From Flavobacteriaceae bacterium MAR_2010_72 (GTDB lineage: Bacteria; Bacteroidota; Bacteroidia; Flavobacteriales; Flavobacteriaceae): a DNA stretch of 64,000 bases. The notes under the pieces were generated by a model that made no database searches, was not told the origin of the DNA, and was given only the letters and a program-made list of their open reading frames with translations. This document shows, in pieces, positions 1 through 64,000 of this stretch; the first letter of the stretch is position 1, and each line of letters begins with the position of its first letter. A program made the position numbers and the translations under genes. The stretch covers positions 1,922,001 to 1,986,000 of the forward strand of contig QXCW01000002.1 in assembly GCA_003550275.1 (NCBI GenBank), given 5' to 3'.

Positions 1-453
1 GTTGATGATACAATAGAAATTGACATTAACCCAGCAGATATTGAGATTACCACAGCGCGGTCAAGTGGAGCTGGCGGACAAAATGTCAACAAGGTTGAAA
101 CAAAAGTTCAACTGACCCATAAACCCACAGGGATTCAAATATCCTGTTCAGAAACACGTTCACAACATGATAACCGAGCGCGTGCTTTGCAGATGCTTAA
201 ATCACAGCTATATGAAATTGAGCTTCAAAAACAATTATCTCAACGTGATGATATTGAAGCCGAGAAAATGAAAATTGAATGGGGAAGTCAAATTCGTAAT
301 TACGTTTTACATCCCTATAAATTAATCAAGGATGTTAGATCTGGTCATGAGACTGGTAACGTTGATGCGGTTTTAGATGGCGACATTGAAGCCTTTTTAA
401 AAGCCTACTTAATGATGATGGGGCAAAAAGAAGAAGATACCAATACCTTATGA
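1..453 (+). CDS. prfB: Peptide chain release factor 2, C-terminal part (5' end outside window)
   Basis: Only the last 150 codons are present. The reading frame is open from base 1 and carries the GGQ tripeptide (bases 73-81) that sits in the peptidyl-transferase centre and triggers peptidyl-tRNA hydrolysis in class I release factors. The segment after it ([13 protein letters not shown], then [18 protein letters not shown]) matches the conserved end of domain 3, and the C-terminal helical tail follows. The choice of RF2 over RF1 rests on the residues around GGQ and on the tail ending in [11 protein letters not shown], which is RF2-like. The classic programmed +1 frameshift site would lie upstream of the window and cannot be judged. 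Transcription runs towards the HAD hydrolase gene. Confidence 0.93.
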
Positions 454-535
454 AATAAGCCTTAATGAATTAAAGTTTGACCCAACTCAAAATGTTCATT
501 GGCGAATTTCATCTGACCGATTTAAAACAATATGA
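419..535 (+). other. 38-codon open frame without a start codon, between prfB and the HAD gene
   Basis: In the +1 frame relative to prfB, bases 419-532 are open and read through the end of prfB and the whole 78-bp gap, stopping at TGA 533-535, which overlaps the ATG of the next gene as ATGA. The translation (ending VHWRISSDRFKTI) looks protein-like rather than random. It has no ATG, GTG or TTG start: the frame opens directly after two stops. Possibilities are the 3' remnant of a decayed gene, a frameshift extension of prfB, or chance. I do not recognise the peptide, and no function is claimed. Confidence 0.25.
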
Positions 536-1161
536 AACATCAAGTGAAACAGATAGACACCATTATATTTGACCTTGGAGGCGTTTTAATTGATTGGAAT
601 CCCGAGTACGTTTATCTCGATGTATTTAATGGTGACCGAAAAAAAATGCAATGGTTTTTTGATAACATCTGTACACATAATTGGAATGAAAATCAGGATG
701 CTGGGTACCCATTGACTAAAGCAACTGAAGAGCGCGTAGCCTTATTTCCTGAACATGAAGATCATATACGCATGTTTTATGGTCGCTGGGTTGAGATGTT
801 AGGTGATGCTATTGAAGACACGGTCAAAATTCTAGAAAAATTAATAAAAAACAAGAATTATAAAGTTGTGGCACTTACCAATTGGAGTCATGAAACCTTT
901 CCAATTGCTTTGGAACGTTTTGATTTTTTACATTGGTTTGAAGGTATTGTAGTTTCAGGTACCGAACAAACCAGAAAACCGTTTAGGGAAATTTATGAAC
1001 TTACATTGAACAGGTTTAATATTACCGCAGAGCGAGCAATTTTCATTGATGATAATTTAAGGAATATCAATGCAGCCAACGAAATAGGTATCAATGGTAT
1101 ACATTTTAAAAATCCAGAACAGCTTATTGATGAATTAAAAGCTTACAATATAAATTTATAA
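532..1161 (+). CDS. HAD superfamily (subfamily IA) hydrolase, YihX-like
   Basis: A 209-residue cytosolic phosphatase-like protein with the four HAD motifs in order. Motif I is FDLGGVLID with nucleophile D14; the usual second acidic residue is replaced by G16, as in the YihX branch. Motif II is LTNWS, motif III the lysine in TRKPF, and motif IV is FIDDN (about residues 171-175). YihX-type enzymes dephosphorylate sugar phosphates such as glucose-1-phosphate, but the substrate cannot be read from sequence. The ATG overlaps the stop of the small open frame upstream, and the arsC-like gene follows after 1 bp, so the two genes are probably co-transcribed. Confidence 0.88.
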   Translation: MKHQVKQIDTIIFDLGGVLIDWNPEYVYLDVFNGDRKKMQWFFDNICTHNWNENQDAGYPLTKATEERVALFPEHEDHIRMFYGRWVEMLGDAIEDTVKILEKLIKNKNYKVVALTNWSHETFPIALERFDFLHWFEGIVVSGTEQTRKPFREIYELTLNRFNITAERAIFIDDNLRNINAANEIGINGIHFKNPEQLIDELKAYNINL

Positions 1162-1162
1162 A

Positions 1163-1504
1163 ATGATCAAAATTTATCATAACCCAAGATGCAGTAAGTC
1201 GAGAGAAGGCCTTCAAATTTTAGAAGAATCAAACAACGATTTCAAAGTTGTAAAGTATTTGGAGAATCCATTTTCTGTCGAAGAATTAAAGCACATCATT
1301 TCCTTATTAGGAATAAAACCTATTGAGTTGGTTAGAACCAACGAAGCGCTTTGGAAAACCCATTACAAAACAAAAAAACTTTCAGATGCTCAAGTCCTAA
1401 AAGCTCTTGTTAAATACCCTAAATTAATAGAACGACCAATTGTTGTAAAAGGTAACAAAGCGGTTATAGGGCGTCCACCAGAAAAAATTCTAGACATTAT
1501 TTAA
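1163..1504 (+). CDS. ArsC-family protein (glutaredoxin-type arsenate reductase / YfgD-like)
   Basis: A 113-residue thioredoxin-fold protein starting with the family signature YHNPRCSKSREGL. C10 corresponds to the catalytic cysteine that attacks arsenate in glutaredoxin-linked ArsC enzymes. The C-terminal part (LIERPIVVKGNKAVIGRPP) carries arginines expected for oxyanion binding. The length is normal for the family. The NPxCSKS form is typical of chromosomal YfgD-type members, for which arsenate reduction has often not been shown. There is no arsR, acr3 or arsB nearby, so a real arsenic-resistance role is uncertain. The gene starts 1 bp after the HAD gene. Confidence 0.88.
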   Translation: MIKIYHNPRCSKSREGLQILEESNNDFKVVKYLENPFSVEELKHIISLLGIKPIELVRTNEALWKTHYKTKKLSDAQVLKALVKYPKLIERPIVVKGNKAVIGRPPEKILDII

Positions 1505-1538
1505 GTGTTAAACTTGCTAACTTCTTTTAACACAATTT
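1505..1538 (+). terminator. Weak hairpin after the ArsC-family gene
   Basis: GTGTTAAA (1505-1512) can pair with TTTAACAC (1526-1533), followed by AATTTT. The stem is AT-rich and the T-tract is poor, so this is only a possible terminator, but it lies where one is expected, between the arsC stop and the receptor promoter. Confidence 0.35.
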
Positions 1539-1564
1539 TAACCCTTACCCACTAAACCTAGGTT

Positions 1565-1572
1565 TACTTTCG
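1565..1572 (+). promoter_or_regulatory. Putative Bacteroidota -7 box for the outer-membrane receptor
   Basis: TACTTTCG matches TAnnTTTG at all positions but one (C for the third T). It ends 31 bp before the ATG at 1604. No clear -33 TTG was found. Confidence 0.45.
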
Positions 1573-1603
1573 CAGTCCAACTGAAAAAAGTAAACCATCA
1601 ATA

Positions 1604-4093
1604 ATGAGAAAAATCACATTAGCCGTAATTTGTCTATCAACTTTAACTACAGTTTTTGCACAAAATCAACCAAAAGCACCGCAAACACCGGGTGAAAACA
1701 CTACCAAAACCATCATAAATGAAGTCAGAGATGTTACTATTACTGGTAAGGTCATTGATAAAGATGTAAATCTGCCCTTAGAATATGCAACCGTAGCATT
1801 CTTCAGTAAAAAGGAAAACAGAATTGTGACGGGAGGTATAACAGATGCCGAAGGTAATTTTTCAATTCCTGTACCGACTGGGACTTATGACATTACCGTT
1901 GAATATATTTCCTATCAGAAAAAAACAATACCAAACCGCAGTCTAACTTCAGATACTGATTTAGGAGTTCTAGGAATCGCAATAAATGTGGAATCGCTTA
2001 ACGCAGTGGAAGTTATTGCAGAACGAACTACCGTTGAAATTAAATTAGACAAAAAGATTTATAACGTTGGAAAAGATTTGACCGTTAGAGGTGGCACTGT
2101 AAGTGATGTACTTGATAACGTACCTTCAGTTTCAGTTGATGTTGAAGGCAATGTATCTTTAAGAGGAAATGACAACGTTAGAATTCTAATCAACGGGAAA
2201 CCTTCAGGTTTAGTTGGGTTGAATTCAACAGATGCTTTACGTCAATTACCAGCTGAATCTATTGAACGTGTAGAGGTAATAACCTCACCTTCTGCTAGAT
2301 ATGATGCCGAAGGAACAGCAGGTATTTTAAATATCATTTTAAGAAGAAGCAAACTACAGGGTCTTAATGGTGCAATAACAGCAAATGCAGGTCATCCTAC
2401 ATCAGCAGGAATTTCTGGAAACATAAACTACAGAACTGGTGATTTCAACTTTTTTAATACCTCTGGCTACAGTTATAATGAATCTCCTGGTTTGTCATTA
2501 ACTCGAACAGAGTATTTTAATGGCACTGATCCAAGTACCTTTTTAAATGAAACACGAAATTATAATCGTGAACGACTAGGGTTTAATACCAATCTTGGAG
2601 TTGAATGGTACATTACTGATTCGGCTTCTTTAACTACGTCATTTTTATATAGAGACAGCGATCAAAATAATGAAAGCACTAACAGGATCAATGAGTTAGA
2701 TAGCAGTGGAAACTTGATCAATCAATCCATTCGTTTTGATCCAGAAGACGAAACTGATAAAACCATTCAATATTCTGTCAATTTTGATAAACAATTTGGC
2801 GGAAACAGTGAGCACAAACTAACTATGGATTTTCAATTTGAAAAAAGTGATGAAATTGAAAAATCTATTATTGCCCAAGATGGCGACGATGCAGAGCGCG
2901 TGCAAACTATCGAAAACCAAAGAGAAGTACTATTGCAGAGTGATTATGTTAAGCCTATAGGTGAGAAAAGTCAGTTTGAATTTGGGTATCGCGGTAACTT
3001 TAATGAGTTAGATACTGACTATACATTAGAATTTAATGAAAACGGAGACTATGTTCTGGACACTGATGTAAGCAACAATTTAATCTACCGCGAATATATT
3101 AACGCGCTTTATACGCAGTTTGGAAGTAAAATAAAGGATAAGTTTTCATATCTTTTAGGATTACGTATGGAATCAACTCGAATTTCCATAAATCAAATTA
3201 CAAGTGGTGATTATGAAAGAAAAAACTATGTTGGTCTTTTCCCAACTGTAAATCTTGGTTATGAGATTTCTGATAAACAAAGTTTAACTCTTGGCTACAA
3301 TAGAAGAATTAGACGTCCGCGTTCGAGATTTATTAACCCATTCCCTTCTCGTACAAGTGCGACAAATTTATTTCAAGGAAATCCAGATGTTGACCCAAGT
3401 TATTCTAATTCATTCGATCTTGGTTATTTAAACAGGTTAGGTAAGTTAACATTAAACTCATCTATCTATTTTCAGCATGCTACAGATGTGTTTACGTTTA
3501 TTACCGAAGACACTGGTGATACTGCAATCGTTGGCGGAACTGAAGTTCCTGTAATCAGACGTTTTCCTATAAACCTTGCAACCAATGACCGTTACGGTTT
3601 TGAATTTACCTTAACTTACCGTCCTACCAAAAAATGGAATATAAACGGTAACTTCAACCTATTTCAGTCTATAACCAAGGGAGATTATAACGGTACGAGT
3701 TTTGATGCCGAAAACTTAAGTTGGTTTGTGAGATTGAACAACAAATATACGTTGCCAGGTAATATTGATTGGCAAACACGTGTATTTTACATGGGGCCAA
3801 GTGAGGATGCTCAAAACAAATCCAAAGGCATGTTCTCAACAGATTTAGCATTTAGCAAAGATTTATTCAAAGACCAGGCTTCAATCACTTTTAATGTGAG
3901 TGATTTATTTAATACTAGAAAACGTCAAACTACCTCTACTACGCCAACTTTCGTTGGATATAGCGAGTTTCAATGGAGACAACGTAGTTTTAACTTGTCG
4001 TTTACTTACAGATTTAATCAGCAAAAGAAACAACAGCGTGAGCGTGGTCAAGGACCTCAAGACGGCGGTGATGATTTTGAATTTGAAGGGTAA
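1604..4093 (+). CDS. Outer-membrane beta-barrel receptor, TonB-dependent-receptor-like (CarboxypepD_reg + plug + barrel)
   Basis: An 829-residue protein with a signal peptide ending at VFAQ (about residue 20). A carboxypeptidase-regulatory-like beta-sandwich follows (about 44-130; VTITGKVIDKD opens it). Next is a plug-like domain (about 140-245) with VSLRGNDNVRILINGKPSG and IERVEVITSPSARYDAEGTA, and then a long barrel ending in alternating aromatic strands and an acidic, glycine-rich tail. The layout fits the outer-membrane beta-barrel family common in Bacteroidota. No SusD-like gene lies beside it, so a glycan-utilisation role is not indicated and the ligand is unknown. The gene stands alone, with a promoter before it and a strong bidirectional terminator after it. 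Confidence 0.9.
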   Translation: MRKITLAVICLSTLTTVFAQNQPKAPQTPGENTTKTIINEVRDVTITGKVIDKDVNLPLEYATVAFFSKKENRIVTGGITDAEGNFSIPVPTGTYDITVEYISYQKKTIPNRSLTSDTDLGVLGIAINVESLNAVEVIAERTTVEIKLDKKIYNVGKDLTVRGGTVSDVLDNVPSVSVDVEGNVSLRGNDNVRILINGKPSGLVGLNSTDALRQLPAESIERVEVITSPSARYDAEGTAGILNIILRRSKLQGLNGAITANAGHPTSAGISGNINYRTGDFNFFNTSGYSYNESPGLSLTRTEYFNGTDPSTFLNETRNYNRERLGFNTNLGVEWYITDSASLTTSFLYRDSDQNNESTNRINELDSSGNLINQSIRFDPEDETDKTIQYSVNFDKQFGGNSEHKLTMDFQFEKSDEIEKSIIAQDGDDAERVQTIENQREVLLQSDYVKPIGEKSQFEFGYRGNFNELDTDYTLEFNENGDYVLDTDVSNNLIYREYINALYTQFGSKIKDKFSYLLGLRMESTRISINQITSGDYERKNYVGLFPTVNLGYEISDKQSLTLGYNRRIRRPRSRFINPFPSRTSATNLFQGNPDVDPSYSNSFDLGYLNRLGKLTLNSSIYFQHATDVFTFITEDTGDTAIVGGTEVPVIRRFPINLATNDRYGFEFTLTYRPTKKWNINGNFNLFQSITKGDYNGTSFDAENLSWFVRLNNKYTLPGNIDWQTRVFYMGPSEDAQNKSKGMFSTDLAFSKDLFKDQASITFNVSDLFNTRKRQTTSTTPTFVGYSEFQWRQRSFNLSFTYRFNQQKKQQRERGQGPQDGGDDFEFEG

Positions 4094-4124
4094 ATTTATG
4101 TGAAAATCTAAAATAGAGTTAAAT

Positions 4125-4155
4125 AAAAAGGGAACCAAATTGGTTCCCTTTTTTA
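4125..4155 (+). terminator. Bidirectional intrinsic terminator between convergent genes
   Basis: A perfect hairpin: AAAAAGGGAACCAA (4125-4138) pairs with TTGGTTCCCTTTTT (4141-4154). There are A residues on one side and T residues on the other, so it can stop the receptor gene on the plus strand and the 64-residue membrane protein gene on the minus strand. Confidence 0.88.
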
Positions 4156-4173
4156 TGTTGTTAAAACTAATTA

Positions 4174-4368
4174 TTAACTATTTGCTGCTTCACGTTTTGC
4201 TTTTTTCTCTTCTCTCATTTCCTTTAAACGTTCAATTAATGAACCACCAATCCAATAAGGAATAACAAACGTGATTAAAAAAATCATTAACCAAAAACCA
4301 ATGGTTAAAATGGTTAAAAATGCTAAAAATCCTAAATATTGATCAAATTCAAACATAATAGTGGTCAT
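4174..4368 (-). CDS. Small single-pass membrane protein of unknown function
   Basis: 64 residues. A long hydrophobic stretch (about residues 10-45, GFLAFLTILTIGFWLMIFLI and onward) is followed by a highly charged tail (RLKEMREEKKAKREAANS). This suggests one or two membrane segments and a cytoplasmic basic/acidic helix. I do not recognise a family. A perfect -7 box, TATCTTTG, reads on the minus strand at 4383-4390. The gap from that box fits the ATG at 4356 (MFEFDQY) somewhat better than the ATG at 4368, so the start is uncertain by four codons. The promoter and the terminator at 4125-4155 make it an independent unit, which supports it being a real gene. Confidence 0.7.
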   Translation of the reverse strand: MTTIMFEFDQYLGFLAFLTILTIGFWLMIFLITFVIPYWIGGSLIERLKEMREEKKAKREAANS

Positions 4369-4382
4369 TTTTTAAACTATGG

Positions 4383-4390
4383 CAAAGATA
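4383..4390 (-). promoter_or_regulatory. -7 box (TATCTTTG) of the 64-residue membrane protein gene
   Basis: The minus-strand TATCTTTG is an exact TAnnTTTG match, 14 bp before the ATG at 4368 and 26 bp before the ATG at 4356. Confidence 0.55.
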
Positions 4391-4464
4391 TAATAAAGCA
4401 TTTTGTTTTACAATACAAAGTTTAAGATTTATTAACAGGGTTTTTAAACGTAAACATAAAAATC

Positions 4465-5106
4465 TTAATTTAAATTTGGTTGAGGCGTCATTCGCAAATA
4501 AGGCTTAATTTCTTTGTGCCCCTTTGGAAACAAACTAGGAATATCTTCATTCGCAACAGCAGGTACAATTACACAATCTTCACCATTGTTCCAATTAGCA
4601 GGAGTAGCCACTTTATGATAAGCTGTTAGCTGCAACGAATCAATAACACGTAACAACTCATCAAAATTACGCCCTGTTGAAGCAGGATAGGTAATCATTA
4701 ATTTTACCTTTTTATCAGGATCAATTACAAATACAGAGCGAACAGTTGCCTTTTCATCAGCATTGGGATGTATCATATCGTACAATACTGCCACTTTTCG
4801 ATCTTCATCAGCTATAATAGGAAAATTGACTGTTGTATGTTGTGTTTCGTTAATATCACTTATCCAACCTCTATGGGATTCCAAACCATCTACACTTAAT
4901 GCTACAACTTTTACATTCCGTTTTTCAAATTCCGGTTTATATTTAGCTACTGTTCCCAGTTCGGTTGTGCACACTGGCGTATAATCCGCTGGATGTGAAA
5001 ATAATACACCCCAACTATTTCCTAACCAGTCGTGAAAATTAATGTTGCCTTCTGAAGATTGGGCAGTAAAGTTTGGGGCTTCGTCTCCTAATCTAATTGA
5101 TGCCAT
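4465..5106 (-). CDS. Peroxiredoxin, Prx6 / 1-Cys type
   Basis: A 213-residue AhpC/TSA-fold peroxidase that reduces hydrogen peroxide or organic peroxides in the cytosol. The peroxidatic cysteine is C46 in HPADYTPVCTTELG, the Prx6-subfamily signature. The Prx6-type C-terminal domain is present (TPANWNNGEDCVIVPAV, about 168-184), including a further cysteine that could resolve the disulfide. The length is typical (about 210-220). A TATCTTTA -7-like element lies on the minus strand at 5143-5150. The electron donor is not encoded nearby. Confidence 0.93.
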   Translation of the reverse strand: MASIRLGDEAPNFTAQSSEGNINFHDWLGNSWGVLFSHPADYTPVCTTELGTVAKYKPEFEKRNVKVVALSVDGLESHRGWISDINETQHTTVNFPIIADEDRKVAVLYDMIHPNADEKATVRSVFVIDPDKKVKLMITYPASTGRNFDELLRVIDSLQLTAYHKVATPANWNNGEDCVIVPAVANEDIPSLFPKGHKEIKPYLRMTPQPNLN

Positions 5107-5260
5107 TTTTATATTTTTTTAAATTAAACAATAATCATTCATTAAAGATAATCATAAATCTACTGAAAATGAATCCATTGAAAGATTTAAGTTTTTTTTA
5201 AACCTCATTTAAAAACATCAAACAAAATATAAACTGGTTTAAATTCACTGTAAAAAACTG

Positions 5261-5268
5261 TAACTTTG
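5261..5268 (+). promoter_or_regulatory. -7 box (TAACTTTG) of fumC
   Basis: An exact TAnnTTTG match, 28 bp before the fumC ATG at 5297. A -33 TTG is not evident. Confidence 0.6.
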
Positions 5269-5296
5269 TTCTGTATAAAATAAAGACCTTAAGTTT

Positions 5297-6694
5297 ATGA
5301 ATTTTAGAATAGAAAAAGATACTATGGGTAAGGTAGAAGTACCTGCTGATAAGTTATGGGGCGCACAAACCGAACGCTCTAGAAACAATTTTAAAATCGG
5401 GGCTCCAGCTTCAATGCCGTTAGAGATTATTTATGGCTTTGCTTATCTTAAAAAAGCTGCGGCATTCACCAATTGTGAGCTTGGCGTACTTCCTGAAGAA
5501 AAACGGGATCTTATAGCAAACGTTTGTGATGAAATTTTAGAAGGTAAACATGATGATCAATTTCCTTTGGTGATTTGGCAAACAGGCTCTGGTACACAAA
5601 GTAATATGAATGTAAATGAGGTCATTGCCAATAGAGGGCAACAATTGGCTGGACGAGTGATAGGTGAAGGCGATAAAGTGATACAACCTAATGATGACGT
5701 GAATAAATCACAGTCTTCAAATGACACATTTCCTACAGGAATGCATATAGCTGCTTATAAAAAAATAGCTGATGTTACGATTCCTGGAGTTATCAAATTG
5801 AGAAATACATTGCATGAAAAATCAATCGCGTTTAAAGATTGTGTCAAAATTGGACGAACGCATTTAATGGATGCTACACCACTTACTTTGGGCCAGGAAT
5901 TTTCAGGTTACGTTTCACAATTAGATCATGGACTTAAAGCTTTGGAAAATACTATGCCCCATTTAGCCGAATTGGCCCTAGGAGGAACGGCAGTTGGAAC
6001 TGGATTAAATACCCCAAAAGGTTATGATGTTTTAGTGGCTAAATATATTGCTCAATTTACAGGATTACCCTTTATCACTGCCGAAAATAAATTTGAAGCA
6101 CTTGCAGCCCATGATGCTTTAGTCGAAACCCATGGCGCTTTGAAACAACTAGCTGTATCACTCAATAAAATTGCTAACGATATTAGAATGATGGCTTCAG
6201 GCCCACGAAGCGGAATTGGGGAAATTATCATACCTGCCAATGAGCCTGGAAGCTCTATTATGCCTGGGAAAGTCAATCCTACACAATGTGAGGCCTTAAC
6301 TATGGTATGTGCACAAGTTATGGGGAATGATGTTGCGGTAACCGTTGGTGGAACGCAAGGACATTACGAATTGAATGTATTTAAGCCAATGATGGCGGCC
6401 AATGTTTTGGAATCTGCTCAATTATTAGGTGATGCCTGCGCAAGTTTTGATGAGCACTGTGCTATTGGGATCGAACCCAACCATCAAGTAATTAAACAAC
6501 TCTTGAACAACTCTTTAATGCTAGTCACGGCACTCAATACCAAAATTGGCTATTACAAAGCTGCCGAAATTGCGAATACAGCCCATAAAAATGGAACTAC
6601 CTTAAAAGAGGAAGCCATTAATTTAGGCTATGTCACTGCAGATGAGTATGATGAATGGGTAAAGCCTGAAGATATGGTAGGAGGTCTAAAATAA
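5297..6694 (+). CDS. fumC: Class II fumarate hydratase
   Basis: A 465-residue enzyme interconverting fumarate and L-malate in the TCA cycle. It has the fumarase/aspartase signature [11 protein letters not shown] (about 316-326), an [11 protein letters not shown] segment (about 140-150) that binds substrate, and [16 protein letters not shown] (about 192-207) with the catalytic histidine. This is the iron-independent homotetrameric class. The length is standard. Fumarase fits better than aspartase because of the [11 protein letters not shown] region and the overall match to FumC. It has its own -7 box, and the T9SS cargo gene follows 44 bp downstream. Confidence 0.96.
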
Positions 6695-6738
6695 AATACT
6701 ATATTAGTAAAAATTAATTAATCCTCTCAAACCTCACT

Positions 6739-8130
6739 ATGAAACAAACTTTACTTATTCTCATATTGTCATTTTTTTTGAATAGTACACTTACTGCTCA
6801 AATTGCATTTACTAAACATACCATTAATGCTTCAACAGGTACTGGTCCTTATACCATAGATTCAGGATTATTGGATGCTGATCCTTTTAACGATATTGTT
6901 ATTGGAACCGAAACTGGAAGTACACTAGAATGGTACAAAAATAATGGAGACGGCACCTTTACTATTCAAACTGCTATTACTCACTCGTTGACTACTATTT
7001 ACCATGTTGCTATAGAAGATTTAGATGGGATTAATGGAAATGATATTATAGCCGCTGGTTATAGCAATGATAAATTGGTATGGTTTCCTAATAACGGCGA
7101 TGGTACTTTTGGGGCAGAACAATTGATTTCTAATTCCATAGATGGAGCAATTTATATCGTAACTGGTACAATAGATGCTGGAGCAACAATTGATGTGGCT
7201 GTTGCTGCATACGATTCTGGAAACACAGTTTGGTTTTCAAATGATGGAACAGGATCATTTACTGGACCAAATACGATAGCCGCTGATGGAGCAACATCAC
7301 CAGGATCATTAGATTTAGCAGATTTTGACGGAGATGGAGATCTTGATGCTGTTATTGCGAATTCAGTTGGTGGGACGGTTACAGTTTATGATAATCGACT
7401 TATTCCTGACGGTTCAGTTTCCTTTAACGAATATACCAATACTGTTGAAACTAATAATGGATTTCTTTTTAGTGTTTCTTTCGTTGATGTTAATGATGAT
7501 GGAGTTTTAGATATTTTAAAATCAAATACTTCAGGCCCTAATACAGGAGTCGCTTTTTATACAAAAGACAGTAATGGAGCAAGCACAACTTTTACAGAGC
7601 ATCCATTGACTTCAACAATTTCAAGGCCGTCAATTGCAACAATGGCAGATATAGATAATAATTTAGTAGATGACCTAATAGTTGTTAATGCTGGAACATT
7701 AGAAAATGCTATTTTGTGGCATGAAATAGCCGCTAATGCAACTTCAAGTGAATTTAATGTAGATGTTGATAATCGTATAGTTTATGGAATAACAGTTAAC
7801 GATTTTGATAATGATGGAGATTTAGATATTGCTTCAGTTGAATATCAATCTAACGATCTCAATTGGTTTGAAAATAATTGGGATACATTAGATATTAATG
7901 AAAATAATTTAAATAGCATTTCAATCTATCCAAACCCAACCAAAAGTAAACTTAATTTCAAAGGTCTTAATAAAACTGTTGACGTGATAGTTTATGACAT
8001 TTTAGGAAAAAATGTTCTGAATGAATCTTTGGACATTAATACATCATTAGACGTTTCTAAACTTCATAGTGGTATATATATCTTAAAATTCAAAGGAATA
8101 GAATCTACATACAAATTTGTAAAACAATAA
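6739..8130 (+). CDS. Secreted FG-GAP/VCBS-repeat protein with T9SS C-terminal sorting domain
   Basis: 463 residues. The signal peptide (about 1-20, ending LTAQ) is followed by a chain of FG-GAP/VCBS beta-propeller repeats whose calcium-binding loops are visible: DLDGINGNDIIAAG, DFDGDGDLDAVIAN, DVNDDGVLDILKS, DIDNNLVDDLIVV and DFDNDGDLDIASVE. The last 75 residues (from about 388, SISIYPNPTKSKLNF, then DILGKNVLNES and LHSGIYILKF) are a Por_Sec_tail type A sorting domain. The protein should be exported by Sec, taken across the outer membrane by the type IX secretion system and anchored or released at the surface. Such propellers often bind glycans or proteins, but the actual ligand is unknown. 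Confidence 0.92.
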   Translation: MKQTLLILILSFFLNSTLTAQIAFTKHTINASTGTGPYTIDSGLLDADPFNDIVIGTETGSTLEWYKNNGDGTFTIQTAITHSLTTIYHVAIEDLDGINGNDIIAAGYSNDKLVWFPNNGDGTFGAEQLISNSIDGAIYIVTGTIDAGATIDVAVAAYDSGNTVWFSNDGTGSFTGPNTIAADGATSPGSLDLADFDGDGDLDAVIANSVGGTVTVYDNRLIPDGSVSFNEYTNTVETNNGFLFSVSFVDVNDDGVLDILKSNTSGPNTGVAFYTKDSNGASTTFTEHPLTSTISRPSIATMADIDNNLVDDLIVVNAGTLENAILWHEIAANATSSEFNVDVDNRIVYGITVNDFDNDGDLDIASVEYQSNDLNWFENNWDTLDINENNLNSISIYPNPTKSKLNFKGLNKTVDVIVYDILGKNVLNESLDINTSLDVSKLHSGIYILKFKGIESTYKFVKQ

Positions 8131-8150
8131 TTTATACAAAAAAGAATTTT

Positions 8151-8183
8151 AAAACGCCAACTTGATCAGTTGGCGTTTTTTTA
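8151..8183 (+). terminator. Intrinsic terminator after the FG-GAP protein gene
   Basis: AAAACGCCAACT (8151-8162) pairs with AGTTGGCGTTTT (8168-8179) around a GATC-centred loop, followed by a T-tract. A strong stem. Confidence 0.88.
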
Positions 8184-8222
8184 TTGTTAAAAAAATAATC
8201 AACTTTGAAAAAAATTTGAATT

Positions 8223-9461
8223 TTGAGCATTCTTATAAAAAATATAAAGGAATTACTTCAAGTTAGAGAATCTAATATCACTATCGTAAAGGGTTATGAT
8301 ATGAAGCATCTACCAACCCTTAAAAACGCTTATCTGTTGATTGAACATGATACCATAGTACAATACGGGCCGATGGAAGAATGCCTCAATATTGAAGCCA
8401 ATACTGTTATAGATGCAACAGGAAAAACAGTACTTCCAGCCTGGTGTGACTCCCATTCCCATTTGGTGTATTCAGGTGATCGCACCCAAGAATTTGTCGA
8501 TCGCATTAATGGATTAACCTATGAAGAAATCGCAAAACGTGGTGGAGGAATTTTAAATTCGGCAGAAAAACTACAACATACAAGTGAGGACGATTTATTT
8601 GAACAATCATTAAAGCGTCTTAAACTGGTTGCCAGCCAAGGTACAGGAGCCATTGAAATCAAATCCGGCTATGGTCTCACAGTAGAAGCTGAACTCAAAA
8701 TGTTACGTGTTATTAATCGACTAAAAAAGATATCTCCTGTAAAAATTATTCCTACACTTTTAGCGGCCCATGCTGTTCCTAAAGCTTATCAAAACGATAA
8801 GCAGGGTTTTTTGGATTTGGTCATTAATGAACTGATTCCAAAGGTAAAAAAAGAAGAGCTTTCTAATTATATTGATGTGTTTTGTGAACAAGGATATTTT
8901 GATCTTGAGGATACAGAACAGGTTTTGAAAGCTGGAAAAGCACATGGCATGATTCCAAAAATACATGTCAATCAGTTTAATGCCTTTGGAGGAGTTGCTT
9001 TAGCAGTAAAATATAATGCCTTATCGGTTGATCATCTTGAAGAATTGAACACTAAAGATATACTTGCTCTGAAAGAAAGTAATACCATGCCAGTTGCATT
9101 GCCAAGTTGTTCCTACTTTTTGAGTATTCCCTACACCCCTGCCCGAAAACTTATTGATGCTGGATTACCCTTGGCTCTTGCAACGGATTATAACCCGGGT
9201 TCTACACCAAGCGGTAACATGAATTTTGTGATAAGTACTGCATGTATTAAAATGAAAATGACCCCAGAAGAAGCGATTAATGCAGCCACCATTAATGGGG
9301 CTTATGCTATGGGAATTAGTAATTTATATGGAAGCGTTACCAAAGGTAAAAAGGCCAATTTGATTATTACAAAGAAAATACCAAGTTATGCTTATTTACC
9401 CTATGCATTTGGCGATAACCATATAGATAGTGTAATCATTAATGGTACTGTTATTAAATAA
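8223..9461 (+). CDS. hutI: Imidazolonepropionase
   Basis: A 412-residue amidohydrolase that hydrolyses 4-imidazolone-5-propanoate to N-formimidoyl-L-glutamate, the third step of histidine degradation. The metal-binding motif CDSHSHLVY places H78 and H80. Other family segments are IEIKSGYGL, HVNQFNAFGG, SVDHLEELN and ALATDYNPGSTPSGNM. The start is a TTG at 8223; it gives the expected N-terminus (SILIKNIKELLQV), whereas the first in-frame ATG (residue 27) would delete the first strand. hutG lies about 1 kb downstream, past a minus-strand gene; hutH and hutU are not in the window. Confidence 0.94.
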   Translation: MSILIKNIKELLQVRESNITIVKGYDMKHLPTLKNAYLLIEHDTIVQYGPMEECLNIEANTVIDATGKTVLPAWCDSHSHLVYSGDRTQEFVDRINGLTYEEIAKRGGGILNSAEKLQHTSEDDLFEQSLKRLKLVASQGTGAIEIKSGYGLTVEAELKMLRVINRLKKISPVKIIPTLLAAHAVPKAYQNDKQGFLDLVINELIPKVKKEELSNYIDVFCEQGYFDLEDTEQVLKAGKAHGMIPKIHVNQFNAFGGVALAVKYNALSVDHLEELNTKDILALKESNTMPVALPSCSYFLSIPYTPARKLIDAGLPLALATDYNPGSTPSGNMNFVISTACIKMKMTPEEAINAATINGAYAMGISNLYGSVTKGKKANLIITKKIPSYAYLPYAFGDNHIDSVIINGTVIK

Positions 9462-9493
9462 AAAACCCGAAAGGAAATCCTCTCGGGTTTTTA
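9461..9493 (+). terminator. Intrinsic terminator after hutI
   Basis: CCCGA (9466-9470) with AGGA pairs with TCCT...TCGGG (up to 9488), followed by TTTTATT. The preceding AAAAA run lets it also serve the convergent minus-strand gene. Confidence 0.82.
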
Positions 9494-9511
9494 TTACAAA
9501 ATCAATTGTTA

Positions 9512-10396
9512 TTATTTTAGAGTAAACTCTGTAGTTGACACTATTTCTTTCTTATTGAATACGTTCACAGTATATTTTCCTTTGATGAATTCATCATTAG
9601 GTGCAACAAACTCACAAATATTCAAGTTTCTGTTTTCGTAGTTAAATTTACTTATCAAGCTGTAATTTAATACTTTCTCTCCAAATTGGATTTGCTCATT
9701 TGCTCCTAGAACATTGTCGTTAGGATCTAACACCTGAACATATAATTCTTTATCTCCAGCTCCAACCAAAGTGTTTTTAGCTACGGTATAGCACACTCTA
9801 ATTTTATCACTTCTACTTGCACGTTCAGTTGGTATTAGTTTTCCAGAGCTTCTTTCAATAACTCCAAATCCTTTAAGTCCTACCGTTTGCAATACCGCTG
9901 CATTTTCTACAACTGTTGCCAATTCAGTATTTTGAACTAATAGTGAGTCAGTAAACATAGTACGCTCTGCCAATTGCACTTGTGTGCTATCCAAAGAGGT
10001 TGCCAACAATGAGTTTTCAACCTTAAGCTTTTCATTTTCAGTTAATAAAACATCCATTTCTTCTTGAAGTGCCAAGAATTTCTTTTTGTAACTCCAAAGG
10101 CTCGCTACACTATTTTGTGAAATCTTTAAAGAGTCCATTAAACCTTGAATACGACCTCTAGCTTCTACCAAATCTTGATTTGCTGCTTCATTCTCACCAA
10201 TTACAATGTCGTATTGTTTTGCCATTGTACTCAAATCGGCCATAACCTGCTCTTTTTCTTTAATTAAGGTTGCTTCAGTTTCTTTTTTATCCTTGTACAA
10301 TTTAGAAGTATAAATACCTGTACCGATAAACAAGGCTAATAAAATACCAATGGCTACTTTTAACCCTGTGCTTTTGTTGTTGTTTGTATTCTCCAT
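9512..10396 (-). CDS. Membrane-anchored coiled-coil protein of unknown function
   Basis: About 294 residues from the preferred start at 10396 (MENTNNNKST). The frame extends upstream to an ATG at 10438, but a perfect -7 box at 10446-10453 would leave almost no leader for that start and a 40-50 nt leader for the inner one. One membrane segment (about 12-30, VAIGILLALFIGTGIYTS) is followed by a long heptad-rich coiled coil (about 35-165; LKVENSLLATSLDSTQVQL is typical), then a compact beta-rich C-terminal domain (about 175-294). Database names implying chromosome partitioning for such proteins derive from the coiled coil and should not be trusted. It probably faces the periplasm. Confidence 0.75.
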   Translation of the reverse strand: MENTNNNKSTGLKVAIGILLALFIGTGIYTSKLYKDKKETEATLIKEKEQVMADLSTMAKQYDIVIGENEAANQDLVEARGRIQGLMDSLKISQNSVASLWSYKKKFLALQEEMDVLLTENEKLKVENSLLATSLDSTQVQLAERTMFTDSLLVQNTELATVVENAAVLQTVGLKGFGVIERSSGKLIPTERASRSDKIRVCYTVAKNTLVGAGDKELYVQVLDPNDNVLGANEQIQFGEKVLNYSLISKFNYENRNLNICEFVAPNDEFIKGKYTVNVFNKKEIVSTTEFTLK

Positions 10397-10445
10397 GAGA
10401 TTTTGTTTAAATTTTGTAATTAAATTAATCAATAACATTCGATGC

Positions 10446-10453
10446 CAAAAATA
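10446..10453 (-). promoter_or_regulatory. -7 box (TATTTTTG) of the coiled-coil protein gene
   Basis: An exact TAnnTTTG match on the minus strand. Its position supports translation from 10396 rather than 10438. Confidence 0.5.
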
Positions 10454-10489
10454 AAATATATGTATTTTTAAATAAATTTTAAATCCGTA

Positions 10490-11509
10490 ATGGACAACCT
10501 TGTTTTATTTAATAAAAACGACTTAAAAAGCCTTTTAAAAAATCGTTCTGGTGAATCCAAGTTTGGAAAACATATTCATTTACTTTCTAACTTCACTTCT
10601 ATATACGATGAGATTTTAAGTTTGGACGTTACCTACGTAATTTTTGGCATAAAAGAAGATATTGGTGTATTTGCAAATTATGGAACAGTTGGTACTTCAG
10701 GAGCTTGGGATGCCACGTTGAAGTCTTTATTAAATATTCAGAGCAATGATTTTACCCATCCTAAAAAGGTGCTTCTTCTAGGTCATTTGGATTATTCAAA
10801 ATCACTGGAAAAGCTCAAAGAATTAAATCAAAATCAAAAGAAGCATATTCAAAAAGCCCGAAAAAAAGTCGCAAAAATAGATAAGGATGTTTCCGAATTG
10901 GTTTTTCAAATTGTTAAAGCTGGTAAAATTCCAATTATAATTGGAGGTGGTCACAATAACGCCTATGGGAATATAAAGGGAACTTCTCTAGCCTTAAAAG
11001 AGCCTATTAATGTGGTCAATTTTGATGCGCATTCCGATTTTAGAGTTGAGGAAGGAAGACATAGCGGCAATGGATTCACTTATGCACTACATGAAGGATT
11101 TTTAAATGATTATTACATTTTTGGCCTGCACGAAAATTATACCTCACAGGAGATTTTTATAAGCTTGGATAAAAATAAGCAAATTCATTATAACACGTTT
11201 GAATCCGTTGAAGTTAGAAAGGAAAGGAAATTTAAAAAAGAACTCGAAAATGCTTTAGAGGTTGTCTCTGACCTTCCCTTTGGAGTAGAATTTGATTGCG
11301 ATGCAGTTGAAAACATTAAAAGCAGTGCAATGACTCCAAGTGGTTTCAGTGCTACCAAAGCACGCCGATTTATACATTATTTTGCTCAAAATAAAAATGC
11401 CAAGTACCTTCATATTTGTGAGGCTTCACCGACGCCAGAAACAGAAGTCCAAATCGGTAAATTCATTACTTATTTAATAACAGATTTTATTAGAGCCAAT
11501 GCCAATTAA
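10490..11509 (+). CDS. hutG: Formimidoylglutamase-like arginase-family hydrolase
   Basis: A 339-residue ureohydrolase-fold enzyme with all binuclear manganese ligands: GGGHN (H155), NFDAHSDFR (D179, H181, D183) and EFDCDAV (D269, D271). In this fold HutG converts N-formimidoyl-L-glutamate to glutamate and formamide, the step after HutI. The nearby hutI makes this assignment more likely than agmatinase or arginase, although sequence alone does not prove the substrate. The N-terminal 130 residues include a lysine-rich helical insertion (about 105-135). It overlaps the following GNAT gene by 11 bp, so the two are likely co-translated. Confidence 0.82.
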   Translation: MDNLVLFNKNDLKSLLKNRSGESKFGKHIHLLSNFTSIYDEILSLDVTYVIFGIKEDIGVFANYGTVGTSGAWDATLKSLLNIQSNDFTHPKKVLLLGHLDYSKSLEKLKELNQNQKKHIQKARKKVAKIDKDVSELVFQIVKAGKIPIIIGGGHNNAYGNIKGTSLALKEPINVVNFDAHSDFRVEEGRHSGNGFTYALHEGFLNDYYIFGLHENYTSQEIFISLDKNKQIHYNTFESVEVRKERKFKKELENALEVVSDLPFGVEFDCDAVENIKSSAMTPSGFSATKARRFIHYFAQNKNAKYLHICEASPTPETEVQIGKFITYLITDFIRANAN

Positions 11510-11972
11510 TATCATATCATTTGATCAAAACTATGCCAGTAACTTTTATGATCTCAATATAGAGTGGCTAAAAACTTTCTTTTACGTAGAGCCTTTTGAT
11601 GAAGAAGTTTTAAGCAAACCTCAAGACTACATTATAAATAAGGGTGGACATATTTTCTTTGCACAGCTAAACAATGAAATTGTAGGGACTGTTGCCTTAA
11701 TGCCAACTAACAAACTAAAGGTATTCGAACTGACAAAAATGGCTGTTTCACCAAATCATAGAGGTTATAAAATTGGTCAACTGCTCATGCAACATTGTAT
11801 TGATTTTTCAAAAGAGTCTGAAATTGAAGCGCTTATGCTTTATTCAAACAGAATTTTGGAGAATGCTATCTACATCTACAAAAAATTTGGTTTTGTAGAA
11901 ATCCCTATAGAAAAAAACTCACCCTACAAACGAAGTAATATAAAAATGATCTTAAGTCTTAAGACTGAATGA
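11499..11972 (+). CDS. GNAT family N-acetyltransferase
   Basis: 157 residues with the GNAT fold. Motif A is visible as TKMAVSPNHRGYKIGQLLMQH (about 83-103), with an R/K-G-x-G-type acetyl-CoA pyrophosphate loop in the variant form RGYKIGQ, followed by the YKKFGFVE segment near the C-terminus. It transfers an acetyl group from acetyl-CoA to an unknown amine. It overlaps the end of hutG by 11 bp, which suggests coupling, but no histidine-pathway role is known for it. Confidence 0.88.
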   Translation: MPINIISFDQNYASNFYDLNIEWLKTFFYVEPFDEEVLSKPQDYIINKGGHIFFAQLNNEIVGTVALMPTNKLKVFELTKMAVSPNHRGYKIGQLLMQHCIDFSKESEIEALMLYSNRILENAIYIYKKFGFVEIPIEKNSPYKRSNIKMILSLKTE

Positions 11973-12037
11973 TTAATTCTGTTGATAACAATGGTAACAT
12001 TTTTATTATGAAATAGTTACCAAATTAAATAAAATTG

Positions 12038-12045
12038 TATATTTG
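12038..12045 (+). promoter_or_regulatory. -7 box (TATATTTG) of the 72-residue membrane protein gene
   Basis: An exact TAnnTTTG match, 29 bp before the ATG at 12075. Confidence 0.6.
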
Positions 12046-12074
12046 AGCATGTTAACCCTACTATCAACCTAGTC

Positions 12075-12293
12075 ATGAACCTTATGTTGAGTTTTATCTA
12101 CGCATTGGTAAGCACTTCGCAATTGACCATTATACTTATAATTACAGCTACGGTTTTTTTGTTTTTTATAATTATAGCTGTGGTGAAAATGTATAAACTT
12201 AAAGCTGAAAATAAAAAATTGACTGAAATGAACTCCTCAATTGATGAAAGTTATAAGGATTTCACGGATGGTCATCTTTATGAAAACAAATAA
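12075..12293 (+). CDS. Small single-pass membrane protein of unknown function
   Basis: 72 residues: a hydrophobic helix (about 5-38, with LTIILIITATVFLFFIIIAV) followed by a basic/acidic amphipathic tail (KMYKLKAENKKLTEMNSS) that could form a short coiled coil. I recognise no family. It has its own -7 box and a strong terminator immediately after the stop, so it is very likely a real monocistronic gene despite its size. Confidence 0.72.
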   Translation: MNLMLSFIYALVSTSQLTIILIITATVFLFFIIIAVVKMYKLKAENKKLTEMNSSIDESYKDFTDGHLYENK

Positions 12294-12303
12294 CCCATTA
12301 TAT

Positions 12304-12334
12304 AAAAAAAGCCCTGTGATACAGGGTTTTTTTT
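12304..12334 (+). terminator. Bidirectional intrinsic terminator between the small membrane protein and ettA
   Basis: CCCTGT (12312-12317) pairs with ACAGGG (12321-12326), with an A-run before and a T-run after. The T-run reaches the ettA stop codon (12333-12335) on the other strand, so it can end both transcripts. Confidence 0.85.
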
Positions 12335-14024
12335 ATCTTACTAACTTCTTGTATTTTATGCGTTTAGGCATTAAATCACCACCCAATCGTTTTTTCTTGT
12401 TTTCTTCATATTCACTGAAACTACCTTCAAAGAAATAGACTTGAGAATTGCCTTCAAATGCAAGAATGTGAGTACAAATTCTATCCAAAAACCATCTATC
12501 GTGACTAATTACAACCGCACAACCAGCAAAATTTTCTAAACCTTCTTCAAGTGCTCTTAAGGTATTAACATCTAAATCGTTGGTAGGCTCATCTAAAAGC
12601 AAGACATTGCCCTCTTCCTTAAGTGTCATAGCTAAATGTAAGCGGTTACGCTCACCACCTGAAAGTAATTTTACTTTTTTGTTCTGCTCACTTCCAGAAA
12701 AATTAAATCGGCTTAAGTAAGCTCTCGAATTTACTTGTCGGCCACCCATTAAGATCAACTCTTGTTCATCACTGAAATTTTGCCAAATGGATTTTTCAGG
12801 ATCAATGTTGGAATGTTTTTGGTCTACATAAGCTAATTTAGCAGTATCACCAACCTTAAATTCCCCTTTATCTGGAGTTTCTTCACCCATAATCATTCTG
12901 AAAATAGTTGTTTTACCCGCTCCATTAGGTCCAATAACACCAACTATACCGGCTTGCGGAAGTTTGAAATTTAGATCCTCATATAATAATTTATCATCGT
13001 ATCCTTTACTTACCCCAATAGATTCTATAACATTTGTTCCTAAACGAGGGCCATTTGGGATATAAATTTCTAGTTTTTCATCTAACTGCTTTTGATCTTG
13101 ACTCAACAATTTATCATAGTTGTTCAAACGGGCCTTTTGTTTGGTTTGGCGTCCTTTGGCCCCTTGTCTCACCCATTCTAATTCGCGTTCAAGCGTTTTT
13201 TGACGCTTTGAAGCTACTTTACTTTCTTGTGCTAATCGTTTAGATTTTTGATCTAACCAAGAGGAATAATTCCCTTTCCATGGGATTCCTTCTCCTCGAT
13301 CAAGTTCTAAAATCCATCCAGCAACATTATCAAGAAAATACCTATCGTGAGTTACTGCAATGACTGTTCCTTTATATTGAGCTAAATGATGCTCCAACCA
13401 ATGTACCGATTCAGCATCTAAATGGTTGGTAGGCTCGTCTAACAACAACACATCAGGTTCTTGCAATAATAAGCGACAAAGTGCCACGCGTCGGCGTTCA
13501 CCTCCAGAAAGCACACCAATTTTCTTGTCGCCATCAGGAGTACGGAGTGCATCCATGGCTATTTCAAGCTTTGTATCCAATTCCCAGGCATTTGCAGCAT
13601 CAATTTGGTCTTGAAGTTCAGCTTGACGGTTCATCAATTTTTCCATTTTGTCCGGATTAGAATAAACTTCTTCCAATCCAAACATGTCATTGATTTTATT
13701 ATACTCATCAAGAATAGCGACAGTTTCGGCAGCACCTTCGCGCACTATCTCCATAACTGTTTTATTGTCATCTAATTGAGGTTCCTGCTCTAAATACCCA
13801 ACTGTATATCCAGGGGAAAACACAACATCACCTTGATAATTTTTATCAACTCCAGCAATAATCTTTAAAAGAGTTGACTTTCCTGATCCATTAAGTCCTA
13901 AAATTCCAATTTTAGCACCATAGAAAAAACTTAAATAAATATTTTTTAGAACAGGTGTATTTGCACTTTGAAATGTCTTGGTCACACCAGACATTGAAAA
14001 AATCACCTTTTTATCGTCGCTCAT
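12333..14024 (-). CDS. ettA: Energy-dependent translational throttle protein EttA (ABC-F)
   Basis: A 563-residue soluble ABC-F ATPase with two nucleotide-binding domains and no membrane segment. Walker A motifs are GLNGSGKSTLL (N-domain) and GPNGAGKTTIF (C-domain); signatures are LSGGERRRVAL and LSGGERNRLHL; Walker B segments are DVLLLDEPTNHLD and NVLLLDEPTNDLD. The linker (about 240-320) and the arm region match EttA rather than Uup, which carries a C-terminal coiled coil. EttA binds the ribosomal E site and tunes the first elongation step to the ATP/ADP ratio. The length is standard (about 555-565). Confidence 0.95.
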   Translation of the reverse strand: MSDDKKVIFSMSGVTKTFQSANTPVLKNIYLSFFYGAKIGILGLNGSGKSTLLKIIAGVDKNYQGDVVFSPGYTVGYLEQEPQLDDNKTVMEIVREGAAETVAILDEYNKINDMFGLEEVYSNPDKMEKLMNRQAELQDQIDAANAWELDTKLEIAMDALRTPDGDKKIGVLSGGERRRVALCRLLLQEPDVLLLDEPTNHLDAESVHWLEHHLAQYKGTVIAVTHDRYFLDNVAGWILELDRGEGIPWKGNYSSWLDQKSKRLAQESKVASKRQKTLERELEWVRQGAKGRQTKQKARLNNYDKLLSQDQKQLDEKLEIYIPNGPRLGTNVIESIGVSKGYDDKLLYEDLNFKLPQAGIVGVIGPNGAGKTTIFRMIMGEETPDKGEFKVGDTAKLAYVDQKHSNIDPEKSIWQNFSDEQELILMGGRQVNSRAYLSRFNFSGSEQNKKVKLLSGGERNRLHLAMTLKEEGNVLLLDEPTNDLDVNTLRALEEGLENFAGCAVVISHDRWFLDRICTHILAFEGNSQVYFFEGSFSEYEENKKKRLGGDLMPKRIKYKKLVR

Positions 14025-14090
14025 TGCTTATCAATAGATTAGAGTCAAAACTGACTCAAGTTAAATTTTAAAAGATTACATCTGAAGTTG

Positions 14091-14273
14091 TTACACTCTC
14101 CCCTTGAGCGCATTAAAAACCCAAGCATTGGCAAAAAAACCAATGCCAACGGCAGCAAAACCCCAACCTGCTACATCATCATATCTAAATGCGCCAAGCG
14201 CAATTAAAGCTAATCCTACAATTATCATTATGGTTGTAGCCCAAGCTAAAACCGTGTTTTTGTTCATCGCCAT
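14091..14273 (-). CDS. Small two-helix membrane protein (resembles the flavobacterial CAL67264 family)
   Basis: 60 residues with two hydrophobic helices: about 8-28 (LAWATTIMIIVGLALIALGA) and about 36-53 (GFAAVGIGFFANAWVF), separated by RYDDVAG and ended by a basic tail. The pattern matches a short conserved Bacteroidota membrane protein that I recall under the name CAL67264 family; this is memory, not a search. Its function is unknown. It lies upstream of ettA on the same strand, 66 bp away. Confidence 0.75.
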   Translation of the reverse strand: MAMNKNTVLAWATTIMIIVGLALIALGAFRYDDVAGWGFAAVGIGFFANAWVFNALKGRV

Positions 14274-14319
14274 AATAGTTAGTTATTTTTATTCGAATCA
14301 CAAATATCGGTTTTTTTCA

Positions 14320-14350
14320 TAAAAAAAGCATTCAAAACTGAATGCTTCTT
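14320..14350 (-). terminator. Intrinsic terminator after the pirin gene
   Basis: On the minus strand AAGCATTC pairs with GAATGCTT (14326-14346) and is followed by a T-run. It separates the pirin operon from the small membrane protein gene. Confidence 0.8.
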
Positions 14351-14370
14351 CACTTGAAATAATTTAAACT

Positions 14371-15093
14371 CTAAAAATTCATAGGAACCTCTATGAACAG
14401 AATACTCGAATCTTCTTCAGATGAAATTTCAAATGAGGGAGTTTCCCAGACACCAATAGCATCCCTAGTTTCCAAGGATTTATTTTCAATTGCTATTTTG
14501 CCATGAATATTCATAACATATACGCCGTGATCACTAGTCATCACATTATATTGAAAACTTTTACCTTGTTCTAAATCAATTCTAGAGATTTTTGCATCCT
14601 GATGGATTTTCAAACTCCCTTCATTATCATTATCGATTGAAGTCACCAAAGTTTGCAGCTTATTCGTTCTATCATTGGCATCAAATGCCTTTTGGCCATA
14701 TCGCGGAATTACATTTTGCTTATTTGGCATAATCCATATTTGAAACAGACTTAAATGCTCTTCTATTGATCCATTTATTTCAGAATGCTGAACTCCAGTA
14801 CCGGCCGACATTACCTGAACCTCACCTGGCAATACAGGTTGCCATTCATCATGCATATTATCGCGATGTTTCAACACTCCTTTTAATGGAATGGTTATGA
14901 TTTCCATGTTGTTATGTGGATGTGTTCCAAAACCCATTTTTGGTGCAATAATATCATCATTAAGCACCCTTAAAGCACCAAAGTTCATATTATCTGGATT
15001 GTAATAATTCGCAAAACTGAATGAGTGGTTAGCTTGTAACCATCCGTGGTTAGCAAATCCTCTTGATTCTGCTTTATGAAACGTTGTTTTCAT
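14371..15093 (-). CDS. Pirin family protein (bicupin, YhaK/YhhW type)
   Basis: A 240-residue bicupin. The N-terminal cupin carries the metal motif GFGTHPHNNMEI and, later, the E of VQHSEINGS, giving the three-His/one-Glu iron site of pirins. The start RGFANHGWLQANHSFSFANY is family-typical. Bacterial relatives include quercetin 2,3-dioxygenases and redox-responsive proteins, and the physiological substrate is usually unknown. This is the last gene of a four-gene operon with an FMN reductase, a small GNAT and a MarR regulator, 25 bp after marR. That setting suggests a response to quinones, electrophiles or oxidants. Confidence 0.92.
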   Translation of the reverse strand: MKTTFHKAESRGFANHGWLQANHSFSFANYYNPDNMNFGALRVLNDDIIAPKMGFGTHPHNNMEIITIPLKGVLKHRDNMHDEWQPVLPGEVQVMSAGTGVQHSEINGSIEEHLSLFQIWIMPNKQNVIPRYGQKAFDANDRTNKLQTLVTSIDNDNEGSLKIHQDAKISRIDLEQGKSFQYNVMTSDHGVYVMNIHGKIAIENKSLETRDAIGVWETPSFEISSEEDSSILFIEVPMNF

Positions 15094-15118
15094 TATATTC
15101 CTTTCTTCTATTTTGGTT

Positions 15119-15592
15119 TTATCGTAATTTATCGAGTAGGTCGCTTAACATGTCGGCTTCCTCTTCTGTTATTTTTTTTAAGATGTCATCATTAAAATCG
15201 TCGGCAATTTCATTTAATAAGTTCAACCCTTTATCGGTAATTTCAATATGCACTACCCTTCTATCTCCTGGACAAGGTATGCGCTCAATGAGTTGTTTTG
15301 CACATAATTTATCCATTAATCGTGTCGCATTTGGAGATCGATCAATCATTCGCTCTTTAATGGTCTGCACTTTTAAAGGTTGATCGGCACCCCGCAAGAT
15401 CCTTAAAATATTGTACTGTTGCGGTGAAATTCCAAAGGGTTTAAAAAAGCTGTTTTGATAATTTGTTATCCAATTAGCGGTATACAAAATATTAATCATA
15501 GCCTTCACTTTGGCATTATCAAATTTAGAATTTACATCTTTTGAAATATCTCCCATAGGTTTTATTTTTGATTGAACATCTTCTGAAAACAT
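15119..15592 (-). CDS. MarR family transcriptional regulator
   Basis: 157 residues from the ATG at 15592. A TTG one codon earlier is possible, but the ATG overlaps the stop of the upstream GNAT gene as TGATG. The winged helix is clear: PQQYNILRILRGA, the recognition-helix region IKERMIDRSPNATRLMDKL, and the wing PGDRRVVHIEITDKG. The only cysteines are two in the DNA-binding domain (CAKQL and PCPGD), so a thiol switch is possible but not of the classic N-terminal OhrR type. It probably represses its own operon through the repeated sites at 16419-16478. Confidence 0.93.
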   Translation of the reverse strand: MFSEDVQSKIKPMGDISKDVNSKFDNAKVKAMINILYTANWITNYQNSFFKPFGISPQQYNILRILRGADQPLKVQTIKERMIDRSPNATRLMDKLCAKQLIERIPCPGDRRVVHIEITDKGLNLLNEIADDFNDDILKKITEEEADMLSDLLDKLR

Positions 15593-15876
15593 CAAGCCAA
15601 TACATCGGAATAGATTTCCTTTTTCTTTTTAAAGACCACATTTGCAAATGGACAAAGCGGAATTGCTTTAATGCCTTTTTCTCTCATAAATTGAACAGCA
15701 AATTCCACTAGCTTATAACCAACACCTTGACCTTGAATATTTTCGTTAACTTCAGTATGGTCTATAATAATTTTATGAGGTCCAGCATAAGTGTATGTCA
15801 TTTGAGCTTCTTCTATACCTTCCAGTTCTATATAGAATTTTCCTTTTTTACCGTTGTCTGTTTGTTTAAAATCCAT
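15592..15876 (-). CDS. Small GNAT-type acetyltransferase (YjdJ-like)
   Basis: A 94-residue minimal GNAT domain. The acetyl-CoA loop is IQGQGVGYKLVE (about 47-58), followed by the family end AIPLCPFANVVFKKKKE. It lacks the N-terminal part of full GNATs, as is normal for this short class, and its substrates are unknown. It starts 1 bp after the FMN reductase stop and its stop overlaps the marR start, so it sits in the middle of a tightly coupled operon. Confidence 0.88.
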   Translation of the reverse strand: MDFKQTDNGKKGKFYIELEGIEEAQMTYTYAGPHKIIIDHTEVNENIQGQGVGYKLVEFAVQFMREKGIKAIPLCPFANVVFKKKKEIYSDVLA

Positions 15877-15877
15877 T

Positions 15878-16408
15878 TTAAATTGTGTTTTGAAAAAGTT
15901 CTACTTTTGAATTTAATTCTTTATTAAGTTCTTCATTTACAATTTTACCTTCTGAAAAGTTTGAGCCAAACGAAGGCAATGAAAAATCTGCAACAATGTT
16001 GGCATTATGCCTTGGAAATCGATCTTTTGCCATCGCTAATACTGATTTTCCTCCTCTACCACCTGGGGATGTTGCCATCAACAGCATAGGCTTGCCATAA
16101 AAGTTTTTAGATTCAATACGCGACATCCAATCCAACATATTTTTGAATACGGCTGTATAGGCCCCATTATGTTCTGCTAAAGACAGTAAAACCCCATCTG
16201 CGTCTTTAATTTTTTCTAATAATAACTTGGCATTTTCAGGATGACCCATTTCGGCCTCTAAATCCACCCCGAACAAGGGTACATCAAAATCGTTTAGGTC
16301 TATTAGTTCTACTTTGGCCTTATTCAATAAACTAGAAGCATAAGTAACTAATTGTTTATTTATTGATGTTTTACTATTGCTTCCTGCAAATGCTAATACG
16401 TTCTTCAT
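15878..16408 (-). CDS. NAD(P)H-dependent FMN reductase / oxidoreductase
   Basis: 176 residues from the ATG at 16408 (MKNVLAFAGSNSKTS). The frame is open further upstream, but a perfect -7 box at 16429-16436 and the family's usual N-terminus both point to this start. A flavodoxin-like fold is shown by the FMN phosphate loop GSNSKTS and by the LAEHNGAYTAVFKNMLDW segment typical of azoreductase-like enzymes. It probably performs two-electron reduction of quinones, azo compounds or flavin. It is the first gene of the operon with the small GNAT, MarR and pirin genes, directly downstream of the putative MarR operator cluster. Confidence 0.9.
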   Translation of the reverse strand: MKNVLAFAGSNSKTSINKQLVTYASSLLNKAKVELIDLNDFDVPLFGVDLEAEMGHPENAKLLLEKIKDADGVLLSLAEHNGAYTAVFKNMLDWMSRIESKNFYGKPMLLMATSPGGRGGKSVLAMAKDRFPRHNANIVADFSLPSFGSNFSEGKIVNEELNKELNSKVELFQNTI

Positions 16409-16418
16409 TATAAATTTA

Positions 16419-16478
16419 TTTTCCATGGCAAATATATGTAATATTATTTTATTTTCCAAGGAATATATTGCCATGGTA
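16419..16478 (-). promoter_or_regulatory. Promoter and repeated operator motif of the FMN reductase-GNAT-marR-pirin operon
   Basis: The minus strand carries TATATTTG (16429-16436), an exact -7 box 20 bp before the ATG. Three copies of one motif overlap it: TCCATGGCAAATATAT (16422-16437), TCCAAGGAATATATTG (16455-16470) in direct orientation, and an inverted copy, ACCATGGCAATATATT on the minus strand (16462-16477). Copies one and three form an inverted repeat with 14-15 bp arms. One lies on the -7 box and the others on the -33 region, a layout expected for repression by the MarR protein. The link to MarR is inferred. Confidence 0.6.
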
Positions 16479-16523
16479 TATTTTTTAACAAATTATTCAC
16501 TTTTTATACAAGGACTTCTTTTG

Positions 16524-16531
16524 TAAATTCG
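16524..16531 (+). promoter_or_regulatory. -7-like box (TAAATTCG) of the acyl-CoA carboxylase gene
   Basis: Matches TAnnTTTG except one base, 21 bp before the ATG at 16553. It lies partly against the TTG at 16532 and so argues against that TTG as the start. Confidence 0.45.
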
Positions 16532-16552
16532 TTGCAAATAAATTTAAGCTAT

Positions 16553-18181
16553 ATGGACATCAACTTCAATAAAAATGAAGATCATAATAAACTCTTGTTA
16601 TCCGATTTACGTCGACGTCTTTCCAAAGTAAAACTTGGAGGTGGACAAAAAAGCATCGATAAACACCGCGCAAAAGGTAAAATGACTGCTCGAGAACGTA
16701 TTGATTACCTTTTAGATTCAAAGTCAAAATCTATTGAGATCGGAGCTTTTGCTGGAGAAGACTTATATAAAGAACATGGTGGTTGTCCATCGGGTGGTGT
16801 AGTTGTTAAAATTGGATATATCAAAGGAAAACAATGCATGGTTGTTGCCAACGATGCCACGGTGAAAGCAGGCGCTTGGTTTCCTATTACCGCCAAAAAG
16901 AATTTACGTGCTCAAGAAATTGCTATAGAAAACAAATTACCTATCATCTATTTGGTAGATTCTGCGGGAGTTTATTTGCCTATGCAAGATGAAATTTTCC
17001 CAGACAAAGAACACTTTGGGCGAATTTTTAGAAATAATGCCATTATGAGCAGCATGGGTATTACCCAGATTGCGGCAGTTATGGGAAGTTGTGTTGCAGG
17101 AGGTGCTTATTTACCTATTATGAGTGACGAAGCTCTTATAGTAGATAAAACAGGTAGTATCTTTTTGGCAGGAAGCTATTTAGTGAAAGCTGCCATAGGA
17201 GAAACCATTGATAATGAAACTTTGGGAGGGGCAACAACACACTGCGAAATTTCGGGCGTAACAGATTATAAGGCGAAGGATGATCAAGATGCATTAGACA
17301 CTATTAAAAATATTATTGATAAAATTGGTGATTATGACAAAGCAGGCTTCAACAGAATCAAACCAATAAAGCCTGTTGAAAACCAAGATGATATTTATGG
17401 AATTATCCCCAAATCACGCGCCGATCAATATGACATGTATGAAATCATCAAACGGTTAGTGGATAATTCTGAATTTGATGAGTACAAGGCTGGTTATGGC
17501 AAAACCATTATCACTGCTTATGCCAGAATTGATGGTTGGGCGGTAGGTATTGTTGCTAATCAACGTCAATTAGTAAAGACCAAAAAAAGGGAAATGCAGT
17601 TTGGAGGTGTTATTTACAACGATAGCGCAGATAAGGCTACGCGCTTTATTGCCAATTGTAATCAGAAAAAAATTCCTTTGGTGTTTTTGCAAGATGTCAC
17701 CGGATTTATGGTGGGTAGTAAAAGTGAACATGGTGGTATTATAAAGGATGGCGCAAAAATGGTGAATGCTGTAAGCAATAGTATAGTACCTAAATTTACA
17801 GTTGTCATAGGAAATAGTTACGGCGCTGGAAATTATGCTATGTGTGGTAAGGCTTATGATCCAAGGCTAATCATTGCTTGGCCAAGTGCAGAACTAGCTG
17901 TAATGAGTGGAAATTCTGCAGCAAAAGTGTTATTACAAATTGAAACGGCTTCTTTAAAGAAAAAAGGAGAAACTATAACCAAAGAAAAAGAGGAAGAGCT
18001 TTTCAATAAAATTAAAGATAGATATGATGCTCAAGTATCTCCTTATTATGCAGCAGCTAGATTATGGACTGACGCTATTATTGACCCTTTAGATACCAGA
18101 ACTTGGATAAGTATGGGTATTGAAGCTGCTAATCACGCTCCTATTGAGAAAAAATTTAACATGGGTGTTTTACAGGTTTAA
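16553..18181 (+). CDS. Acyl-CoA carboxylase beta subunit (carboxyltransferase; methylcrotonyl- or propionyl-CoA type)
   Basis: 542 residues from the ATG at 16553 (MDINFNKNEDHNK). The N-half has KGKMTARERIDYLLD and MGSCVAGGAYLPIMSDEA, forming an acyl-CoA oxyanion hole; the C-half has FLQDVTGFMVG, GNSYGAGNYAMCGKAYDP and AWPSAELAVMSG, the carboxybiotin side. This is the fused two-domain form that transfers carboxyl from biotin to an acyl-CoA. The overall pattern is closest to the methylcrotonyl-CoA carboxylase beta group used in leucine degradation, but substrate cannot be fixed. The biotin carboxylase/BCCP partner is not encoded in this window. Confidence 0.88.
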   Translation: MDINFNKNEDHNKLLLSDLRRRLSKVKLGGGQKSIDKHRAKGKMTARERIDYLLDSKSKSIEIGAFAGEDLYKEHGGCPSGGVVVKIGYIKGKQCMVVANDATVKAGAWFPITAKKNLRAQEIAIENKLPIIYLVDSAGVYLPMQDEIFPDKEHFGRIFRNNAIMSSMGITQIAAVMGSCVAGGAYLPIMSDEALIVDKTGSIFLAGSYLVKAAIGETIDNETLGGATTHCEISGVTDYKAKDDQDALDTIKNIIDKIGDYDKAGFNRIKPIKPVENQDDIYGIIPKSRADQYDMYEIIKRLVDNSEFDEYKAGYGKTIITAYARIDGWAVGIVANQRQLVKTKKREMQFGGVIYNDSADKATRFIANCNQKKIPLVFLQDVTGFMVGSKSEHGGIIKDGAKMVNAVSNSIVPKFTVVIGNSYGAGNYAMCGKAYDPRLIIAWPSAELAVMSGNSAAKVLLQIETASLKKKGETITKEKEEELFNKIKDRYDAQVSPYYAAARLWTDAIIDPLDTRTWISMGIEAANHAPIEKKFNMGVLQV

Positions 18182-18255
18182 CGAATAGCTATTTATTGAG
18201 TAGTTCTTTTCAGTATTATTTGACAACTGACTTCATTTTTGTTAGGAATTATTAA

Positions 18256-19593
18256 CTAATTGCCTTGGTGAGATTTTATTCGAGGTACTGTTAATAATTG
18301 GGTTTGACGACCATTGACATATCTAAACCCATCCTCACCGAAAAAGCCAGCTTCTTCCAGCATTATTCGTATGTCACGATTCCATTCTGGGATATTGACG
18401 GTTGTATTTAATTCAATTGCATAAACAGTATTTTGGAACAATTGATAGTCCCCGTTACCTTCTACTCCATTCTGCGAGTCCCACATGCCAATAGTTGGGC
18501 CTGACGAGTGCCCGTAACTCCCTAAAGGGTGCGTGTAAATCGAAGGTCTTAACCCTAACTTTTTAGCCTCATTTAATGATTTAAGCAAAATTTCATTGCC
18601 TGTTTTTCCTTCAATAAAATTACGGGTTAAAACATCTTGAAGCTTATTCCCTTCCTTTAAGGCATTTACTAAAAATTTTGGAGGTTCAATTTCATTAGGT
18701 TTTAGAACATAAGCCAATTCTTGACAATCTGTATTCAAACGCAAATACGTAATACCAAAATCACAATGCAACAAATCACCTGGCAATATAATTGTTTGAT
18801 CTGGGCGATCTGAAAACGAATATAAATGCCCTTTCAAGTCTTCACTAGAACGCTGCACATCTACAGTTGGATGAAACCAAGTATTTAGTCCCAAATCGGT
18901 TACTTTTTGCCGCATCCACCATTCAACATCAGATGTAGTTGTAACTCCAGGGGTTATAACTTTTTCAGAAAAAGCTTCAGAAATGATGTCATGGGTCAAA
19001 TCAACCAACTGCCTATAAATTATCATTTCACGTTCTGTTCTTGTTTCTATCCAACCTATTGCCAGTTTTTCGGCTGAAACGACTCTATCCTTATAATTCG
19101 CTGGTAAAAACTGCATGAATTCGTCATAATCTGTTTTATCCAGTCCGTCTGCAATATTAAAATTCTTAGAATAGTTTAACGCAATTGTATTAGGATTGCG
19201 CTCTTCTATCAGCTTCATCAATGCTTTCCATTGATTGGGTTCTTCATCATTATTCCAAGCTGATATTATATTCTCACCTAAATTATAACGTGCAACAGCT
19301 AATTTTTCAATTGTATTTTTCTCTTTATTCCTGTAAAAAACGATAATTGTTCTTCGTCTAGCATTTAGCCATGTAGCTGGCAAGATGGTTTTTAAAACGG
19401 GGTCTTCATTATATTCCCTAGAAATTAACACCCACATATCAATATTGGTTTTGTCCATTAACTTTGGCAACAAATGGTTTAATCTATCAGCCAAAATATC
19501 ATCAATTAGTTCTGCTCTTTCCTTTTCTGAAAGAATTTGTTGCGAAGTCCCCGTAAATGAAAGGAATAAAATAAGAATCCAAATGTGTTTCAT
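18256..19593 (-). CDS. Secreted M24 family metallopeptidase (aminopeptidase P-like)
   Basis: 445 residues with a signal peptide (about 1-18, LILFLSFTGTSQQ). An N-terminal creatinase-like domain (about 30-190) precedes a pita-bread catalytic domain. The five metal ligands can be placed in LLHCDFGITY (D), RLNTDCQEL (D), SYGHSSGPTIG (H), AIELNTTV (E) and MLEEAGFF (E). M24 enzymes of this kind remove N-terminal residues next to proline. The signal peptide means a periplasmic or extracellular site, which suggests peptide scavenging. It is convergent with the carboxylase gene and has a TATATTTC -7-like element at 19620-19627 on the minus strand. Confidence 0.88.
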   Translation of the reverse strand: MKHIWILILFLSFTGTSQQILSEKERAELIDDILADRLNHLLPKLMDKTNIDMWVLISREYNEDPVLKTILPATWLNARRRTIIVFYRNKEKNTIEKLAVARYNLGENIISAWNNDEEPNQWKALMKLIEERNPNTIALNYSKNFNIADGLDKTDYDEFMQFLPANYKDRVVSAEKLAIGWIETRTEREMIIYRQLVDLTHDIISEAFSEKVITPGVTTTSDVEWWMRQKVTDLGLNTWFHPTVDVQRSSEDLKGHLYSFSDRPDQTIILPGDLLHCDFGITYLRLNTDCQELAYVLKPNEIEPPKFLVNALKEGNKLQDVLTRNFIEGKTGNEILLKSLNEAKKLGLRPSIYTHPLGSYGHSSGPTIGMWDSQNGVEGNGDYQLFQNTVYAIELNTTVNIPEWNRDIRIMLEEAGFFGEDGFRYVNGRQTQLLTVPRIKSHQGN

Positions 19594-19733
19594 AGCATGC
19601 TGATTAGAATATTAAAATTGAAATATACCTATTTTCAATCACAATCTAAATTAGTCATGGCAATTAATTCATGTTTAGTTATATGACTAATATTTTGTAT
19701 CTTAACTACTGTAAATCATTACATCATTTTATT

Positions 19734-20156
19734 ATGGGAAAAATAAAGTCACTTAACAAATGGGCCAATGCCCATACCTATCTACCATTAGATATTTTGC
19801 GGATGGCCTTGGGCGTCTTTTTATTTATGAAAGGAATTAATTTTATGGGTAACAGTCAAATGCTTGTTGAACTTTTTGCGCCGTTTAAAAATATGGCAGG
19901 TGGTATGATTATGATACATTATGTTGCGCCAGCTCACTTTATAGGAGGCATTTTAATTGTTTTTGGGTTACTTACGCGCTGGGCAATTATAGGTCAATTA
20001 CCTATTTTAATTGGTGCAATAGCAATAAATTTTGCTGGGGAAATGGACACAACCAACTTATTGCTCGCGAGTATCACATTTTTGGTTTGTGTGTTCTTTT
20101 TGTTTTATGGTTCAGGAAAACGTTCGGCCGATTATTACTTCAAAATGCAGCAATAA
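19734..20156 (+). CDS. DoxX family membrane protein
   Basis: About 140 residues from the ATG at 19734 (MGKIKSLNKWANAH). The frame extends 21 codons further up to a start at 19671, but that extension is not DoxX-like. Four hydrophobic helices are visible: ILRMALGVFLFMKGINFM, AHFIGGILIVFGLLTRWAII, QLPILIGAIAINFA and LLLASITFLVCVFFLFYG. DoxX proteins are small inner-membrane proteins linked to quinone oxidoreduction or oxidative-stress complexes in some species; the role here is unknown. The gene is convergent with menE, 15 bp apart. Confidence 0.85.
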   Translation: MGKIKSLNKWANAHTYLPLDILRMALGVFLFMKGINFMGNSQMLVELFAPFKNMAGGMIMIHYVAPAHFIGGILIVFGLLTRWAIIGQLPILIGAIAINFAGEMDTTNLLLASITFLVCVFFLFYGSGKRSADYYFKMQQ

Positions 20157-20171
20157 GGTTTAAATGTCCTG

Positions 20172-21239
20172 CTATTTATTAGCTAAAGCTAGTTTTAAAG
20201 TCTCATTGCGTTTAATTTTTCCAGTAGGTGTCATTTTGAACTTTTGAACTGCATATATTGCTTTTGGAGTTTCAAACTTTTCCAAGCCTCCAAAGACATC
20301 AGGGCTTAAAGTATTGTTATCGCTTTCTATTATCAGAACTAATTGTTCTCCCAGCTTTTCGTCTGGTTCCGAAGCTATAAAAAACTGTTGATTAATCTTT
20401 CCTCTTAACTTTTCCTCAATCTGTTCAGGAAACATCTTGATACCACCAGAATTTATCACATTATCGAAGCGACCTAGCCATTGAAATTCTGTTTCAGAAT
20501 GTAGTTTAACAATATCATTAGTTACAACTTTCACTTCTGAAATTGCTGGCGCATCTATAACCAAACAACCACGATCGTCTTGAGATAAACTAACTCCTGG
20601 TAGTGCTTTAAAGTAAGTAGAAATTTTAGTTTGATTGATTGGTTTTAAGGCAATGTGCGTAGCCGTTTCAGTCATACCATAAGTCGCAAACACTTTGGTT
20701 TGAATGTTTTTTGTCATTTCAATAAGTTGGGGAGACACCAAAGATCCACCTACAATCATAACTTTTACGTTCTGCAAATAATTAAGCGTAGATTTAAGCT
20801 GCATGGGGAGCATTGCCGCAAAATGATATGTCTTGTCATAATCAAAAATAGGTTGTGAAGTGGGTTCAACCATATCGATTTCAAGACCCAAAATCATGGC
20901 CCTGACCAGCATCATTTTTCCTGCTATAAAATTAGTAGGCAAACAGTGTAATGCCGTTTGTCCGGGCTCTAGTTGTAAATAATTGCCCGTCGCTATCGCA
21001 GAGTTTACCATAACTTGTTTACTCAAATGCATCACCTTGGGCTGACCCGTAGACCCTGAAGTATTGACTACAATATAATCTTTATCATCCAACCAATCCA
21101 ACAGAAAATTACCAATGGTTCTTTCATAATACACACCTTCTTTCACGAGACTATAAGCGACTTCTTTTAACTCTTCATGTGAGTAATTTGTATTGTTAAG
21201 TTTAAATTTTAAATGAATTTTATCAAAGCTCGGTATCAT
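20172..21239 (-). CDS. menE: o-Succinylbenzoate-CoA ligase (AMP-forming)
   Basis: 355 residues from the ATG at 21239; a GTG three codons upstream is less likely. An adenylate-forming enzyme: the phosphate loop is VNTSGSTGQPKVM, the adenine-binding segment is VFATYGMTETATH, the hinge-adjacent GRFDNVINSGGIKMFP is present, and the catalytic lysine is in TPTGKIKRNETLKL. MenE activates o-succinylbenzoate to its CoA thioester for MenB. It is about 100 residues shorter than the E. coli enzyme, mostly at the N-terminus, a length I regard as usual for flavobacteria. The men context in the same region makes MenE more likely than a generic acyl-CoA ligase. Confidence 0.85.
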   Translation of the reverse strand: MIPSFDKIHLKFKLNNTNYSHEELKEVAYSLVKEGVYYERTIGNFLLDWLDDKDYIVVNTSGSTGQPKVMHLSKQVMVNSAIATGNYLQLEPGQTALHCLPTNFIAGKMMLVRAMILGLEIDMVEPTSQPIFDYDKTYHFAAMLPMQLKSTLNYLQNVKVMIVGGSLVSPQLIEMTKNIQTKVFATYGMTETATHIALKPINQTKISTYFKALPGVSLSQDDRGCLVIDAPAISEVKVVTNDIVKLHSETEFQWLGRFDNVINSGGIKMFPEQIEEKLRGKINQQFFIASEPDEKLGEQLVLIIESDNNTLSPDVFGGLEKFETPKAIYAVQKFKMTPTGKIKRNETLKLALANK

Positions 21240-21317
21240 TTTTGGCACACTATTAGATGAAATAAAATTATACTATTTTTAACGATTCGAAGTTAAAAAT
21301 TAATATTAAAATATAGT

Positions 21318-21325
21318 TATATTTG
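21318..21325 (+). promoter_or_regulatory. -7 box (TATATTTG) of the DUF3857 gene pair
   Basis: An exact TAnnTTTG match, 18 bp before the ATG at 21344. It covers the TTG at 21323, which therefore is not the start codon. Confidence 0.62.
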
Positions 21326-21343
21326 GAAATTAAGTTAGAATCT

Positions 21344-23227
21344 ATGAAGAGAGCCCTTTTTGTTCTATTGAGTTTGCCCTTAATTGCATTCTCACAAGAC
21401 TTTTCAAACGAAGATTATATCTATCTCAAACGTCACGAAAACATAAAAATTGAATTATCTAATCACAAGTTTGATATTGCCAAACACGTTTCAGAACAGG
21501 CGCAATATTTAACTTCAAAAAAACTCTATTTTGCAAATGAAGTGATGCATTTTGATAGTTTTACTTCTATTGAAAACGTTGAAGCCTATACTTATTTACC
21601 GAAATTTGACAAAAAAATCAATGTCGATTATATCGAAACTAAACGTGAATTTGACAACGGTGTTTTTTATAGTGACCAAGAAGCCAAACATTTCACGTTT
21701 CCAGCTGTAACCGAAGGCGCAATTACAAATCTAAATTATACCGAAGTCATTAAGGATCCTCATTTTTTGGGAATGTTCAGGTTTGGTACCTATGTACCCA
21801 CAAAACATGCACAACTCTCGATTGAGTTTCCTAAAAATGTCACCATTGGTTATATTGATTTCAATACAGAAGGTATCAATTTAGACTTTAAAAAAGAGTC
21901 CCTAACCGATAGCAATAAATATACATGGACCGTAGATAATCTTAAAGGTTTCGAAGGTGAAGAAGGTTCAGAATCGGTATTGTATTACTTACCACATATC
22001 ATTGTTTATATTAAAAGCTATGAGGAAAATGGCAAAGTACACAACGTACTCAACGATACTAAAGATTTGTATAAATGGTACGCTTCTTTGGTAAAACAAA
22101 TCGACACCAATGCCCTCGAAAAGGTCTATGCTATTGCGGATAATGTGACCAAAAATATTTCAACCAAACGTGAAAAAGCCGAAGCCATTTTTAATTGGGT
22201 ACAAAATAACATTACTTATGTAGCCTTTGAAGATGGATTGGGCGGATTCATACCTCGAGGAGCTGCAAGTGTTTGTGACAAACGCTATGGTGACTGTAAA
22301 GACATGGCTAATTTGCTCTACGAGATGCTCAATCATGTTGGAATTACCTCGTATAGAACTTGGATCGGCACGAGAGATCGTCACTATTCTTATCGAGAAG
22401 TACCAACACCTATTGTTGACAACCACATGATAAATACAGTAATAATAGACAATGACACTATTTTTTTAGATGCTACTGATAGTTATGTGCCTTTTGGAAT
22501 GCCAAGTGCCTTTACTCAAACTAAAGAAGCCCTTTTAGGTATTGATGATCAAACTTTTAAAATTATTACTGTTCCAACTCAAAAGCCAGAACAAAGCCTT
22601 TCCAAGATTACAAGTTTAATGACCTTAAATGATGAAACCCTTAATGTGTCTGAAGAACGACAACTCACAGGGTATGATAAAGTAGATTTCATTTCAGATT
22701 ACACGTTTAAAAAAGCTGATAAAACAGAAGAAGAATTCTTAAATACTACTCTAGCTTTAGGAAACAATAAAACCAAGTATAACAACATAAAGAAAACCAA
22801 TTTCGACAATAAAAACTCTGCTTTGGTAATTAGCTACGACTTAAATATCGAAAATTACGCAAAGTCTATTGGTGGTAAATACTATGTTAATTTAAACATC
22901 GATCGTACCTTATCACAAAGTAATATTGATACTAAAGACAGAAAGTATAGTAAAAAAATTGACCACAAATTTAAGAAGGAGTTTACGACCACTTTTACAA
23001 TTCCTGACAGATTTAAAGCTAGTTATATTCCAGAAACACTTTCATTTGAGCATCAGGACTATGGCTTTAAAATATCGTATTCAACTGAAGGCTCTAAAGT
23101 AATTCAGCATAAAGCTATTTATGTCAACACTTTAAGTGTAAAAAATAAAGATTTCGAGTCATGGAATGACTTCATAAAAAGCCTTATAAAAGCCTACAAA
23201 AAAAGTATAATCATAGAACAACTATAA
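21344..23227 (+). CDS. Secreted DUF3857 / transglutaminase-like domain protein (catalytic triad intact)
   Basis: 627 residues from the ATG at 21344 (MKRALFVLLSLPLIAFSQ, a signal peptide). A DUF3857 beta-sandwich occupies about residues 30-250, then a transglutaminase-like core (about 260-380), then a C-terminal beta-rich DUF3858-like region. The Cys-His-Asp triad can be placed at C318 (YGDCKDMAN), H361 (VDNHMIN) and D376 (FLDATD), so it could be an active peptidase or transamidase, probably periplasmic. No substrate is known. It overlaps the next gene by one base (TAATG), and the two proteins share domain layout. Confidence 0.88.
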   Translation: MKRALFVLLSLPLIAFSQDFSNEDYIYLKRHENIKIELSNHKFDIAKHVSEQAQYLTSKKLYFANEVMHFDSFTSIENVEAYTYLPKFDKKINVDYIETKREFDNGVFYSDQEAKHFTFPAVTEGAITNLNYTEVIKDPHFLGMFRFGTYVPTKHAQLSIEFPKNVTIGYIDFNTEGINLDFKKESLTDSNKYTWTVDNLKGFEGEEGSESVLYYLPHIIVYIKSYEENGKVHNVLNDTKDLYKWYASLVKQIDTNALEKVYAIADNVTKNISTKREKAEAIFNWVQNNITYVAFEDGLGGFIPRGAASVCDKRYGDCKDMANLLYEMLNHVGITSYRTWIGTRDRHYSYREVPTPIVDNHMINTVIIDNDTIFLDATDSYVPFGMPSAFTQTKEALLGIDDQTFKIITVPTQKPEQSLSKITSLMTLNDETLNVSEERQLTGYDKVDFISDYTFKKADKTEEEFLNTTLALGNNKTKYNNIKKTNFDNKNSALVISYDLNIENYAKSIGGKYYVNLNIDRTLSQSNIDTKDRKYSKKIDHKFKKEFTTTFTIPDRFKASYIPETLSFEHQDYGFKISYSTEGSKVIQHKAIYVNTLSVKNKDFESWNDFIKSLIKAYKKSIIIEQL

Positions 23228-25158
23228 TGATAAAGAACCTAATTTTCGCTCTATTCCTAGCGACAACAACTTGCTTTTCCCAAAACTATACATCGTACGA
23301 TTGGAGTGCAATACCAGAGCATCATAAATTAACTAAAGAAGATTTAAAGGAATCCTCTGTAGGCATTTTAAAAAAACACATTGTTGAATTTAAAACTAGC
23401 GTTTTGTCACCAGAACCTAGGTGTTTTGAGACAGAACATACGATTACGCGAGTGAATGACGATAAAGGGATTGCACGACATAATACGGTTTATATTCCAA
23501 TGTATGGTGTGAAATCACTTATTGATGTTAAAGCACGAACTATAAACGCTAAAGGACAGGTAACACTTCTAAACAAAGACAATATAAAAGAAGTTAAAAA
23601 TGTCGAGGAGTATGGTGATTTTAAAATCTTCGCCATTGAAGGTGTCGAAAAAAACTCCGAAATTGAAGTACTTTACACCGTTGAAAAAGAGTTCGATATT
23701 TTTGGTTCTGAAACGCTTCAATCTAATTATCTTATAAAAGACGCTCAATTTCTGATCATTCCTGGCAGTCTTGAGTACGACATCAAAGCTTATCGAACCA
23801 ATGCAGAATTTAAAGATGTCACTGTGGATGGAAACACAGCTAAACTTTTGCAATTAAAAGATATTCCAGCAATAGTTGAAGAAGAATATGCTACACCTAA
23901 TGCCAACAAAATAGAGGTCGCTTACCAATGTTATCCAACAGGTCAATCCTTTACACAAGACATGTTTTGGGCCAACGTCTCCAATAATGTAGGCTCTAAA
24001 TTCTTTCCAGAAACGGTGGCTAGCCAAATTGAAAGTGATTTAGTGTTGATTACTGAAGGAAAACAAGAATTGTCTAATTTTGAAAAGGCTTCGAGAGTAG
24101 ATAATTTTATCAAAACAAATTTTACAATTGTTAAAAATAATAATGCAGAGCTGACCAACATTGACTACATTTTAAAAAACAGATCTGCGAGTGATTATGG
24201 CATCCTTAAAGCATATGGTCATTATTTAAAAGCGCTTAATGTACCTTACGAAATTGTCATCACAGCCAATCGATTTCAGTTTAAATTTGATCCAGAGTTC
24301 TTTATTCCCAATATGTTGCGGGATTTTCTAATTTATCTTCCGACCGAAAAAAAATATATTGCACCTGATCGCATTGAAAATCGTGTAGCTGAAGCTCCTT
24401 TTAATATTCTTGGTAATTACGGCATGTTCATTAACAGTGATTATAACTACTATTTTCATAAAATTGATCAAGAAGATCCTAATTACAGTAGAATCTACCG
24501 ACAAATGGATATCGATTTTGAAAATGAATTCGAGCATGTTTCGGTTAAAGAATACCAAGAATATTATGGTCATTGGTCTGAAACCAACAGAGCTGTATTA
24601 ACACTTTCATCAGAACAAGGCATAAAAGAGTTTCAGGATTACCTAACAGGTTCAGGAATTGAGGATAAGGAAATTGTGGAATATGAACTAGAAAATACTG
24701 ATATTAATCAAATAGAATATAACAAACCTTTTATTGTCAAGTCAAAAATCACTTCAGAATCCTTGCTTGAAGATGCTGGAGATCGTTATATTTTTGAAGT
24801 TGGAAAGGTGATTGGTATACAAAGCGAACTGTATCAGGAAACCAAGCGCGTTAACCCTATTGAGATGCAGTATCCAAATCAATACGATTATACGATTACT
24901 GTTAACATTCCTGAAGGCTATGAGGTTGAAGGTTTGAGTTCGTTGGTTATTGATAAAAGCTACTCATCTGAAAGTGGCGATAAAATCTGCAAGTTTGAAT
25001 CAAACTACAAAATGGATGGAAACAAACTTGTTATCACCATTCAAGAGTTTTACAAATCCCATGAATATGATTTGGCGCGTTATGAAGAATTTAGAAATGT
25101 CATCAACGCGGCTTCAGATTTTAATAAAGCGGCCGTCCTCATCAAGGCTAAAGAGTAA
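23227..25158 (+). CDS. Secreted DUF3857 domain protein with a degenerate transglutaminase domain
   Basis: 643 residues with a signal peptide (about 1-18, LIFALFLATTTCFSQ), then a DUF3857 domain, a transglutaminase-like core and a C-terminal beta domain, as in the gene just upstream. At the position of the catalytic cysteine the motif reads SDYGILKAYGHYL with Y324 instead of Cys. The downstream His is also not seen where DNHMIN occurs in the neighbour; the segment reads LRDFLIYLPTEKKYIAPD, with only the last Asp retained. It is therefore probably a non-catalytic partner of the upstream protein. The coupled one-base overlap supports equimolar production. This is inference. Confidence 0.82.
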   Translation: MIKNLIFALFLATTTCFSQNYTSYDWSAIPEHHKLTKEDLKESSVGILKKHIVEFKTSVLSPEPRCFETEHTITRVNDDKGIARHNTVYIPMYGVKSLIDVKARTINAKGQVTLLNKDNIKEVKNVEEYGDFKIFAIEGVEKNSEIEVLYTVEKEFDIFGSETLQSNYLIKDAQFLIIPGSLEYDIKAYRTNAEFKDVTVDGNTAKLLQLKDIPAIVEEEYATPNANKIEVAYQCYPTGQSFTQDMFWANVSNNVGSKFFPETVASQIESDLVLITEGKQELSNFEKASRVDNFIKTNFTIVKNNNAELTNIDYILKNRSASDYGILKAYGHYLKALNVPYEIVITANRFQFKFDPEFFIPNMLRDFLIYLPTEKKYIAPDRIENRVAEAPFNILGNYGMFINSDYNYYFHKIDQEDPNYSRIYRQMDIDFENEFEHVSVKEYQEYYGHWSETNRAVLTLSSEQGIKEFQDYLTGSGIEDKEIVEYELENTDINQIEYNKPFIVKSKITSESLLEDAGDRYIFEVGKVIGIQSELYQETKRVNPIEMQYPNQYDYTITVNIPEGYEVEGLSSLVIDKSYSSESGDKICKFESNYKMDGNKLVITIQEFYKSHEYDLARYEEFRNVINAASDFNKAAVLIKAKE

Positions 25159-25162
25159 AAAT

Positions 25163-25303
25163 AAAAAAGGCTATCTAAAAAGGTTGTTATCTGTCAGTTC
25201 GAGCGCAGTCGAGAACTAACCAACTACTGATAATCAATAGGTTTCGACTGCGCTCAACCTGACAAAATCCAGTTTTTATTACTTTTTAGATAGCCTCTTT
25301 TTT
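25163..25303. repeat. Nested long hairpin between convergent genes, containing two inverted copies of an interspersed repeat
   Basis: The outer stem is AAAAAAGGCTATCTAAAAAG (25163-25182) paired with a complementary arm at 25282-25303, with one unpaired C. It can act as a bidirectional terminator for the DUF3857 pair and the CPBP protease gene. Inside it sit two inverted 26-base repeats at 25192-25217 (core GAGCGCAGTCGA) and 25239-25264 (core TCGACTGCGCTC), starting or ending with TGTCAG/CTGACA. A third copy is at 27347-27371. Short repeats of this kind are scattered between genes in many flavobacteria. Confidence 0.8.
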
Positions 25304-26270
25304 ATAGGTTTCCTATTTCGTTGATTTCTTCGTGAACTGTTTGTACTTCAACCCTTCCAAATAATTTATCTTTCCAATTATTCCATTTATACACTTTTGA
25401 AAAAATAAATAACAGTATCGGAAACACCACAAATACTGGCATAAAAATATCTATAAAACTTGCCTCCACAGGGTCTGACATGTCTTTAAGAATTGAGTGG
25501 GTTTGAAATGCCGTCCAGTCTGCAGTTACCAATAATGCTGTAAATAAGTTATTGGCAGCATGAAACCCTAAAGCCAGTTCCAAACCTTCATCCATAAGGG
25601 TCATAATCCCTAAAAACAAGCCTGTACCAATATAATACACCATAATAATATAGCCCAGTTTTTCAACTTCAGGATTAGAAATATGCAGCAAGCCAAAAAC
25701 CAAGGAGGTTGTAATAAGTGGTACCCAGCGTCTTTTGGTAATTACGCCAAGCCCCTGCATTAAATAGCCCCTAAACAAATATTCTTCAAAGCTAGTCTGC
25801 AAAGGCACTAAAATAATAGCGATTACACATAGAATTAAAAAGGGCTTTAAATTAAAGTTAAGCACGTAATCGTCTGGCGACATAAAATAATCGGCAATTA
25901 CCAATCCCGATGAAATAATTCCCCAGAAGAAAAACACAAACCAAAAACGTTTCCAATCGATACGCTTTCTGGTAGTGGTTAGTTGCAATATTGATTGTTT
26001 GTGTAAATATTTTACCGCCAATAACAAGCAAATCAATCCGCCTACAAAAGGTAACAAAATCAAAATGAGATTGAAATTGGACTCGAATAGAGACATAATA
26101 TAGTTGATGTCGTTAAGTCTTGACATATCAACCTCACCTTTTAATTGCTTGTAAGCTATTGCGGCGGCATGTGGCACCGAAAATATGAATACACCAGCAA
26201 TGGCAATGATTACTCCAACAATATATCTCCACCAGTCATGAAGACTTTTATAAGCTTGTTCTATATACAT
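25302..26270 (-). CDS. CPBP family intramembrane glutamic endopeptidase (Rce1-like)
   Basis: A 322-residue multi-pass membrane protein, about eight hydrophobic helices. The CPBP/Abi motifs are in order: FEEYLFRGYLMQGL (EExxxR), FGLLHISNPE (FxxxH) and LGFHAANNLF (HxxxN). These residues form the glutamate-based active site of Rce1-type proteases; bacterial substrates are mostly unknown. The start is 2 bp after the menC stop, so the two genes form one transcript. Some CPBP proteins act in bacteriocin immunity, but no bacteriocin gene is seen here. Confidence 0.9.
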   Translation of the reverse strand: MYIEQAYKSLHDWWRYIVGVIIAIAGVFIFSVPHAAAIAYKQLKGEVDMSRLNDINYIMSLFESNFNLILILLPFVGGLICLLLAVKYLHKQSILQLTTTRKRIDWKRFWFVFFFWGIISSGLVIADYFMSPDDYVLNFNLKPFLILCVIAIILVPLQTSFEEYLFRGYLMQGLGVITKRRWVPLITTSLVFGLLHISNPEVEKLGYIIMVYYIGTGLFLGIMTLMDEGLELALGFHAANNLFTALLVTADWTAFQTHSILKDMSDPVEASFIDIFMPVFVVFPILLFIFSKVYKWNNWKDKLFGRVEVQTVHEEINEIGNL

Positions 26271-26272
26271 AA

Positions 26273-27307
26273 TTATAAATTAAAATTCCAGTTTAGTTTT
26301 TTATTATAGTTCAGTTTACCAGCTTTAACCTCAAGTGGACCATCAAAATTATTGGTAAACAAACTACCCGTACCAAGTCCTTGTGGTAAATCATTTTGTA
26401 AGTTATAAGTCCATTGTGCAATAGCATTTAAACCAATGTTACTTTCAAGTGCCGAGGTGTTCCACCAACTTATACCTGATTGCTTACAAATGGCTATCCA
26501 TTCTTCACTTCCCTTGTATCCTCCAATAAAACTTGGCTTCAAAATAACATACTGGGGTTGTATGGTTTGTAGCAATTGTTTCTTTTTTGTTACTGAAAAG
26601 GTTCCTATTAATTCTTCATCCAAAGCAATTGGCAATGGTGTTTCGTCACATAATCTAGCCATTTCTTGCCACTGATTCACTTGTATCGGCTGTTCAATGG
26701 AATGCAAATCATGATCTGACAAACGTTTTAATTTCTCTAAAGCTTCATGAGCACCGAAAGCACCGTTAGCATCAACACGAAGTTCGATATCATCTGATGA
26801 AAATTCTTTTCTAATGGATTTTAGAAGTTGGATTTCAGTTTCAAAATCTATTGCTCCAATTTTCATTTTTATACAACGAAATCCGGATTCGATTTTATCC
26901 TTGATTTGTTGTTTCATAAAGGCTTCTGAACCCATCCAAATCAATCCGTTAATTGGAATTGAATCCTTACTTTCTGTAAATGCCGATGGGAACAATTCAA
27001 AAGGGGTTTCACTTTCAAATGACCTAAACGCCATTTCAAGACCAAACTGAATACTAGGAAACTCAATATTTGATTCGTATAACGTTTCAAGCCCTAACAA
27101 GATGTTTTCACAGATCCATTTTAATTGATCTTCATAATCTGGTCGATCATCAACACTTAAGCCTCTTAAAATACCACATTCACCTATGCCCTGCTTTCCT
27201 TCAAAATCCAGAATAATAAACCATGTTTCCTTGGTTTTCAAAATCCCTCTGGACGTACCACTCGGCTGTTTAAAATTGAGAATGTATTTTCGGTAATGTG
27301 CCTTCAT
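26273..27307 (-). CDS. menC: o-Succinylbenzoate synthase
   Basis: A 344-residue enolase-superfamily enzyme that dehydrates SHCHC to o-succinylbenzoate in menaquinone synthesis. Active-site segments are visible: CIKMKIG (the KxK-type lysine), ELRVDANGAF (first metal Asp), SIEQPIQ (Glu), PIALDEEL (Asp/Glu) and YVILKPSFIGG (second lysine). Members of this superfamily with N-succinylamino acid racemase activity look similar, but the linked menA, B, D, E and F genes favour MenC. A perfect -7 box (27318-27325) lies 10 bp before the ATG. The CPBP gene follows directly. Confidence 0.88.
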   Translation of the reverse strand: MKAHYRKYILNFKQPSGTSRGILKTKETWFIILDFEGKQGIGECGILRGLSVDDRPDYEDQLKWICENILLGLETLYESNIEFPSIQFGLEMAFRSFESETPFELFPSAFTESKDSIPINGLIWMGSEAFMKQQIKDKIESGFRCIKMKIGAIDFETEIQLLKSIRKEFSSDDIELRVDANGAFGAHEALEKLKRLSDHDLHSIEQPIQVNQWQEMARLCDETPLPIALDEELIGTFSVTKKKQLLQTIQPQYVILKPSFIGGYKGSEEWIAICKQSGISWWNTSALESNIGLNAIAQWTYNLQNDLPQGLGTGSLFTNNFDGPLEVKAGKLNYNKKLNWNFNL

Positions 27308-27317
27308 ATTGTGAGGC

Positions 27318-27325
27318 CAAAAATA
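27318..27325 (-). promoter_or_regulatory. -7 box (TATTTTTG) of menC
   Basis: An exact TAnnTTTG match on the minus strand, 10 bp before the menC start codon. Confidence 0.5.
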
Positions 27326-27346
27326 GTTAATTAATTTTGTAATTTA

Positions 27347-27371
27347 GGTCTCGACTACGCTCGACCTGACA
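27347..27371. repeat. Third copy of the interspersed repeat
   Basis: GGTCTCGACTACGCTCGACC followed by TGACA. The reverse complement shares TGTCAGGT, GAGC and GTCGA with the two copies in the hairpin at 25163-25303. It lies in the divergent gap between menC and the sterol desaturase gene. Confidence 0.72.
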
Positions 27372-27389
27372 ACACCAAAATTTATTTGG

Positions 27390-27397
27390 TATTTTCG
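27390..27397 (+). promoter_or_regulatory. -7-like box (TATTTTCG) of the sterol desaturase gene
   Basis: Matches TAnnTTTG except one base, 25 bp before the ATG at 27423. Confidence 0.42.
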
Positions 27398-27422
27398 TGA
27401 TTTAGAGCATTAAACTTTTACC

Positions 27423-28319
27423 ATGCCAGAATTTCCAAATATCATTCTTTTTGCTATTCCCTTTTTTATTTTAGCCATGCTGATTGAGTTGTTTTTTACT
27501 ATTAAGCTCAATCTAAAAACTTACGAACCTAAAGATGCATTTTCATCAATTAGCATGGGAATTGGTAATGTATTGTTGGGATTTTTAAGCAAGGCTATTG
27601 TTCTAACGTCGTTCTTTTTCATCTACGAACATTTTAGATTGGCAACGATTCCGTTAGCTTGGTGGAGTTTTGTGCTGCTTTTCTTTGCAGATGACATTTC
27701 ATATTATTGGTTTCATCGCATTTCGCATGAATGCCGCTTATTTTGGGCTTCTCACGTTGTTCACCATTCCTCACAACACTATAATTTAAGTACGGCCTTG
27801 AGGCAAACCTGGTCTGGTGGATTTTATTCCTTTATTTTTTGGTTATGGCTGCCATTAATTGGGTTTCATCCAGGTATGATTATGCTACAAATGTCGATAA
27901 GTTTACTTTATCAATTTTGGATACACACCGAAGCGATCCATAAAATGCCGAAATGGTTTGAAGCTGTTATGAATACACCGTCTCACCACAGGGTACACCA
28001 TGGTAGTAACCCTTTGTATTTGGATAGAAACCATGCTGGAATTTTGATTATTTGGGACAAACTTTTTGGCACGTTCCAACCCGAACTTGAAAATGAAAAA
28101 GTGGTATATGGTTTGGTAAAAAACATTCAGACCTACAATCCTATTAAGATTGCTTTTATTGAATGGATTAATATGTTTAAAGATGCCTTTACTGGGAAGA
28201 AATCTTTAAAAAACCGGTGGCATTATCTTATAAAACCACCTGGATGGAAACACGATGGTACTGGAAAAATTAGTGTGGAGTTACGAGCAGAATGGTTGAA
28301 TTCAAAAAATAATGAATAA
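27423..28319 (+). CDS. Sterol desaturase / fatty acid hydroxylase family membrane protein
   Basis: 298 residues with several N-terminal membrane helices. The eight-histidine di-iron motif is WFHRISHE (HxxxH), ASHVVHHSSQHYN (HxxHH) and PSHHRVHHGSN (HHxxHH), with HTEAIHK in between. Bacterial members hydroxylate or desaturate lipids, carotenoids or sphingolipid-like compounds; which substrate applies cannot be inferred. It is divergent from menC and convergent with the S9 peptidase gene. The aerobic mechanism fits an oxygen-respiring organism. Confidence 0.9.
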   Translation: MPEFPNIILFAIPFFILAMLIELFFTIKLNLKTYEPKDAFSSISMGIGNVLLGFLSKAIVLTSFFFIYEHFRLATIPLAWWSFVLLFFADDISYYWFHRISHECRLFWASHVVHHSSQHYNLSTALRQTWSGGFYSFIFWLWLPLIGFHPGMIMLQMSISLLYQFWIHTEAIHKMPKWFEAVMNTPSHHRVHHGSNPLYLDRNHAGILIIWDKLFGTFQPELENEKVVYGLVKNIQTYNPIKIAFIEWINMFKDAFTGKKSLKNRWHYLIKPPGWKHDGTGKISVELRAEWLNSKNNE

Positions 28320-28346
28320 TGAATAGGTTTATCGTTACGATCTCAA

Positions 28347-30278
28347 TCAATTAAGATGTTCGATAAAAAACTGAATCATTTTGGGTTTCCATTCTGGGTT
28401 CCGCATAATAATATGATCCATCCCTTGATATTCAATAAATTCATAGTTCTTGTAACCCAGATCATTCAGTTTTTGAACCAAGAAATAGGCATCATCAATT
28501 GGAACATCATCATCTGCAGTACCATGAGCAATAATCAGCGGTGCTTTTAAACGATTCAATTGATTCGAAATGTTTGATTTTTGGTACTGTTCCGGACAGT
28601 CTTGTGGTAGACAGCCCATAAAAGGCTCAATAGCCACCCTAAAATTTTGAGGATCGATAGCCGCTGCATTAATATGGCCAGCTTTATAAAATTCGGGAGC
28701 TTCAAGAAGAGCTCGCAATGCAAAATGTCCGCCCCAACTATGACCCAAAACACCTACTTTATCCATATTCATATACGGCCGGTCCTTGGCTAATTGCTTA
28801 AGTCCATAGATATGATCCTGTAATTCGATCTGCCCAAATTTGCCGTAACTAAAATCCTTAAAATCTTTACCTCTTCCAGATGTGCCCCTACCATCTATAA
28901 ACACTACAATAAAGCCTTTCTGTGCTAGGTCATTCATATCCCATAACCAGGGCGAAAATAAGTCGCGGTCTACAACATTGGTAAAAGATGCCCCATAAAT
29001 ATACTCTACTACTGGATACGATTTATTGGCATCAAAATTAGAGGGTTTTAGAATAAAAGCCTCTAAATTGGTTTTGTGGTCGGCTGCCAGAATTTTTGCA
29101 TACTCGAAATTAAAGTGATTTTCTGCTATTTGAGAAAAATTGCCTTTCCACAAGGTCTTAATATACTTTCCTTCAGGAGTCATTCTATCAATCTGTAACA
29201 TTCTGGGAAGGCTCGATCTCATTACCCAAAGTGTATCTTTGTTGTCTGAAGGCAATAAATCCAAAAACCCAGAAGTATCGGTTATTATTTCTATCTTATT
29301 TGATGATAAACCTACCTTAAATAACTGCTTGCTGTATGGATTTTCAGAATCGGAATGAGCCGTAAAATATACCCAATCATTTTTTAAATCTATGTCTTCT
29401 ATATCTACCACGATTCCATTTTGGGAATAGTTGGTTAAAGGACTTATCAAATTCCCTTCCAAATCATACAAATACAATTGATTGAATCCACTGCGTTCAC
29501 TCATCCAAATGAATTGGTTTCTACCTTCAAGAAAGCTTACGAGTTTCATGTCCCTCAACCGATTGCTATAGCCTTGCAAAAGATTTAGGCCCACCAAATA
29601 GGTGTTTGATTGTTCTGATAAAAGAATTGAAGATTTTCCTGATGAAGTTTCGACCACACGCAGATTAAGCTCTTTCATTAAGCGATCAGATTCCAACATA
29701 TAAACCGACGTATTATCCGAACTCCAATCCATTACATGAGCATATGGAAAATTAGGGTTTTGCTCGACTTTAATGTGACCACCCGTGGTAGCATTAATAA
29801 TATAAAATTGATGTTTGGGAAGGGCTTGACCTGCTCGAGAATAGGTTTTATAAACTACACTATCAGGACTTGCCATGGTTAATTTAATTTTAGGCACGTC
29901 TCGATTATCTATTTGTTTTGCTACTAAATAATTCCCGTCATGAGACCAAAGTGCATTATCCATATTCCAATACCACCCTTCAGAAGGAGATATAACTATC
30001 TCAAGCTCTTCGGAGTCTTCTGCTCTAAAGTAGAGGTTTCCGTTTTCGGTTCCAGCAAATTTCTTTACGCTAGGCGAATAAATTTCAAATTGCGGTCTTG
30101 TGTGTCCAAATAATCCAGGACCTAACATTTTTGCATTTGGATGCCAACCCTCACTGTTTTGTTGCATTAAAATTTCAGGGGGATTGTCCATGATTTGATT
30201 CATGATCCGTTGAGCATGGATTTCTGAAGTCAATGATAGGAAACACAACAGCACGAATAGAACTTTAGCTTTGACCAT
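28347..30278 (-). CDS. Secreted S9 family peptidase (dipeptidyl peptidase IV-like)
   Basis: About 643 residues from the ATG at 30278 (MVKAKVLFVLLCFLSLTSE, a signal peptide); the TTG six codons upstream is less likely. An N-terminal beta-propeller (about 60-370, DPPIV N-terminal type) is followed by an alpha/beta-hydrolase domain with nucleophile motif GHSWGGHFAL, the Asp region HGTADDDVPIDDA and the His in YQGMDHIIM. Such enzymes cleave after proline or alanine near peptide N-termini. The signal peptide places it in the periplasm or outside, matching the secreted M24 peptidase also in the window. Confidence 0.9.
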   Translation of the reverse strand: MVKAKVLFVLLCFLSLTSEIHAQRIMNQIMDNPPEILMQQNSEGWHPNAKMLGPGLFGHTRPQFEIYSPSVKKFAGTENGNLYFRAEDSEELEIVISPSEGWYWNMDNALWSHDGNYLVAKQIDNRDVPKIKLTMASPDSVVYKTYSRAGQALPKHQFYIINATTGGHIKVEQNPNFPYAHVMDWSSDNTSVYMLESDRLMKELNLRVVETSSGKSSILLSEQSNTYLVGLNLLQGYSNRLRDMKLVSFLEGRNQFIWMSERSGFNQLYLYDLEGNLISPLTNYSQNGIVVDIEDIDLKNDWVYFTAHSDSENPYSKQLFKVGLSSNKIEIITDTSGFLDLLPSDNKDTLWVMRSSLPRMLQIDRMTPEGKYIKTLWKGNFSQIAENHFNFEYAKILAADHKTNLEAFILKPSNFDANKSYPVVEYIYGASFTNVVDRDLFSPWLWDMNDLAQKGFIVVFIDGRGTSGRGKDFKDFSYGKFGQIELQDHIYGLKQLAKDRPYMNMDKVGVLGHSWGGHFALRALLEAPEFYKAGHINAAAIDPQNFRVAIEPFMGCLPQDCPEQYQKSNISNQLNRLKAPLIIAHGTADDDVPIDDAYFLVQKLNDLGYKNYEFIEYQGMDHIIMRNPEWKPKMIQFFIEHLN

Positions 30279-30385
30279 GATATAATTGATTTTCAATGGA
30301 TAACAAGGTAATCAATTAAGGCATTAATTGAGTTTAATTTGAAGTCTATTCTTTAAATGACTTAAATATTCTAAACCATTTCAAA

Positions 30386-31063
30386 CTACAACTCAATACT
30401 TTCCCCAATATCCAATAACATTAAATCTTTGTCTTTATCAAAAAACTTGCGTTTAGCTTCTTCATGGTCAATCTCAATATAACCGAAGGTGTCAAAATGG
30501 TAGCCCAAGATTTTATCACATTGCACAAAATCACTTGCTAAAATGGCATCATCAATTCCCATAGTAAAGTTGTCACCGATTGGGAAAATCGCTAAATCCA
30601 ATTGGGTTTGTAAAGGAATTAACTTCATATCCATCGTCAATGCAGTGTCTCCAGCGATATAAATATTCTTTCGTTCGCCTTCAATTACAAAACCTCCAGG
30701 CTGACCACCATAGCTTCCGTCAGGGAACGAGGAGGTATGGATAGCATTCACATATTTAAGGTTTCCAAACTCAAAATCCCATTGACCTCCATGGTTCATT
30801 GGATGCACTTCAAATCCCAGTTTTTCATAATGTGTTGCAACTTCATAGTTGGAAACGATGACCGCATTTGTGTTTTTCGCTATGGTTTCAGCATCTAAAA
30901 TATGATCCTGATGTGCATGGGTCAACAATATATAATCTGCTTTTAGAGCAGTGATATCGATGTCTGAAGCTTTAGGGTTTCCAGAAATGAATGGATCTAC
31001 TAGAATGTGAACTTCACTAACTTCAATTCCTAAACAAGCGTGGCCGTAAAATGTAATTTTCAT
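30386..31063 (-). CDS. UlaG/UPF0173-type metallo-beta-lactamase-fold hydrolase
   Basis: A 225-residue single-domain metal-dependent hydrolase. The zinc motif is LLTHAHQDHILD (HxHxDH), the upstream strand is MKITFYGHACLGIE and further ligands lie in IYIAGDTALT and YHFDTFG. UlaG-like proteins hydrolyse lactones or phosphodiesters, but the family is broad and often assigned only as metal-dependent hydrolase. It lies 49 bp after menA on the same strand and may share its transcript; no menaquinone role is known. Confidence 0.9.
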   Translation of the reverse strand: MKITFYGHACLGIEVSEVHILVDPFISGNPKASDIDITALKADYILLTHAHQDHILDAETIAKNTNAVIVSNYEVATHYEKLGFEVHPMNHGGQWDFEFGNLKYVNAIHTSSFPDGSYGGQPGGFVIEGERKNIYIAGDTALTMDMKLIPLQTQLDLAIFPIGDNFTMGIDDAILASDFVQCDKILGYHFDTFGYIEIDHEEAKRKFFDKDKDLMLLDIGESIEL

Positions 31064-31112
31064 GGTTCTAAAATTTAACCTGAAAATACAAAAAAGTGTT
31101 TAATAAACCTGA

Positions 31113-32015
31113 TTATAAAATATAACCCAATCCTAAAAGGAGTGAAAACAAAAACGTAGATAGTGCCAAAACCTTTAATTGCGAATCAAAATCATTTGGT
31201 TGTTCTGCCTTCGCTATTTGTTTCAGATGAATAATTAATGGGATATAAGCTAAAAAGCATAGAAAATTTAGCGCTGAAGAATAATACAGTAATGCAAAAA
31301 CAAAAGAAATAAGAATTGCTCCACCAACAAGAATAAAATGATAAACTTTAGAAGCTTTCTTTCCAAATTTAACCGCCAAAGTAATTTTATTTGATTGCTT
31401 ATCAGTATCTGAATCTCGCATATTATTAAGGTTTAAAACCCCAACGCTCAATAAACCAACTGAAATTGCAGGTAATAACACATGATGATCTAACTCCTTT
31501 GTATACAGAAAATAACTGCCAACTACACTCACAAACCCAAAAAAAATAAACACAAAAATATCGCCCAAACCTCTATACCCATATGCCGATTTGCCCATGG
31601 TATAATTCATAGCAGCGTAAACAGAAAGTGCTCCTAAACCTATAAACAGTAAAAAATATAAAAAATGTCCTTGACCAAATGCCTTATAAAGAAGTAAAAA
31701 CACCAACAAAATAATAATCAGAATATTAATTTTTATAGCTTCTAACATCTGCTCTGGAGTTATTGCACCACTTTGAATAGCTCGCGTCGGCCCAACCCTA
31801 GACTCATTATCTGTTCCTTTTACACCATCACCATAATCATTGGCCAAATTAGATAGAATTTGGAGGCTAACGGTTGTTAAAATCGCAAATATGAAAATGA
31901 AAATGTTGAAAAATCCGTTATAGTAAGCAAAACAGGTGCCAATAATGATACCTGAAATTGAAAGTGGAAGCGTTCTTAGCCGAATAGCAGACAACCAAGG
32001 TTTTAATTTACTCAT
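31113..32015 (-). CDS. menA: 1,4-Dihydroxy-2-naphthoate polyprenyltransferase
   Basis: A 300-residue UbiA-superfamily integral membrane enzyme with about nine helices. It attaches the polyprenyl tail to DHNA, the membrane step of menaquinone synthesis. The two Asp-rich motifs that bind Mg-pyrophosphate are LANDYGDGVKGTDN (about 57-70) and NNMRDSDTDKQSNK (about 197-210). The TRAIQSG segment between is MenA-typical. It follows menB by 18 bp on the same strand. Confidence 0.94.
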   Translation of the reverse strand: MSKLKPWLSAIRLRTLPLSISGIIIGTCFAYYNGFFNIFIFIFAILTTVSLQILSNLANDYGDGVKGTDNESRVGPTRAIQSGAITPEQMLEAIKINILIIILLVFLLLYKAFGQGHFLYFLLFIGLGALSVYAAMNYTMGKSAYGYRGLGDIFVFIFFGFVSVVGSYFLYTKELDHHVLLPAISVGLLSVGVLNLNNMRDSDTDKQSNKITLAVKFGKKASKVYHFILVGGAILISFVFALLYYSSALNFLCFLAYIPLIIHLKQIAKAEQPNDFDSQLKVLALSTFLFSLLLGLGYIL

Positions 32016-32033
32016 TTAAATTGGTTTACGAGA

Positions 32034-32873
32034 TTAAGGTATCCACTTTTTGTCAAAGTTTGGCTTTCGTTTTTCGAGAAATGCATCACGCCCTTCCTTG
32101 GCTTCGTCGGTCATATACGCCAATCGCGTTGCTTCTCCAGCAAAAACTTGTTGTCCGACCATACCATCATCTGTTAAATTCATGGCGAATTTAAGCATTT
32201 TTATAGATGTAGGCGATTTGGCCAAAATTTCCTGTGCCCATTGATACGCAGTTGTTTCAAGTGCTTCATGAGGTATTACAGCATTGACCATTCCCATATC
32301 AAAGGCTTCAGTTGCTGAATAATTTCTTCCCAAAAAGAAAATTTCCCTTGCCTTTTTCTGTCCTACCATTTTTGCCAAATATGCAGAACCATAGCCTCCA
32401 TCAAAACTGGTTACATCGGCATCGGTTTGCTTAAAAATAGCATGTTCTTTACTTGCCAAAGTTAAATCGCAAACAACGTGCAGGCTATGTCCGCCACCAA
32501 CTGCCCAACCCGGAACTACTGCAATGACAGCTTTGGGCATAAACCGAATCAAACGTTGTACCTCCAGTATATTTAAACGGTGGTAACCATCTTCACCTAC
32601 ATAACCTTGATGTCCCCTTGCTTTTTGATCACCTCCGCTACAAAAACTCCAAACCCCATCTTTAGTTGATGGTCCTTCCGCTGATAAGAGAACAACTCCA
32701 ATGTTCACATCTTCATTTGCATCATAAAATGCATCGTAAAGCTCACTTGTGGTTTTAGGTCTGAACGCATTTCGTACATCAGGTCTGTTAAAGGCTATTC
32801 TGGCAACACCATTACATTTTTTATAGGTGATGTCTGTATACTCTTTAGCTGTTACCCATTTAATTTCACTCAT
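32034..32873 (-). CDS. menB: 1,4-Dihydroxy-2-naphthoyl-CoA synthase
   Basis: 279 residues from the ATG at 32873 (MSEIKWVTAKEY), which fits the family better than the upstream ATG at 32897. A crotonase-fold enzyme that closes the naphthoate ring from o-succinylbenzoyl-CoA. Family segments: FNRPDVRNAFRP, the oxyanion-hole stretch FCSGGDQKARGHQGY, VPGWAVGGGHSLHVVCD, and FDGGYGSAYLA. The SGGDQK form and the conserved Asp/Tyr positions identify MenB among crotonases. It lies in the order cvfB, menB, menA. Confidence 0.95.
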   Translation of the reverse strand: MSEIKWVTAKEYTDITYKKCNGVARIAFNRPDVRNAFRPKTTSELYDAFYDANEDVNIGVVLLSAEGPSTKDGVWSFCSGGDQKARGHQGYVGEDGYHRLNILEVQRLIRFMPKAVIAVVPGWAVGGGHSLHVVCDLTLASKEHAIFKQTDADVTSFDGGYGSAYLAKMVGQKKAREIFFLGRNYSATEAFDMGMVNAVIPHEALETTAYQWAQEILAKSPTSIKMLKFAMNLTDDGMVGQQVFAGEATRLAYMTDEAKEGRDAFLEKRKPNFDKKWIP

Positions 32874-32903
32874 ATTTATCAATTTAAAATTGTGCAATTA
32901 AAA

Positions 32904-33734
32904 TTACACCAGGTAAATCCCATCTTCTCTAATTTCTATTAACCGCTGTTTATACAAGGTTCCAATAGCTTTTTTAAAACTCTTTTTACTCATTTCTAAA
33001 GTTCGTTTAATGGATTCTGGGTCAGATTTATCGGTCAACGCTAAAAACCCATCATTATCTTCGAGTTCTTGCAGTATGGTCTCGGCGTTAGGTTCGATAT
33101 TTCGATAACCTATTTTTCCCAAAACAATGTCTAATTTATTGTCGGGGCGTATATTTTTCACGTAGCCCTTCAGACGGTCGCCAATACTTAAATCTTTATA
33201 AATATCATCCTTAAATATTAATCCAGAATGCTTTTTATTCACAATCACATTCATTCCAATATCTGAAGGATGAGAAACAATCAAATCTACTTCATCAAAT
33301 TTTTCAACCGTCAATACTTTATTGTCTAAAAACCGATTGGTTTTACTAGAAGCTACTAATCGACCTGTTTCTTCATCCAAATAACAATAGACCAAATACC
33401 ACCCTCCGGCTTTCATCTTAAAAGCTTGTTCCTTGAATGGGCAAAATAATTCCTTTAAAAGCCCCCAGTCTAAAAAAGCGCCATGTTGTGTGACTTGATT
33501 GCAACGAAGCATCGCAAATTCATTGACTTTGATATAAGGTTTATCGGTAACAGCAACTGGACGTTCCTCATTATCTAAATAAACAAACACCTCTAACTTT
33601 TCCCAAATCTTAAAATTTTCTGGAACGTAACGATTAGGTAATAGCACTTCGTTACCTTCATCATCTGCAATATATAAGCCTTGTTCTGTTTCTCGAAGAA
33701 TTTCAAGTGTATTGTAATCACCAATTTGTATCAT
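32904..33734 (-). CDS. CvfB-type S1 RNA-binding protein
   Basis: 276 residues. Several S1-like OB domains are followed by a C-terminal winged helix (about 215-276, including TDKSDPESIKRTLEMSKKSF and GTLYKQRLIEIREDGIYLV). The start MIQIGDYNTLEI matches the CvfB/YitL family. In staphylococci CvfB binds RNA and affects virulence gene expression; here its target is unknown. It sits between menD and menB on the same strand. A perfect -7 box ends only 4 bp before the ATG, so an mRNA starting there would be nearly leaderless. Confidence 0.88.
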   Translation of the reverse strand: MIQIGDYNTLEILRETEQGLYIADDEGNEVLLPNRYVPENFKIWEKLEVFVYLDNEERPVAVTDKPYIKVNEFAMLRCNQVTQHGAFLDWGLLKELFCPFKEQAFKMKAGGWYLVYCYLDEETGRLVASSKTNRFLDNKVLTVEKFDEVDLIVSHPSDIGMNVIVNKKHSGLIFKDDIYKDLSIGDRLKGYVKNIRPDNKLDIVLGKIGYRNIEPNAETILQELEDNDGFLALTDKSDPESIKRTLEMSKKSFKKAIGTLYKQRLIEIREDGIYLV

Positions 33735-33738
33735 GTGG

Positions 33739-33746
33739 CAAAGGTA
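33739..33746 (-). promoter_or_regulatory. -7 box (TACCTTTG) abutting the cvfB start codon
   Basis: An exact TAnnTTTG match on the minus strand, 4 bp before the ATG at 33734. If used, transcription would begin at or next to the start codon. Confidence 0.4.
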
Positions 33747-33804
33747 ATAATATATGAGTTTACTATAATAAAAATGAACGCTTCTTTGAAAACTCTCAAT
33801 TAAC

Positions 33805-35565
33805 TTATTTTAAGAATTTGAAATAGTCCAATAAAACTTTGTCGTTTAGTGCTCTTGGAGTAAAGATCTCTAGTAGTTTTGGCCGATCAGATTCTGAATA
33901 AAATCCTTTTAACTTTAGTTTTAACTGCTTTTCATCTACCACTGAAGTATATTCAAAATGATACATTTTACACAGTTGTTTCGCACTTAATTCATGTTTA
34001 GTCTCGAAAAAAGTGTCAAAATTTTCAGTGTCTTTATGACCCGGTAATATCCTAAAAATACCACCGCCTTGATTGTTAATGACTATAATCCTGAAGGTGT
34101 TTGGAATATAGTTATTCCAAAGTGCATTACTGTCATAAAAAAAGCTCAAATCACCTGAAAGCAAAACAGTTGGCTGCTCGTTTACAGTAGCACATCCAAT
34201 AGCCGTTGAGGTACTGCCATCTATCCCACTTGTACCACGATTACAATACACCTGTAAGGTTTTGTTCAAATCAAAAAGTTGAGCATAACGAATGGTAGAA
34301 CTATTACTTAATTGCAATGTAGAATTATTTGGTAAGGATTTTAAAACCACATCAAAAACCTTAAGATCAGAAAACGGAATCTCCTTAAGGTAGTCATGAT
34401 GCCGTTGTAAACGATGTTTCTTTACGTCATCCCAAACTCTTCTGTAGTCACTTTTGACATAATGGGTGATTTTAGGCAAAAACATTGAAAAAAAAGTGTT
34501 TGGATGAATTGTAATCTGTTTTTCTAAACAGAAAAATGTATCATTCGCCTCTTTTTCTCCAATATGCCAATGTTGTTTAGGTTGATATTTGCGTAAAAAT
34601 GCCTTTACTTTTTTTGAAACAATTAATCCTCCAAAAGTTAAAAGAATTTCAGGTTGCAATTGTTTGAATTCTTTATCCTCTAATGGTGCAATGATCTTAT
34701 CAATACTAGGGAAAAATTCGTCGTGATTAAGATTAGAGGTCGTTTCAGTAAATACCAAAACACTGTCATCGGCTGCTAATTCGTCAAGCCATTTTTGTTC
34801 AATGCTATTAGGGTGATTAACACCAACCAAGATCATTTTTTTAGAAGCTTCATTCCAATCTTCCAAACTTTGCTTGATTTCAAAATCGTCAATTTTGTTT
34901 GGCTTTGTTTCTAACTTTACTGGCTTTAATTTGATGCTCAAACCATCCACCATTTCATATAAAGGTTCATCAAATGGGATGTTGATATGCACTGGCCCCG
35001 ATTTTAATATGGCCTTTTGTATGGTCGAACTGATTTCAATTTCATTGGAAGTTTGAATATCCTGCTGAAGTCCTAAAAAACGCTCCAACTTATCTTCAAT
35101 ACTCTTAAAAATGGGTAAATCTTCATCATCAGAAAGCCGGTTTTCATCTTTAAGATCCAACTTCAAATTAACCGATTCCAAAATATGATTGGCAAATACA
35201 TCTTGCTGATTAATGGTTTGCCCATCTCCTATTCCAATTAAATGTTTAGGTCTGTCGGCTGACAAAACTATGAGCGGAATATTGCTATAAAATGCTTCAG
35301 CTATCGCAGGATAGTAATTCAATAATGCGCTTCCTGATGTACACAACAAGGCAACCGGATGTTTCAGACGCTGTGCCATACCTAAAGCAAAAAAAGCAGC
35401 ACAACGCTCATCTACAATACTATAGCAATTAAAATAGTCATTATTTGTGAAGCCAATGGTCAACGGAGCATTTCTGCTCCCCGGAGAAATTACAATATGT
35501 TTTATTTTATGAGATTTGCAGAGCTCTATAACCGTCTGTGCAAGTGGAATTTTCGGGTACTTCAT
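33805..35565 (-). CDS. menD: 2-Succinyl-5-enolpyruvyl-6-hydroxy-3-cyclohexene-1-carboxylate synthase
   Basis: A 586-residue thiamine-diphosphate enzyme joining isochorismate and 2-oxoglutarate, the first committed step of classical menaquinone synthesis. The N-terminus has VISPGSRNAPLTIGF and VDERCAAFFALGMAQ with the ThDP-activating Glu. The central segment GPVHINIPFDEPLY and the C-terminal NRGTSGIDGSTSTAIGCA with GDLSFFYDSNALW (the GDG-type Mg-ThDP motif in a GDLS form) are MenD-typical. It has its own exact -7 box (35586-35593) and follows menF by 53 bp. Confidence 0.95.
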   Translation of the reverse strand: MKYPKIPLAQTVIELCKSHKIKHIVISPGSRNAPLTIGFTNNDYFNCYSIVDERCAAFFALGMAQRLKHPVALLCTSGSALLNYYPAIAEAFYSNIPLIVLSADRPKHLIGIGDGQTINQQDVFANHILESVNLKLDLKDENRLSDDEDLPIFKSIEDKLERFLGLQQDIQTSNEIEISSTIQKAILKSGPVHINIPFDEPLYEMVDGLSIKLKPVKLETKPNKIDDFEIKQSLEDWNEASKKMILVGVNHPNSIEQKWLDELAADDSVLVFTETTSNLNHDEFFPSIDKIIAPLEDKEFKQLQPEILLTFGGLIVSKKVKAFLRKYQPKQHWHIGEKEANDTFFCLEKQITIHPNTFFSMFLPKITHYVKSDYRRVWDDVKKHRLQRHHDYLKEIPFSDLKVFDVVLKSLPNNSTLQLSNSSTIRYAQLFDLNKTLQVYCNRGTSGIDGSTSTAIGCATVNEQPTVLLSGDLSFFYDSNALWNNYIPNTFRIIVINNQGGGIFRILPGHKDTENFDTFFETKHELSAKQLCKMYHFEYTSVVDEKQLKLKLKGFYSESDRPKLLEIFTPRALNDKVLLDYFKFLK

Positions 35566-35585
35566 TTAATTCTTTAATCTACCTG

Positions 35586-35593
35586 CAAAATTA
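35586..35593 (-). promoter_or_regulatory. -7 box (TAATTTTG) of menD
   Basis: An exact TAnnTTTG match on the minus strand, 20 bp before the menD ATG, suggesting menD can be transcribed separately from menF. Confidence 0.55.
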
Positions 35594-35618
35594 AGTAATA
35601 GTAAGCACAAACAAATCT

Positions 35619-36740
35619 TTAAAGCACACTTTTCATGGTTTGTGTTTTATTTTTTGTCTCTTCCCATTCAGCTTCGGGGTCAGAATCTGAAGTAATACCG
35701 CCTCCAACATAAAGTATGGCATCGTTATTTTTAATCTGCATACATCGAAGATTGACAAATAAATTAGATTCTTTTTTTACTACTGAATAAGCAGAGTTTT
35801 CGATATTTCGTCTGTTCGGAATTCTTTGGCTTTTTACCATAATATTAAGCTCTCCTAGAAAACCTGTGTAATATTCTCGACTGTAATTTTCATTTTTCAA
35901 AATGAATTGCTTTGCTTCTTTTTTTGGTAAGCCGCAAACTGCCGGTGTTGGATGCAAAACTTTTAATATTTGCTTTAAGTCGACTTGACTTACATCAATA
36001 GTAGCAGAAATATCCGTTTTTAGATGTAAAATGCTACCCGCCCTAACCGTTTGTGGCCCATTAATTTGTATTCGATTGACCAAAGTCTTCAAATTATCCT
36101 GAATAAAATCAGTTACCAATTGCTGTTCATGGCGCTCTTTGTCTTTCCAAACAACATCAATTTTCCCATCAAATTTTTGGGTTCCTGCCAAAGCCGTCGT
36201 AAAAAATCGAGAACCTTCCATTTTTAAAAGGGTTTCTGGAGTCGCACCTAACCAAATTCCCACAGTAGGATGGCAAAAGCAATACACAAAAGCCGTTGGA
36301 TAATTGGATAATAAACTTTTGAAGATTTCTAACGGATTAGAGTCTGTAAGTGAGACCGCTTCTGTTCGCGATAACACCACTTTTTGTATTGTGCTCGTTT
36401 CAATGGCATTAATTCCATTTTGAACAAGGTTTATATGAAACTCCTTATCTGTATGTTGTTCAACAATGGATGATTTCGGTTTATTGGCTTGAAATTCTGT
36501 GACTTCATAAATAACTGAACATTCTTTGGAATGCTCCAAGGGTATTAAAATCGCATCTTCCTCGTCATCAAAAGGAGCAAATACAAATCCAGATTCGGTA
36601 TAATTTGAAGTTTTATGAAGTGATTTGTCATTTTGAAATAAAGCAATCACTTCATCAGCGTCAGGCTTTCGATAAGCTACAAAGGGTAATCCCTGCTGGT
36701 ACTGTGTATTAATCTGTTTAAAAAATTCTTCCAAAAACAT
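35619..36740 (-). CDS. menF: Isochorismate synthase
   Basis: A 373-residue chorismate-utilising enzyme converting chorismate to isochorismate. The C-terminal chorismate-binding domain has KVVLSRTEAV (about 121-130), FCHPTVGIWLGATPETLL, TTALAGTQKF, HLKTDISATI, LHPTPAVCGLPKKEA and REYYTGFLGELN. The GLPKKEA and ATPETLL segments are family-typical. Linkage with menD and the thioesterase supports menaquinone rather than siderophore use. Its ATG shares one base with the stop of the upstream hotdog gene. Confidence 0.93.
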   Translation of the reverse strand: MFLEEFFKQINTQYQQGLPFVAYRKPDADEVIALFQNDKSLHKTSNYTESGFVFAPFDDEEDAILIPLEHSKECSVIYEVTEFQANKPKSSIVEQHTDKEFHINLVQNGINAIETSTIQKVVLSRTEAVSLTDSNPLEIFKSLLSNYPTAFVYCFCHPTVGIWLGATPETLLKMEGSRFFTTALAGTQKFDGKIDVVWKDKERHEQQLVTDFIQDNLKTLVNRIQINGPQTVRAGSILHLKTDISATIDVSQVDLKQILKVLHPTPAVCGLPKKEAKQFILKNENYSREYYTGFLGELNIMVKSQRIPNRRNIENSAYSVVKKESNLFVNLRCMQIKNNDAILYVGGGITSDSDPEAEWEETKNKTQTMKSVL

Positions 36741-37165
36741 TATTTCTTTTTTGGAAGGGAAATGGTAGTAAGCTTACACAATGACACCAAATTATCGCTT
36801 TCATCTGTAATCCGTATTTCCAGCAATTGTGTGGTCCTACCCTTATGTATAAAAGAAGCCTTGGCATACACAAAACCTTCCGTCACACTTTTAATATGGT
36901 TAGCATTAATTTCTATCCCTCTAACAAAAACTTCTTGGAGATTCGAAAAAACATGCGCTGCAAAACTGCCCACGCTTTCTGCCAAAGCCACTGTGGCACC
37001 ACCATGCAAGACACCGTCAGGCTGAAAAACCCTTGAATTTACAGGCATTCGGGCAACGACAGAGTTATCACCAAAATCGATGAACTCGATACGCAAGGTT
37101 TCCATTAAGGTGTTTTTACACACTTGGTTAGCTTGAGCTAAAATATCTTCTTTAGATAATTCCAT
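36740..37165 (-). CDS. menI: PaaI-type hotdog thioesterase, probable DHNA-CoA hydrolase (MenI)
   Basis: About 142 residues from the ATG at 37165 (MELSKEDILAQANQV). The longer frame to 37204 begins with TTG and lacks family similarity. The hotdog core is VLHGGATVALAESVGSFAAH, with the Glu of LAES in the position of the catalytic acid in YdiI-like thioesterases. The overlap with menF by one base and the men cluster make 1,4-dihydroxy-2-naphthoyl-CoA hydrolysis the likely role; this is inferred from context. A TACTTTTA element at 37183-37190 may be its promoter. Confidence 0.82.
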   Translation of the reverse strand: MELSKEDILAQANQVCKNTLMETLRIEFIDFGDNSVVARMPVNSRVFQPDGVLHGGATVALAESVGSFAAHVFSNLQEVFVRGIEINANHIKSVTEGFVYAKASFIHKGRTTQLLEIRITDESDNLVSLCKLTTISLPKKK

Positions 37166-37207
37166 ATAAAAACTTATTTTCGTAAAAGTACAAAACCAAA
37201 CCAAAAA

Positions 37208-37846
37208 ATGAATTCAGAAGAAAAAGAAATATCCTATACCTCAGCAAATTCATATAGCACTTTAAATGCCTTAACTGAAACGACAAAATATGTTTGGTTA
37301 GTTTGCCATGGCATGGGTTATTTAAGTCGGTATTTTTTGAAATACTTTGAAGGTTTGAAATCAAGCGATCATTATGTCATTGCTCCTCAAGCCCAAAGCA
37401 AATATTACATTGCTCCAAAATTTCAGCATGTTGGTGCAAGTTGGCTTACTAAAGAAAACACGTTGAAAGAAACCGAAAATGTAATGCGCTACTTTGACGC
37501 TGTTCTTGAAGCCGAAAAACTACCAAAACAGGTGCAATTGATTGTGTTTGGATATTCCCAAGGCGTAAGTGTGGCATTAAGGTTTATTGCTAAAAGGCGG
37601 CTTCACTGTTCTCAATTAATCATACACTCTGGAGGAATTCCAAAAGAATTAAAACCGCAGGATTTAGACTTCCTAAAGGCAAAAGTGCATTTAGTTTATG
37701 GCACTGAAGATGAATTTTTAAATGAAGAACGAATGATACAAGAAAAGAACAGAGCTCTAGAATTATTTGGAAGCCAACTTCAAATTCATCCATTTGTAGG
37801 CCCTCATGAAGTTAATGTTGATTTTATAAACAATCTCTTATTATGA
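37208..37846 (+). CDS. Alpha/beta hydrolase, phospholipase/carboxylesterase type
   Basis: 212 residues. Nucleophile elbow FGYSQGVSVAL (about 117-127), acid in VYGTEDEFL and His in VGPHEVN give a complete Ser-Asp-His triad; VCHGMGYL near the N-terminus supplies the oxyanion hole. The YSQG elbow points to the carboxylesterase 2 family rather than to MenH, which normally has GHSLGG. It is divergent from the thioesterase with only 42 bp between the two starts. It could supply the missing MenH step, but nothing direct shows that. The next gene overlaps by ATGA. Confidence 0.85.
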   Translation: MNSEEKEISYTSANSYSTLNALTETTKYVWLVCHGMGYLSRYFLKYFEGLKSSDHYVIAPQAQSKYYIAPKFQHVGASWLTKENTLKETENVMRYFDAVLEAEKLPKQVQLIVFGYSQGVSVALRFIAKRRLHCSQLIIHSGGIPKELKPQDLDFLKAKVHLVYGTEDEFLNEERMIQEKNRALELFGSQLQIHPFVGPHEVNVDFINNLLL

Positions 37847-38415
37847 ACATTCCACCCCTTGAAAATGATCGTGTAAAACTTACACTACTAGATTTAAGTA
37901 ATTGCAAACACCTCCTTACAATAGCACAAGAAAAAGATCTTATTTATTATTCGCCTTCAGATATTTCTACACCAGAGAAGTTAAAGTCTTATGTAGAAAC
38001 GGCAGTAGATGGTTACAATAACAAAACAGCGATCCCTTATATCATTTTTGATAAACTAACCCAAACTTATGCCGGAAGCACAAGATTTGGACTGATACAC
38101 TGGGAAACCAAAGTGCTTCATATTGGCTGGACTTGGATTGGCAGAAATTTTCAAGGAACAGGTCTCAACCAACATGTGAAATTTTTAATGCTTGAATATG
38201 CTTTTGAAACGTTGAAATTTGAAAAAGTAGAATTTAGGATTGATGAACGCAACATGCGCTCGCGCAAGGCTGTTGAAAAGCTAGGTGCATCCTTAGAAGG
38301 TGTTTTACGTAAAGACACCTTAATGTCTGATGGTTTTAGACGAAGTACAAGTTGCTATGGCATATTAAAAGAAGAATGGCCGTCAATTAAAGCACATCTA
38401 ATCGAAAAATTATAA
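37843..38415 (+). CDS. GNAT N-acetyltransferase (RimJ/RimL type)
   Basis: 190 residues with the RimJ/RimL pattern: an early LTLLDLSNCKHLL segment, IGWTWIGRNFQGTGLNQHVKF (about 89-109) for acetyl-CoA binding, and FRIDERNMRSRKAVEKLGA (about 129-147), the diagnostic N-x-x-S-x-x-x-x-E-K-L-G stretch. Such enzymes acetylate protein N-termini or small amines. It overlaps the esterase gene by 4 bp (ATGA), so the two are coupled. It is convergent with the DNA methyltransferase gene, 6 bp apart. Confidence 0.9.
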   Translation: MNIPPLENDRVKLTLLDLSNCKHLLTIAQEKDLIYYSPSDISTPEKLKSYVETAVDGYNNKTAIPYIIFDKLTQTYAGSTRFGLIHWETKVLHIGWTWIGRNFQGTGLNQHVKFLMLEYAFETLKFEKVEFRIDERNMRSRKAVEKLGASLEGVLRKDTLMSDGFRRSTSCYGILKEEWPSIKAHLIEKL

Positions 38416-38421
38416 GGTTTA

Positions 38422-39585
38422 TTATTTGAAAGCAGTGCTATTTTGAAATTCTGGTTTTGTTTTGTCGTTTTCTAAAACGGATTTTAAAGTCAATGCAATT
38501 TCAAAGGCCATTAATGGCGGGACTGCATTGCCAATTTGTTGATATTGGCTTAAACCTTTTTCCCAGCTCATTTTGGTACGCATCCCTTCAAAAATAAAAT
38601 CATCTGGAAACGATTGCAATCGCGCACCTTCCCTAGCGGTAAAATTTCGGTCCAAATACGGGTGAATAAAGTTGCTTTGAAATGAAGCCGCAATAGTTGG
38701 CGCCGGTTTATTCTTAAAAAGGCGCTGATTATTCTGACTGAACTTGATTTTTGATTTTTCATTTGGACTACCACGCTTAACCGCTCCGTGGGTTTCCCAG
38801 ACATCCAACAAATTTTGACCTGGCTTTATGGCTTTAAAACGCTCAATTAACCGCTGGGTATGTTTCATTGCAACATGATTAAACACTTGCGTTGAATGTT
38901 TCCTCATTAATTTTTGATAAACGTTTTTTGGGGACGATAAATACGGCATTGAAGCTTCTCCTTCACCAGCATTAATACTCGGTAAATCTGAAATAGCGTC
39001 TCCAACGGTTATTTCTTGGATTTCTTTTTTGGGAGGAAATACAGGGATCGTATATAAATCTTTTCTAATACCTATGACAATTACACGCTCTCTTGATTGC
39101 GGGACACCATAATCTGAAGCTTTTAAGACTTCATAACCTACTTCGTAACCAAATTGCCCGGCGGATTGAAATTCTTCCAAAATCTGTTTCATGACTTGTC
39201 CAGATTGCATCGAGAGCAAGCCTTTTACATTTTCCATGACAAAAGCCTTTGGATTGTACCAATCAATGGTTTTTACAAACTCATAGAAGAGTTTATTTCT
39301 AGGGTCTTCAGATACTTTGTTTCTTCGCTTATTAGCCAAACTAAAGCCTTGACACGGTGGTCCACCCAAGATAACATCGACCTGTTTGGAACTAATGACA
39401 CTGTCAAAATCTTCTTTTGTAAATTCTGACAAATCGCCGCATAAAAAAGGCGTTTCCGGAAAATTTTTGGTAAAGGTCTTTTCGCAGTTTTCGTCAATAT
39501 CAGAAGCTAATACCGAATTAAACCCAGCCCAATGAAAGCCTAGGGTCATACCACCACAACCAGAAAACAGATCGATAGAGTTCAA
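38422..39585 (-). CDS. DNA (cytosine-5) methyltransferase, apparently solitary
   Basis: 387 residues. Motif I is DLFSGCGGMTLGF, motif IV GGPPCQGFSLAN with catalytic C78, motif VI AFVMENVKGLL, motif VIII QSRERVIVIG, and motifs IX/X TAREGARLQSFPDDF and YQQIGNAVPPLMA. The target-recognition region lies around 205-290. The start is a TTG at 39585: an in-frame stop lies four codons upstream and the first ATG is inside motif I, so only TTG gives an intact enzyme. No restriction endonuclease or Vsr gene adjoins it, so it may be an orphan methylase. The target sequence is unknown. Confidence 0.92.
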   Translation of the reverse strand: MNSIDLFSGCGGMTLGFHWAGFNSVLASDIDENCEKTFTKNFPETPFLCGDLSEFTKEDFDSVISSKQVDVILGGPPCQGFSLANKRRNKVSEDPRNKLFYEFVKTIDWYNPKAFVMENVKGLLSMQSGQVMKQILEEFQSAGQFGYEVGYEVLKASDYGVPQSRERVIVIGIRKDLYTIPVFPPKKEIQEITVGDAISDLPSINAGEGEASMPYLSSPKNVYQKLMRKHSTQVFNHVAMKHTQRLIERFKAIKPGQNLLDVWETHGAVKRGSPNEKSKIKFSQNNQRLFKNKPAPTIAASFQSNFIHPYLDRNFTAREGARLQSFPDDFIFEGMRTKMSWEKGLSQYQQIGNAVPPLMAFEIALTLKSVLENDKTKPEFQNSTAFK

Positions 39586-39612
39586 AGAATAAGATTATTC
39601 AAAATTCAACAA

Positions 39613-39620
39613 CGAAAATA
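39613..39620 (-). promoter_or_regulatory. -7-like box (TATTTTCG) of the DNA methyltransferase gene
   Basis: Matches TAnnTTTG except one base, 27 bp before the TTG start at 39585. Confidence 0.42.
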
Positions 39621-39684
39621 AATTTTTTAAGGCTTAAATCAGAATCACAATTGAAGGAGTTTTATCGAGTTATCAACAAAGGCA

Positions 39685-40116
39685 TTAACTCAAATAATTG
39701 GCAAGTCGCTCTTTTATAAAGTAATTCCACCCATTTTGACAACTCTCTGGTTGAAACTCTGGAATTGAATCGTCAAAATCGTCAATGATTTTAGTAGTTA
39801 AAATAAGTTTCGTTTTATTCTGAATCTCAACTAACTCAAAAATCACCAAGGAATCTCCTGCTAAACCCTCATAGCTCCATTTATAAACAATCTTATGGTT
39901 TGGAATGACCTCAATGATTTCCCAACAGTGCATAAAATCCCTACTTGGCGCCTGAACATTAAACCTTGTTTTGAAGCCAACCTTTGCTTTAAAATCTGGT
40001 ATGTTTTCAAAAAACCAGATCTTCATTTGGTTAGGTTTTGTAATGGCTTCCCAAACCTCATCAATTGGTCTGTTAAAAACTTGCTCAACAAAGATTGGTG
40101 GGTCTGATGTTTTCAT
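39685..40116 (-). CDS. SRPBCC / AHSA1-like domain protein
   Basis: 143 residues of START-like fold. The N-terminal VEQVFNRPIDEVWEAITKP and the central EVIPNHKIVYKWSYEG are typical of Aha1-C/SRPBCC proteins; the C-terminus is a long amphipathic helix (QNGWNYFIKERLANYL). These small proteins bind hydrophobic ligands or act in stress responses, and the ligand here is unknown. It overlaps the nitronate monooxygenase-like gene upstream by 4 bp, so the two are co-transcribed. Confidence 0.88.
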   Translation of the reverse strand: MKTSDPPIFVEQVFNRPIDEVWEAITKPNQMKIWFFENIPDFKAKVGFKTRFNVQAPSRDFMHCWEIIEVIPNHKIVYKWSYEGLAGDSLVIFELVEIQNKTKLILTTKIIDDFDDSIPEFQPESCQNGWNYFIKERLANYLS

Positions 40117-41063
40117 TTTGAGATTAAATTCTTGATAATTTCCTTAGTTGGTAATATGGCTTCGGTATGCTCTATACTCGGCCCAGCGACCCAAACCGTT
40201 TTATAGGTAACACCCTTTGCTGCCTTCTCTGTGGCACGCATACCAATTGAAAAACGGATCATCTTCACCCATTTTTTTAGTTTTTTATTCTTATTCAAAA
40301 TAGATTCCAACCAAGTCGCTTTTGTACCCACTTTTTGAACATAAGGTGTATTTATTACGGTACACGGTGTCCCCGAAATTCGTTCGGTAACGACAATATC
40401 CTTTGCACCATAATCTACACAGGCCTGTTTATACTCTTCAGTTACATTGGCTTCTGTAGATGCAATAAAAGGACTTCCGACAGAAACTCCAGCAGCTCCA
40501 TAACTTAACATTTTATCAACGTCGGCCCTACACCCTACGCCTCCCGCTGAAATCACAGGAATTGAAATGTTTTGTGTTAAGGTTTTTATTAGATCCTCGG
40601 GTGACAAACCACCTCTATGCCCTCCTGCTTCATTGTTAACAGCAATGGCAGCATCGGCTCCTAAAGCTTCAACCTTTTGCGCAAATTTTAAATCAACCAC
40701 ATCACAAAATACTTTTATCCCTACTTTGTGGGCTTGCTTTATGGTTTCTTCTGGACTTCCCAAAGAAGTGATAATAAAATCACAACCTTCTTCACATAAT
40801 ACTTCTAGCTGGCTTTTATATTTAATATTGGATTTATTAACTATTAAATTAAACCCGAACGCTCCGCCTTCCACTTTATTAGCTTTTAATTCACTTATTG
40901 CTGATCGTAGCTCCTCAAGTGTGCGGTAGTTTAAGGCAGGAATACAGCCTGCAATTCCACTTTTCATGGCTTCAATGACCATAGCAGTATTGGAAACCAA
41001 AAACATTGGAGCTTGAATTATTGGGTAATTGATTTTAAGTAGTTCGTTGAGTTGCGCAGTCAT
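40113..41063 (-). CDS. Nitronate monooxygenase-like flavoprotein (NPD family)
   Basis: A 316-residue FMN-dependent TIM barrel. Segments include YPIIQAPMFLVSN at the N-terminus, NNEAGGHRGG (the HxGG-type motif), VISAGGVGCRADV and AGVSVGSPFIAS for phosphate binding of FMN. Such enzymes oxidise alkyl nitronates, although many paralogues have other roles including 2-nitropropane dioxygenase-like or enoyl-ACP reductase FabK activity. A perfect -7 box lies on the minus strand at 41083-41090. The SRPBCC gene overlaps its end. Confidence 0.9.
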   Translation of the reverse strand: MTAQLNELLKINYPIIQAPMFLVSNTAMVIEAMKSGIAGCIPALNYRTLEELRSAISELKANKVEGGAFGFNLIVNKSNIKYKSQLEVLCEEGCDFIITSLGSPEETIKQAHKVGIKVFCDVVDLKFAQKVEALGADAAIAVNNEAGGHRGGLSPEDLIKTLTQNISIPVISAGGVGCRADVDKMLSYGAAGVSVGSPFIASTEANVTEEYKQACVDYGAKDIVVTERISGTPCTVINTPYVQKVGTKATWLESILNKNKKLKKWVKMIRFSIGMRATEKAAKGVTYKTVWVAGPSIEHTEAILPTKEIIKNLISK

Positions 41064-41082
41064 TACAATATTTTTATTCTGA

Positions 41083-41090
41083 CAAATATA
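41083..41090 (-). promoter_or_regulatory. -7 box (TATATTTG) of the nitronate monooxygenase-like gene
   Basis: An exact TAnnTTTG match on the minus strand, 19 bp before the start codon at 41063. Confidence 0.6.
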
Positions 41091-41376
41091 CTAAAATAGT
41101 ATGCGTGCATAACATTTGATTGCTATTTCATTCGTTCGATCGTTACAAATCCTAATATTATATTAAAATTCTCATAAAACATTCTTAACAAGCACCTTAA
41201 ACCAAATAATGATTTCTATATTTAAGTAATAATTTTAAATGGCATACTAATTTAAATTCATCAATCAAAATCATCACAATCATCACCATCACCTTTTTAT
41301 GAGTTTTTAATAGTTAGTCCTTAACCATCTTTAAGATTAGAATTTTAATTACGTAAAAATTTAAAACTCTAATATT
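41091..41376. other. Long AT-rich divergent intergenic region with a histidine-codon run
   Basis: The 313-bp gap between the nitronate monooxygenase-like gene and the secreted protein gene holds no ORF with a start codon. On the plus strand, bases 41251-41310 form an open frame rich in His codons (six CAT/CAC within 41272-41292), ending LFMSF and a TAA. It resembles a his-operon leader peptide but lacks a start codon and no his gene follows. No strong attenuator hairpin is visible. Confidence 0.4.
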
Positions 41377-41913
41377 ATGAAAACTCAATTGTTTGGTTTA
41401 TTATTTTTAGGACTAACCACCCTAGCCTATTCCCAATCTGAATCTGATACAGATCCTGAAGCTGAAAATGTCGGCTTAAGAAATGTAGTAATTTCTGCCA
41501 ACAGCAAGTATTTAAGTGAAGCTTTTGACGATAGCACGCCCAACTCGGTAAAAGATGTTGAATACAAAGTGGCTACTTATGACATAACCGAATCTGACGT
41601 TTATGATCCTGAATATGAAGGATATCTTGTTGACTTCAATGGAGAAAATTTTGACATTAAAACTTCATATGATGCTGAAGGTTTAATAATTTCTTCCAGA
41701 GAAAAGTTTGAAGACATTCTCCTACCTCACTACTTACGTCAGTCGGTTTATAAGGAGTATCCTGGATGGACAGCGCACAGTAATTCCTATTTAGTTTCCT
41801 ATAATCACAAAACAGGAGCCAAAAAAAGATATAAAGTACAGTTAAGAAAAGACGGCAAACGAAAAAACTTAAAAATTGATGTACAAAGTGACATGTCACT
41901 GGTGTACAATTAA
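41377..41913 (+). CDS. Secreted protein of unknown function (PepSY-like tail)
   Basis: 178 residues with a signal peptide (LFGLLFLGLTTLAYSQ, cleavage near residue 20). The mature protein starts with an acidic segment (SESDTDPEAENVG). The C-terminal half (about 95-178; VYKEYPGWTAHSNSYLVSY, then KKRYKVQLRKDGKRKNLKID) has the alternating pattern of PepSY-like or BLIP-like periplasmic domains. Similar flavobacterial proteins are sometimes named nicotinate-nucleotide adenylyltransferase, which this sequence does not support: no nucleotidyltransferase HxGH motif is present. A strong terminator follows. Function unknown. Confidence 0.78.
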   Translation: MKTQLFGLLFLGLTTLAYSQSESDTDPEAENVGLRNVVISANSKYLSEAFDDSTPNSVKDVEYKVATYDITESDVYDPEYEGYLVDFNGENFDIKTSYDAEGLIISSREKFEDILLPHYLRQSVYKEYPGWTAHSNSYLVSYNHKTGAKKRYKVQLRKDGKRKNLKIDVQSDMSLVYN

Positions 41914-41930
41914 ACTAGACTAATCTATAT

Positions 41931-41961
41931 AAAAAAACGCAACCATATGGTTGCGTTTTTT
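41931..41961 (+). terminator. Intrinsic terminator after the secreted protein gene
   Basis: AAAAACGCAACCAT (41933-41946) pairs with ATGGTTGCGTTTTT (41947-41960) as a perfect stem with A and T runs at either side. It also suits the dnaK transcript on the minus strand. Confidence 0.88.
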
Positions 41962-42004
41962 ACATTTATATTGAGTCGCTGAACTATTATCAGCATAATG
42001 AAGT

Positions 42005-42075
42005 TTACTTAACTTCTTCGAAGTCTACCCTTCGACCTTGCTCAGGACAGGCTACTTGACTTCTTCGAAGTCTAC
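42005..42075. repeat. Duplicated 3' end of dnaK flanking a 23-bp interspersed element
   Basis: Bases 42005-42028 and 42052-42075 are 24-bp direct repeats differing at two positions (both share CTTCTTCGAAGTCTAC). On the minus strand each encodes VDFEEVK plus a stop. The 23 bp between them (42029-42051) start CCTTCGACC and end AGGACAGG, and share a GAGCnnnGTCGA-like core on the other strand with the repeats near 25.2 and 27.3 kb. The pattern looks like insertion of a short element with target duplication that left the DnaK protein unchanged. Confidence 0.85.
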
Positions 42076-43956
42076 GTCTTCAACATCACTACCTTCTCCT
42101 TGTCCATTTTGGCTTGCATCAGGACCTGGTTGAGCTTCTCCTTGTTGTGCTTCGGCTTGTGCTTTGTACATTTCTTCACTAGCAACTTTCCAAGCTTCGT
42201 TGATTTTCTCTAAAGCTGGATCGATAACCTCTAGATCTTTTGTTTCAAAGGCTTTTTTCAACTCTTCTAAAGCTTCTTCAATTGGTTTCTTCTTATCATC
42301 AGATAGTTTGTCACCAAATTCTTTAAGCTGACTTTCAGTTTGGAAAATCATCGCATCAGCTGCATTTAACTTATCCGCTTTTTCTTTAGCTTTTTTATCT
42401 GCCTCGGCATTGGCTTCAGCATCAGCTTTCATCTTTTGGATTTCTTCTTCAGTTAATCCTGAAGATGCTTCGATGCGAATATCTTGTGTTTTATTGGTAG
42501 CCTTATCTGTTGCTGTTACATGGATGATACCATTAGCATCAATATCAAAAGTCACTTCAATTTGAGGTGTTCCGCGTCTTGCTGGCGGTATACCATCTAA
42601 ATGAAATCGTCCAATCGTTTTATTATCGGCAGCCATAGCTCTTTCTCCTTGCAACACATGGATTTCAACCGATGGTTGATTATCTGCTGCTGTTGAGAAT
42701 ACCTGCGACTTTTTAGTTGGGATTGTGGTGTTGGCTTCAATTAATTTAGTCATCACATTACCCATAGTTTCAATACCAAGTGATAATGGTGTTACATCTA
42801 AAAGTAATACATCTTTCACATCTCCAGTTAAAACACCACCTTGGATTCCTGCTCCAACTGCAACTACCTCATCTGGATTAACACCTTTACTTGGTGATTT
42901 ACCAAAGAATTTTTCTACTGCCGATTGTACCGCTGGGATACGTGTTGATCCACCAACTAAAATGATTTCATCAATATCACTTTTAGACAATCCAGCTGCT
43001 TTCAATGCTTTTTCGCATGGTTCGATGGTACGTTTTACCAAATCATCAATTAATTGCTCAAATTTAGCTCTGGTTAAAGTTCTTACTAAATGCTTTGGTC
43101 CACTAGCAGTGGCTGTAACATAAGGTAGGTTGATTTCTGTCTGTGCAGAGGATGATAATTCAATTTTAGCTTTTTCAGCAGCTTCTTTTAAACGTTGTAA
43201 GGCCATTGGGTCTTTACGTAAATCGATACCTTCTTCCTTGTTAAATTCATCAGCTAACCAATCAATTACTTTTTGATCAACGTCATCACCTCCTAAATGG
43301 GTGTCTCCATCGGTTGATAACACTTCAAAAACGCCATCGCCTAACTCAAGTATAGACACATCATGTGTTCCTCCACCGAAGTCAAACACAACTATTTTTT
43401 GGTCTTTTCCTTTTTTATCTAAACCATAAGCCAATGCCGCAGCAGTAGGCTCGTTTATAATTCTTCTAACTTTTAAACCAGCAATCTCACCCGCTTCTTT
43501 GGTAGCCTGACGTTGAGAGTCATTAAAATAAGCAGGAACTGTAATTACCGCTTCAGTAACCGTTGTGCCTAAATAGTCTTCAGCCGTTTTTTTCATTTTC
43601 TGAAGAATCATCGCTGATAACTCTTGTGGCGTATACAAACGACCATCAATATCTACTCGAGGTGTATCGTTATCCCCTTTTACCACTTTATAAGGTACGC
43701 GTTCTGCTTCTTTTTTAGATTCAGAATATTTGTTACCCATAAAACGTTTAATAGAATAAACCGTTTTTGTTGGGTTCGTTACCGCCTGACGTTTTGCAGG
43801 GTCACCAACTTTAATTTCACCTCCTTCAACAAAGGCAATTACAGATGGCGTTGTACGCTTACCTTCTGCATTAGGAATAACAACTGGCTCGCTTCCTTCC
43901 ATAACCGAAACACAAGAGTTTGTTGTTCCTAAATCGATTCCAATAATCTTACTCAT
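42052..43956 (-). CDS. dnaK: Chaperone protein DnaK (Hsp70)
   Basis: A 634-residue Hsp70. The ATPase domain opens with [13 protein letters not shown] and includes [42 protein letters not shown] and [13 protein letters not shown]; the linker is [16 protein letters not shown]. The substrate domain and helical lid follow, ending with the EEVK-type tail ([11 protein letters not shown]) used for co-chaperone contact. It lacks the GrpE/DnaJ genes nearby. The protein is intact, but its stop codon is a TAG created next to a duplicated 3' end (see the repeat at 42005-42075). Four ATGACAA/TGTCAT boxes lie upstream. Confidence 0.98.
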
Positions 43957-44037
43957 AATTGTTTTCTTTTGTATTAATTTCGTTTCTATTAAACAAGAAA
44001 CTTATATTGATTGTTCATTTTTAAATTCGTAAGGTAT

Positions 44038-44081
44038 ATGACAATGATTATGCCATGACAAAAAATATGACAAGGTGTCAT
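44038..44081. promoter_or_regulatory. Cluster of four ATGACAA/TGTCAT boxes between dnaK and sdaA
   Basis: On the plus strand ATGACAA occurs at 44038-44044, 44055-44061 and 44067-44073, and TGTCAT at 44076-44081 is an inverted copy. The last two form the palindrome ATGACA-AGG-TGTCAT. The boxes lie 82-125 bp upstream of dnaK and 87-130 bp upstream of sdaA, whose -7 box is at 44135-44142. They may be operator sites; which gene they act on is unknown. Confidence 0.5.
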
Positions 44082-44134
44082 TTTAACCTTTTAAAGTTTT
44101 ATTCTTCTTTATCTATTTATTCTTTTAAAGACTT

Positions 44135-44142
44135 TATATTTG
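44135..44142 (+). promoter_or_regulatory. -7 box (TATATTTG) of sdaA
   Basis: An exact TAnnTTTG match, 25 bp before the sdaA ATG at 44168. Confidence 0.62.
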
Positions 44143-44167
44143 CCCAAAATCTATAACGTTTTCGTGC

Positions 44168-45592
44168 ATGGAATGTATTTCGGTTTTCGATATGTTAAAA
44201 ATTGGTGTTGGGCCTTCAAGCTCACACACTTTAGGGCCTTGGAGAGCTGCACAGCGTTGGATAAAAGAGCTAAAAGACAGTAATAAGTTTGATCTGGTAG
44301 AACGTGTTCAAGTTGACCTGTATGGCTCTTTGTCATTAACTGGAAAAGGTCATGCCACAGATTATGCCGTCATGTTAGGATTAAGTGGTGCCGATCCTGA
44401 AACTATTCCAACAGAAACCATTGATATTATTATTGCTTCCATTAATAATTCCAAGCAGTTGCCTTTAAATAACGAAAGCACCATTGGGTTTGATCCTAAA
44501 TTAGATATCATCTTCAATAAACAGTTTTTACCTTTTCATGCGAATGGATTGAAATTTACTGCAACGGTAAATGGAAAAAAAACGAGTTCTACATTTTACT
44601 CTATTGGGGGTGGATTCGTGGTCAAGGAAGAACGTAAGAATTCAAAAAAAAATAAGGAGATATTTTTTAATACTTTTCCGTATCCCATCCAATTGGGAAC
44701 AGAGCTATTAGACTATTGTACCCAACTGAACATGCCCATTTCGAGTGTTGTTTTAGAAAACGAAAAATCCATTCGAACTCCAGAACAAATAGATGCTGAA
44801 CTTAAACGCATTTGGGATACCATGTTGGAATGTATGTACATTGGCTGCCACACCGAAGGTAATCTTCCCGGTGGTTTAAATGTTAGACGTAGAGCTTTTG
44901 ATAGTCACCAAAAACTTATTGGAGATTTACCATATACTACTCCACAAGAGTGGTTAGAAACCATACGTCAAACCGAAGTTAAATTTAGGCAAATACTTAA
45001 ATGGGTGAGTTGTTTTGCTTTGGCCGTAAATGAAGTGAATGCCTCTTTAGGTCGTGTGGTTACTGCGCCAACCAATGGAAGTGCTGGCGTAATACCTGCT
45101 GTACTCATGTATTATATGGTTATTGAAAACCATGAGGCCGATTTTGAACATTTAAAAAAATTCCTCTTAGTTGCTGGTGAAATTGGAAGTATCTTTAAGA
45201 AAGGGGCTACCATATCTGCAGCCATGGGTGGTTGTCAGGCCGAAATTGGTGTTTCTGCGGCGATGGCTGCTGGAGCTTTGTGCGAATTACTTGGCGGTAC
45301 CCCCGAACAGGTTTTAATAGCGGCTGAAATTGCCATGGAACATCACTTAGGATTGACCTGCGATCCTATTGGCGGATTGGTTCAAATACCTTGTATTGAA
45401 CGTAATTCAATGGGAGCCATAAAAGCGATTAATGCCGCTGAATTAGCAATGGACACCGATCCTAATAATGTAAAAGTTCCATTTGACAAGGTAGTTTCAA
45501 CCATGTGGGAAACTGCCAAAGACATGAATACGAAATACAAAGAAACCTCTGAAGGTGGCCTAGCCATTGGTGTTAATATGTCTGACTGCTAA
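44168..45592 (+). CDS. sdaA: L-serine ammonia-lyase (single-chain, iron-sulfur type)
   Basis: A 474-residue enzyme deaminating L-serine to pyruvate. The N-terminal beta domain carries [19 protein letters not shown] (about 7-25); the alpha domain has [31 protein letters not shown] and [18 protein letters not shown]. The three cysteines for the 4Fe-4S cluster can be placed in GGCQAE, LTCDP and IPCIER. This is the fused SdaA form, not the split alpha/beta type. The stop overlaps the convergent NTF2-like gene by 4 bp. Confidence 0.95.
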
Positions 45593-46053
45593 TTGATTGG
45601 ATTACAGTTCGTTTTTCTTCTAGTGTCAATTAAATATATAATTTTCCAGTTGCCGTTTTCATTAAATAACTGAAATGAATTCACACCACAGTGACTAAAC
45701 TTTCCATCGAACCAAAATTCATAAGGCGTCCACGCATGAGCCATCGGGCCATCAACCTGAATGGTAAAACCTAGAAGTTTTTCTTCAAATTTTTGATTCT
45801 TTGGAATTGAAGCTATGGATTTCAAAAAATTGCTAAAGTCAACTACTTTTACACTTTGCGAACCATCAGCATTATTGCCTATAGTCCGTAAAATTACCGA
45901 TTCACTAACCTGTTCCTTAATCGCAAGGCTATCTTGTTTGTGGAATCCTTCAAAAAATGAAAGAATGGTATGTTTTACTTCCATTTCTGATTTGGATTGA
46001 GAAAATCCATTTAAACCAAGAAGAAAAATTAGAGTGACAATAGTTTTTTTCAT
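45589..46053 (-). CDS. Secreted NTF2-like (SnoaL/DUF4440-type) protein
   Basis: 154 residues from the ATG at 46053 (MKKTIVTLIFLLGLNGFSQ, a signal peptide). The upstream TTG gives two extra codons and is less likely. The NTF2-like cone fold is suggested by the helix EVKHTILSFFEGFHKQDSLAI, the strand GPMAHAWTPYEFWFDGKF and the C-terminal WKIIYLIDTRRK. Members act as small binding proteins or hydrolases; the function here is unknown. A TATCTTTA -7-like element lies at 46078-46085 on the minus strand. Confidence 0.82.
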   Translation of the reverse strand: MKKTIVTLIFLLGLNGFSQSKSEMEVKHTILSFFEGFHKQDSLAIKEQVSESVILRTIGNNADGSQSVKVVDFSNFLKSIASIPKNQKFEEKLLGFTIQVDGPMAHAWTPYEFWFDGKFSHCGVNSFQLFNENGNWKIIYLIDTRRKTNCNPIN

Positions 46054-46156
46054 AGTCAATTCTTTGTTTGAAAGACTTAAAGATACTAGGATTTAGTATT
46101 GAATTACCTAAAAGTTGCTCAAAACTCATTATTTTTACCACATCAAACTCTAAATT

Positions 46157-46975
46157 ATGTCTGCAGCTAAAAACGATTACAAAAGAATTACGGTAAAAAC
46201 CCTGGTAGATATGAAGGCAAAGGGCGAGAAAATCTCAATGCTTACTGCCTACGACTACACCATGGCTAAAATAGTTGACGGTTCTGGAATTGATGTGATT
46301 CTCGTAGGTGATTCAGCAAGTAATGTGATGGCCGGACACGAAACAACGCTTCCTATTACTTTAGACCAAATGATTTACCATGCCTCTGCAGTAATCAGAG
46401 CAATCGATCGAGCACTAGTTGTAGTTGATCTCCCTTTTGGAAGCTACCAAAGTGACCCAAAAGAAGCCTTACGATCAGCCATTAGAATCATGAAAGAAAG
46501 TGGCGGACACGCCGTTAAAATGGAAGGCGGACAAGAGGTTAAAGAGTCTATAAAGCGTATTTTAAATGCCGGTATTCCGGTTATGGGACACCTCGGGCTA
46601 ACGCCACAATCCATCTACAAGTTTGGAACTTATACGGTAAGAGCCAAGGAAGAGCAGGAAGCACAAAAACTTAAACAAGATGCACTTATGCTCGAAAAAG
46701 CTGGATGTTTTGGAATTGTTTTGGAAAAAATACCAGCAAAATTAGCCCAAGAAGTTGCCGAAAGCGTGAGTATTCCCGTTATTGGCATTGGGGCTGGTAA
46801 CGGTGTTGATGGTCAGGTATTAGTACTTCACGATATGCTAGGTATGACGCACGAATTTCATCCTCGTTTTTTAAGGCGTTATATGAATTTATACGACGAT
46901 ATGACCAAAGCTATTTCACAGTATGTTACAGATGTGAAGTCGGTTGATTTCCCAAACGAGAACGAGCAATATTAG
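46157..46975 (+). CDS. panB: 3-Methyl-2-oxobutanoate hydroxymethyltransferase
   Basis: A 272-residue TIM-barrel enzyme that makes ketopantoate from 2-oxoisovalerate using methylenetetrahydrofolate, the first step of pantothenate and CoA synthesis. Typical segments are [34 protein letters not shown] (Mg-binding Asp), [29 protein letters not shown] with the catalytic Glu and [18 protein letters not shown]. The length is standard. The RluA-type gene follows 17 bp downstream, probably in one transcript. panC and panD are not in the window. Confidence 0.96.
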
Positions 46976-46992
46976 TAAAGCACTCCTGATTA

Positions 46993-47694
46993 GTGGCAGA
47001 TAAAATCCTTTCCAATAAAAACAATCTTATTGTTTTATATGAAGACAATCACATCATCATTGTCAATAAACGAGCAGGTGATATTGTGCAAGGCGATAAA
47101 ACTGGAGATCCACCTTTAAGCGACGTTGTTAAAGATTACATCAAGGAAAAATACAACAAGCCCGGAAATGTGTATTTAGGCGTTGTTCATCGTTTGGATA
47201 GACCAACAACAGGCATCGTCATGTTCTCAAAAACGAGTAAAGCACTACCTAGGCTTAATAAATTATTTTCAGAAAAGAGTGCAAAAAAAACCTATTGGGC
47301 GATTGTAAAAAATGCACCTGAACAACCTCAAGACACACTAGTGCATTGGTTAAGCAAAAATCCGAAAAATAATAAGTCTACAGCATTTACAAAAGAAAAG
47401 GGCCAGAGCAAAAAAGCAATACTTCATTATAAGATTCTAAAACAATTAAATAATTATTATTTACTTGAAATTGAATTAGAAACAGGACGACATCATCAAA
47501 TACGTGTGCAATTGGCCAGTATAGGCTGCCCCATTAAAGGAGATCTTAAATACGGGTTTGATAGAAGCAATAAAGATGCTAGTATAAGTTTACATGCCAG
47601 AGAACTACGCTTTGTACACCCTGTTTCTAAAGATGATATTCATGTGGTTGCACCTTTACCTGATGATCCTATTTGGAATGCTTGCTTGGATTAG
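46993..47694 (+). CDS. RluA family pseudouridine synthase
   Basis: A 233-residue enzyme that isomerises uridine in rRNA or tRNA. The catalytic motif is GVVHRLDRPTTGIVMF with the invariant Asp; other segments are LYEDNHIIIVNKRAGDIVQ and LETGRHHQIRVQLASIG. There is no S4 domain, as in the short RluA/RluC-like branch. The start is a GTG at 46993; no ATG occurs in frame before the catalytic region. The target uridine cannot be inferred. The stop overlaps that of the convergent histidine kinase gene. Confidence 0.92.
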   Translation: MADKILSNKNNLIVLYEDNHIIIVNKRAGDIVQGDKTGDPPLSDVVKDYIKEKYNKPGNVYLGVVHRLDRPTTGIVMFSKTSKALPRLNKLFSEKSAKKTYWAIVKNAPEQPQDTLVHWLSKNPKNNKSTAFTKEKGQSKKAILHYKILKQLNNYYLLEIELETGRHHQIRVQLASIGCPIKGDLKYGFDRSNKDASISLHARELRFVHPVSKDDIHVVAPLPDDPIWNACLD

Positions 47695-48494
47695 GAGTTT
47701 AGCGGATAAACTAACGACATGGTTACACCTTGTTCAGGCATTGATTTTAATTCAAACCGCGCCTGGATTAATTCTGCCCTGCTCTTCATGTTTATCAATC
47801 CCGAACCTTTTTGCTGGGTTTCAATATCAAACCCTACGCCATCATCTGAAGCCTTGATATGTAGTTCAGTTTGCTGATAATCAAGTTCCACCTTTAAATT
47901 TTTAGCTTCAGAATATTTTACCGAATTAGAGAAAAACTCTTGAAGGATTCTGAAAATAATGATTTCATGCTTTTTATTGGTTAAGCTCACTTTGTTGCCC
48001 TTAATGTGCAATTCAGCACTTGCAAACTTCATCTTCTTTAAACGATTCAATTCGTTGGTAATAGACTCTTCAAAACCAATATTTAGTATAACTTCATTGT
48101 TTAAAGACTTCGAGAGCAATCTCACTTCCTTGAGACTTTCCTTTATAACATCTTTAGTTTCATTGACTTTAATTTTAAGGTCATCTGAAGCTTTTGAAGC
48201 AATCAAATTAAGCTGCATACTGGCATATGATAACAATTGCCCTACATTATCATGGAGTTCCCAACCGATGTGCTTTAAGGTTTGTTCCTGAATTTCATTC
48301 TGCGTTTTTCTGATTTCATCGTCAAAAGCCTGTTGCTGTTTAATTTTATCGAGAAGGAGTTTGTTTTTACGTTTTTGAAAAACAATAAAAAATAGGATGA
48401 CCAAGCCAGTAATGACAAAAAGCACCACAACCATATATATTAATAAATAGCGTTGGGCTTCGGTACTGACTAAATGTTCTTTGGTTTGCAGCAT
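47691..48494 (-). CDS. Sensor histidine kinase, NarL/DesK-type (HisKA_3)
   Basis: 267 residues from the ATG at 48494 (MLQTKEHLVSTEAQ). One membrane helix (about 18-40, LLIYMVVVLFVITGLVILFF) is followed by a coiled coil (41-72) and a HisKA_3 dimerisation domain with the phospho-acceptor H81 in HIGWELHDNVGQLL. The HATPase domain has FFSNSVKYSEAKNL (N box), ASDDGVGFD (G1) and GSGLINMKSRAEL. It has no extracellular sensor domain, so it may sense through the membrane or a partner. Its start overlaps the upstream membrane protein gene by 25 bp. No response regulator adjoins it. Confidence 0.9.
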   Translation of the reverse strand: MLQTKEHLVSTEAQRYLLIYMVVVLFVITGLVILFFIVFQKRKNKLLLDKIKQQQAFDDEIRKTQNEIQEQTLKHIGWELHDNVGQLLSYASMQLNLIASKASDDLKIKVNETKDVIKESLKEVRLLSKSLNNEVILNIGFEESITNELNRLKKMKFASAELHIKGNKVSLTNKKHEIIIFRILQEFFSNSVKYSEAKNLKVELDYQQTELHIKASDDGVGFDIETQQKGSGLINMKSRAELIQARFELKSMPEQGVTMSLVYPLNS

Positions 48495-49189
48495 AAAAAA
48501 GCAAAAATAAAGGTTAAATACATAAATAAATTGGTGAATAGTGTAATATGTCTCCTTAAGAAGACAAAATTCCAATCAGACGTTGAATAATAGATTTGAT
48601 AAAATGAAATGGGTGTTTTTATAAGAAACCATATTAAAAAAACTGAAGCCACATAAAAATTAAATGACTTATAAAATGACATGATTTTATCACTTTGCAG
48701 GATTTCCAAAAAGTATAAAACCGTACATAAAAGAATAATAAATGCTCCAAAAAATAGTATTGCTTTTAGTTCTCCGTTATAATAGACTTCATAATTGAAA
48801 ATAAAATAAACTATTGAAAAAATCACATATAAAATGGTTATATATTTTACCGATTTTTTATATAATTGGTTTTCATATAGCAATCGAAAATAGAATGAAA
48901 TAAATAAGGCGCTGCCAACTACCCAAAAAATGGAATACCATAAAAAATTTTTTTCAAACAGTGTCCCTTCTGTAAGTGATTGTATCCAATTAAAGGGTTT
49001 ATAGTACAAGGAAAAAGTTGGATAATATCCCAAAAGCTCAACGAAGACAACATATATCAAAAAATAGATGAAATATTTCACACTAGTATTTTTGAATTTA
49101 TTAAAACACAAAATGCCCGTTAGAGCTGCTAAAATGATAACACCTTCGTTTAATAACAAAAAGTACTCCTGTATAAAATTATTTTGCAC
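48470..49189 (-). CDS. Multi-pass membrane protein, likely partner of the histidine kinase
   Basis: 239 residues with about seven hydrophobic helices (for example GVIILAALTGILCF, VKYFIYFLIYVVFVELLGYY, ITILYVIFSIVYFIF, AILFFGAFIILLCTVLYFL). No soluble domain. I recognise no family. The end overlaps the start of the histidine kinase gene by 25 bp, and it begins 2 bp after a small secreted protein gene. The arrangement suggests a membrane sensor unit feeding the kinase, but that is inference from gene order only. Confidence 0.78.
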   Translation of the reverse strand: MQNNFIQEYFLLLNEGVIILAALTGILCFNKFKNTSVKYFIYFLIYVVFVELLGYYPTFSLYYKPFNWIQSLTEGTLFEKNFLWYSIFWVVGSALFISFYFRLLYENQLYKKSVKYITILYVIFSIVYFIFNYEVYYNGELKAILFFGAFIILLCTVLYFLEILQSDKIMSFYKSFNFYVASVFLIWFLIKTPISFYQIYYSTSDWNFVFLRRHITLFTNLFMYLTFIFAFLCCKPKNI

Positions 49190-49191
49190 AG

Positions 49192-49713
49192 TTACTGTTG
49201 TTGTGGATAATTTGAACTTGGAGGTTGTCCAGGGTCACCACCATTAAATCCATCAGCTCCTGGAATATCACTTTTTCCATTTTGTACAACAGAGTTTAGG
49301 AAATTAAAGTTTGCCTCGGCATGCGATTTTTTTCCAGTAGGCACTATAAACATGGTAGTATAATCGGCCCTACCATTTGGGGCATTACCACTATAAACCC
49401 CTAAATAAACCCTAATGCCATCCATTTTATAACCCAAACTTCCTGCTTGGTTCTCCGCATAAACTAGATAGTTATTAATATCGTCAAGTGACCACCAAGC
49501 GGAGCGATTATCTGGACGGCCAGCAGCGCCATCAACGGCGTTCTTTCTGGTTCTTGTCCAATTGGCATCCAGTACCTTTGCTTGAGCCGGAGTTATAACT
49601 CCGCTTGGTTTTATAATTTTATCATCTGATATAGCCAAATCGCCACAGCAATAAAAGTAAGTGGCTATGGTGCCAAGCAAAACACCAAGTACAAATAGAA
49701 TACTTTTTTTCAT
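49192..49713 (-). CDS. N-terminally anchored extracytoplasmic protein of unknown function
   Basis: 173 residues. An N-terminal hydrophobic segment (ILFVLGVLLGTIATYFYCC) could be a signal anchor or a lipoprotein-like signal; two adjacent cysteines (22-23) follow it. A folded domain (about 35-150) contains ANWTRTRKNAVDGAAG and SAWWSLDDINNYLVYAENQA, and the tail is rich in Gly, Pro and Gln. I recognise no family name with certainty. It is the first gene of a three-gene transcript with the multi-pass protein and histidine kinase, so it may be the ligand-side component. An exact -7 box lies at 49740-49747. Confidence 0.75.
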   Translation of the reverse strand: MKKSILFVLGVLLGTIATYFYCCGDLAISDDKIIKPSGVITPAQAKVLDANWTRTRKNAVDGAAGRPDNRSAWWSLDDINNYLVYAENQAGSLGYKMDGIRVYLGVYSGNAPNGRADYTTMFIVPTGKKSHAEANFNFLNSVVQNGKSDIPGADGFNGGDPGQPPSSNYPQQQ

Positions 49714-49739
49714 GATAAGTTAGATTAATAGGTGTGACA

Positions 49740-49747
49740 CAAATTTA
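49740..49747 (-). promoter_or_regulatory. -7 box (TAAATTTG) of the secreted protein-membrane protein-histidine kinase unit
   Basis: An exact TAnnTTTG match on the minus strand, 26 bp before the ATG at 49713. Confidence 0.58.
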
Positions 49748-49811
49748 GATTGACCTCTAAAATACATAAATATTCGTACGCAAAGGTCAATGTTTTACAA
49801 ATTTCAATATA

Positions 49812-50657
49812 TCAATTTATTAGCTCAAATTGCAGTAATTTACCCTTGTAGGCTTGCGCCAAACTATTAATTGCTGTTTCCTTTAATTGAAGTACTCTTG
49901 GGTAACCTCCAGTAGTTTGACCATCTCGCATTAAAACTATTAAGTTACCTGAAGGTGTTAGTTGCACAGTTCCGGGCATCACTGGGGAGGTAAGGATTGA
50001 TGGCAGTTCATTTTTTACTTGCTCTTCCAACTGGTACCCCATGCGATTGTTTGATCCCGAAACCGTAAAAGGCTCAAATAATCTTTCTTGTTGAATCGGA
50101 TTTAGCAAGTTGTATTCTGGCCCTTTAAAAACCTGTAACCGATTTGTATTGAAAATTTCAGTTTTAAACTTTAAAGTTGAATTGGTTTGGGTAAATTCAA
50201 TCTTTGACGAATGTATTGGCAACATCTGATTAGCTTCAATTTTAACTGAATCTGTAATAGATTTGAACATACTTCGGCTATTTAAGCGTATATCTGTTTG
50301 AAACCCTCCCGAAACCCCCAAATAAGTTCTAAATCCAGTTTTTGAACGTCCAAATACAAGTAAATCATTAGGCTTGACACCAAAAACCGTATTCATTCTA
50401 ATTGAAGCTTCATTTAGTTTAGGCGACATATCAGCACCTGTAATACAAATATATGTTGCAGTAAAAAATTCCAAAGTTGGTCCCGTCATGGTAATTTCCA
50501 ATACAGCATCCTCTGGTTTGTTGTTCAACAAAGCATTAGCAAAGCGTGATGAGTACCGATCCATTGCTCCAGAAATAGGCACACCATAATCTTGATGGCC
50601 TAATCTACCTAAATCTTGAATTGTAGAATAAAACCCTGGTTTAATCACCCTAACCAT
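49812..50657 (-). CDS. pxpC: 5-Oxoprolinase subunit C (biotin-dependent carboxyltransferase-like, KipA type)
   Basis: 281 residues of the AHS2/KipA fold. The N-terminal VIKPGFYSTIQDLGRLGHQDYGV (split here as VIKPGFYSTIQDLG then RLGHQDYGV) is the family hallmark, followed by GAMDRYSSRFANALL, YLGVSGGFQTDIRLNS and the C-terminal DGQTTGGYPRVLQL. With PxpB and PxpA it forms the bacterial ATP-dependent 5-oxoprolinase, which opens 5-oxoproline to glutamate. It overlaps pxpB by 8 bp and is the last gene of the operon. The GQTTGGYPR motif makes the assignment firm. Confidence 0.93.
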   Translation of the reverse strand: MVRVIKPGFYSTIQDLGRLGHQDYGVPISGAMDRYSSRFANALLNNKPEDAVLEITMTGPTLEFFTATYICITGADMSPKLNEASIRMNTVFGVKPNDLLVFGRSKTGFRTYLGVSGGFQTDIRLNSRSMFKSITDSVKIEANQMLPIHSSKIEFTQTNSTLKFKTEIFNTNRLQVFKGPEYNLLNPIQQERLFEPFTVSGSNNRMGYQLEEQVKNELPSILTSPVMPGTVQLTPSGNLIVLMRDGQTTGGYPRVLQLKETAINSLAQAYKGKLLQFELIN

Positions 50658-51384
50658 TTAGCACCTCACTTTCTACCTTATAATCACCAGCTTTTACTTC
50701 GACTTCAATACGATGGAACGTTTCTAAATCAATTGGTACAAACTGAATATTATCCCCTGCCTTCGCAAAACAAGGTATTTCTTTCGAAGCATCGAAAAAA
50801 GATATAGGCGAATTCCCAATAACATGCCAACCTCCAGGACTTTGATTTGGATAAATACCAGTTTGGCTACCACCAATTCCAACATCTCCCTTACGCACTT
50901 GCAATCTTGGTGTCGATTTTCTTGGCGTAATAAGTCTCTCGTCTAAACCACCCAAATACAAAAACCCTGGTAAAAATCCAATAAAATAAACAGTGTAAAT
51001 GGGTTTGGAATGCAACTTAATTATTTCTGTTTTTGAAAGCCCTTTTTGCATTGAAATCTCTTCTAAATCCAATGCAAATGCATTATCATAACATACCGGA
51101 ATTTTCCATAGTTGTCTTTCTGGTAAAGTGTTTTGAATTTTTGTTGAATATAGGTATTTAAGGGTTGAAATTTCAGTATTGACATTCTCTATACTAAAAT
51201 CATAAGTTATTAATATCGAGTTATATGCAGACTTTATTTGAACTTTTTGTTTATCATAATTCTTATCAACAGTATTTTTGAATTTAAGAATATCGGTGAG
51301 AATATTTTCATCAATTTTTGAAGGCCATTCTACCAAAATTGAACGCTCCCCATAAGGCTTATATGTAAGGTTAAAATCTGTCAA
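50650..51384 (-). CDS. pxpB: 5-Oxoprolinase subunit B (KipI type)
   Basis: 244 residues of the AHS1 fold. Typical segments are YKPYGERSILVEWP at the N-terminus, IPVCYDNAFALDLEEI, VYFIGFLPGFLYLGGLD, TPRKSTPRLQVRKGDVGIGG and QTGIYPNQSPGGWHVIGNSP. These form the pocket that, with PxpC, couples ATP hydrolysis to ring opening. In Bacillus the homologue KipI also inhibits the sporulation kinase KinA, but metabolic function is expected here. It starts 4 bp after pxpA and overlaps pxpC. Confidence 0.93.
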   Translation of the reverse strand: MTDFNLTYKPYGERSILVEWPSKIDENILTDILKFKNTVDKNYDKQKVQIKSAYNSILITYDFSIENVNTEISTLKYLYSTKIQNTLPERQLWKIPVCYDNAFALDLEEISMQKGLSKTEIIKLHSKPIYTVYFIGFLPGFLYLGGLDERLITPRKSTPRLQVRKGDVGIGGSQTGIYPNQSPGGWHVIGNSPISFFDASKEIPCFAKAGDNIQFVPIDLETFHRIEVEVKAGDYKVESEVLNG

Positions 51385-51388
51385 AATC

Positions 51389-52132
51389 TCAACGAATTAA
51401 AACATGATGATCTTTCAGTTTTTTAGTCAATCCTTCAACCAATTTTACCGCTTCAGGATGATCACCATGAATGCAAAATGTATCTGCCTTTATCCCTACC
51501 TCTACCCCATCAATGGTTTTTACTTTCTTTTTAAAAATCATTCTATGAACATGCTCAAAAACTAAATCTGCACGCTCAATAATAGGACTATTTTTAGTTC
51601 TTGAAACCAACGTAAGGTCATCATTATAATTGCGATCAGCAAAAGCTTCATAAGTTACAGCAATATGTTCTTTTTTAGCTATATCAGCTAGAACTGACTT
51701 ATATGGTGCATACAGATACACTGGAAAAGCAATGCTTTTAACCACTTCTATCACAACGTTAGCGGTCTTTTCGTCTATTGCAGCGAGATTATATAAAGCA
51801 CCATGAAGTTTGATGTGATGGAGCGTGAGATGTTCTTCGCGCAAAACCACCATTAAATCCCTGATTTGCTGCCTTAAGGATGTATAGAGATCGGCACACG
51901 ACATATCAATAATTTGTCTCCCAAAATTCTCCTTATCCGGAAATGAAGGATGCGCTCCAATCTTAACCTGATACTCTTTAGCCAACTTCACAACTGTCCT
52001 CATAGTGTCAAGGTCTCCCGCATGGCCACCGCAGGCAATATTACACGAAGATATATAAGGCATCAATTTAGATTCATTATTGATTCCTTCGCCAACATCA
52101 CAATTAATATCAACAATCCATTCGTTTATCAT
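51389..52132 (-). CDS. pxpA: 5-Oxoprolinase subunit A (LamB/YcsF family)
   Basis: About 247 residues from the ATG at 52132 (MINEWIVDINCDVGEG). The frame is open to 52219, but that part only shadows the end of the transporter gene. The LamB/YcsF hallmarks are VDINCDVGEG, SSCNIACGGHAGD, KIGAHPSFPDKENFGR, HIKLHGALYNLAA and FCIHGDHPEAV. It supplies the ring-hydrolysing activity. Its ATG overlaps the stop of the Nramp-like gene (ATGA), placing all four genes in one transcript. Confidence 0.93.
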   Translation of the reverse strand: MINEWIVDINCDVGEGINNESKLMPYISSCNIACGGHAGDLDTMRTVVKLAKEYQVKIGAHPSFPDKENFGRQIIDMSCADLYTSLRQQIRDLMVVLREEHLTLHHIKLHGALYNLAAIDEKTANVVIEVVKSIAFPVYLYAPYKSVLADIAKKEHIAVTYEAFADRNYNDDLTLVSRTKNSPIIERADLVFEHVHRMIFKKKVKTIDGVEVGIKADTFCIHGDHPEAVKLVEGLTKKLKDHHVLIR

Positions 52133-53355
52133 AGCACACCAAAAACTTTCAAAATACTTTTCAAGCCTAAAAATACAGCTATTCCCAGAACAATAAAAGC
52201 CACAACATTTTGAACCCAAGTATTTTTATAGGTTCCTAAAATAGAAGATTTGTTCATGATCCAAATCAAAAAACCTGCTATAAGCGGAAGCAACAAGCCA
52301 TTGGTCACTTGTGCGAACTTTATAATTTCAATGGATTTAAATCCTATAGAAGAAAACAGGATACCTAAACCCAAAACCAGCATCCACACCGCTTTGAACT
52401 TTTTTGAACCCAAGTGAGACGACCATCCCAAACATCCTGTAGCCACATAAGCCGCAGCTAAAGGGGCAGTTATAGCACTGGTAATGCCGGCAGCGAAAAG
52501 CCCAACTGCCAAAACATATTTAGACAGACTTCCAAAAAGTGGCTCTAACCCTAAAGCCAAATCAGCAGCACTATTAACCTCTTGAGATTGAATCGCGGCA
52601 GCAGCAATAATTATACACATAGAAACCAAACCACCTAAAACGACCGCTATTAACGTATCTTTTCTGGCATGTTTCAAGTCTGGAACGCTGTTCCACTTCT
52701 CCTTTACTAATGAAGAATGTAAAAAAAGATTGTATGGAACAACTGTAGTCCCAATCAAACCAACAACGAGCAAAAGACTTCCTCTTGGCAGACTAAAACT
52801 AAAAACACCTTTAAAAACTGAAAGTAGATTTGGCTTGGTTAACATAGCAGCAATTAAAAAGGAAACACTCATCAAAATTACCATTCCTACCAATGCCTTT
52901 TCAAGTATTTTGTAATTTCCAATATTTAGTACCACAAATGCTACGAGCCCTATAATCAAACTAAAAGAGTTTATCGTGATTCCGGCAATGGCTATACTCG
53001 GGTTTCTAAAAATAGTTTCTAAACCTAAAACACCACCACTAATATTTCCAGCTTCGTAAGCAGCATTTCCAATGACAATGGCTGATAAAATCAAAATAAT
53101 CGCAAACACCCTAACCAGTGGATGTTTCACTTCGGATCGTATGACTTCAGAAAGGCCTTTTTGGGTAATAATACCTAAACGTGCTGACATTTCCTGCAAA
53201 ACCACTGTTGCGACTATAGAGAACATCATAGCCCAGAGCAATGCAAATCCAAACCCTACTCCTGCTAGCGTACAAATAGTTACGGTTCCTGGCCCGATAA
53301 AGGCCGCGGCGACCAAAGGCCCTGGGCCAATATTTCTAAAATAATTTTTTAACAT
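52129..53355 (-). CDS. Nramp-family-like transporter of the 5-oxoprolinase operon (YcsG type)
   Basis: 408 residues with 10-11 membrane helices in the LeuT/Nramp layout. The usual TM1 metal motif DPGN reads GPGT (G21-P-G-T24), and TM6 MPHN reads VPYN (V206-P-Y208-N), so the Asp, Asn, Met and His that normally help bind divalent metal are replaced. The flanking family signature (VPYNLFLHSSLV) is kept. As I recall, Bacillus subtilis carries an equivalent gene, ycsG, beside pxp genes (ycsF, kipI, kipA). Transport of 5-oxoproline or a related organic solute is a reasonable guess. It starts the operon. Confidence 0.85.
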   Translation of the reverse strand: MLKNYFRNIGPGPLVAAAFIGPGTVTICTLAGVGFGFALLWAMMFSIVATVVLQEMSARLGIITQKGLSEVIRSEVKHPLVRVFAIILILSAIVIGNAAYEAGNISGGVLGLETIFRNPSIAIAGITINSFSLIIGLVAFVVLNIGNYKILEKALVGMVILMSVSFLIAAMLTKPNLLSVFKGVFSFSLPRGSLLLVVGLIGTTVVPYNLFLHSSLVKEKWNSVPDLKHARKDTLIAVVLGGLVSMCIIIAAAAIQSQEVNSAADLALGLEPLFGSLSKYVLAVGLFAAGITSAITAPLAAAYVATGCLGWSSHLGSKKFKAVWMLVLGLGILFSSIGFKSIEIIKFAQVTNGLLLPLIAGFLIWIMNKSSILGTYKNTWVQNVVAFIVLGIAVFLGLKSILKVFGVL

Positions 53356-53692
53356 TGAAATACAATTTCTCTTGTTCTAATTCAATTCTTGTCGAAATTA
53401 AAGTAATACTCGATTTTTGAAGGTGGCTAAAGCCTTACAAGCCTTCATTTCAATTTATAAGTTTAAGGCTTTTTATCGATTTTTTTAAGCAATCAACAAA
53501 CTAAATAACCAAATAATGACTTATTGCACTCTTACCATTTCCTTATATCGATATTTATGGCTCTTTGTCTAAACAACCGCTTTTTTTGACCTTTATCTAT
53601 TAAACCAAAAAAAAAAGTTTATGAACCATTAAATTTTTATAGCCGAGGCAAAAATTTTAATTTGAAAATCTATTAATCAATTATATATAATT
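53356..53692. other. Divergent intergenic region with no recognised gene
   Basis: 337 bp between the transporter operon (minus) and the lipoprotein gene (plus). No ORF with coding character, tRNA or strong hairpin is visible. A minus-strand TAATTTCG (53393-53400) is a -7-like element 37 bp before the transporter start. Runs of A and T (for example about 53600-53625) make it AT-rich. On the plus strand only a weak TTAATTTG precedes the lipoprotein gene. Confidence 0.5.
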
Positions 53693-54517
53693 ATGAAAAG
53701 AATTAAATTATTAGGAGCTTTCGCCCTATGTAGCTTAATTAGCATTTCGTGTGAAACAGAACCCGTTTCAACAGACAGTTTTATTACTGCGGATGTAAAA
53801 AGCCAAACTGGCAATGGCGCCCCCAGTGGTGCACATTACAATTTGAACATTATAGGAGTTTCCAAAGACAAGACTTCTGATATGGATGGCTCCAACGGCC
53901 ATGTGATTTTTGTTCCTTTAGAACGAAAAACCAAGATTGAGTTGCAAGAAGGCGACTTTGCTGTACTAGATGCCAACGGTACTGATGGGGTGGCCCAATT
54001 TCAACTTCCTGCCCCAGGACTTGACCCCTACAACGTATCAGATCCGGGGGATGCAGATGTAATATCTGATTATTCTGTTTTTGTACGACCACTGGGTAAA
54101 CCAGGTGGCTATGCAAATATTACCACTTGTGCTGATCTTATTGACAGTGATTTTGGTGGACTTTTATCTGGTAAATTCTTGAGCGCCCTTAACAAATCAT
54201 GTGATTTTGGTGGTCTTGCTTCAGTTGAGCAAGTTGGACAAGATATTACCATGCGTACCAAAGGCAAGTCTACTTTTACAAATGTAACTGCTGAATTAAC
54301 AACTATCGTTTTCAAGGTAGAGGTCGATGAGGATGGCGATTTAACCACAACTGATGATGTTATTATTGAGTACATACGTGTACCTATCTTTGACGACATC
54401 ATCGATAATGAATACTGGCAATATGACAATCATGGCCTTAAAATACTTCAAGTTCGTTTTTATCCTGGAGTAGGAACTGATGTTACTGAAGGAGACATGG
54501 ATTGGAACAATGAATAA
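53693..54517 (+). CDS. Lipoprotein of unknown function
   Basis: 274 residues with a lipoprotein signal: the hydrophobic stretch LLGAFALCSLISISC ends at a lipobox cysteine (SISC, residue 20). The mature protein is acidic and beta-rich. It contains two cysteines in TTCADLID and NKSCDFGG that could form a disulfide, a repeated DFGG (SDFGGLLSG and CDFGGLAS), and a DEDGDLTTTDDV stretch that might bind calcium. I recognise no family. It should sit in the periplasm or at the outer membrane. A terminator follows at 54552-54590. Confidence 0.75.
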   Translation: MKRIKLLGAFALCSLISISCETEPVSTDSFITADVKSQTGNGAPSGAHYNLNIIGVSKDKTSDMDGSNGHVIFVPLERKTKIELQEGDFAVLDANGTDGVAQFQLPAPGLDPYNVSDPGDADVISDYSVFVRPLGKPGGYANITTCADLIDSDFGGLLSGKFLSALNKSCDFGGLASVEQVGQDITMRTKGKSTFTNVTAELTTIVFKVEVDEDGDLTTTDDVIIEYIRVPIFDDIIDNEYWQYDNHGLKILQVRFYPGVGTDVTEGDMDWNNE

Positions 54518-54551
54518 TTCAATTTTATTTAAACCATTTTGGTTTGCTTAA

Positions 54552-54590
54552 TAAAAAAGAAAAAAGGATCTAGCGATCCTTTTCTCTTTT
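54552..54590 (+). terminator. Bidirectional intrinsic terminator between the lipoprotein and secreted protein genes
   Basis: AAAAGGATC (54562-54570) pairs with GATCCTTTT (54575-54583) around TAGC. Extended A-rich and T-rich flanks let it work in both directions between these convergent genes. Confidence 0.82.
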
Positions 54591-54683
54591 TAGTGTAAAT
54601 TACATTTTAGACTTTTCCTTCTAAACTATACAAATTTCCAATTCTTAAAATATTTTTCTGGTTAGGATTGTTTTAATTTATGA

Positions 54684-55397
54684 TTACTTTTCTCTCACGC
54701 TCCAAATTTCATGTAACGGCTCTCCTTTACTAGAAAAACCTTTGTGATGCCATTTCCCATCAACTAAATCGTAGTCAAATTGTAAACTTAAACCCGCTTT
54801 GGAATCATCTCTTGAAAAGAATGCAATGGTTTCGGTGTATTTTCCATCAATTGTAGTATAGGTTCCGCCTCCAGTTCCCATAAACTGTTTGGTCTCGATA
54901 TTATAAGCAATCCATTGAAAACGTGTTCCTGATAATATTTTCATGGTTTTTCTTGGCCCGCTGGTATCCCGTAATTGTTCATTGCCATCTCTCACCCTTC
55001 CAGACATTAACCATGCGCCTTGTAGTTCTCCCGAAGTGCCATCATCAATTTTATTAAATTTAAGGGAACTATCAACAATTTCCAAGGTAGTTTCGGTGAT
55101 TACTATTTGAAAACTTGCTTCAGTCCCTATAAGATCAGCATCATCTGTATGAAACTCAACTTTTTCTGTCATAATATCGCCCTTCAATTTCCAAGTGCCT
55201 CCATTCGTGCTTAAAAACTTACCAGTATCAGCATTATAGGTGGATAACACTTGATAACCATCAGCAAATAGAACCACACTTTTAAGATTCTCTCCTTGCT
55301 CATTGGTAAAGTATCTTTCCCATGCGCCAATACAGCTTTGAGTTGCTGCATTTATAGACAAGAGTACGCAAACCAGCAATAATATCGTGTTTTTCAT
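54684..55397 (-). CDS. Secreted two-repeat beta protein of unknown function
   Basis: 237 residues with a signal peptide (LLLVCVLLSINAATQ, cleavage near 20). The mature part has two similar halves, each starting with a Gly-Ala-Trp strand (IGAWERYFTNEQG and QGAWLMSGRVRDG) and containing a matching GGTW or GGTY core (STNGGTWKLKGD; GTGGGTYTTIDG). The pattern suggests two lipocalin-like or small beta-barrel domains from an internal duplication. Function unknown. It is the only gene between the YifB gene and the terminator. Confidence 0.78.
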   Translation of the reverse strand: MKNTILLLVCVLLSINAATQSCIGAWERYFTNEQGENLKSVVLFADGYQVLSTYNADTGKFLSTNGGTWKLKGDIMTEKVEFHTDDADLIGTEASFQIVITETTLEIVDSSLKFNKIDDGTSGELQGAWLMSGRVRDGNEQLRDTSGPRKTMKILSGTRFQWIAYNIETKQFMGTGGGTYTTIDGKYTETIAFFSRDDSKAGLSLQFDYDLVDGKWHHKGFSSKGEPLHEIWSVREK

Positions 55398-55453
55398 ATT
55401 TAATAGTTTAAAATTATATATAGCGTTCCACTAACATAGTGTTAATTTTTAAT

Positions 55454-56989
55454 TTATCCCAACCACCCTTCTCTATCCAAACTTCGATATTGTATCGCTT
55501 CACTGATATGCGCACCATTAATATCCTCTGCGCCTTCCAAATCTGCAATGGTACGAGCTACTTTTAAAATTCTATCGTAGGCTCTTGCCGAAAGGTTTAA
55601 CCGTTCCATTGCCGCTTTAAGTAATTGCTTTGACGCTTCATCTAAAACACAATATTTTCTAATCTGTTTTGTGTTCATCTGGGCGTTATAATGCACTGTG
55701 TCAGAATATGCAAAACGTTGGGTTTGAATCTCTCTTGCAGCAGTCACACGCTTTCTAATTTCAACAGAAGTCTCCCCTTTGCGCTCCTCGGATAATTTTT
55801 CAAAAGGCACCGGAGTTACTTCAATATGGATATCGATACGATCCAAAAGTGGGCCTGAAATTTTACCTAGATAGCGTTGCATTTCGGCAGGTGAAGAAGT
55901 CTTGGGCGCACTAGGATCATTAAAATAGCCACTCGGACTCGGATTCATACTCGCAACTAACATGAAGGACGACGGATAGGTTACCGTGAATTTTGCTCTA
56001 GAAATGGTGACTTCCCTATCTTCCAAGGGTTGCCGCATCACTTCCAGAACCTCACGTTTAAACTCTGGCAATTCATCCAAAAACAACACACCATTATGCG
56101 ACAACGAAATTTCACCTGGTTGCGGATAACTACCTCCACCAACTAAAGCAACATTAGAAATGGTATGATGTGGACTTCTAAACGGACGCTGGGACATTAG
56201 TCCAGTATCTTTTAATCTACCCACAACCGAATGGATTTTAGTCGTTTCCAACGCCTCATTTAAAGTCATAGGTGGTAAAATACTAGGCAAGCGCTTCGCC
56301 AACATGGTTTTTCCTGCCCCAGGAGGACCAATTAAAATAATATTGTGTCCTCCTGCCGCAGCAATTTCCATACAACGCTTAATACCTTCCTGTCCCTTTA
56401 CATCGGCAAAATCGTGTTCAGGGAAATTCAAATTTTTATAGAATTCTTCTCTTGTATTAATGATGGTCTGTTCCAAAGCTATGCCTTTGTCAAAAAAATC
56501 AATAACCTCTTTTATGCTTTCTACCCCAAAAACCTTTAAGTCATTGACGATAGCAGCTTCCTTCGCATTTTGCTTTGGTAGAATAAACCCCTTAAAGCCT
56601 TCCTGACGTGCTTTTACCGCAATTGGCAACGCTCCTTTTATAGGCTGCAAAGTCCCATCCAAGGACAACTCACCCATAATTAAATAGTCTTCAAGATAGT
56701 CAGCCGTGATTTGACCAGAAGCTGCGAGAATACCAACAGCCAAGGTTAAGTCGTATGCCGAGCCTTCTTTGCGTAAATCGGCAGGGCTCATATTGATAAT
56801 GATTTTTTTTCCCGGGATTTTATAGCCATTATTTTGAAGTGCCGCAGCAATGCGAAAATTACTTTCCTTTATAGCATTATCTGGAAGTCCAACTAAATGA
56901 TAACCAATACCATTATCGACATTTACCTCAACTGTTACTGTAGTGGCTTCTACTCCAAAAATAGCACTTCCAAAAACCTTTTTTAGCAT
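55454..56989 (-). CDS. YifB family Mg chelatase-like AAA ATPase (ComM-related)
   Basis: A 511-residue protein with an N-terminal Lon-like domain (about 1-170; VNVDNGIGYHLVGLPDNAIKE split as VNVDNGIGYHLVG), the Walker A GPPGAGKTMLAKRLPS, a Walker B-like LSHNGVLFLDELPEFKR, sensor segments SFMLVASMNPSPSGYFND, and the C-terminal helical domain with LSARAYDRILKVARTIAD. ComM homologues act as helicases that extend branch migration during natural transformation. Competence genes are not seen nearby. The family is well conserved, and the length is standard. Confidence 0.93.
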   Translation of the reverse strand: MLKKVFGSAIFGVEATTVTVEVNVDNGIGYHLVGLPDNAIKESNFRIAAALQNNGYKIPGKKIIINMSPADLRKEGSAYDLTLAVGILAASGQITADYLEDYLIMGELSLDGTLQPIKGALPIAVKARQEGFKGFILPKQNAKEAAIVNDLKVFGVESIKEVIDFFDKGIALEQTIINTREEFYKNLNFPEHDFADVKGQEGIKRCMEIAAAGGHNIILIGPPGAGKTMLAKRLPSILPPMTLNEALETTKIHSVVGRLKDTGLMSQRPFRSPHHTISNVALVGGGSYPQPGEISLSHNGVLFLDELPEFKREVLEVMRQPLEDREVTISRAKFTVTYPSSFMLVASMNPSPSGYFNDPSAPKTSSPAEMQRYLGKISGPLLDRIDIHIEVTPVPFEKLSEERKGETSVEIRKRVTAAREIQTQRFAYSDTVHYNAQMNTKQIRKYCVLDEASKQLLKAAMERLNLSARAYDRILKVARTIADLEGAEDINGAHISEAIQYRSLDREGWLG

Positions 56990-57090
56990 AAATTATTTGC
57001 TTTTATTAAATGTAATAAAAGTATTTTTATAAACTAATATTCCTTTACAATTATAAGTTATTTTAATAAGCAGTTTTAAAAAATATGCGT

Positions 57091-57098
57091 TATATTTG
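57091..57098 (+). promoter_or_regulatory. -7 box (TATATTTG) of the molybdenum-cofactor operon
   Basis: An exact TAnnTTTG match, 20 bp before the moeA ATG. A purine-rich GGGGGA at 57111-57116 sits 2 bp before the ATG and is too close to be a classic Shine-Dalgarno site. Confidence 0.6.
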
Positions 57099-57118
57099 TT
57101 AGGATATAGCGGGGGATT

Positions 57119-58300
57119 ATGATCACAGTTGAACAAGCCATTACTATAATTCAAGCCAACACGGAGGCTACTCAAACTTTTGAGATAAAAAAGGTTAGGG
57201 AAGCTCTTGACTCCGTTCTATTTGAAGATGTTAAATCGCCTATTGATATGCCACCTTTTCGGCAATCGGCTATGGATGGCTACGCCATTAATTTGAGTGA
57301 GACGGATACCTACACTATTATTGGAGAGGTCAAGGCTGGTGACGGACACCATCCTACACTAAAAAAAGGAGAGGCAGTTCGGATCTTTACTGGAGCACCA
57401 GTGCCTGATACTGCAAATGCAGTGGTGATGCAAGAAAAAACCCTTGTTGAACACAACCATCTTAAAATTAATGCTTTGGTAGCCGATAATGAGAATATAA
57501 GACCTCTTGGCGAACAAGTTTTAAAAGGAGAAATCGCATTAAAAAAAGGTACGCGATTAACACCTGCAGCCATAGCCTTTTTAACCTCTCTAGGCATTTT
57601 AGAAATAAGTACGTTTAAAAAACCATCAATAGCTCTAGTCGCAACAGGAAACGAATTGATAGATGCAGGACAAACGCTTGGTTACGGACAGATTTATGAA
57701 AGCAATACTTCTATGCTAAATGCGGCCCTAAAACCATTAGGGTTTACAGAAGTTAACTCCTATAAGGTGGAAGATCAATACGAGCATACGGTAAACCTAT
57801 TAGATAACATTATTTCGAACCATGACGTGGTTTTAATTTCCGGAGGGATATCGGTTGGAGATTATGATTTTGTAGGACAGGCATTAGAAGAGCTTGGTGT
57901 AAATGAATTATTCTACAAAGTGAACCAAAAACCCGGAAAGCCTTTATTCTTTGGAAAGAAAGGTCATAAAATGGTGTTTGCTCTTCCTGGAAATCCTGCC
58001 GCAGCATTGAGCTGTTTCTATGTATATGTGTATCCAGCCCTGCAAAAGATGTCTGGAAACAAATCTATGTATTTAAACAGAACAAATGCTATTTCAACCT
58101 CTAACTTCGCAATCAAAGGGGACAGGGCGCAGTTTCTAAAAGCTATTTATAACCAGGGAAAAGTTGAAATTTTAGATGGGCAAAACTCATCCATGCTGCA
58201 CACGTTTGCATTGGCTAATGCTTTGGTTTATGTGCCAGAAACTTCTGGTTCCATTAAAATAAGTGATACGGTTGAAGTTATGCTTCTTCCAATAAATTAA
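57119..58300 (+). CDS. moeA: Molybdopterin molybdotransferase
   Basis: 393 residues. MoeA inserts molybdate into adenylated molybdopterin. Typical parts are MPPFRQSAMDGYAI (N-terminal), RIFTGAPVPDTANAVVMQE, ISGGISVGDYDFV (the SGGxSxG motif), NQKPGKPLFFG and ALPGNPAAALSCFYVYV. The C-terminal domain IV lies at about 320-393. It is the first gene of the operon and has an exact -7 box. A ModE-like gene follows after 6 bp. Confidence 0.95.
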   Translation: MITVEQAITIIQANTEATQTFEIKKVREALDSVLFEDVKSPIDMPPFRQSAMDGYAINLSETDTYTIIGEVKAGDGHHPTLKKGEAVRIFTGAPVPDTANAVVMQEKTLVEHNHLKINALVADNENIRPLGEQVLKGEIALKKGTRLTPAAIAFLTSLGILEISTFKKPSIALVATGNELIDAGQTLGYGQIYESNTSMLNAALKPLGFTEVNSYKVEDQYEHTVNLLDNIISNHDVVLISGGISVGDYDFVGQALEELGVNELFYKVNQKPGKPLFFGKKGHKMVFALPGNPAAALSCFYVYVYPALQKMSGNKSMYLNRTNAISTSNFAIKGDRAQFLKAIYNQGKVEILDGQNSSMLHTFALANALVYVPETSGSIKISDTVEVMLLPIN

Positions 58301-58306
58301 ATCATC

Positions 58307-58645
58307 ATGGATTATAAAATTAAAAGCCGCATATGGATCGAAGCTGATGGAAAAATTCTACTTGGTGAAGGGCGTGTGAATTTAATAAAAGCCATTGAAT
58401 CAACGGGCTCACTTTCAAAAGCTGCCAAATCTATGGGCATGTCCTACAAAAAGGCTTGGTCATTGATCGATGCCGTAAACAGAAGAGCAGAACAACCTGT
58501 TATTATTTTAAGCGCTGGTGGCAAAGGTGGCGGCGGTGCCACATTAACACCTTATGGAAAGTCTTTGATTAATACTTTTGAAACCATCAATCAAAATTGC
58601 TGGGGATTTTTAGACGAACAAATAACAAACGTTGAACAATTTTAA
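58307..58645 (+). CDS. ModE-like winged-helix protein without molybdate-binding domains
   Basis: 112 residues corresponding to only the N-terminal LysR-type winged helix of ModE: LLGEGRVNLIKAIESTGSLS leads into the helix-turn-helix (LSKAAKSMGMSYKKAWSLID), and the wing is GGKGGGGATLTPYG. The MOP/TOBE domains that bind molybdate in full-length ModE are absent. It may bind DNA and respond through another protein, or may regulate constitutively. It lies between moeA (6 bp) and an inserted four-helix-bundle gene (47 bp). Confidence 0.85.
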   Translation: MDYKIKSRIWIEADGKILLGEGRVNLIKAIESTGSLSKAAKSMGMSYKKAWSLIDAVNRRAEQPVIILSAGGKGGGGATLTPYGKSLINTFETINQNCWGFLDEQITNVEQF

Positions 58646-58651
58646 ATAAAA

Positions 58652-58687
58652 TGCCTAAAGTTATATGTGCCTTAAGTGCCTAAAATT
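58652..58687 (+). repeat. 5' flank of the four-helix-bundle gene, with repeated TGCC motif
   Basis: The flank contains GTGCCTTAAGTGCCTAAAA preceded by TGCCTAAAGTTATAT. The 3' flank (59053-59090) carries the same type of sequence in inverted orientation (reverse complement AAGTGTCTAAAGTATATAAA). The pair frames the gene like inverted ends. Confidence 0.5.
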
Positions 58688-58692
58688 ATTAT

Positions 58693-59055
58693 ATGGAAAA
58701 TAAGGAATTTGCTAAAAACCTAGAATTGAGGACTCTTCAATTTGCTGTTTCTGTTATCAAAACATCGGCTTCCTTGCCTAAATCGGTAGAAGCGACCGTA
58801 ATCAGAAATCAAATAACAAAATCCGGAACGAGCATAGAAGCTAACTATAGAGAGGCAAATCGTTCTAGAAGTAAAAAGGATTTTAAAAATAAAATTAATA
58901 TTTCAGTAAGTGAGGCCAGCGAAACAGTTTATTGGCTAGACATTATTTTCGAGTTGAATTGGTTGGAAGCAAATGCTTTGAATGGAATAATGAAAGAATC
59001 AAAAGAGCTATTGGCCATTTTCACTTCCATTTCAAATAAACTTAAAAAACTCTAA
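58693..59055 (+). CDS. Four helix bundle protein (23S rRNA intervening-sequence protein-like)
   Basis: 120 residues, predominantly helical. The segments LELRTLQFAVSVIKTSASLP, IRNQITKSGTSIEANYREAN, INISVSEASETVYWLDIIF and ESKELLAIFTSISNKLKKL are the four helices; the SGTSIEANYREA motif is the family mark. Relatives occur as ORFs inside 23S rRNA intervening sequences and as accessory proteins of diversity-generating retroelements; their function is mostly unknown. Here it interrupts the molybdenum operon and has inverted flanks, so it is probably an inserted element cargo rather than a Moco protein. Confidence 0.85.
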   Translation: MENKEFAKNLELRTLQFAVSVIKTSASLPKSVEATVIRNQITKSGTSIEANYREANRSRSKKDFKNKINISVSEASETVYWLDIIFELNWLEANALNGIMKESKELLAIFTSISNKLKKL

Positions 59056-59090
59056 GCACTCATAACTTTATATACTTTAGACACTTAAAA
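59053..59090 (-). repeat. 3' flank of the four-helix-bundle gene
   Basis: Contains TTTAGACACTTAAAA; its reverse complement includes AAGTGTCTAAAGTATAT and GTTATGAGTGC, similar to the 5' flank at 58652-58687. Together they look like imperfect terminal inverted repeats. Confidence 0.45.
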
Positions 59091-59831
59091 ATGCTACAAA
59101 CCGAAAACATATACTTGTTTCTATTTATCCTACCAATCGTAGCCTTTCTTTACGCCAGTGTAGGACATGGTGGTGCCAGTGGCTATTTAGCATTAATGGC
59201 CCTATTCTCTTTTGCACCCGAAACCATGAAACCCACGGCATTGTTGCTCAATTTATTTGTTGCCGGAATTGCCTTTTATCATTATTACAAAGCAGGGCAT
59301 TTCAGTATGAAATTATTTTTGCCATTTGCCATCACTTCAATACCTCTAGCTTTTTTAGGAGGTATGATAGCCATAGATGCTTCCATTTATAAAAAGATTT
59401 TGGCTGTTCTATTAATTTTCGCTATTCTAAAAATGCTAAACGTATTTGGAAAAGAAAGTGAACAGCTAAAAAATCTTAAACTTTGGCAAGGCCTAACTGT
59501 AGGTGGAATTATAGGCTTTTTTTCAGGGCTAATTGGTATAGGCGGTGGTATTATCCTAACACCAGTAATATTACTCTTACATTGGGGAAACATGAAGGAA
59601 GCAGCTGCCGTATCGGCTTTGTTTATTTGGGTAAATTCAGCATCTGGATTGATCGGACAGTTTACCAGCGGTGTAACCTTGTCATTACAGGTTTTTGTTC
59701 TGGTTGCCATTGCTATTATTGGAGGTTTTTTTGGAAGCTATTACGGAAGTCGCAAGTTCAACAATCAGGGATTACGACATCTATTGGCCATCGTTTTGAT
59801 TATTGCATGTGCTAAACTAATTTTTGCTTAA
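59091..59831 (+). CDS. TauE/SafE family anion exporter or transporter
   Basis: 246 residues with about eight membrane helices in two halves, each with a TauE/SafE signature: SVGHGGASGYLALMALF and IGFFSGLIGIGGGIILTPVI. Family members move sulfite, sulfoacetate or other organosulfur anions. Its place between Moco genes raises the possibility of a role with molybdate or sulfur needed for molybdopterin, but no evidence shows this. The stop is immediately followed by the mobA ATG with no gap. Confidence 0.88.
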   Translation: MLQTENIYLFLFILPIVAFLYASVGHGGASGYLALMALFSFAPETMKPTALLLNLFVAGIAFYHYYKAGHFSMKLFLPFAITSIPLAFLGGMIAIDASIYKKILAVLLIFAILKMLNVFGKESEQLKNLKLWQGLTVGGIIGFFSGLIGIGGGIILTPVILLLHWGNMKEAAAVSALFIWVNSASGLIGQFTSGVTLSLQVFVLVAIAIIGGFFGSYYGSRKFNNQGLRHLLAIVLIIACAKLIFA

Positions 59832-60416
59832 ATGATAGACCGAAATGACATAACAGGAATTGTCTTGGCAGGCGGAAAGAGCTCCCGAATGGGTACAGAC
59901 AAAGGATTTTTAAAGTTGGACAATGTCACTTTTATGGAACGCCTTATTGAAACCCTAAAGCCTTTTGTGAACGAGATAATGATAGTGAGCAATAATGATA
60001 AATATGAACAGTTTGGCTATAAACGGCTAGATGATTGCATAAAAGATGCCGGTCCGTTAGCTGGGTTATATACCGGATTATACCATTCTAAAACCGAATA
60101 CAATCTGGTTTTGAGTTGTGATGTGCCTTTCGTTAATAGTAAGATTTTATCTGTATTATTTGAAGGTGTTGATCCAGCATCAGAGGTTATTCAACTGGAA
60201 AGTGAAGGTAAAACCATGCCGTTGATTGCTATTTATAAGAAACAGTGTTTGCAACGCTGTTTAGACCTCCTGCATGATGGGGAGCGACGGTTACAGGTAG
60301 CTGTTGAGCAGTTTAAAACGAAAACCATTAGCATCGATTCAGAACTGAATCAATATGTACAAAACATAAACACATTAGAACAATTTAAAGCTTTAGAACA
60401 TGCTATTGAACATTAA
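59832..60416 (+). CDS. mobA: Molybdenum cofactor guanylyltransferase
   Basis: 194 residues. The nucleotide-binding signature LAGGKSSRMGTDKGFLKL (about 12-29), a YKRLDDCIKDAGPLAGLYTG stretch and VLSCDVPFVN with the Mg-binding Asp identify a GTP:molybdopterin guanylyltransferase. It makes the bis-MGD form of cofactor used by DMSO-reductase family enzymes such as nitrate reductase; a bis-MGD enzyme is therefore expected elsewhere in the genome. It overlaps moaD by 17 bp. Confidence 0.92.
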   Translation: MIDRNDITGIVLAGGKSSRMGTDKGFLKLDNVTFMERLIETLKPFVNEIMIVSNNDKYEQFGYKRLDDCIKDAGPLAGLYTGLYHSKTEYNLVLSCDVPFVNSKILSVLFEGVDPASEVIQLESEGKTMPLIAIYKKQCLQRCLDLLHDGERRLQVAVEQFKTKTISIDSELNQYVQNINTLEQFKALEHAIEH

Positions 60417-60633
60417 ATATTTTGGATTACTTTCTGAAATCACCGGATGCCATGAAGAAGCCATAGACTTTAATGGTTCAACACTTTATGAGTTGATGGA
60501 TCTGGTTTTTGAAAAATATCCAGAATTAGAACGAAAGGATTTTCAACTGGCCCATAACAATGAAATTGTGAGCGGCGATATGAAACTTATTAATAACGAA
60601 ATTGCATTTTTACCGCCATTTTCAGGAGGATAA
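60400..60633 (+). CDS. moaD: Molybdopterin synthase sulfur carrier subunit
   Basis: 77 residues with a ubiquitin-like fold and the C-terminal di-glycine FLPPFSGG, which is adenylated by MoeB and carries the thiocarboxylate sulfur. The start lies inside the end of mobA (17-bp overlap), which implies coupled translation. It ends 3 bp before the MoeB-like gene. The length is normal for MoaD (about 75-85). Confidence 0.92.
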   Translation: MLLNIKYFGLLSEITGCHEEAIDFNGSTLYELMDLVFEKYPELERKDFQLAHNNEIVSGDMKLINNEIAFLPPFSGG

Positions 60634-60636
60634 TTT

Positions 60637-61713
60637 ATGAACAGATACAGCAGACATATTCAATTATCAGAAGTCGGATCAAAAGGTCAGGACCAAATCT
60701 CTAATGCTAAAGTATTGGTCGTTGGTGCTGGTGGATTGGGCTGTCCTGTGCTTCAATATCTCGTGGCCGCAGGTGTAGGTACTCTTGGCATTATAGATTT
60801 TGATGTGGTTGAGGAATCCAACCTTCAAAGGCAGGTATTATTTGGCACATCCTCTTTAGGTGCAAACAAAGCCATAGCCGCTAAAAAGCGATTGGAAGAT
60901 TTGAACCCAACCATTACTATTATTGCCTATCAAGCCCGATTGACCTCAACAAATGCTTTAGAACTTTTTAAGGATTATGATCTAATCGTTGATGGCACTG
61001 ATAATTTTGCAACACGATATTTAATCAATGATGCCTCCATACTGTGTGATAAACCTTTTGTTTATGGCGCTATCTATAAATTTGAAGGTCAGGTTTCTGT
61101 TTTCAACTATAATAATGGTCCGAGCTACCGCTGTCTGTTCCCTACTCTGCCAAATGTTACATCAGCTATCAACTGTTCCGAAATTGGTGTTTTAGGTGTA
61201 TTACCCGGAATCATTGGTACCATGATGGCCAATGAAGTCCTTAAAATGATATTAGGATTCGAACAGGTGCTTTCGGGAAAATTACTTTGTTATTCCTCAA
61301 GAACCGCTGAAACCACTATTCTGAAAATTAACAAAGTCCAAAGTAATTTTGACACGACTCTTATTCAAAAGGAGCTGGCCCTAGATCAGTATGAAGATGA
61401 TTTTTGTGGAGATCCAAATATGGAGATTTCATCAGAAGATTTAGTGCAACTTGGCGATGTTCAATTTATAGATGTCAGGGAGCATCATGAATTGCCTAAA
61501 TTTGAGTTGGAAAATTGCGTTCAAATTCCTTTAGCAACACTGAATAAAAACATTGATAAACTAGATTTAACAAAACCCTTGGTTGTTTTTTGCCAAACCG
61601 GAATAAGAAGTCTTAAAGCGGTTGAACAGCTTCGCCAAAGAAACACTAACACTAGTTTTAGCCTTAAAGGTGGCGTACAAACCTTAATTGAAGAACTAAA
61701 CATAAAAACATAA
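60637..61713 (+). CDS. MoeB/ThiF-like adenylyltransferase fused to a rhodanese domain
   Basis: 358 residues. The E1-like domain has GAGGLGCPVLQYLVAAGVG (nucleotide binding), DFDVVEESNLQRQVLF and VDGTDNFATRYLINDA; CLFP and INCSEIGVLGVLPGIIG are typical of MoeB. A C-terminal rhodanese domain (about 255-358) contains FIDVREHHELP and an active-site loop VFCQTGIRSLKAVEQL with a catalytic Cys. The fusion could both adenylate MoaD and provide sulfur, as in eukaryotic MOCS3/Uba4-like proteins. The second zinc-binding CxxC is not clearly seen. The moaE ATG overlaps the stop by one base. Confidence 0.9.
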   Translation: MNRYSRHIQLSEVGSKGQDQISNAKVLVVGAGGLGCPVLQYLVAAGVGTLGIIDFDVVEESNLQRQVLFGTSSLGANKAIAAKKRLEDLNPTITIIAYQARLTSTNALELFKDYDLIVDGTDNFATRYLINDASILCDKPFVYGAIYKFEGQVSVFNYNNGPSYRCLFPTLPNVTSAINCSEIGVLGVLPGIIGTMMANEVLKMILGFEQVLSGKLLCYSSRTAETTILKINKVQSNFDTTLIQKELALDQYEDDFCGDPNMEISSEDLVQLGDVQFIDVREHHELPKFELENCVQIPLATLNKNIDKLDLTKPLVVFCQTGIRSLKAVEQLRQRNTNTSFSLKGGVQTLIEELNIKT

Positions 61714-62153
61714 TGGAAAAGAAACCAAAAAACGTATTTATCGAAGGTGCCATATCTTCCGAATTCATAGGCACATCCATCGCCAAGCACCAATCCAAAA
61801 CGAGCATTGGAGCCCATAATATTTTTCTGGGTCAGGTACGTGCCGATAAGAGCAATGGAAAAAGCATTTCAGCTATAGAATATACAGCCTATGAAGATAT
61901 GGCGATTGCCAAATTTCATGAGATTCGTGAAGCTACTTTTGAGAAGTTCAATTTAACCTGCATGCACATTTACCATAGTTTGGGACTGGTAAAATCGGGA
62001 GAAATTTGTCTTTTTGTATTTGTATCCTCGCCTCGGCGTAAAGAAGTGTTCAAGGCTTTGGAATATGTGGTTGAAGAGATAAAAGCAAAAGTACCTGTAT
62101 TTGGAAAGGAACTATTTGAAGACAACTCTCATCAATGGAAAGTTAACACCTAA
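61713..62153 (+). CDS. moaE: Molybdopterin synthase catalytic subunit
   Basis: 146 residues. With MoaD it inserts two sulfurs into precursor Z (cPMP) to form molybdopterin. Family segments are GAHNIFLGQVRADKSNG, IEYTAYEDMAIAKFHEIREA, MHIYHSLGLVKSGEICLFVF and PRRKEVFKALEYVVEEIKAKVP (split here), followed by FGKELFED. The Lys and Arg residues for substrate binding lie in the last stretch. It is close behind the MoeB-like gene with a one-base overlap. Confidence 0.94.
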   Translation: MEKKPKNVFIEGAISSEFIGTSIAKHQSKTSIGAHNIFLGQVRADKSNGKSISAIEYTAYEDMAIAKFHEIREATFEKFNLTCMHIYHSLGLVKSGEICLFVFVSSPRRKEVFKALEYVVEEIKAKVPVFGKELFEDNSHQWKVNT

Positions 62154-62268
62154 TCTATGTTGAATTGTGGATTCGTTAAATCGTTGATTCGATTACACAC
62201 CTAAACGACTAAACAATTCTACACTTAAATAATTAAACGTTTAAACGCATTAACAAATAAACATTTTC
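62154..62268. other. AT-rich spacer with short near-repeats between moaE and moaCB
   Basis: 115 bp containing irregular repeats of AAACGA/TTAAAC-like words (CTAAACGACTAAACAATT, AATTAAACGTTTAAACG) and a perfect 12-bp palindrome TTAAACGTTTAA (62233-62244). No -7 box is clear. The break suggests the operon may have an internal regulatory point here. Confidence 0.4.
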
Positions 62269-63183
62269 ATGGTTGACATCACCAACAAATCCACCACCCT
62301 TCGCATTGCTACTGCACAAGCCATCGTAAAAGTAAGCAAGCAGGACACCATTGTAGCTATTGAACAGAACACCGTTCCAAAAGGTCATGTATTTGCCATG
62401 AGCAAGGCCGCCGGGTTATTGGGAATTAAAAAAACCCCCGATATTCTTCCCGATTGCCATCCCCTTCCTATTGAATATGCAGGTATTGACTACGACATCA
62501 ACGGATTGGAAATAACCATTACCTGTACCATTAAAACCATCTATAAAACAGGTGTAGAGGTCGAAGCCATGCATGGCGCCAGCATAGTAGCTTTGAATAT
62601 GTATGACATGTTAAAGCCCATCGATAAAGGTGTGGAGATCCATCACATCAAATTATTGAACAAGAAAGGAGGCAAATCCGATTTTAAAAATCGTTTTAGA
62701 GAAGAATTAAAAGCCGTAGTTATTGTTTGTTCTGATACCATTTCGGCAGGACAAAAAGAAGACCAGGCTGGTAAGGCTATTATTGAGAAACTGGAAGCCT
62801 CGCAAATTTCTGTTTCAGATTATATCATTATTCCTGATGAGAAAGACGTGATTCAGGACAAAGTAAAACATTTTGAACGTGAAGGCGTCGATCTTATTAT
62901 ATTTACTGGCGGAACAGGCTTATCCAAACGTGATGTTACACCTGAAGCTTTAAATGAGCTTATTGAACGTAATATCCCCGGTATCGAAGAAGCCATTAGA
63001 AGTTACGGGCAACAACGAACCCCTTATGCCATGCTATCTCGAAGCGTAGCAGGAACTATCAATAACACGCTGGTCTTGGCTTTGCCCGGATCCACAAATG
63101 GTGCGAAAGAATCTATGGATGCTATATTCCCATCCGTTTTACATGTATTTGGAATACTTAAAGGCGCAAGACACAACTCATGA
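62269..63183 (+). CDS. moaCB: Bifunctional MoaC-MoaB fusion (cPMP synthase part and MPT adenylyltransferase-type domain)
   Basis: 304 residues. The N-terminal 145 residues match MoaC (VDITNKSTTLRIATAQAIV, LPDCHPLPIEYAGIDYD, VEVEAMHGASIVALNMYDM and KGVEIHHIKLLNKKGG). The C-terminal half (about 150-304) matches MoaB/MogA (KAVVIVCSDTISAGQKEDQAG, IIFTGGTGLSKRDVTPEAL, YAMLSRSVAGTINNTLVLALPG). MoaC works with MoaA to make cyclic pyranopterin monophosphate; the MoaB-like part normally adenylates molybdopterin. The fusion keeps two non-adjacent pathway steps in one protein. The moaA ATG overlaps the stop (ATGA). Confidence 0.93.
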   Translation: MVDITNKSTTLRIATAQAIVKVSKQDTIVAIEQNTVPKGHVFAMSKAAGLLGIKKTPDILPDCHPLPIEYAGIDYDINGLEITITCTIKTIYKTGVEVEAMHGASIVALNMYDMLKPIDKGVEIHHIKLLNKKGGKSDFKNRFREELKAVVIVCSDTISAGQKEDQAGKAIIEKLEASQISVSDYIIIPDEKDVIQDKVKHFEREGVDLIIFTGGTGLSKRDVTPEALNELIERNIPGIEEAIRSYGQQRTPYAMLSRSVAGTINNTLVLALPGSTNGAKESMDAIFPSVLHVFGILKGARHNS

Positions 63184-64000
63184 GCACAACAACACCTATA
63201 TTAAAAGACACTTTTGGACGGCAGCACAGTTATTTACGCATTTCGCTTACCGAGCTGTGTAACTTACGCTGCACCTATTGTATGCCGGCTGAAGGTATTC
63301 AACTCTCGCCCAAAGCTCATATCATGACCTTTGAAGAAGTCTATACCCTTGCCAAAATCTTTGTCAAACATGGGGTCACGAAAATAAGGCTTACTGGAGG
63401 CGAACCATTGGTTAGAAAAGATGTAGACGTAATTCTGAAAAAACTCGCCACGCTTCCTGTAGAGCTCGCTATTTCTACAAATGCAGTTACGGTGGATCGA
63501 TTCATCGATACGCTTAAATCTTGCGGTATTAAAAACATCAATGTGAGTTTGGACTCCCTAAATCCTGAAAAATTCAACCAAATCACCCGTCGGAATGATT
63601 TTGAACAGGTTTATAACAATATTCACCTATTGATTCGCGAAGGTTTTAATGTGAAGTTAAATGCGGTTTTAATGAAAGGCTTTAACGATAATGAAGTCAT
63701 CGACTTCATAAATTTGACCAAAGATCTTCCCATTTCAGTTCGATTTATTGAATTTATGCCTTTTGATGGCAACAAATGGAATAAGGAAAAAATGGTATCC
63801 TATGCCGAAATTATGGAACTCGTGAATGCTTCATTTGATACCAACGAGGTTATTCGCATTGAGGATGCGCCCAACGACACATCCAAGAACTATACAATTG
63901 AAGGCTATCAAGGTTCCTTTGCCATTATCAGTTCAGTGACTAACCCGTTTTGTGATTCCTGTAACCGCTTGCGATTGACTGCCAATGGGCGTATTAAAAA
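63180..64000 (+). CDS. moaA: GTP 3',8-cyclase (runs beyond window end)
   Basis: 273 codons visible; the 3' end is outside. A radical-SAM enzyme: the N-terminal cluster motif is LCNLRCTYC (CxxxCxxC), followed by KIRLTGGEPLVRKDV and the C-terminal cluster NPFCDSCNRLRLTANG, of which the first cysteines are seen at the end. It converts GTP to 3',8-cyclo-7,8-dihydro-GTP, the first Moco step. The ATG at 63180 overlaps the moaCB stop as ATGA. The protein begins MSTTTPILKDTFGRQHSYLR. The usual length is about 330 residues, so about 55-60 are missing. Confidence 0.94.
   Translation, partial: MSTTTPILKDTFGRQHSYLRISLTELCNLRCTYCMPAEGIQLSPKAHIMTFEEVYTLAKIFVKHGVTKIRLTGGEPLVRKDVDVILKKLATLPVELAISTNAVTVDRFIDTLKSCGIKNINVSLDSLNPEKFNQITRRNDFEQVYNNIHLLIREGFNVKLNAVLMKGFNDNEVIDFINLTKDLPISVRFIEFMPFDGNKWNKEKMVSYAEIMELVNASFDTNEVIRIEDAPNDTSKNYTIEGYQGSFAIISSVTNPFCDSCNRLRLTANGRIK

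Follow-up and report, generated by a model that had tools for sequence, protein, structure and literature searches.

The transporter gene and its operon

The window analyzed here, a stretch of 64,000 nucleotides from Flavobacteriaceae bacterium MAR_2010_72, carries on its minus strand a cluster of four genes in the order transporter, pxpA, pxpB and pxpC, the transporter being the first (Table 1). The transporter ORF has an intact frame and encodes 408 aa, which belong to the Pfam Nramp family PF01566 (283.8 bits, cut-off 29.8). PxpA scores 269 bits with PF03746 and exceeds the cut-off of NF003814, and the transporter is thus encoded together with 5-oxoprolinase genes. Because of the ATGA stop/start overlap, translational coupling of the transporter to pxpA is likely; the TTG start of pxpB lies 4 bp past the end of pxpA. 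An earlier note on this DNA had proposed coupling to all three pxp genes, a claim that stands as likely for pxpA and that, for the four genes as a whole, is suggested by their arrangement.

Table 1. Position of the transporter gene, its altered motifs and the pxp genes within the window.
Feature	Position	Strand	Evidence
Nramp-fold (PF01566) transporter gene without metal site, proposed 5-oxoproline carrier	52129..53355	minus	ORF, profile, model
TM1 motif GPGT (residues 21-24), replacing DPGN	53284..53295	minus	alignment; helix break in model
TM3 motif YEAGN (residues 100-104), N104 replacing the conserved Glu of metal transporters	53044..53058	minus	alignment
TM6 motif VPYN (residues 206-209), replacing MPHN, preceded by T203	52729..52740	minus	alignment; helix break in model
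pxpA, start codon shared with the transporter stop (ATGA)	51389..52132	minus	PF03746, NF003814
pxpB, TTG start	50650..51384	minus	TIGR00370 over cut-off, PF02682
pxpC, 8 bp overlap with pxpB	49812..50657	minus	PF02626; NF045499 and TIGR00724 below cut-offs

The same note had read GPGT for DPGN in TM1 and VPYN for MPHN in TM6, and the 408-aa translation bears this out (contexts FIGPGTVT and TTVVPYN). The window protein, therefore, lacks the DPGN/MPH pair of canonical SLC11/Nramp proteins (it has GPGT and VPY), lacks the TM3 Glu (E134 of DraNramp), at whose position N104 is found, and does not show the signature of the NRMT Mg2+ transporters (DAGG in TM1, APW in TM6 and Glu in TM3). It does score above the cut-off of the NCBIfam model NF037982, 'Nramp family divalent metal transporter' (101.9 vs. 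50). This model, which stands at equivalog level, names the window gene a metal transporter with the ligands absent, as it does a haloarchaeal copy (L096), and the name is likely a misannotation.

An AlphaFold2 model of the window protein (41 sequences; mean pLDDT 83.5, pTM 0.84) predicts helix breaks at residues 20-21 of TM1 and 205-206 of TM6, as expected for a LeuT fold. Among solved structures, the best match was DraNramp, at Z 48.5 and 22% identity across 371 residues, followed by EleNRMT at Z 45.0 and the Nramp of B. fragilis at Z 44.9. For YcsG of B. subtilis (model 9a52_A), the comparison gave Z 40.3 and an identity of 19% across 382 residues, and the amino-acid carriers AdiC and ApcT ranked lower (Z 29.6 and 29.0, respectively); structural neighbors were also searched with Foldseek. 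As the earlier note had claimed, the Nramp fold is retained and the metal site is lost.

Loss of the metal-binding residues in homologs

A total of 230 loci were read: the window, 60 from Bacteroidota, 9 from plasmids, 80 named loci, 20 from Halobacteria and 60 from Pseudomonadota. Apart from the 80 named loci, these were picked by hand down lists of matches to the window protein and are not a random sample of Nramps. The named loci had been retrieved with patterns that include a portion of the TM1 or TM6 motif, and they were excluded from the motif counts. Among the 150 loci chosen without regard to motif (149 plus the window), TM1 reads GPGT in 112, DPGN in 25, DAGG in five and something else in seven (GPGS in four, GSGS in two and GPGA in one), with one locus having no residues there.

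In the alignment, G21, T24, N104, V206 and Y208 occupy the positions that hold D, N, E, M and H in the metal Nramps, the residues given for DraNramp being D56, N59, D131, E134, M230 and H232 (PMC12873925 or PMC13060092). The combination of N104, T203, V206 and Y208 is found in 110 of the 112 unselected GPGT homologs, the two exceptions being one with D104 and the rest kept, and one with I206 and I208 in which N104 and T203 are kept. Across all 190 GPGT rows, in which G21 and T24 hold by definition of the set, N104 is present in 189, T203 in 190, V206 in 189 and Y208 in 189; both pocket acids are absent in 189/190, and a single homolog has Asp at the second site. The near-invariant residues of the branch are G21, T24, N104, T203, V206, Y208, N209, Q349 and N352. 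D at position 21 and E at position 104 occur together in 25/25 canonical rows and in 5/5 Mg-type rows. In short, the branch of the window protein has lost the two acids that both metal-type groups read here retain. This loss is common to the pxp-linked Nramps, a point that the earlier note had singled out for checking: in the 150 unselected loci, 37/37 pxp-linked copies read GPGT.

Linkage to oxoprolinase-type genes

Linkage was defined as a distance within 5 kb, in flanks fetched for 4 to 6 kb per side (less at contig ends, and 4 kb per side for the canonical Bacteroidota loci). By this definition, 71 of the 112 unselected GPGT copies have oxoprolinase-type genes in their vicinity (37 PxpABC, 33 of the HyuAB/OplAB type and one gamma-glutamyltransferase), compared with 0/25 for DPGN, 0/5 for DAGG (Mg-type), 0/7 for the other motifs and 0/1 for the unread one. 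Setting GPGT against DPGN plus DAGG (71/112 vs. 0/30) yields a Fisher value of 4e-11, which leaves kinship out of account, as well as the few loci shared by the plasmid and Halobacteria sets. The other 41 of the 112 have no such neighbor in the 4-6 kb read per side. When 25 genomes were checked (22 with an unlinked copy, two with a hyu-linked copy and one with flanks unread), pxpA was found in 21 and HyuB in the other four, which is a weak indication.

Across all 230 loci there are 107 pxp-linked copies, including 70 from the motif-picked set (two of them without residues at TM1), and in 107/107 the nearest pxp gene is pxpA, downstream and on the same strand, with a gap of <=300 bp in 106. The HyuAB-linked copies amount to 42 (nine from the motif-picked set), all with the enzyme genes on the strand of the transporter; the nearest gene is hyuA downstream in 37, hyuB downstream in one and hyuA upstream in four, and in Haloferax gibbonsii the last base of the transporter gene is the start of hyuA.

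Some copies have other neighbors. At L049:2844-7058, a window-type transporter lies between a DUF2891 gene and a gamma-glutamyltransferase gene, with the pxpA of that genome at a distance of about 258 kb. At three Bacteroidota loci (L058, L060 and L061), GPGT copies with VTYN or VAYN in TM6 come after a same-strand gene pair, which at L058 encodes 2-oxoacid:ferredoxin oxidoreductase subunits, with no oxoprolinase genes; the substrate of this subbranch may be different.

The same relationship was viewed from the enzyme side in 247 Bacteroidota genomes, 51 of which have pxpA over the cut-off (a 52nd, marginal match was left uncounted). A close window-type homolog, defined by an E value of 1e-100 or better, is found in 33 genomes. 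All 33 have pxpA, compared with 18/214 of the others (Fisher 2e-28, kinship ignored), and in 29 of them the window-type gene adjoins pxpA by coordinates, which corresponds to 29/51 pxpA loci. Two of the 22 remaining pxpA loci were unread, one in genome G194 and the other in G128, in which a partial window-type match with one stop adjoins pxpA. At the 20 that were read, a canonical (DPGN/MPH) Nramp, whose presence next to pxp genes the earlier note had set against its own proposal, is found beside pxpA in 0/20. Instead, a different Nramp-fold gene, reading IGPGFLTQT and GGTVGGY, adjoins pxpA in six, an MFS carrier lies between pxpC and pxpA in two, and in two more an MFS gene with the orientation of pxpC lies about 0.1 and 0.6 kb beyond it; in 10/20 neither an Nramp-fold nor an MFS gene was seen. 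The two loci with the MFS carrier in the slot of the transporter, in the order pxpB-pxpC-X-pxpA, are L366:4712-5956 and L367:4739-5980.

One transporter branch beside two enzyme families

PxpABC and the HyuAB/OplAB-type proteins match different Pfam families, and 5-oxoproline is the substrate that PxpABC has in common with part of the OplAB/HyuAB family. The HyuAB-type neighbors of the transporter, which may act on hydantoins or other lactams, fall below the cut-off for the NCBIfam caprolactamase CapAB, and a fused Hyu form of 1252 aa (at L138) matches a 1288-aa PDB chain labeled N-methylhydantoinase as well as a chain named 5-oxoprolinase. Caprolactamase is itself related to 5-oxoprolinases and hydantoinases (PMC8453981).

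All trees built for the transporters are unrooted. The GPGT rows lie on one side of a branch with a support of 97 (103 rows) or 98/92 (54 rows), and this branch is intact at only 78 once the motif columns and eight long-branch rows are removed. The best trees (103 rows, and 95 rows without motif columns) contain five pxp/hyu partner changes, two of which are forced by strong branches in the 95-row tree without motif columns. The swap is clearest for L138 (Hyu), which pairs with L154 and L162 (Pxp) at a support of 100 in the 103-row tree, and for L332 (Hyu), which pairs with L335 (Pxp) at 100/97 in the 54-row tree. That the transporter stays constant while the enzyme family is swapped for another of similar chemistry indicates a small molecule, rather than an enzyme cofactor, as the link between them, and the presence of the same branch beside a second 5-oxoprolinase/lactamase-like family indicates a shared substrate.

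A second pxp-linked branch

The different Nramp-fold genes at six Bacteroidota pxpA loci group with relatives from Deinococcus, Lactiplantibacillus, Rhizobium, Thioclava, Shinella and A. baumannii records. These 12 YcsG/MumT-type sequences read GPGF and GGTVGGY (GGTIGGY in one) and are thus without the metal site. In the 54-row tree, where they stood in for YcsG, PxpT and MumT as sequences presumed to be of their type, they form a branch of their own (100/100), apart from that of the window (98/92), the backbone between the two pxp-linked branches of this unrooted tree being weak (27/76). Identity between these YcsG-type genes and the window protein amounts to 17-21%. The placement of YcsG itself among the 12 stand-ins is suggested by the structure comparison, the likeness of the operons and the identities quoted in PMC13274462, according to which YcsG is 50% identical to C. 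glutamicum PxpT and ycsG adjoins pxpA; a PDB sequence search with a YcsG-type protein did not have 9a52 among the matches listed. The possibility that the window gene is an ortholog of YcsG/PxpT was considered and rejected, given the 19% identity to YcsG chain 9a52_A and the separate tree branches.

The six YcsG-type loci of the plasmid collection include a D-glutamate cyclase or 'putative hydro-lyase' gene in four cases (two of them Pfam-checked) and a biotin carboxylase gene in four. In A. baumannii, the order at L379:4748-12208 is LysR, Nramp, LamB/YcsF (PxpA), D-glutamate cyclase, a PxpB/PxpC-type fusion and biotin carboxylase. Because D-glutamate cyclase produces 5-oxo-D-proline, this operon also has a 5-oxoproline theme. 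Its Nramp-fold protein is devoid of DPGN/MPH, whereas MumT has been published as a Mn importer.

Nramp-fold proteins and metal supply in the genome of the window

Three PF01566 proteins over the cut-off are encoded in the genome from which the window comes, and since all three lack DPGN/MPH, Mn is not supplied by a canonical Nramp in this genome. The second of them (L002:1393-2667; C2:2959031-2960107 of that genome) reads TGTGS in TM1, and its gene is flanked on each side by an alginate lyase gene (PF08787) of the same orientation; the third, very divergent (L003:1402-2616; C2:710046-711080), reads IGVSH. The genome also has a ZIP protein and a Mn/Zn-type metal ABC importer that adjoins an MntR/DtxR-type regulator, so Mn is possibly supplied by these. 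The assignment of the ABC importer as MntABC-like was not upheld, every NCBIfam match being below cut-off and the binding protein being nearest to the zinc protein AztC.

Proposed function and alternatives

The observations above make it quite probable that the window gene encodes an uptake carrier for 5-oxoproline, or for a close cyclic-amide acid. Indeed, the shared motif loss, the pxp linkage, the co-occurrence with pxpA, the enzyme swap and the replacement of the transporter by a YcsG-type Nramp or an MFS carrier at other pxp loci, all read from sequence, favor the organic-anion carrier with which the earlier note had sought to explain the linkage. Other carriers of the APC superfamily hold the carboxylate of amino acids at the helix breaks of TM1 and TM6, and by analogy the following course may be proposed. 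The protein would act as a secondary carrier of the Nramp/LeuT fold importing 5-oxoproline (pyroglutamate) or a close cyclic-amide acid, which would enter the outward cavity and settle where TM1 and TM6 are broken. There the carboxylate of the substrate would lie close to T24 and to the backbone of GPGT, while its lactam would contact polar groups of TM3, TM6 and TM10. Rocking of the bundle would then release 5-oxoproline inside, where PxpABC from the same cluster would hydrolyze it with ATP to glutamate, removing the product. The cargo, the direction of import and the ion coupling are, like the cargo position, putative elements of this scheme. The genetic evidence for 5-oxoproline comes from the other branch, in which PxpT of C. 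glutamicum and YcsG are required for growth on this compound (PMC13274462), and would extend to the window protein by analogy, at 19% identity between YcsG and the window model. The function carried out by PxpT is probably performed here by a branch other than that of PxpT.

An alternative that appears unlikely is that the window gene encodes an importer of divalent metal (Mn2+) that supplies the pathway through a rebuilt site, as proposed for YcsG ('MntG') and MumT. The fold is close to that of DraNramp, the genome has no DPGN/MPH among its three PF01566 proteins, and a body of work on the second branch points to Mn. Ogura (2023) described YcsG as a Mn importer, reporting that its overexpression raises cell Mn, that an mntH mntA ycsG triple mutant is not obtainable without a further ycsG copy and that MntR binds the promoter of the ycsG operon, and remarking that a polar effect could account for the 5-oxoproline phenotype found earlier (PMC10448178); the authors of the PxpT work also leave metal transport possible (PMC13274462). 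For mumT, Juttukonda (2016) found that its loss leads to lower Mn, a slower start of growth with calprotectin and higher Mn tolerance (PMC5050338). Against this, neither pocket position is acidic in 189/190 GPGT rows, whereas the Mg-type rows keep both acids (5/5), and pxp linkage is absent from the 30 metal-type loci (0/30). The missing acids and the pxp/hyu linkage make metal import less likely; in addition, MFS carriers occupy the same operon slot, and Mn may be supplied by the ABC importer and ZIP.

A similarly low probability is assigned to another organic solute of the pathway (hydantoin, a gamma-glutamyl compound, glutamate or D-glutamate), or to export of 5-oxoproline. Two haloarchaeal plasmid copies, found beside HyuA/HyuB and a gene of the Asp/Glu racemase family, and the Bacteroidota copy beside gamma-glutamyltransferase would suit such a cargo, but general enzymology has 5-oxoproline as the common substrate of PxpABC and part of OplAB/HyuAB. 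The kinship of these enzymes described in PMC8453981 points the same way. Lastly, loss of the known substrate site could reflect a degenerate protein, or a purely structural or regulatory partner devoid of transport. This is very improbable: the frame is intact, the model is confident, and the residues of the new site hardly vary across Bacteroidota, Pseudomonadota and Halobacteria, which argues against decay. An uptake carrier for 5-oxoproline is, therefore, the reading retained.

If correct, this reading would place a non-metal carrier near the root of the metal Nramps, and names such as 'divalent metal transporter' (NF037982) would be wrong for these bacterial and haloarchaeal genes. It also bears on a contradiction in print, in which the carrier of the related operon is a 5-oxoproline transporter (PMC13274462) or a Mn importer (PMC10448178). 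A wider proposal, given somewhat less than an even chance, is that the orphan outgroup discussed below and the YcsG/MumT branch, two deeply separate branches of the Nramp superfamily, are both carriers of cyclic amides (5-oxoproline), that the Mn phenotypes of YcsG/MumT are indirect and that Nramp metal transport arose from, or beside, an organic-acid carrier.

Comparison with known systems

Cellier (2022) described, as the group closest to Slc11, an outgroup that is separate from NRMT (PMC9606685). In 2023 the same outgroup was named 'orphan', with Y..N in h3, and mutants were made that carry its V/Y (h6) and its T (position 228) (PMC10606218). These residues match the motif of the window protein, and from sequence we infer that its branch is that outgroup. 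No function for the outgroup was found in the portions available of these papers, nor any link of the orphan branch to 5-oxoproline or HyuAB in the open-licence literature, to the extent that its text was accessible. The 'G-motif' groups of Nramp-related proteins of Ray, Berry and Gaudet (2026) are also among the systems closest to the window branch; their G-motif 3 group holds MntG, and those besides NRMT-like and G-motif 3 are described as entirely uncharacterized (PMC12873925), while a related preprint handles such sequences as likely metal transporters (PMC13060092). The present proposal thus offers a testable function for an Nramp branch that specialists call orphan or uncharacterized.

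The systems nearest in genetic context are PxpT (C. glutamicum), YcsG/MntG (B. subtilis) and PxpG (C. difficile), which have the PF01566 fold and are encoded with pxpABC like the window gene; as seen above, identity between YcsG and the window model is as low as 19% over 382 residues, and the YcsG-type relatives form a separate branch. The layout of the A. baumannii locus fits mumR and mumTLUHC, the published 'urea metabolism' mum operon (PMC5050338), a likeness of layout that makes the locus a candidate for A1S_1266. Canonical SLC11/Nramp proteins (MntH; DraNramp) have the fold in common with the window protein (Z 48.5, 22-24% identity), but carry DPGN, MPH and the TM3 Glu, all of which it lacks. 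The NRMT Mg2+ transporters (EleNRMT) also have the fold in common (Z 45), as well as T at what we take to be the position of DraNramp A227, but rows of this type retain the D of TM1 and the E of TM3, reading DAGG and APW, whereas the window protein does not. With the amino-acid carriers of the APC superfamily (AdiC, ApcT), finally, only the fold is in common, at 11-13% identity.
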